Positions 1 through 26,493 of a DNA stretch of 26,493 bases are shown in pieces. Below the pieces are notes generated by a model. The model was not told the DNA's origin. It saw only the letters and a program-made list of their open reading frames with translations, and ran no database searches. How positions within the stretch are numbered: position 1 is the first letter of the stretch; each line of letters begins with the position of its first letter. Source of the stretch: Cochliopodium minus (Eukaryota; Discosea; Himatismenida; Cochliopodiidae); contig JAMYWO010000092.1 in assembly GCA_024220525.1 (NCBI GenBank), forward strand, positions 33,349-59,841. The letters run 5' to 3'. The translations under genes and the position numbers were made by a program.

Positions 1-10
1 TTTTTTTTAC

Positions 11-339
11 CTATCAAGAATGAGCCTATGATTTGTGAGATATAGTTTTGCACTTATCAATGAATCTATTCCTTTCATCTCTGCTTGTAATTTTACTCTT
101 GTATGAATAAATATTTTTAAATATTATTTTATAAAATCCTTTTTATATACAATATATACTTTCTGATTCTATATTATTGGTGATCCAATTTACCTTGCTC
201 TTTTTATGAATACTTCATTCTCTATATTTTTTTTGTTGTCCAAGGAAGTCAATTTCTTCATCAAAGAATTTTTATTGTTGTTATTGTAAATCTCCCATTT
301 CTCCTTAACATTGTTGTATGCTTTCAAAATTGATTTCAT
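11..339 (-). CDS. GRAM/PH-like membrane protein, N-terminal exons (gene continues at right edge)
   Basis: Two exons, 194-339 (starting at the ATG at 339) and 11-97, joined by a GT-AG intron with matching phase (146 nt, then 87 nt). They encode about 77 residues: a charged, Asn/Lys-rich N-terminus, then a stretch with AKLYLTNHRLILDR. That is the pattern of GRAM and related PH-fold domains (G/A-x-LYLTxHRLI), which bind membrane lipids or partner proteins. The second exon ends in AG at a GT donor at positions 10-9 and runs off the window. The next exon, in the right phase and continuing the same fold, lies at 26482-26362, so this is the 5' part of the 24856-26482 gene. The start is about 100 bp downstream of the carboxypeptidase stop, on the same strand. 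The GRAM assignment is from motif shape only; a GLUE or other PH-like fold is possible. Confidence 0.75.
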
Positions 340-441
340 AAAGGAAATAAAAACTAAATTTTTTTTATATTTTTTTTTTTAATTTTTATATTTTTTTTAT
401 TTATATTTATTTAATCAAATTGAAATTTTAATTTAGGATTT

Positions 442-1682
442 TCATCTTGATTTTGGATAATAAGAAGGACAAGGGTAAGATTGAATGTTTCCGTTGTCAA
501 TCCATTGAGAAATGGCACTAAACAAAGGGTAAGGAGCATCATGAGTTCCAAAATGACCAGCTTCCTTAACAAGCAACTTTGAAACATTTCCCAATCTTTT
601 AAAATTAAATTAAAATTGAATTAAATTGAATTTAATTAAAAATAAAAATGAAATACGTTTTATAAACTCCGTAAGGTGTTGTAGGTAAAGGGTACTTAGG
701 ATTAAGATTGGGAAGACAATATGAAGAAGATTTGACACTAATCCATCCTTTTTTTACAAAGAGATAAGGAATTTTACAAAAAAAAAAATTTACAATTAAA
801 CAATGAAACGGTTTAAAATTTATACCTGGAACAATGGAAGATATTATTTGTTCTAATCCAACTGGAGTAATAATCCAATCTATTTTTAAACAAAAAAATA
901 AAATATGAAAAAATACGAAAAATTGAGTTTTAAAATTTATCAAAAAAAATAAAAAAAAATTTACTTACCAGCAATTCCGTTGTAGAAAAGAATAGGAACG
1001 TTTTTATTTATTAGATTAACGTATAAATCAATATAATTTTTTGAAACATCCTCGTAAAAACTGGAGACAAATCCTGGTTGAGAACCATAGGTAGGGAATA
1101 CATTGGGGTAAACATTGAGTTGTTTTCTGAATTCAGTAGTATTGACATACTCGGAGTAGAATCCGTAAGAAGCAAAGTAAGACTGAAATTTTTTTAGTGA
1201 ATTTTTTTTTTTTGAAGCAATTTAAAACCAAATAAAAATCAATTTTTTTTTTTACACTAGAAGCAACCGTTCCAAAAGACTAATTTTTTAAAAAGGAAAT
1301 ATTTTTATTAATTATTATTTAATTTAAAATGTTTAAATTATATTTTTGTTATTTTTATTATTTTATGTTTTTAATTTTTATTTGTTTTACTAGAGATTTT
1401 TAAATTTCTTAGTTATAAATTAATATCCTCAAAGGTATAAATTATGGAAGAAGTCATTGTTTACTTTTATTTTTTTATTTTGTTTATTTGTATTTTTTTT
1501 TTTACTTGATACATGGATGTCAATGAAGACATTGAGATGTCAGTAATGAGACTGTAGTACAATTTACTTGCTGCAGTGTAGTTCCCGGAGAGAAAGTAAT
1601 TGTTCAAAATAGAAAGGTTGGATCCCCAATGATTGGCCCAAGCAGTATCCACATAGCCCAAACTCTCACCATAAGATAACTT
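442..1682 (-). CDS. Serine carboxypeptidase (peptidase S10), 3' part only
   Basis: Six exons: 1506-1682, 1256-1279 (24 nt), 969-1182, 826-879, 657-747 and 442-595, all phase-compatible, giving 238 codons ending in TGA. The C-terminal half of an S10 carboxypeptidase is clear. VPILFYNGIADWI holds the catalytic Asp, whose codon is split by an intron (G|AT), and KEAGHFGTHDAP holds the catalytic His. These enzymes act in the lysosome, vacuole or secretory path and remove C-terminal residues from peptides. The family is usually about 450 residues. The N-terminal half, with signal peptide and the GESYGG nucleophile, is absent because the reading frame begins directly at the N at 1683. The closest style is the retinoid-inducible/SCPEP1-like group, judged from spacing. 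The truncation looks like a contig end rather than a pseudogene, since every exon present is intact. Confidence 0.87.
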
Positions 1683-1683
1683 N
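1683..1683. other. Single ambiguous base (N) between two truncated genes; probable join of contig ends
   Basis: This is the only N in the window. On its right, the last visible DIS3 exon (1684-1751) is open and has no stop. On its left, the carboxypeptidase frame is open from its first base and lacks its N-terminal half. Both genes are on the minus strand, so neither can be completed across this base. The simplest inference is that N marks a join with missing sequence, or the two ends of a linear contig, rather than one unread base. Confidence 0.8.
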
Positions 1684-4600
1684 TTTTCAACTTTGAATCT
1701 TTTGAAGAGCCGAAATGGAGCAAGTTGTATTTGAGAGAAGGCAAATGAAACCTTAAAAAATAAGAAAATAAAAAACGATAAGAAAATAAAAAAATATAAT
1801 AATAAATAAAATTAATCAATAAATAAAAAATTAAAAATAAAAAATAAAAATAAATGAGAAATTTGTTTTTTAAAAAAATAATAAAAGATAACAAAAAAAA
1901 AAAAAATTGAACAAAAATTTGAGAAATAAATTAAAATAAAAATAAAGATAACAAAACAATAATAAATACAAAAAATTAAATGGAAATAAAAATTTAAAAA
2001 TAAAAATATTTAAATTAACCTCGAGTGGTAAACTTGAAAAGAAACGGTGATTTTGTCGAAGAGATTGATTCTGACATCCCTTTGTTGGTTTTGAAAACGT
2101 AGACGTTTTCTCGTCAAAGTGAGCCTCCGTTGAAGTGACCTCGCTCTTGTAGGATTTGGGTGACAACGAAAAGCATTTTCTGGAAGTTTTAACTTTCCTT
2201 CCTTGTCTTTAATAAACACTTGGCCTAAAAAGAAAGTATTGATAAAAATAAAAATAATGAACAAAAACAACAAATTATTAAAAAGAAAAAAGTTGGAAAA
2301 AATAATCAAAAAAATATTAAAGAAAAAAAAAAATCTAAGAAAAAAAATTTAACAAGAAAAAAAAATAACAAATAAATAAAAAATTAAAAAATTATTTAAT
2401 AAGAAGATAAAAAATCACAAAAAAGATAAAATTAAGAAAAATAAAATTAACAAGAAAAAAATCAACAATAATTAAAATTAATTATTTAATAAGAAAAATT
2501 ATTAACAAAAAAATATACTAACCTTTAAGAAAAATAAAAATTAAAAATAAAAAATAAATGATATTAACCTTTAAGACCATATTTGGAATAAAACATTAAA
2601 ACCGTTATTTCTCATTGAAAACAACAGCCTCTTCTTCTTCCTCGTTCTTAAATTCAAAATATTTGCAGGCGAAAAAATCCTGAGATGTCATCGAAGCAGA
2701 TTTGGCAGTTCTGTGCTTCACATTGATGTTTTTGGAAATGGATGTAACCAATTTGCTGTTTAAATTAATGTTCATTGTTTTCAGAGCTAAAATTAATTTT
2801 ATTTTTTAAAATTAATTTATTATTTTTGTTTATTAATTCATTTTTAATTTATTTTTAAAATCAATTTATTTTAATTTATTATTAAATTTATTTTTTATTT
2901 TATTTTTTCAAGTTATCAATTTTTTATTTTTTATTTTATTTTTTAAATTTATTTTTTAAATTTTTAAATTTTATCATTATTTTTTTTATTTTTAAATTTA
3001 TTTTTTAAATTTTTTTTTTTTTTTTACCACATAACAATTGTCTGTGGACAATAACATCCGCATAACGACGAATGGGAGAAGTAAAGTGAGTGTAATAATG
3101 AGAAGCAAGACCATAATGGTAGTAATCCTTCTCCTCATATGAACCTGTGCTGAAATACTCTGCCTCTGCCATCGCTATAACAAAAATAAACAAAAAATAT
3201 AAAATAAAAATGAAAAATAAAAATGAAAAATAAAAATGAAAAATAAAAATAAAAATAAAAATAAAAATAAAAATAAAAATAAAAAAAAAAATAAACACAA
3301 TAAAATAAAAAAAAAAAATAAAAAATAAAAAAAAATAAAAAACAGATAATAAAAAACAAATAAAAAAAATATTATAACCTTTAGTTGTTTGAATTTTTAC
3401 TATTCTCCCAAAATTAGGATCCCCACTCACAACTGCTTTTTCTATGGACACCTGCAAATCTTTGTTGGTGTCTGCTTTCAACTCAAAGTTTCTTGTGCTC
3501 AAAAGCTTTGCTAAACTTTCCAACGCTTCTCAAAAAAAAATTGAAGAATATAAAATTAAAAAATAATTTAAATAAAAAAAAAAAAATAATGAATAAAATG
3601 AAAAAATAATTAATATAAAATTACTGATAAAATTATCAAATATAAAATTAAAATACAAAAATAAAATAAAATAAATTAAATTAAATAAAATAAAATAAAT
3701 TAAATAAAAACAAAAAATAAATATTAAAAATAAAAATAAAAATTAAAAAAATAATAAAATAATTAATGCAAAAAATAAATATTAAAAATAAAAATAAATT
3801 GAAATAATTTTTTTACAAGCTTTTTTGGGGTTGGGGTGTCTTCTCAGTAAAGCCATTTCAGGGTAATGATGGTAAATAAACTCTGCAACAGATCTTTAAG
3901 AATCAAAAAAAAAGATTGAAAAAAACAAAATAAAGAAACAAAAATAAAGAAACAAACCTGTTTGCTAAAATCATCATTTCACGAACTAAAAAAAAAAATC
4001 AAAAATGAAAAAATAAAAAATAAAAAAATAAAAAAATAGGTATTATTAAAAAAAATAAAAAAATAAAAAAATAAAAAAATAAAAAAATAAAAAATAAAAA
4101 ATAAAATGTTTACCAGTTTCTTTTACTTCTAGTTTTTCTTGGGACTTCATACTAGTAGGAGTTTTGCTTTCGTTATTTTGCAACTCAAATGAAAATTGGT
4201 TGCTCTCCAACTCCAAAGCTCCTTTGCCTTGCCTGTTCGCAAATAGGGCTCTAAAAACAAATGAAAATAAATAAATAAAATTATTTTAAAAAATCTTGTA
4301 ATTAAATTAAGAATAAAATAAAAATAAAATAAAAATAAAAATAAAAATGAAAATAAAAATTAAATTTAATAAAATGAATTATCAAAAAAAATAATAAAAA
4401 AATAAAAAAATGAAAATTAAATTTAATTTTAATAAAAATGAATAAAATGAAATAAAAAAAAAATAAAATAAAATAAAAATGAATAAAATGAAATAAAAAA
4501 ATAATAAAATAAAAAATAAAAGAAACTAATTTAAAATAAATGAAATTACCTTCCAATGTGTACTAGTAAAGTGATTTCTGTTTTGAGCGAAGATAAATCT

Positions 4601-7600
4601 TTAAATGAAAGAGTTTCCCCATCCACTATCTTTTGAGCGTCCTCGTAACTTAAAGCGTGGACAGAGTTGATGACGGTTCTCCCGAACCATACACTGACAA
4701 TCTCGAAGTTTTCGTCCAACTGCCACAACACAGATACTGCGTATCTTTCTACTTTTTCTTTCAAAGAACACAAGTCTGTTGATAGTAAGTCTGGAAGCAT
4801 ATCCAATCTAAAAAAATAAATTAAAATAAAGAAATGAAAAAATAAAGAAATAAAGAAATGAAAAAATAAAAACTAAAAAAAAAATTGAAAAAAAGTATAA
4901 AAAAATTAAAAAAAATATAAAAAAAATTATAAAAAAAATAATAAATTTTATTTAATGAAAAATATAATTAAAGATGAATAAAAAACAAAAAAAAATTATT
5001 TATTGAAAAAAATCACCTTCTATCTGGAAAATATGTTGTGGTACCTCTTGTACGTGCTTCCAGATCTAACAACTACAAAGTAATTTGGAATTTTAGATTA
5101 GGGTAGGAATAAATTTATTTTTAAAAAAAAAATTAACACTATCATGAACAACAAAATGAGATACGTCCTAAAAAAACAATTGAAAAAATAATTAAAAATT
5201 AAAAATTAAAAAATTAAAAATAAAAAAAGATTAAAAAAATTGAAAAATTTAAAAAAATTAAAATTAAATTTTTTTTACAGCAATATGAACACCTAGTTCG
5301 TATATGGCACTTTTGTGTACAAAATTAGGGTCTCCGTTGTAAAGAGAAACTACGTTGAGATTCTCATTCTCGCTGGGTTTTGGTTTGGGGGTTCTTTTTG
5401 TGTTGCGGAGAACTTTGATAGACAAAGCATCGTCAATATCTTGGCAACCTAAAAATAAATGGAAATAAAAATGAGAAAAAAAATAAAAAATAAAAAATAA
5501 AAAATAAAAATCAAAAATCAAAAACAAAAATCAAAAAAATAAAAATATAAAATAAAAAAATAAAAAATAATAAACATTAAAAAAAAAATTATACAATCAT
5601 TTTCTTACCAATTGGATCTATGGACATAATACGATGAGAAGACCTCAAATCCCTTCTTTTGTTGATTTGATCTTGAGAAGGTTTCCATGGGTTGTCCATG
5701 GTTTGGGAGGGGAGCTCCTTCAACATTGCTTCAGTGAAAGGAGGGATGGTTATTTGATGTTCATTCAAAATGGCGCTGATTTCTGTGTCCAAGTTACCAA
5801 TAAGCCCCAATTTTTTAACATAATGTCCATTAGGGAACCTAGTTTGGAAAAAAAAAAAAAAAGTAAATTTTTTTTTAATTTATTATTTTTTTTATCAAGT
5901 AAAGTTTTCCAAAAGTTTTTTTAATTTACAATTTTATTTTAAATTTTTAATATTTTTTTTATTATTAATTTATTAATAGTTTTATTTTTGTAAAGTTTTC
6001 TTTTACTTCGAAATTAATAATATTTTTTTTTCTATTTTAACATTTTTTAATCACTAAAATTTTTTTTTTACCTAGAATCTTCAGGCCAATCATCAATATT
6101 GACCAAAATCCGGTATTTTTCGAAATCAGAGACATCCAACACTTTGATTCTTATTTTGGGAATTCTGTGATCCATGGGAACACAAAGAACATACTTTTGT
6201 TGTTTGTCATTCTCTATTTGTGTGGTGGCAACGTAAGACCTCCAGTTCCTTTGCAACACTCCCACCACTGCTCCTGTCACATATACTCCGTTTTCTTTAT
6301 TACTCACATTGTTGTTTTCTGTTTTATCTTCACTTTCGTTGTTTATCTAAATTATATATGAAAAGTAAAAAATTGATAAATTAAAATAAATTTTAAAATA
6401 ACATAAAATCAAAAAAAAACAAAAATATTAAGAAATATAAAAAAATGAAATTATGAGTTTTAAAAAATATTTAAATAAAAATATATTGAGAAAAATAAGA
6501 ATAATTTAAAATAATAAAATGAAAAAATATTTTAAAAAAAAAAAGATAATTAAAAATAGATAATAGAAAAAAATAAAAAAAAATAAAAAATATTAAGAAA
6601 AAAAAAATACAGTTCTTAGGTTTCTGGAAGGAGATTTCCACCTTTCAGAGGGTAAAATTTGTACAACAACTTTGTCACCATCAATGGATCTATTCAAATG
6701 CTCATATGACTGAATGAAAATTTCGGTGGGAGAAACTAACTTGATGTCTTTGTTGAGGGACTGTTTGATCCTTTGTATTTTGTTCTCGTCCACAAGAATG
6801 GTCGCTTCGGAGGGAACTTTCTTGTTCACTTTGAGAGTTCCTTTGAAATATAATTCTGATTTGAGTCCAATGTTAAGTTCCTCCTCATCTAAATACTATT
6901 TTTTTAAAGAAAATAAAAATAAAAAAATAATTTAATGAAAATTACATTAAAACATAAAAAAAAATTATTTGTTAAATAAAAATACTATTAATTAAAAAAA
7001 ATAATAAAATTAAAAAAATAAATTTCTTTTGTGTTAAAAAATAACTTAAAAAATGAATAAAAATAAAATTATGTTAAAAAGTAACTTTGAAATAAAAAAT
7101 GTCTAAATGAATAATGAAAAATTAAAAAAATTAATGAAAATTAGAAAAAAATATTACAAAAGGATAAATATTGTTTCCTTGCTTTATTTTTGGTTCATTT
7201 TTGTTATTTTCGTTTTTGGATAGGTTTTGGATGTTAATTCTCTCAATTCTCAAAGAATTCAAGGAGTTGTACATCTCCAACAGCTCTTTTGAGTTGTCGA
7301 GTTCTTTGATGTAATCAAGGATGTTAATTATGCAAACATTATCTTTTTTGAAGTTTTCATAAAGAGATGGATCTGGTGTCAAAATCGCCACTTTTGTTTC
7401 TTTTCCCTCCAAACAGTGTTCATAATACCTAATTTTTAATTTATTCAATCAAAAAAAAAATTTTGAAAAATATAAACTGGAAAAAATCTCAAATTAATTT
7501 CTTTCTTAATAAGTAATTCGAAATTAATTAAACAAGTTTTACCATTCTCCTATCCTAATTATTGCTAAATTAAATTATGAATATTAATTCTTTTTTTTAA

Positions 7601-8209
7601 AAAAAAAAAATTAATTTTTACCCCGCGTGTCCCTATCTTTTTGAGATTCTCCTTTCTATTTAAAAAAAAAAAAGTTTTTATAAATTAAATTAATTCTTTT
7701 ATTTCTTACTGCTCTCTCTAAGTAAGTCTCTTTGAAATATTCGTTTGGAAAAAATGTAGATGTATGACCTATTTTTGATCTAATTCTTTGCAATATTTTT
7801 TGTGTTGATTTTCTTTTCACCTTTTATTTTTTATTAATTATTATTTTGTTTGACAAAATTTTATTTTTAATTACATCTTCAACTACTGTCTGAGAGATGA
7901 TCATATTTTTGAAATTATGATGTTCTATCAATTCTGAAAAATCTATGCATAATTCAGTATCTGGTATGAGATAATATTTAGATTCTAATAATTGTGATGT
8001 TTCATGTCCACATTTAGTACATAAAGAGCTATAACAAAATAAATCTTCCCTCTATTCATCATTTCAAAGAGGATATGTTCAATAAAACACAAATATTTTT
8101 ATAAAACGTGATGATTTACCAAATAATGATTTCTGACAATTTTGGAAACATAATTCTTCTTGGATCTGATGAAATATTGGTTCAATAAACTGGACTTTTT
8201 GTTTTCCAT
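1684..8209 (-). CDS. DIS3: Exosome 3'-5' exoribonuclease/endonuclease DIS3 (RRP44), 21 exons, 3' end cut
   Basis: Catalytic subunit of the RNA exosome. Exons (- strand): 8120-8209, 7875-8051, 7710-7820, 7622-7655, 7543-7564, 7158-7428, 6611-6895, 6072-6346, 5609-5838, 5279-5448, 5138-5167, 5017-5072, 4550-4807, 4114-4250, 3958-3985, 3817-3893, 3379-3525, 3028-3174, 2569-2786, 2020-2224, 1684-1751. About 1010 residues, as in the family. The order is PIN with N-terminal CR3 cysteines (about C36, C41, C44), acidic PIN residues in LIPDT and DRDTRA, two cold-shock domains (about 240-430), RNB (about 490-850) with [20 protein letters not shown] and [16 protein letters not shown], then S1. The PIN and RNB active-site acids are present, so both nuclease activities are expected. 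The start ATG is followed by the KIVRNHYL motif typical of DIS3 N-termini. One homopolymer frame break lies at 2608-2610. The stop is missing because the gene meets the N at 1683. Confidence 0.97.
3226..3300. repeat. Intronic A/T hexanucleotide repeat (sense strand TTTTTA)n in DIS3
   Basis: The intron between exons 3379-3525 and 3028-3174 contains a near-perfect AAAAAT tandem tract on the plus strand, that is TTTTTA on the sense strand of this minus-strand gene. Similar tracts occur in other introns of the same gene (about 4316-4350 and 5460-5515) and give rise to spurious poly-Phe/Ile reading frames. Confidence 0.85.
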
Positions 8210-8408
8210 TTCAATTTTTTTTGAATTTTAAAAAAACAATGTTTGATAAACAAAATGATATCAAGATTATAGGATGGATAGTTTGATAAATAAAAATATT
8301 TTTTTAATAGCTCTTTTTTCCATTAAAATTGATTTATACAAAAAGAAAGGCTCATCTTTTCTTTTTAAAAAAAAGGATTTTGATTCGATTGATAGTTTTT
8401 TTTATTCT

Positions 8409-9942
8409 TTACATGTGGGTGCATCTGCCACCTTGAGCACCTTGACCTTGCTCCTCTTCCTCATCAGAATTGTAAGCATCATTGCCTTTTCCAGACTTCT
8501 TGTTGTCTCTAGATTCAACATAATCAAAAGCAATCACATCTTTAACACCTTGACCTTCAGAAGGAGTAGGAATTTCCAATTCAGGGATACGAGGTAAAAT
8601 TTCACGGAGTTTTTGGATGGCATCACCAGATAATTGATCAGTGGTAGGGAATTTGATGTCAAATACAAGGATCAATCTGCCCTTTTCCAATGGTTTTTTA
8701 TAAATGGGCATCCCCTCTTCAGAGATGACTTTAAATTCACCAGGCTTCAATACATCTCCCTCCTGTGATGAAACAACGAGAACTCTCCCATCAAGATGAG
8801 TCAAAGCAAATTTGAATCCAGTCAAAGCTTCAGCGAGAGTGATGGTCTTCTTGTAGATGAGATCAGATTCCTTGCGGGAGAATTCAGGATGTTTTTCATT
8901 CTTCTCCTGCAAAATGATGACAATATCTCCAGGCAACACTCCAGGATACTCATCAGCCTCACCATGGAAATAGATCTTCTCACCATTCTTCATCCCCTTC
9001 AATATCTCCACCTCCAATATCTGTGTTTCAGCAGTGACCTTCTTGCCTTTACATTTGGTACATTTATCCTTCTCAGGGATGGATTCTCCTTTACCCCTGC
9101 ATTCAGAACAAACAGTCTGTGATTGAGAAATGAATCCAGGACCAAGATTTTTGACCTCTATTCTCATTCCTTGCCCATTACATGCAGTACATCTTACAGT
9201 AGCACCTTTTTTCTTGCTACCTTCCCCTGAACATCCATCACAGATCTTATTTTTGTTCACTTTCAATTTTCTTGTCTTTCCATTGTAAAGATCTTCTAAT
9301 TCTACTGCCAATTGGAACGCTATGTCTTCTCCCCTTTTAGGTCCACTTTCTTTCTTTCTTCCACCTCCGCCCCCTCCAAATCCAAATGGTGATCCTCCAA
9401 AGAAGCTCTCGAATACGCTTGAATGATCTCCCATTCCCCCTCCTCCATTATTCTTCAACCCTTCTTCTCCATATTTATCGTATATTTCTTTCTTTTCTTT
9501 GTTTGAAAGAATTTCATATGCTTCATTCACATCTTTAAACTATTTTTTGGAAGCATCAAAATAATATTATTGTTTATATAAATATTATTTTAGGATCAAA
9601 TATATTTGATCATCAAACTGAATGTTTATTAATATTTAAACAAATTTTAATTTGTTTTTTTTACCTTTTTTGCTGCTTCTTCTTTATTTTCAGGATTTTT
9701 ATCAGGATGATACTTCACAGCCGATTTTTTATATGCTTTTCTGATTTGATTTTCATCTGCATTTTTTGGAACACCTAAGAAAAAAAAAGATATGAAAGTT
9801 AGTTATTACACAAAAAAAATAATAAACTTTTTTGAACAAATTCCTTTTTAAATTATAACAAACTATTCAAATATATATAGAATCAAATGAAAAAAGAATT
9901 TTTACCCAGAATACTATAAAAATCTCTTCCTTTCGATGACAT
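8409..9942 (-). CDS. Type I DnaJ/Hsp40 co-chaperone (DNAJA/Ydj1-like) with C-terminal CaaX box
   Basis: Three exons (9906-9942, 9665-9774, 8409-9539) with matched phases give 425 residues, the family's usual size. The J domain has HPD at about residues 35-37. A Gly/Phe-rich segment follows ([11 protein letters not shown]), then four zinc-binding CxxCxGxG-type motifs ([32 protein letters not shown]), then the C-terminal substrate-binding domains. The protein delivers clients to cytosolic Hsp70 and stimulates its ATPase. It ends in CTHM followed by TAA. This is a CaaX box, and with Met as the last residue a farnesylation site is likely, as in Ydj1 and DNAJA1. The ATG at 9942 is the natural start because exon 1 encodes the beginning of the J domain (GRDFYSIL). 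It lies about 200 bp upstream of DIS3 in the same direction. Confidence 0.98.
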
Positions 9943-10616
9943 TTTTCTTTTCTTATTAAATGAATTATCAATTTTTGTTCCTTATTTGATTAATCCCAAG
10001 TTTATTTTGGTAATTATCTTAATGGATTTTAAAGATTTACTTTTTTTTTTTTTTTATTTTTATTTAATGATTTTTCATAATTAAAATTCACTTAATAATT
10101 AATGAAAATTGATTAAAATCATTCAGTGAAACTTTTTTTTCAACTTTCAAGAAAAAATGAATTGAACAATTAAGAACATCAAACAATTTGTTATATAGTG
10201 TGAATTGGCAGTGAATCTTGATTTGTTTAAATTCACTTCAAAAATATTTGAAAAATTTGATCAAATTAAATTAAAATGAATGTTATGAAAATTTATATTG
10301 TATTCATAAAGTTGTCAAAAAGTTGTTAAAAACACTCACTTATCCTCATATATTGAAACTTTTAAAGAAATCATTACAGTCTGATTATTAATTGAGTAAT
10401 TCAAAAATTTAAAAAGAATTAATGATTTTTTAAAAAAACCATCAAAATCAAAAAAATCAAAATTAAATTAATGTTTAAAAAATTAATAAAACTCAAACAA
10501 GTCTTAAAATTGTAAAGAGGAAAATTAAAAATTCCTTTTTAGTTAAAAGTTTAAATTAGTTTTTTGTGACTGAAGTGTTCAAAATATAATTTAAATTGAA
10601 AAAAAATTAAAAAAAA
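9943..10616. other. Intergenic region between divergent genes (DnaJ and EEP-family)
   Basis: About 670 bp of AT-rich DNA between two divergently transcribed start codons, so it must hold both promoters. I see no coding stretch, RNA gene or clear promoter motif in it. Confidence 0.6.
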
Positions 10617-11954
10617 ATGGAAAAGATTAAAATTTTGACATTCAATATTAGAAACACCACTGATCGTTGGTCAGAGAGAAAACCACTGTTATATAGCGTC
10701 CTAAAAAGAATAGATGCTGATGTGATGGGTTTCATTTCATAACGCTTTCCAATTTAAAAATTTAAATTTTTATATTTATATACATATCAGGTTTGCAAGA
10801 AGTATGTTATACAAATGAAAATCAAGAAAAACAAATACAAGATTTATTTCATGATGTAAGTATTCATTCGTACCAATTGAAATTTTATTGAGGGGATATA
10901 ATATTTATAAACAATCAATTATAATATCCTCTTTTATAAACATATTATCAACCCAAAAATAAATGCAAATTCATCCAAATTGAATTGACCTATCAAATTA
11001 ATCAACATTTCTCAAAATATAGGATCCATTGATAGCGAATAGAACCGAATTGGAAAAACCATGGTTGCTGAAAAATGATAAAAGCTTTAGAATCGATGGG
11101 AATAGCATTCTTTCAAAAGAAAAGAAATTCAAAATCCTTTCACATGAAAAAATGTGAGCGCAATAATTCAAAAAAAAAAAAAAAAAAAAAAGAATTGACT
11201 CTCTAATTAATCTCCCTTTTTTTTCAAAAAAAAATAATAGGAAACTAAATAGATGGAGATCAACCCAAAGATTAGTTTTACAACTTAAAAACGGTTTGAA
11301 ATTTTCTGTAATAAATCTACATTTGCACCATATGGTTGGAGATCAAAAGAGTAAAAAAAAGAAAAGAAAAAGAAATTCAATTCCAAAATAATAAATGAAA
11401 AAACTTTTTTCTCTTTTAAAAGTAAGGTTGGAACAAATAACAAAGATTGTTGATTGGAACGAAGAAAAAGATTTGAACGAAAAAATAAACTTCAATTTGG
11501 TGATGGGTGATTTTAATTCTCCTCCCTCCGAAGAAGCATACATAGAAATGTCCAAAAGGTGGAAAAATATTAAATTTTTTTTTTATTTTTATCAAAAATT
11601 TTTTTTTTTTTTATATAAAGGGGTTATCAATCATCCTATTTAGAAGTAAACAAAAGTGAACCTCTAAAAACTTTCCCTTCAGGTATAATTGCTCCAACAA
11701 TGGATATTGATGGAGGAGACATGGCCCTAGGCATCATTTTTTCCAGAATTTTTATTTTTATTCAGTTTTAATTAATTTTTTTCTTTTTTTGACAAGATTT
11801 CATTTTTTATCGGGTTTATGGTGGATGTGTTGTAAAAACAACATTTTCCAAAGTAGAAGGAGATCAACACTTGGAAAATGAAAAAACTGTTTATTCTTCA
11901 GACCACTATGCAATCCTATCAGAGTTTCTCATAAATCCAATTTCTAACATTTAA
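10617..11954 (+). CDS. Endonuclease/exonuclease/phosphatase (EEP) family protein
   Basis: Seven exons (10617-10728, 10791-10855, 11023-11153, 11241-11350, 11423-11558, 11621-11730, 11797-11954), all in phase, give 273 residues ending in TAA. The metal-dependent EEP (DNase I-like) fold is shown by LTFNIR near the start, LQEV (metal-binding Glu, about residue 41), DGNSILSK, INLHLHH, MGDFNSPP (catalytic Asp/Asn) and the final SSDHYAI (Asp-His pair). All expected catalytic residues are visible. The length matches the small stand-alone members rather than Nocturnin, APE1 or inositol phosphatases with extra domains. No signal peptide is visible, so it is probably cytosolic or nuclear. The substrate cannot be told from sequence: nucleic acid, phospholipid head group or phosphate ester are all possible. 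The sixth intron appears to use a GC donor. The gene is convergent with the PH/SH2 gene, about 120 bp away. Confidence 0.92.
11731..11796 (+). other. Probable non-canonical GC-AG intron in the EEP-family gene
   Basis: The exon ends in CCCTAG and the intron opens with GCATCA and closes with ACAAG. Splicing here joins MAL to DFIFYR, which matches the EEP family, where an Asp and a (Y/F)IF strand follow this point, and keeps phase. No GT lies between the conserved coding residues and the intron body. An upstream GT at 11682 would also keep phase but would remove the conserved APTMD segment. Confidence 0.75.
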
Positions 11955-12075
11955 AATTTTCGTGAAAAAAAAAATTTATATTTGAAAAAAAAATTTTTAA
12001 AAAAGAAATATTTTAATTTTATTTATGTTATTTTTATATAAATATCCCCAAAAAAAAAATATCTGATTTCTCATT

Positions 12076-15000
12076 TCAATTAGAATTTTTTTGGTTGATT
12101 ATTGGTAAACTTAATTCAGAAGCACTGGTGATTAGTCTTCTGACCACCTCATCATCGTTCGGATGGCTTTCGAAATTCTCAAACTCATCTTCGTCTGACT
12201 TGTCTTGTTTATACTCCAAAACTAATTGATCCAATTCATTCATTATGTCACTTTCATCTTTTTAAAAAAATTTCAAAATAAAAAAAATATAAAATATTAA
12301 AAAATAAAAATTTTAAAAAATAAAAAAAAATAAAAATAAAAATAAAAAATAAAAAAAATAAAATATAATCTCACTCAAATTTAAATTTTTCTTTTTCTTC
12401 TGAATTCTCATCATAGTCAGGTATTTCTGAGATCAGAATTAAGATTGTATTTTTTCTGTTTTGCCCAAAGAAGAGTCCAAGTTGTCATCATCTTTATCGT
12501 CGATGCTGACACCAACAACTCCTCGAACTGAGGATACTTTGAAAATAGCTACAGAAGTATTGTTAGTTTCTTCTTGATTCTCTGTTAAAGTTTTTTTAAT
12601 AAAATAAAAAAATAAAAAATAAAAAAATAAAAAAATAATAAAAATATAAAAATAAAAATAAAAATAAAAATAAAAAAATTAAATGAAAAAAAATAATAAA
12701 AAAATAAAAAGAATAATAAAATATTAAAAAATGAATAAAAATAAAATAAAATAAAAATGTCTAAAAAAATAAAATCAAAAATCAAAAAAAAAAAATAAAA
12801 ATAAAATAAAAAATAGAAATAATAAAAATAATAAAATAATAATAAAACTTTATAATTAAATGAATAAATTTTTATATTTTTACCAACATATTCTTCTAAC
12901 ATTTCCTCATCACCAATGAGTGTATAATCTATCACGGCTATTAGGGAGGAGGAAATCGGATAGTATTCATCAAGCTCCGACAACTCAGAGGTGGACTTTA
13001 ACGAAATAGAAGTGGAGTAGGGTCTAGCAATCACTTGTAATTCATCAGAAGAATGTATTTCCTCATTGTTGATTTTATCATAATCGATGTTTATGCTCGT
13101 ACTTAAATTTCTGTTTACTCTCATGGTATTTCTGATTGTGTTTGTTCTGTTTCTGTTTCTGGAAATGTTTGTGTTTGCGTCTGTAGTGCTGGTGTTCGAG
13201 ATGTCTTTGTCTTCATTGAGATATTCATCCGTTAAGGCAACACTCACGTCGTAAAGAATAGAAGAATTGATTTCACTAAAATTATTTTTGTTATTTGAAA
13301 GATTATTGTTATTATTTTGAGAAAGAAGACCGTCATTTTTATTATTGTTATTATTATCATTATTTTTATTATCATCATTAGATATATTAGGAGGAGTTTG
13401 ATTATCTAAATTAATATTTCCTCCTACATTTCCATTACTCATATTGACACTCTTACTTTTATTGTTATTTACATTTTCATTTAAATTTCTGTTTCCACTC
13501 GAGACAAGAGAAGTGTTGCTCCTAGAAACTCCCAACTTGTTAAAAGGATCCACCCTTCGGACCACAGTCGCGTTTCTTTTAGGATCGTTGCTAAAATTGG
13601 AGCCCAAAGGCAAGACAATGACCTCTTGGTCCAACTGGAAGGTATTCATCTGATAGGACATCTCAGACTCTTCCGATTTTATAAGTTTTTCAAGTAGAGG
13701 AACTTGTTTTTGTTTAGCGGAAGAATAAGTTCCTATTATCTTGTTCGATTTTATTATTGAAATGATGAGGCTGGACAAAACAGTATAAGCCCTTCTTGAT
13801 GTGTGATAATAAAACAAGTCTTTGCAGGGATCTCTCATTATAGGTACATGTCTTACTTTTCCCGAGGTGACGCAAGTAAGGACTATCATCATTCCTTCTT
13901 TGTCGAATTTTTTGATCCACACCATAAATGATCCGCTCGGAGAATTTACTAATGTTTTTTCGACTTCCCCTTCGGACATCACTCCACAATAAAATTTCAT
14001 TATTTTCACAAACTTTTTTAAAGAAATTAAAAAATTAAAATAAATTAAGAAATAAAAAATTTAAAAAAATTAATAAATAAAAAATTTAATTTTATTTTTT
14101 ACAATTTTAGATGATTTTTTTAGTGGTCCGAATAGTCTAGTTAACCGTAAAACTTGGTCTAAATATATTTCCTTGAATGACAAAAGATTGTCCATACTAT
14201 GAAGAGCAAATCTCAAATGCAGCTTTTCTATTTCGTCAAATTTTCTTTAAAAAAATTTTGAACAACAAAAAATACAAACTTAAAAAATAAAAAAAAAATA
14301 AAAAATTTTCTTACAATTCATAATGATTTGATAATGATGTTATTAATTCTACAAATGAAACTGATGTCTATTGTGTTCAAATTTAATTAAAATTTTTCCA
14401 TGTTTTTTTTTTTAAAAAAAAAAAATTTTTTCTTTACTCTGCTTCCAAAGGATCCTTTCCAAAAATTGAGATCATCTTTTTGATCTTCAAGCAATCCTTG
14501 TTGTATCACTTTATTACCTTTTTTTTTTAAAAAAAAATTTCAGAGAAAAAAAATAAATCTTTTTTTTTTTTTTTTATATTACATTCATTAATCCACGAAT
14601 CTCTATCATCCCCATCTTTAAAATCATTCAAAATTAAAAATGACATTTATTAAATCGGAGTGATATTTTTATTTTCTCTTTTCATTTAATTCTCCTATTT
14701 TCTTTATTGATGCCTTACCATAACTTTGCATCACATAAGTTCTTCTCGCAGGATGCATCACCAGAAAACAATTTAGTTTTCCATTTTTGATCAGTGCATC
14801 CCACAATGGAATAAACCCCAATGCCTTTGTTCCCTATCAAATTTAAATATATTTGAATTTAAGTAATGTATATTTGAATGAATCTTAAATTGATTGATTT
14901 TGAAAAATTATTTGTTTACTTTCTTTGTGAAATAATATAGGCATCTTGATTTACTATCCAATACAAAATATCTTTTCTTCCAATTTTTCACTTTCTCACC

Positions 15001-15231
15001 CTTTTATCGTCAAATATATCCAATGATTCAGTGATAAAAAAAATTTTTGAATTTTGGAAATTACAAGTTTTGATAATATTCCTGATCATTTGATTCAATG
15101 ATTAATTTTCCTTCTTTTGATGATATTTTTTAATTTTATTTGTTACCTGTTTTTGCACGTGAATTTATTGATGTTTCATTTGGAAAATGGAAAGAATCCA
15201 GAACAATATCTATTTTATCCGAACTGAACAT
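12076..15231 (-). CDS. PH domain plus Cbl-like EF-hand/SH2 protein with Asn-rich tail
   Basis: Eleven exons: 15147-15231, 15065-15110, 14920-15000, 14719-14833, 14583-14615, 14438-14517, 14315-14367, 14103-14244, 12884-14012, 12375-12581, 12076-12250; about 715 residues. A PH domain (about 40-125) shows GEKVKNWKKRYFVL, then HPARRTYVMQSY and a closing helix GDDRDSWINE. Next, NFWKGSFGSR and FALHSMDNLLSFKEIYLDQVLRL match the EF-hand-like part of the Cbl tyrosine-kinase-binding region. An SH2-like domain (about 216-300) follows, with GSFMVW and GKVRHVPI. The βB5 Arg expected in FLVR is Trp here (about residue 244), so classic phosphotyrosine binding is doubtful. The rest is low-complexity: Asn-rich, then acidic. 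No four-helix bundle or RING is seen. Homopolymers at 15068-15071 and 12450-12455 each need one more base. The PH domain suggests membrane recruitment. The ATG at 15231 is the best, not certain, start. Confidence 0.8.
12601..12840. repeat. Intronic low-complexity A/T tract (sense strand TTTTTA/TTTTA repeats)
   Basis: The intron between exons 12884-14012 and 12375-12581 of the PH/SH2 gene is almost wholly short A-run/T units, including a run of AAAAAT copies near 12645-12675. It reads through as poly-Phe/Tyr in one frame, which is an artefact of the repeat rather than protein. Confidence 0.8.
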
Positions 15232-15566
15232 TTCAATCAAATAAGAATTGATATTTTTATTTTGAAATTTGCAGAGTGACTATATTTTTTTTTTTATATA
15301 TATATATTTTTTCTCCTTTTTGATAATGGATTTAAAGTTCAAAAAAAAAAATTTATTAATTATCCAATTTAGCAAACAAAAAAATGCTTTTTACCTACAA
15401 ATAAGACATTATTTTTTTTTTTTTTAAAGATGAATTGTAGTGTTAATTTTAATTAGCAAAAGGATCTATTATTATAATTATAAATAAAAAAAAAATAAAA
15501 AAAAAATTTCTTCAATTCGATCTCCTTTTTCTTTATTATTTCTTTTAATTGAGTATATATAAACCG
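15232..15566. promoter_or_regulatory. Divergent intergenic region (PH/SH2 gene and RhoGEF gene)
   Basis: About 335 bp separate the two divergent start codons, so both promoters should lie here. A TA dinucleotide tract sits near 15296-15308. TATATATAAA at 15554-15563 ends three bases before the RhoGEF ATG, too close for an ordinary TATA box unless initiation is unusual. Nothing else is recognisable. Confidence 0.45.
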
Positions 15567-18500
15567 ATGAACGAAAACCATAATAAAGAAAGCAATAAGA
15601 GAGCTATTGCTAAATTCGATTATAATGGTTCAGAAATTCAAAACAATTTGTTATCTTTCAAAAAAGGGGATTTATTGGAATTATTGGAAACAAATGAAAC
15701 GAATTGGTGGAAAGCAAAAGATTCAAATGGAACAATCGCATTGATACCTGCAAATTATGTGAAAGAAATAGAAGAAGATTTAAATGATAGTACCGAAAAT
15801 ATGAATATAAATGTGGATCCAAACAGACCATTAAAAAAAGGTAATATAAAAAGAAATAGAAGAGATATCTCTTTTAATTTTTTATTACTTCTCTTCCTCA
15901 AATAAAAAAAAAGAGATATTTATTTATATTTTGCCAAATTTGCCTCACAAATTTATATTTTTCCCACAGTAATAAAGATAAATATGAATTTATTGAAAAA
16001 AACACCACCCAACGAACCTGCTCCATTATCTCCAAAGCCAAAGAAATCACCTCCCAAACCTCCACAAGATGATAATAATAGTGAAGTGATTAATGAGAGT
16101 ATAGAGAATGGAAATGGAAATATGAACATATCTCCACAAATCCAAGATAAAACAGGGATACCAACCAAAAATAATAATTTGAATAAAAATCTGAAACAAG
16201 TTAAGGATACATCTCCCTTGAATCCTCCAAAAAAGGTGATCAATCCAAATCTTCCTCAAAATACATCCACAACCAATATAACAGGAGAGAATCTCAATGT
16301 GGTGAAAGATCCATCATCACCTGGTGTGAAGAGCCCAATGAAAAATAATGGAGTATTAAAAAATCCAAATAAAAATCCACTTAAAAATCCAAACAAAAAT
16401 CCTGGTAGTGGTTCTCCAATTAACAAAAATGCAATACCTGTCAAAAATCCACATAAAAATACTCCAAATGTAAATCCTAATTATCCTCATACTCCTCCAC
16501 CATCACCTCCTCATTCTCCAAAAGAAGAAAGAAAAACATCACCATTGAAAAATAATATAAACAACAGCAATAACAATCTCCTTATCGATAATAATAGCAA
16601 TAAACAAAATAATAAGGATAATGGTGTAAATAATATTAATGATAATGGGATAGGAGAAAAAAAATTGCCTCCCGTACCAACACCTCCTTTGAAAACCGGC
16701 AATAGCAGCAATGATCTTAAGAATTTGCCTCCTGTGCCTACTCCACCATCAAGAGGCAACAGCAGCAACGATCTCAAGAATTTGCCTCCCGTTCCAACAC
16801 CTCCAATCAAAAATAATCTGAATATCAGCAACAATAATCTGTTGAATGAGCAAAATTTGCCACCCCCAATAAAAAATAACTTTGGCAATCAAAATAATAA
16901 CAATCCAACGAATATTCCTCCACCAATCACGAATATCCCTCCACCTATCACGAACATTCCTCCACCAATTACGAATATCCCTCCACCTATCACGAATATT
17001 CCTTCACCTATTCCATCACCCATTCAAAGGAACACAGATACTCAGATAATAACAGAATCAGATACCAATACTTCTCAAAAGGAGATGAGCATCTCTGAGG
17101 ATGAGGTCACCATCTCGGAGAACTCAATCGAAATTGAATTGTCGGAGCAAGAAAAAAAACTTTTGAAAATGAAGAAGCAGTTGGATTCCATATTGAATGA
17201 AATACAACAATCTGAAAGAGCATTTTGCAAAGATGTTGAAATATTAATTCAGGTAAATATTTTATTTTATAATATTATGAAATCTACTTTGATTATTTTA
17301 AATTGATTAATTTTATTCCCTTTTCATATTAACAATTAGATGTACAAAACACCGTTGGAATCTGAGATCAAACTCATCAGCTCCAAAGATATCACATCGA
17401 TATTTGCGAACATAAACCAAATTCATGGTATCAACGAAGAATTATTGAAGGTAATCCAAAAAAAAAAATTAAGATATAATTTTGTTGTGACAATTTTTTT
17501 TTATTAAACTTTTATAGGAGCTCGAAAAAGAGAAATCCCCAAAAAACGTTTCAGCTGCCTTTGTAAAAATGGCAGAATATTTGAAAGTATACTCTATTTA
17601 TTGCGCCAATCAAGATCTCTCCCTCAGCACTGTCGAAAGTCTCATGGAGAAGAACAAAGAGTTCAAGTCTTTTTTGCTGGAGAACGAAAGCAAGTTTTTG
17701 AGTAGAGGTCTTCCTTTGAAAGCTTTTCTCATCAAACCTGTACAAAGAATTTGCAAATACCCTTTGTTATTGAGAGAATTAATTAGATCTCTTGGTAATA
17801 ATTTTTTTTAATTAAATAGTATTTTTTTAAAAAAACAAAACTTCATTTTTCATTTTATTTATTTTTCGTCATTTAATAATTTTTGTTAATAAAAAATAAT
17901 TTATTTGTAGAACCATCTGAACCTGCAAGAGAAGATTTAGAGAAAGTTTCTATCCAAATAGAAAATGTTGTGAAACATATTAATGACAAAAGAAGGCTCC
18001 AAGAAGGGTTGAAAGGAGTGATAGACGTTTCAGAAAAATTGGTTGGGGTAAGTTTTATTTTAAAATTTTTTTTTTAAAAAAATTATTTGGGAAATTTTTT
18101 TGTTTTTTTTTATTTTTGTTTTTTATTTTTATTTTTATTTTGATCATAGTTTAAAAATATTGTCAAAAAATCGAGACTGTTTATTTTTGGTGGGAATGAA
18201 GTAACTTTCAGCGAAGTTTTTCGCATCAAAAAGGATGATGGAGAGGGAGGCATAAAGAAGGAGGTTAAACACAAAGAGGGGAGAATGATTTTCTTGTTCA
18301 ACGACATGGTCTTGCTTTGCAAACCCGAAAAGAAGAAAGGAAAATTAAAAGTGATGGAAAAAATAAGTATAAAATTTTTTTTTATTTTTGATAATAATTT
18401 TTATTTTTATTTTTATTTTTATTTTTATTTTTATTTTTATTTTTATACTTTTATTATTTTTATTATTTTTGTTTTTATTTTTATTTTTTATTTTTTATTT

Positions 18501-19732
18501 GTATTTTTTATTTTATTATTTTTATTTTTATTTTTATTTTTATTTTTATTTTTTATAAATAGAAATTTCCAATTTGCGTGTTGAGGATTATGACAAACAT
18601 GACCCTAACGAAATCAAAGTAAGGACTTTGGAGACAGAGAAGCAGACCTATCGATGGGTGTTTCAATGTCGAGACAACTTTATAAAAATAAATTGGATGG
18701 AAAAGTTCGAAAGTGTTGGGGCAAAGAAAAAAGTAAAAAAAAAATAGTTTTTTTTTTATTTATTATTTAAAGGGAAAAAAAAATTATATTTCAAATTTTT
18801 TATTAATATTAATATTAATGGAAAAAATATTTTATTTCAATCTTTTTTTAATTTTTTTTTTGTAAAAAATTAGCCAAGAGATCTTGAAAAATTGGAAGTT
18901 TTCAATACTGACATGGAACTAGAAAATCTCAAAATAAAAATCCAAAAAATCGAACAAAGTTTCATCGACATAGAAAAAGCCACTCTTCTCCTTCAAAAGA
19001 GAATAGAAAAGAGTGAACAAATAGAAGCTACTTCCGAAAAGGCCGCCAAAAATTCTCTCGAAAAATTTCAGACTTTGAAATGTCCTACCGCTTCTTTTTT
19101 CTATCAAGCCAAAGAATTGAGGTTTGATGTCATTGAAGCCAACAAATTGTTTGAAATTGTTCAGAAGAAGAGTTCGGAGTTATCTACTCAAAATACAAAC
19201 CAATCTATTTTTAACAGTGTCGATGATATTTGCATTGGTAAATTCTTTATTTGTTAAAATTAAATTTCTGTTTATTTTTTTTTTTATTAATAAATTTTAT
19301 TTAAATTGTTTTTCAAGATTTTTAGATTAATTATTTATTTATACAGGACAGTCTAAAGAAGAACCTGCCCCTAAAAAAACTCCTCACAAAATTGGAAATT
19401 ACAACAGCAGCACTTTGACTAGCTCCATGCAAAACGTCAACAACCGTCCCGAACCTCCAAACGGAAAGTTCAACAAAACTCCCAAAAAGATCGTCAACAA
19501 AAAACTCAACCTAGGAGGAAGTGAAAACACATCAAGACAAAGATCTGGCACTAGTGGTAATATTGTTGCTGTTAAAAAACCTAACAGTGGATTGTCCAGT
19601 TGTGAAGAGAGTCTCAAAATTTTGGATGTCAAATCTGTCAATTTTTTGGAGCAAATGACCAAATACAAGAAGAATGTCAGGGTCAAAATCGTTATTTTGG
19701 ACAAACTTGTTAAACAGCTTGCCAACATGTGA
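15567..19732 (+). CDS. SH3-proline-rich-DH-PH Rho guanine nucleotide exchange factor
   Basis: Nine exons (15567-15840, 15970-17252, 17340-17450, 17518-17794, 17911-18047, 18150-18366, 18563-18732, 18874-19237, 19347-19732), all in phase, give 1072 residues ending in TGA. The SH3 (about 13-70) has AKFDY, NWWKAKD and IPANYV. A long Pro/Asn-rich region (about 95-400) carries tandem repeats. The DH domain (about 495-690) starts at SERAFCKDVEIL and contains the key FLIKPVQRICKYPLLLREL helix. The PH domain (about 700-825) has GRMIFLFNDMVLLCK. A helical, coiled-coil-like segment (about 825-940) and a basic tail follow. DH-PH proteins load GTP on Rho/Rac GTPases at membranes and drive actin remodelling. 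The many PxxP sites could bind the protein's own SH3 or partners. Which GTPase it serves cannot be told. The ATG at 15567 is the first in frame before the SH3. Confidence 0.97.
16665..16805 (+). repeat. Coding tandem repeat, three copies of LPPVPTPP
   Basis: Three copies of LPPVPTPP are spaced 19-20 residues apart, the first two followed by a GNSSNDLKN spacer, within the RhoGEF proline-rich region. DNA copies differ at several silent sites, so the repeat is not freshly made. PxxP spacing fits SH3 ligands. Confidence 0.9.
16911..17009 (+). repeat. Coding tandem repeat, NIPPPIT, four full copies plus one variant
   Basis: A 21-bp unit encoding NIPPPIT is repeated four times and followed by a diverged NIPSPIP. 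Copies alternate in their third-position differences (copies 2 and 4 resemble each other), hinting at growth by duplication of a two-unit block. Confidence 0.9.
18398..18447 (+). repeat. Intronic (ATTTTT)n microsatellite in the RhoGEF gene
   Basis: The intron 18367-18562 holds a near-perfect ATTTTT tandem tract, with a second one near 18521-18555. The repeat strand is T-rich on the sense strand, as in introns of the minus-strand genes here. Confidence 0.9.
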
Positions 19733-19966
19733 TATAATCATTTGGATCATTCAAATTTGATCTCTTTTTTTTTATTATATATTTTTGGGGAAAACCTAAA
19801 AAGAGGATAGATTCAAAATAAATTTTGTAATTCATTTTCTCCATTTTGAAATTTAAAATAAATTGTTTTTTTTATTTTTTTATTTCAGAGAAATTATGAA
19901 ATGTGAAAGAAATATAACGAACAATTCAATTTAAAAAAAAAAAATTGAACTCTTTTGTTTCAAACA

Positions 19967-22048
19967 ATGTCAACAAATTCAAGCAAGAAGTATGTAAATT
20001 ATCTTTCAAACGTTAATAAAGAATTATTTATCTATAAAAGAGAAAGTAGTTCAAATAAAAGAAGAAGGACAAAATCAAGATCACCTAATAGAAGAGATGA
20101 GAGGGATCATAAAAAAGATACAAGAGATAATAATAAAGAAAGTAATAGGGATAAAGAAATAAAAGAAGATAATAAAGATAGAGATAGCAAGAGAGATGAT
20201 AAGAGGGATAATAGAGATAAGAGGGATGGAAAGAGAGATGATAGAAGAGATACAAAGGATAATAGGGATAATAAAGAAAGAGATAGTAAAAGGGACGAGA
20301 GGAAGGATGATAAGAGGGATAATAGAGATAGCAAGAGAGATGAAAAGGATACGAGAAGGGATGATAGGAAAGATTCAACAAGAGACAACAGATCATCCAA
20401 ATCATCCTCATCATCTTCATCCAGAAATAATGATAGAAAAACAGAAAATACATCATCGAACAGCAATTCACAAAAAAGAACAAATTCTAATTTGGATAAT
20501 AAAGAAAAACACAGTTCATCATCCAATGCAAAATTGACAGATCTCGATTTCAAGAAAGATAATGATCAAATGTTGTATGAGAAGAAGGTTCAGAAATTCG
20601 TTAATGACTTGGAGAGCGAGGAGGAGCAGATGAAGAAAGTTTTGGAGGCGAGGGAAAGGAGAAAGGCCATCATGGAGAAATTTCAGAAAGAACAAGAGTT
20701 GAAGATGAAGCTGGAAGGAGAAAAAAAAGAGGAGATAAAAAAAGAGGAAGAAGTAAAGAAAATTGATCAAAACACAAATAAACTAAACAATAATATCAAC
20801 GATAATAACAAAAATAAAGATATTAAGGTTGAAATTATAGAAAAGAAAGAAGAAAAGGAGATGGATATATTTGATATGTTCAGCTTGGAAGTGAAATCTG
20901 ATACATCGAGTAGCACCGAAAAAGCACCTTCTATCTCCTTCAAGGACAACCCTGGAGGAGACGTGATGACAGACAAAGAAGGGTACGTGAGTGTCTCTGT
21001 GGGACAGCTATTGGGAGGGAGATACAAAGTGCAGGGAGATGCAGGTAAGGGAGTTTTCTCCTGTGTAGTAAGAGCAGTGGACATGAACACTAACCAAAAC
21101 GTTGTCGTGAAGATTGTGCGTTACAATGAGTACATGAAAAGAGTTGGTAAGCAAGAAATAAAGAGTTTCGAACTTCTTTCAAAGACGGATCCAAACGATC
21201 AGTTCCATTGTGTTCGTATGTTGGACAACTTCGAGGACAGAGGTTTGCTTTGTATTGTGATGGAGGCTCTTTCCTCCAACATGAGGAAGGTAGTCAAGAA
21301 GTTCGGGCAAGGTGTCGGGATCAGTCTCAAGGCCATCCAAATCTACGGAAAGCAGCTTTTGGCTTCGCTTTGTCATCTCAAAAAGAATGGTCTCATTCAC
21401 ACCGATTTCAAACTTGACAACATTTTGATAGACGAGAGCCAACAGAAAGTAAAACTCAGTGATTTCGGTAGTGTCTTGGAAAAGTTGCAAGCGAAGATCA
21501 CCAATGAGTTGTGTCCTTTGTGGTATAGACCTCCCGAAATATTCTTGGGCGTGGAAGTATCTTACCCCGTGGACATGTGGTGTTTTGGCTGCACTTTGTA
21601 CGAGCTGGCAACCGGAAACGTTCTTTTTCAGGGCGGAACTCCCAATGAGATGATGAAACTTTACCATGAGTTGAATGGCCCTGCTCCTCGTAACTTGTTG
21701 AAAAAAGCTACTTTCATTTCTCATTTTTTCGATTCCAGCTTTCATTTTTTGGAGGAGCACTTCGACAAAGTCACCCAAAGGAACTACCATTCCATTTTCA
21801 ATAATCCCAAGTCCATCAGAAACTTGAAGAAGGAACTTTTGTTGAGTTTCAACCCTAAAAACGCTTACAACAAACAGTGTGTCATTGATCTTGGCGATCT
21901 CATCCTTTCTTGTTTGACTTGGGATCCCAAGAAGCGTATTTCTTGCGAAGACAGTCTCAAACATCCTTTTTTTAATCCTAAAGCTCAACCTGAACCCAAA
22001 ACGAACAATAATGCCAATAATGATAGTAATAAACAAAATATAAAATAA
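19967..22048 (+). CDS. PRPF4B: PRP4 family serine/threonine kinase (pre-mRNA splicing), intronless
   Basis: A single open frame of 693 residues from ATG 19967 to TAA. The N-terminal half (about 25-150) is a highly charged Arg/Lys/Asp repeat zone with RS-type pieces (KSRSPNRR) followed by Ser-rich and acidic/basic helices, typical of splicing kinases. The kinase domain (about 350-670) has a glycine loop GKGVFSCVVRA, the ATP-anchoring Lys in VVVKIVRYNE, the catalytic loop HTDFKLDN (HRD variant, as the PRP4 family has HAD), DFG in LSDFGS, and RPPEI. GKGVFSCVVRA, FHCVRML and VDMWCFGCTLYEL closely match human PRPF4B. PRP4 kinase acts in the nucleus on tri-snRNP proteins during spliceosome activation. 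All catalytic residues are present, so it should be active. Lack of introns is unusual here. The gene is convergent with the SAP-TPR gene, 82 bp away. Confidence 0.95.
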   Translation: MSTNSSKKYVNYLSNVNKELFIYKRESSSNKRRRTKSRSPNRRDERDHKKDTRDNNKESNRDKEIKEDNKDRDSKRDDKRDNRDKRDGKRDDRRDTKDNRDNKERDSKRDERKDDKRDNRDSKRDEKDTRRDDRKDSTRDNRSSKSSSSSSSRNNDRKTENTSSNSNSQKRTNSNLDNKEKHSSSSNAKLTDLDFKKDNDQMLYEKKVQKFVNDLESEEEQMKKVLEARERRKAIMEKFQKEQELKMKLEGEKKEEIKKEEEVKKIDQNTNKLNNNINDNNKNKDIKVEIIEKKEEKEMDIFDMFSLEVKSDTSSSTEKAPSISFKDNPGGDVMTDKEGYVSVSVGQLLGGRYKVQGDAGKGVFSCVVRAVDMNTNQNVVVKIVRYNEYMKRVGKQEIKSFELLSKTDPNDQFHCVRMLDNFEDRGLLCIVMEALSSNMRKVVKKFGQGVGISLKAIQIYGKQLLASLCHLKKNGLIHTDFKLDNILIDESQQKVKLSDFGSVLEKLQAKITNELCPLWYRPPEIFLGVEVSYPVDMWCFGCTLYELATGNVLFQGGTPNEMMKLYHELNGPAPRNLLKKATFISHFFDSSFHFLEEHFDKVTQRNYHSIFNNPKSIRNLKKELLLSFNPKNAYNKQCVIDLGDLILSCLTWDPKKRISCEDSLKHPFFNPKAQPEPKTNNNANNDSNKQNIK
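20080..20400 (+). repeat. Coding Arg/Lys/Asp-rich degenerate repeat in the PRP4 kinase N-terminus
   Basis: Short units such as KRDDKRD, RDNRDKRD and KRDERKD recur across about 100 residues (codons mainly AGA/AGG, GAT, AAG). The alternating-charge tract is like the RD/RE regions of spliceosomal proteins and probably serves speckle targeting or phase-separating contacts. Its antisense reads as an artefactual Ser/Leu-rich frame. Confidence 0.85.
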
Positions 22049-22130
22049 AATAAAAACTTTTTTTTTTTTTTTGTTGATTAATTTTTTTTCATTTTTATTT
22101 TTATACAAACAAAAATCATTTAAAAACTCA

Positions 22131-22638
22131 TCACCAACTAAATCCTTCTTTGAGCTTTAAAAATTTGTTTAATCTTGATATTGTTTGTGTCACTTGTATT
22201 ATTGAAGGATTCAAAGATTGAAGTTTTCTCATATCTTTCATGGCAAGCTCAAATTTCTCGATCTTTTCATATGATAATCCTCTTTTGAACAATGCATCCT
22301 CGTCTTTTTCATTGATTTCGAGTATCTGGGTAAGATCATCAATCACTTCACCAAAATTTCTGAGTTGATAACTGCATTCTCCTCTTTTCTTGAACAAATC
22401 CATCTTCTCCTTCTCATCTTTTGCTTTTTTGAGTGAGATTGTACTCTTCTCTTTTTTGTTGTTGCTTTTGTTGTTGCTGTTTATTTCCATTTGTTTCTTT
22501 TCCTTGTTTCTTCTCTTCTGGTTTGTGGTTTTCAATTTTTTTGATCAGATCTCCCTTTTCTACGCAGTCCGAGAAATCTATTTTCAATCTTTTGAGTTCT
22601 TCTTTTAATTCTGATACTTTCCAACTTGAGTAAGACAT
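22131..22638 (-). CDS. SAP-like domain plus TPR repeat protein, one frame break
   Basis: A small protein of about 169 residues from ATG 22638 to TGA 22131. The N-terminus has a SAP-like helix pair (WKVSELKEELKRLKIDF, then CVEKGDLIKKI), of the kind seen in proteins with a Cys-Val-Glu-Lys turn such as the CARP-type SAP. A Lys/Gln/Asn-rich linker follows, then about two TPR helix pairs (FKKRGECSYQLRNFGEVIDD and DEDALFKRGLSYEKIEKFE). TPRs usually bind protein tails such as those of chaperones. The two halves are in different frames; the switch falls at the A6 run (plus 22452-22457), where one A fewer or two more restores one frame. A sequencing homopolymer slip is likelier than loss of function. 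I cannot name a family, and its role is unknown. Confidence 0.75.
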
Positions 22639-22791
22639 CAATCAAAAAAATGAGTTTTTTTTTCTTTTTAAATTAATTTTTCATTTTTTTATTTTTTTAA
22701 ATTTTATATTCAAAAATTAACCGAAAAAAAATAAAAAAATTTCAATTAGATTTCATTAACATTTTTATGTGAAATAAATTTTAATATTGAA

Positions 22792-24359
22792 ATGAGTTTG
22801 AAAACATCTATCAATCATTGCAAAAATACAATTTGGGATGTCAGGTATTTTGATTTTTCTTAAGTTCAAAATGAATTAAAAAAAATAAATCTAAATTTTA
22901 AATTTAATAAAAATAAAAACTGAATAAAATTAAAACTTTATTTAAAAAATGAATTCAGGATTATGATATGATTTCCATATAAATGGATCGAAAAAAGAAA
23001 AGTTGTTGAAAATTCTCATCTTGGTTGATTCAACATCAGGAAGTACAATAAAAAAATTTCTTTCAAAAGAAGTTGAAATTTCTTCTCGTGTTTTGCTTGA
23101 ATGTTTTGCTGATTTTTTTAAATTGAAAGGAATTTTTGTCACAACTACCTAAGAAGAAAATATTGAAGAAAATATACATATTCTCAATGCTGCCCAAAAA
23201 GTTTTTGAAAACACCTCTATTGAACTTTATCATCATGAAAAAATTCAAGAAAAGATTGAAAATAGCAGTGAATGTGAAATTGATGAAATGTGGAAAGTAT
23301 TTATTGAAACCCTGTCTCTTATAACAGATAATAAATACATTTTTGATGTAAAATTTCATATTAATGAAGATCTAAAAATAGTGAAACCAAGGAAATATTT
23401 GTTTTGTAATATGAAGGATAGTGATCACTTTTATTGGTTGAAAAATTTTGATTTAATTACTGAAAGATCATTCGAAAGAAATTTTTATATTTTACAATAA
23501 GAGTTTCTCAATTTCACTGATTTTGCTTTTTTGATCAATAATGAAACTGGAGACATTGAAAACTATTTTGAAAAATAGATTTTGAGAAAAAAAAAGAAGA
23601 AACAATATTTATTGAAGAAGGAAGTGAAGAAGATGAGGAGAATTTGAAAATAACAAAATTAAAAGATGAAAAATATTTAATTGGAAAAGAAATTGAAGAA
23701 AAATTAACTTACACAAGGGAATACAAAAGAAAGAATATGAATATATTGATTGGAATGAAGAAAATGAAAAGTGCAAAGATCTTTCTCAATTTTAAGACAA
23801 AGAAAAATGTGAATTGAATTTTACTGGAATACTTAGATGGTTTGATAAAGATTACAACTTTAAGAAATGATATCTGTTCTTGGAAACATCAAAGAAGAAA
23901 CGAAAAAAAAAATTTTGAGTAACTATTCTCAAATTTTTGATGATTGAAATTGATTTTCCAAATTTAGAATTAGTTGACATTACCTCCAACAGCCTTCATT
24001 TTCGGGAGTTTATTGAACACTTTGAAAGCTTTAAACTATTTCTTTCAAATGAAAAAGGGATTAAATTGGTCTTTTTGGACAATTACATTTCTTTCAAAAC
24101 AGATGATTGGCTTTCTCATTTAACAAAAGATTCTCATCTTTTGAAATATTTGATTTGGATCGAAAAAGAAAGATGTCATTTTTCTACTTTCGAGGAAATG
24201 TTTGAAGACAAGAATTTTGCAAAAGATATTTGGAAGATTCATGTTGATTTTCATTTGAGTTGTTCTTCTGTTTTGGATTATTTTCATTGTGCAAATGAAG
24301 AGACGATTTATAATGTTGGGAGACTAATTGAATGGAAGATAGACCAAACAACCAATTAA
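22792..24359 (+). pseudogene. Decayed gene of unknown family
   Basis: A first exon (ATG 22792, donor at 22844) and an acceptor near 22957 lead into a long stretch with protein-like codon use on the plus strand, ending with a clean 140-codon frame (23937-24359, TAA). In between, the coding-like reading changes frame several times and meets at least five stops, including TAA, TAG and TGA. Fragments include LLECFADFFKLKGIF, DEMWKVFIETLSLI and FTGILRWFDKDYNF. The stops sit where Gln or Trp would be expected, each one C-to-T or G-to-A step away, as in decay by cytosine deamination. I recognise no domain and no viral or transposon feature. It could be a dead member of a lineage-specific family. The last open piece might still be expressed as a short protein. 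Confidence 0.65.
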
Positions 24360-24855
24360 AATGAAACCAAAATTTTTTAAAAAAATTTAAAAAAATTAGA
24401 ATTTGAATCGAAATTAAAATATTAAAAATAACCCAAAATTTATTTGTACAATCTAATTATCACAATCAAGGTTCACAAAATACAATGGAAATAGTACCAA
24501 CAACTCTGTTTTTTAAAAAAAATTAAATTAAATTAAAAATTTATTTTAAAAAAATTAAAAATCAAATTAAAAATAAGACCATAAATTCAAAATAAATAGC
24601 AAAAAAATAAAAACAATGGCAAAAAATTAATTTACGAAAATAAAAATAACATTTTAAAAATAAGAAATAAAAATAAAATAAAAATAACAAAAAATAAAAA
24701 ATAAAAAATAAGAAAGAAAAATTTTTGAAAATAATAAAAAAAAAAAAATAAATATAATAAAAAAATTTGAAATAAAAAAATAACAACAAAAAATTTGAAA
24801 TAAAATAAAACAACAAAAAATTTGAAATAAAAAATGAAAACAAAGAAAATAATTT
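24360..24855. other. A-rich non-coding region between converging genes
   Basis: About 500 bp of mostly AAAAAT-like units and A runs between the end of the decayed gene and the stop of the membrane-protein gene. Open frames here are poly-Phe/Ile artefacts. No RNA gene or terminator-like structure is apparent. Confidence 0.6.
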
Positions 24856-26482
24856 TTACAAAATCACAACGAAGCTGGGAGGTAGCAAAAGAGATAACAT
24901 CAAAATGAGGGAAAGATAAGAAAAGAACAAAAGGGTGGTGGAAAAATTAGTGATGAAGAAAATATTAAGCAAATGTTTCCTCAAAAGCAAGAAAGTGCGG
25001 CGACTCTTCTTCCTGGGACACTCCAAAGACTTGTGGTTGGTTGTCTGAAGCCATCTCCTCGAAAAACTGCTTCTGTCAAAAATATTTTTGAGACAAGAAA
25101 AAGTGTAAACGAAAAAAGGGAGAACGATGAGCATAACTATCAAAGAAATGAAGGCGGGGAATATTTGGAGGATAATGTCCGCTCCGATGCAGAAGATGAA
25201 GAAGAGGAGGAGGGTGGTGGGGTGTTTGAGCTGGAAGATCTCGAAGATGAAGGGGAGCAGGTGGTGGTCGGTTTCGAAGAGGATCTCCGCTTCTTCTTCT
25301 ATTATTTCATTGTTGGAGATGGAGTTCTAAAAAAAAAAAAAAAATTAAATCTTAAAAATAAAGGTGAATTGTAACGAGAAAAAATCGAAGCCAAAAAAAA
25401 TGAAAAAAAGAAAAAACAAAAATTACATTCAACAAAATTTTATAAAAAATATTAAAAATAAAAAGAAAAATTAAAAATAAAAAGAAAAATTAAATTTTAA
25501 AAAATTTTACTTTGTTGTAATAAGTAGGGATATTGTTGGAGCTAGAAAACAAAGAAAAAGAAGGAGAACTCTTTCTCAGTTGTTGTTTGGAGATCGAATC
25601 ACGATGAGAGAAGTTGTAGATCTTTTTAGAATCTCCGATCTCATAAACGTTGTCCTTGCTCATGATCCTCTTCATTTTGAGGAGCGGAACATTTTTGTTG
25701 ACGGAGATTTTTTCGTCGGAAATTTCGAAAAGATCATCCTCATCGTTGTTAGTGGAAGTTTCTGTTGAATCTTCTTCAATGAATTCTTCGGAGTACTCTT
25801 CGGAGTCGGAGAAGAAGTTGGTTTTGTCAGAATTGTTTTCAGATGTTTTTTTGAGGTTTTTTATGATATCCTCTGTAACTTTATCCAATGTATCGTTTTG
25901 ATGTGCCTTTTGTGAAGTGAATATGAGTATCAAAAATTTTTTGTGTTTTATATTTTAATTTAAATTTTTTGAAACTTTTTTTTTAATATTAAAATATTTT
26001 TTTAAATTATTTTTTATTTTTTTATTTTAATTTTATTATTTCTTTCAAAAATTTTTATTTTAATATTTATCTTTATCTTTTAAATTATTTACCTCTAATA
26101 CAAGCACACATGTTTTGAACCACCACTCCAGAACCTCTGACCTCTTTCCTCCAAGAAAAGAAACAGAGATGACTTCCCCAGGTTTGAATGTGCCAGCATC
26201 GTTCGGCAAATTCGACTTTATTTCAATGTCCAATATTGTTTTCGTACCCGAAAGAAGTTGTCTTAAATTCTTTTTAAAAAATTTCAAGAATTATAAATTT
26301 AAAAAAAATTTTAATTAAAGTTGATTATAATTTTAATTAAAATATAATTTGATTATATTACAATTTTTGAATCATGATCCAAAGCCTCTTTTCTCTTTTT
26401 GATTGATTCTATTGATTCAAATGGAATTATCACTATATTTTCATGTTTATCCTTTTTAGATATTTTGCCTCTCAACCATCCT
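24856..26482 (-). CDS. GRAM/PH-like domain protein with C-terminal membrane hairpins (main part)
   Basis: Exons 26362-26482, 26093-26269, 25511-25906 and 24856-25326 (TAA) are in phase with each other and with the two exons at 11-339, giving 465 residues in total. Residues about 50-175 form one PH/GRAM-like fold: LYLTNHRLI from the left edge, then IVIIPFESIESIKK and EWWFKTCVLVLE. A 130-residue acidic, Ser-rich linker follows (SDSEEYSEEFIEEDSTE). The C-terminus has two long hydrophobic blocks (about 345-385 and 425-465) separated by a basic loop (CPRKKSRR). Blocks this long look like reticulon-style hairpins or paired helices. The design suggests a membrane-anchored protein whose N-terminal domain binds lipid, perhaps at the ER or a contact site; this is inference. 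It resembles GRAM membrane proteins in parts but not in order. Exon 24856-25326 is richer in C-ending codons than its neighbours. Confidence 0.8.
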
Positions 26483-26493
26483 CTATCAATTCA

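Follow-up and report, generated by a model that had tools for sequence, protein, structure and literature searches.

The two ends of the window, by which we mean the whole stretch of 26,493 bases analyzed here, are probably the two halves of one ordinary gene, and their separation is most likely due to a small contig that was placed on the wrong side of its neighbor, and not to a circular molecule. Taking the gene content as a whole, we hold with good, though not full, confidence that three contigs of this draft assembly, whose true order would be B-A-C, were drawn as C-A-B. As in a contig-ordering error of a draft scaffold, the gene pieces occupy the ends of contigs and are misordered, with their strand kept and with Ns at the joints; here, the ordering error is a cause that we infer from gene content. 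The split at the window ends is useful for assembly curation and, as biology, most likely ordinary and not novel.

Layout of the scaffold

The window corresponds to C92:33349-59841 (genome G000) and is a block within a scaffold of 150,823 bases; the assembly that was searched comprises 44.65 Mb in 598 sequences. The spliced genes in the window indicate a eukaryotic source, and the genes of the block are of an ordinary chromosomal type, including DnaJ, protein kinase, and RNB genes. Runs of N bound the window exactly, with 5,093 N on its left and 2,051 N on its right. In addition, the C92 scaffold contains four single Ns, one of which is window position 1683, and the other three (C92:15091, 64656, and 118723) are found at abrupt edges between A-rich and T-rich simple repeats. 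These three Ns look like placeholders between abutted contigs.

We infer that all four single Ns on C92, explicitly including N1683, mark contig joints. The contigs are named, in scaffold order, X, C, A, B, D, E, F, G, and H (n = 9). With N1683 read as a joint, the window consists of contig A (1-1682) and contig B (1684-26493), and contig C spans C92:15092-28255. The relevance that the preliminary description had assigned to the N at 1683 is supported; this N looks like a contig joint, and no 5′ half of the S10 carboxypeptidase gene of contig A was found in contig B. A tRNA-Asn gene (anticodon GTT) was observed at C92:28171-28245, at the end of contig C and just before the 5,093-N gap. A repeat unit (period 8) common to the right end of contig X and the left end of contig D was given no weight, as 13 of the 56 arrays on C92 carry that unit.

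A probable split GRAM-like gene at the window ends

The exons of the joined gene model are listed in Table 1 together with the neighboring features. At the left edge, exon 2 ends in GATAG with two spare bases (AG), after which GTAAAAAAAA runs down to position 1, and at the right edge the minus-strand gene begins with TGAATTGATAG followed by A GGA TGG. The end of exon 2 at position 11 with its spare AG and GT donor, and the AG acceptor at the right edge, are positioned as had been claimed from the first reading of the sequence. The left- and right-edge exons share a strand and are matched in phase, and the joined frame runs through 465 residues to a TAA stop, with a C-terminal exon that reads as very hydrophobic. 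Taken alone, the agreement in strand (1/2) and phase (1/3) is not convincing.

Table 1. Features at the window ends and around position 1683, in window coordinates
Feature	Coordinates	Strand	Remarks
Exon 1 (ATG start), 5′ part of the split GRAM-like gene	194..339	-	
Exon 2 of the split GRAM-like gene, with LTNHRLILD + AG at its end and the GT donor at 10-9	11..97	-	
Start of the interrupted intron (GTAAAAAAAA)	1..10	-	leftward, C92 continues as 5093 N
End of the interrupted intron (TGAATTGATAG, AG acceptor)	26483..26493	-	rightward, C92 continues as 2051 N
Exon 3 of the joined model (RGWLRGK...VIIPFESIESIKK...)	26362..26482	-	
Exon 4 of the joined model (NLRQLLSGTKTILDIEIK...)	26093..26269	-	
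Exon 5 of the joined model, acidic/Ser-rich linker	25511..25906	-	
Exon 6 of the joined model, with the TAA stop and a hydrophobic C-terminus	24856..25326	-	end computed from the 465-residue frame
3′ half of an S10 serine carboxypeptidase gene, 5 exons	445..1682	-	Pfam PF00450, 49.5 bits, profile 261-420
Single N, contig joint between A and B	1683	.	read as a joint; one of four single Ns on the scaffold
Putative final exon of the RNB-domain gene, where contig B begins	1684..1756	-	piece including the exon: no Pfam match

Comparison with the Pfam GRAM profile gave a score of 15.6 bits for the joined protein (465 aa) and 17.9 bits for its first 177 aa, and the alignment spans the junction. Neither half alone gave a GRAM match in a Pfam scan at E <= 10, and none of the nine controls in which one half was shuffled gave one (0/9), where the HMMER filters, which remove most matches above about 0.1, bear on the negatives for both the halves and the shuffled controls. 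With scores of 15.6-17.9 bits, which lie under the PF02893 cut-off of 23.6 bits, we use the family name tentatively. The likeness to GRAM/PH-like proteins (PF02893) consists of a weak match near the N-terminus of the joined protein, but the score is below the Pfam cut-off and a PDB sequence search with the N-terminal 182 residues returned no matches. When searched against the assembly, the right half matched only itself, and the best non-self match of the left half had an E value of 0.06. Since neither half has a good match elsewhere, a duplicated gene is unlikely.

The intron that spans the window ends would be 10 + 11 = 21 nt long, in contrast to 96, 92, 186, and ~184 nt for the remaining four introns of the joined model, which argues that sequence is missing at the join. 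The junction intron lies beside a poly-A/T tract, and the loss of a few bases there, suspected from the start, is in keeping with these lengths. The proposal in the preliminary description that the two window ends belong to one gene is probably correct, given the shared strand, the fit in phase, the 465 residues to the TAA, and a GRAM match that appears only when the halves are joined. Both halves would then contribute to a single transcript.

The right side of position 1683

The reading frame is open across N1683. To the right of it, contig B begins with an exon that seems to terminate a gene whose RNB domain lies further upstream. The RNB domain itself scored 76.4 bits in a spliced piece derived from the 3005-3523 ORF, and a piece that covers the 1684-1756 exon had no match in Pfam. 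Within the same putative gene, an exon at about 2580-2640 on the minus strand contains in-frame stops. This exon is conserved-looking if two compensating frame slips are allowed, by a resemblance that we presume, and a sequencing error, an odd intron, and a real slip were considered as causes.

The S10 carboxypeptidase halves on contigs A and C

The S10 exons of contig A are separated by GT-AG introns, and their Pfam match starts at residue 47 of the piece. In the family search of the assembly, no S10 place was listed in contig B. A fitting 5′ half of an S10 gene lies outside the window, where contig C begins on its left side; the family search placed it at C92:15085-15840 (minus strand), and the proposed half itself is at C92:15108-15915 (minus strand). 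It comprises three exons that score 199.1 bits over profile positions 10-186, and it breaks off at a GT donor, 16 bases short of the contig end, with one spare base left. Each of the two halves alone passes the PF00450 cut-off of 21.9 bits (199.1 bits for the C half and 49.5 bits for the A half); moreover, their profile ranges do not overlap, they share a strand, and each of them reaches its contig end. When the halves were joined, with X for the unknown codon, the protein scored 249.9 bits in two stretches, which is approximately the sum of 199.1 and 49.5. About two coding bases must be missing at the C-A join, and the PDB alignments shown for the joined protein extend only a few residues beyond the junction before picking up again at around residue 300. 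With a C half that covers profile positions 10-186 and an A half that covers 261-420, the two pieces resemble S10 serine carboxypeptidases (PF00450) as ordinary members of the family, so that the location of the split is the only notable feature of what would be one gene.

A rival 3′ half was found on C240. Joined to the C half, it scores 254.4 bits in one stretch, as compared with 199.1 + 37.4 bits apart, a gain of ~18 bits. However, the C240 exon start needs two bases and contig C leaves one, and in the stretch read the C240 half is not at a contig end and there is no N. A cyclic-nucleotide-binding domain (Pfam PF00027, 44.5 bits) precedes this half. We regard the C-A link as more likely than the C-C240 link, but not proven, and C240 is disfavored as the partner of C only by the splice-phase misfit and by its position away from a contig end. 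Whichever of A and C240 is the partner of C, the S10 gene of contig A is still left without a 5′ half in contig B. A 5′ S10 piece near the start of C296 was rejected as a partner for contig A, because it continues past the break point.

Proposed contig order

The explanation that we favor assumes that the window is a scaffold block made of contigs A and B linked by a placeholder N, and that the assembly broke in or beside introns, with an A/T tract on at least one side of each break. The true place of the small contig A would be on the right side of B, completing the GRAM-like gene there, and probably on the left side of contig C, where it would complete the S10 carboxypeptidase gene; the scaffolder would have misplaced it, so that B-A-C was drawn as C-A-B while every strand stayed as it was. 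The GRAM-like gene implies the order B-A and the S10 gene the order A-C; read along the minus strand, the two genes agree on C, then A, then B. The A-C link is the weakest step of this explanation, weaker than the A-B link. A mate-pair orientation error could turn B-A-C into C-A-B with the strands kept, but this is a guess, and the lengths of the contigs are at odds with a short insert. Against the order B-A-C, only ~370 of the 2,051 N would be left to the right of B once A is placed there, and C does not follow at that place; the drawn gap lengths are likewise unexplained by this order.

All three split genes on C92 have their breakpoints at assembly joints (3/3), and the third of them encodes RCC1 repeats. 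These repeats exit the left end of contig F (C92:75276) and resume in contig G, a contig of 947 bases (117776-118722). The RCC1 model scores 164.4 bits when joined, as compared with 78.1 and 76.3 bits apart, and one repeat spans the junction, where the splice phase fits and an identical 6-base array is present on both contig ends. The two halves do not abut in the RCC1-like-domain profile. The scaffold draws F-5000N-G, that is, G to the right of F, and the reading of these repeats suggests that contig G probably belongs directly to the left of F, not 5 kb to the right of its other end. RCC1 is a repetitive family, and the F-G partner could be mistaken.

Alternative explanations

The scaffold order may instead be right, with the window ends carrying halves of two different GRAM genes, each of them cut by a gap. 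We consider this unlikely. The family is sizeable (31 places listed at E <= 1), both window ends run into a gap, and the S10 half on contig C may pair with C240 instead of A; yet the GRAM halves complement each other without overlap, share a strand, and fit in phase, neither of them has a good paralogue, and the S10 gene of contig A would have no 5′ half in contig B. The preliminary description had further raised the possibility of a circular molecule, which, like a tandem unit of ~26.5 kb, would have been opened inside the GRAM-like gene. The joining of the window ends into one gene in phase is compatible with a circle or tandem unit, as is the open frame across N1683. Such a molecule needs position 1682 to continue into 1684, but 1682 lies within the S10 gene, for which contig B has no listed place and for which a fitting 5′ half is present on contig C, even if the single N could hide a gap of ~1 kb with the missing S10 5′ half. 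Moreover, the block sits between N runs inside the 150.8-kb scaffold and is not an independent sequence, and its DnaJ, protein kinase, and RNB genes are of the ordinary chromosomal type. A circle or tandem unit is therefore, in our view, quite improbable, and the circular molecule is not supported. The other possibility raised at that point, a linear contig opened at an arbitrary point, stands in part: the window is a scaffold block and not a whole contig, but the arrangement that we favor is most nearly matched by a linear piece whose joint at 1683 is false.

Finally, the genes might really be broken or rearranged in the chromosome, either by a recent rearrangement or through a scrambled gene order. 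Three genes on one scaffold seem split with their exons misordered, and no N was present in the stretches read for one S10 case, on C23; however, all of the C92 gene ends concerned are at N joints or gaps, and genes of two other families are colinear in the same assembly. Among genes found at more than one place, 10/10 of the TCP1 type and 15/15 of the myosin type are colinear (25/25), as counted from listings and irrespective of whether they span N joints. A real rearrangement is accordingly very improbable, and we find it barely credible that the pieces are truly disordered in the chromosome and that A/T tracts broke both the DNA and the assembly, so that the coincidence with the joints would follow. 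A rearrangement, if true, would be a striking case, and nothing here favors it.

For the genome record, the misplacement of contigs that we favor means that at least three C92 genes are cut at N joints and that two small contigs are probably misplaced. Gene calls that end at these joints should not be taken as gene losses or fusions. More generally, split genes can indicate contig order without reads.

Other possibly split genes and colinear genes in the assembly

Besides the split gene on C92, the S10 family is represented in the assembly by seven colinear clusters (C58, two on C296, C29, C56, C90, and C316), by the 3′ half on C240, and by a short 3′ piece on C258, the last two being without further parts. 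On C23, a 3′ piece (160417-160972) and a 5′ piece (188190-188734) lie on the plus strand in the wrong order and 27 kb apart, and the stretches of C23 that were read contain no N. The C23 and C240 cases suggest that mis-joins may occur even inside contigs. We do not claim that contig order is reversed throughout the genome, as had been suspected from the C23 S10 pieces, given that C23 lacks an N there and that all of the TCP1 and myosin control genes are colinear. An exchanger gene may also be cut where contig E begins on its left side; a search for its family returned no listed place on C92 and pointed to no clear partner. In C240:7001-9500, the S10 3′ half follows the PF00027 domain with no N between them, which may represent a mis-join within the contig, in a low-complexity intron. 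Two myosin-head pieces, covering profile positions 2-315 and 384-593, lie at C84:93140-94221 and C79:163295-164665, and may be parts of one split gene.
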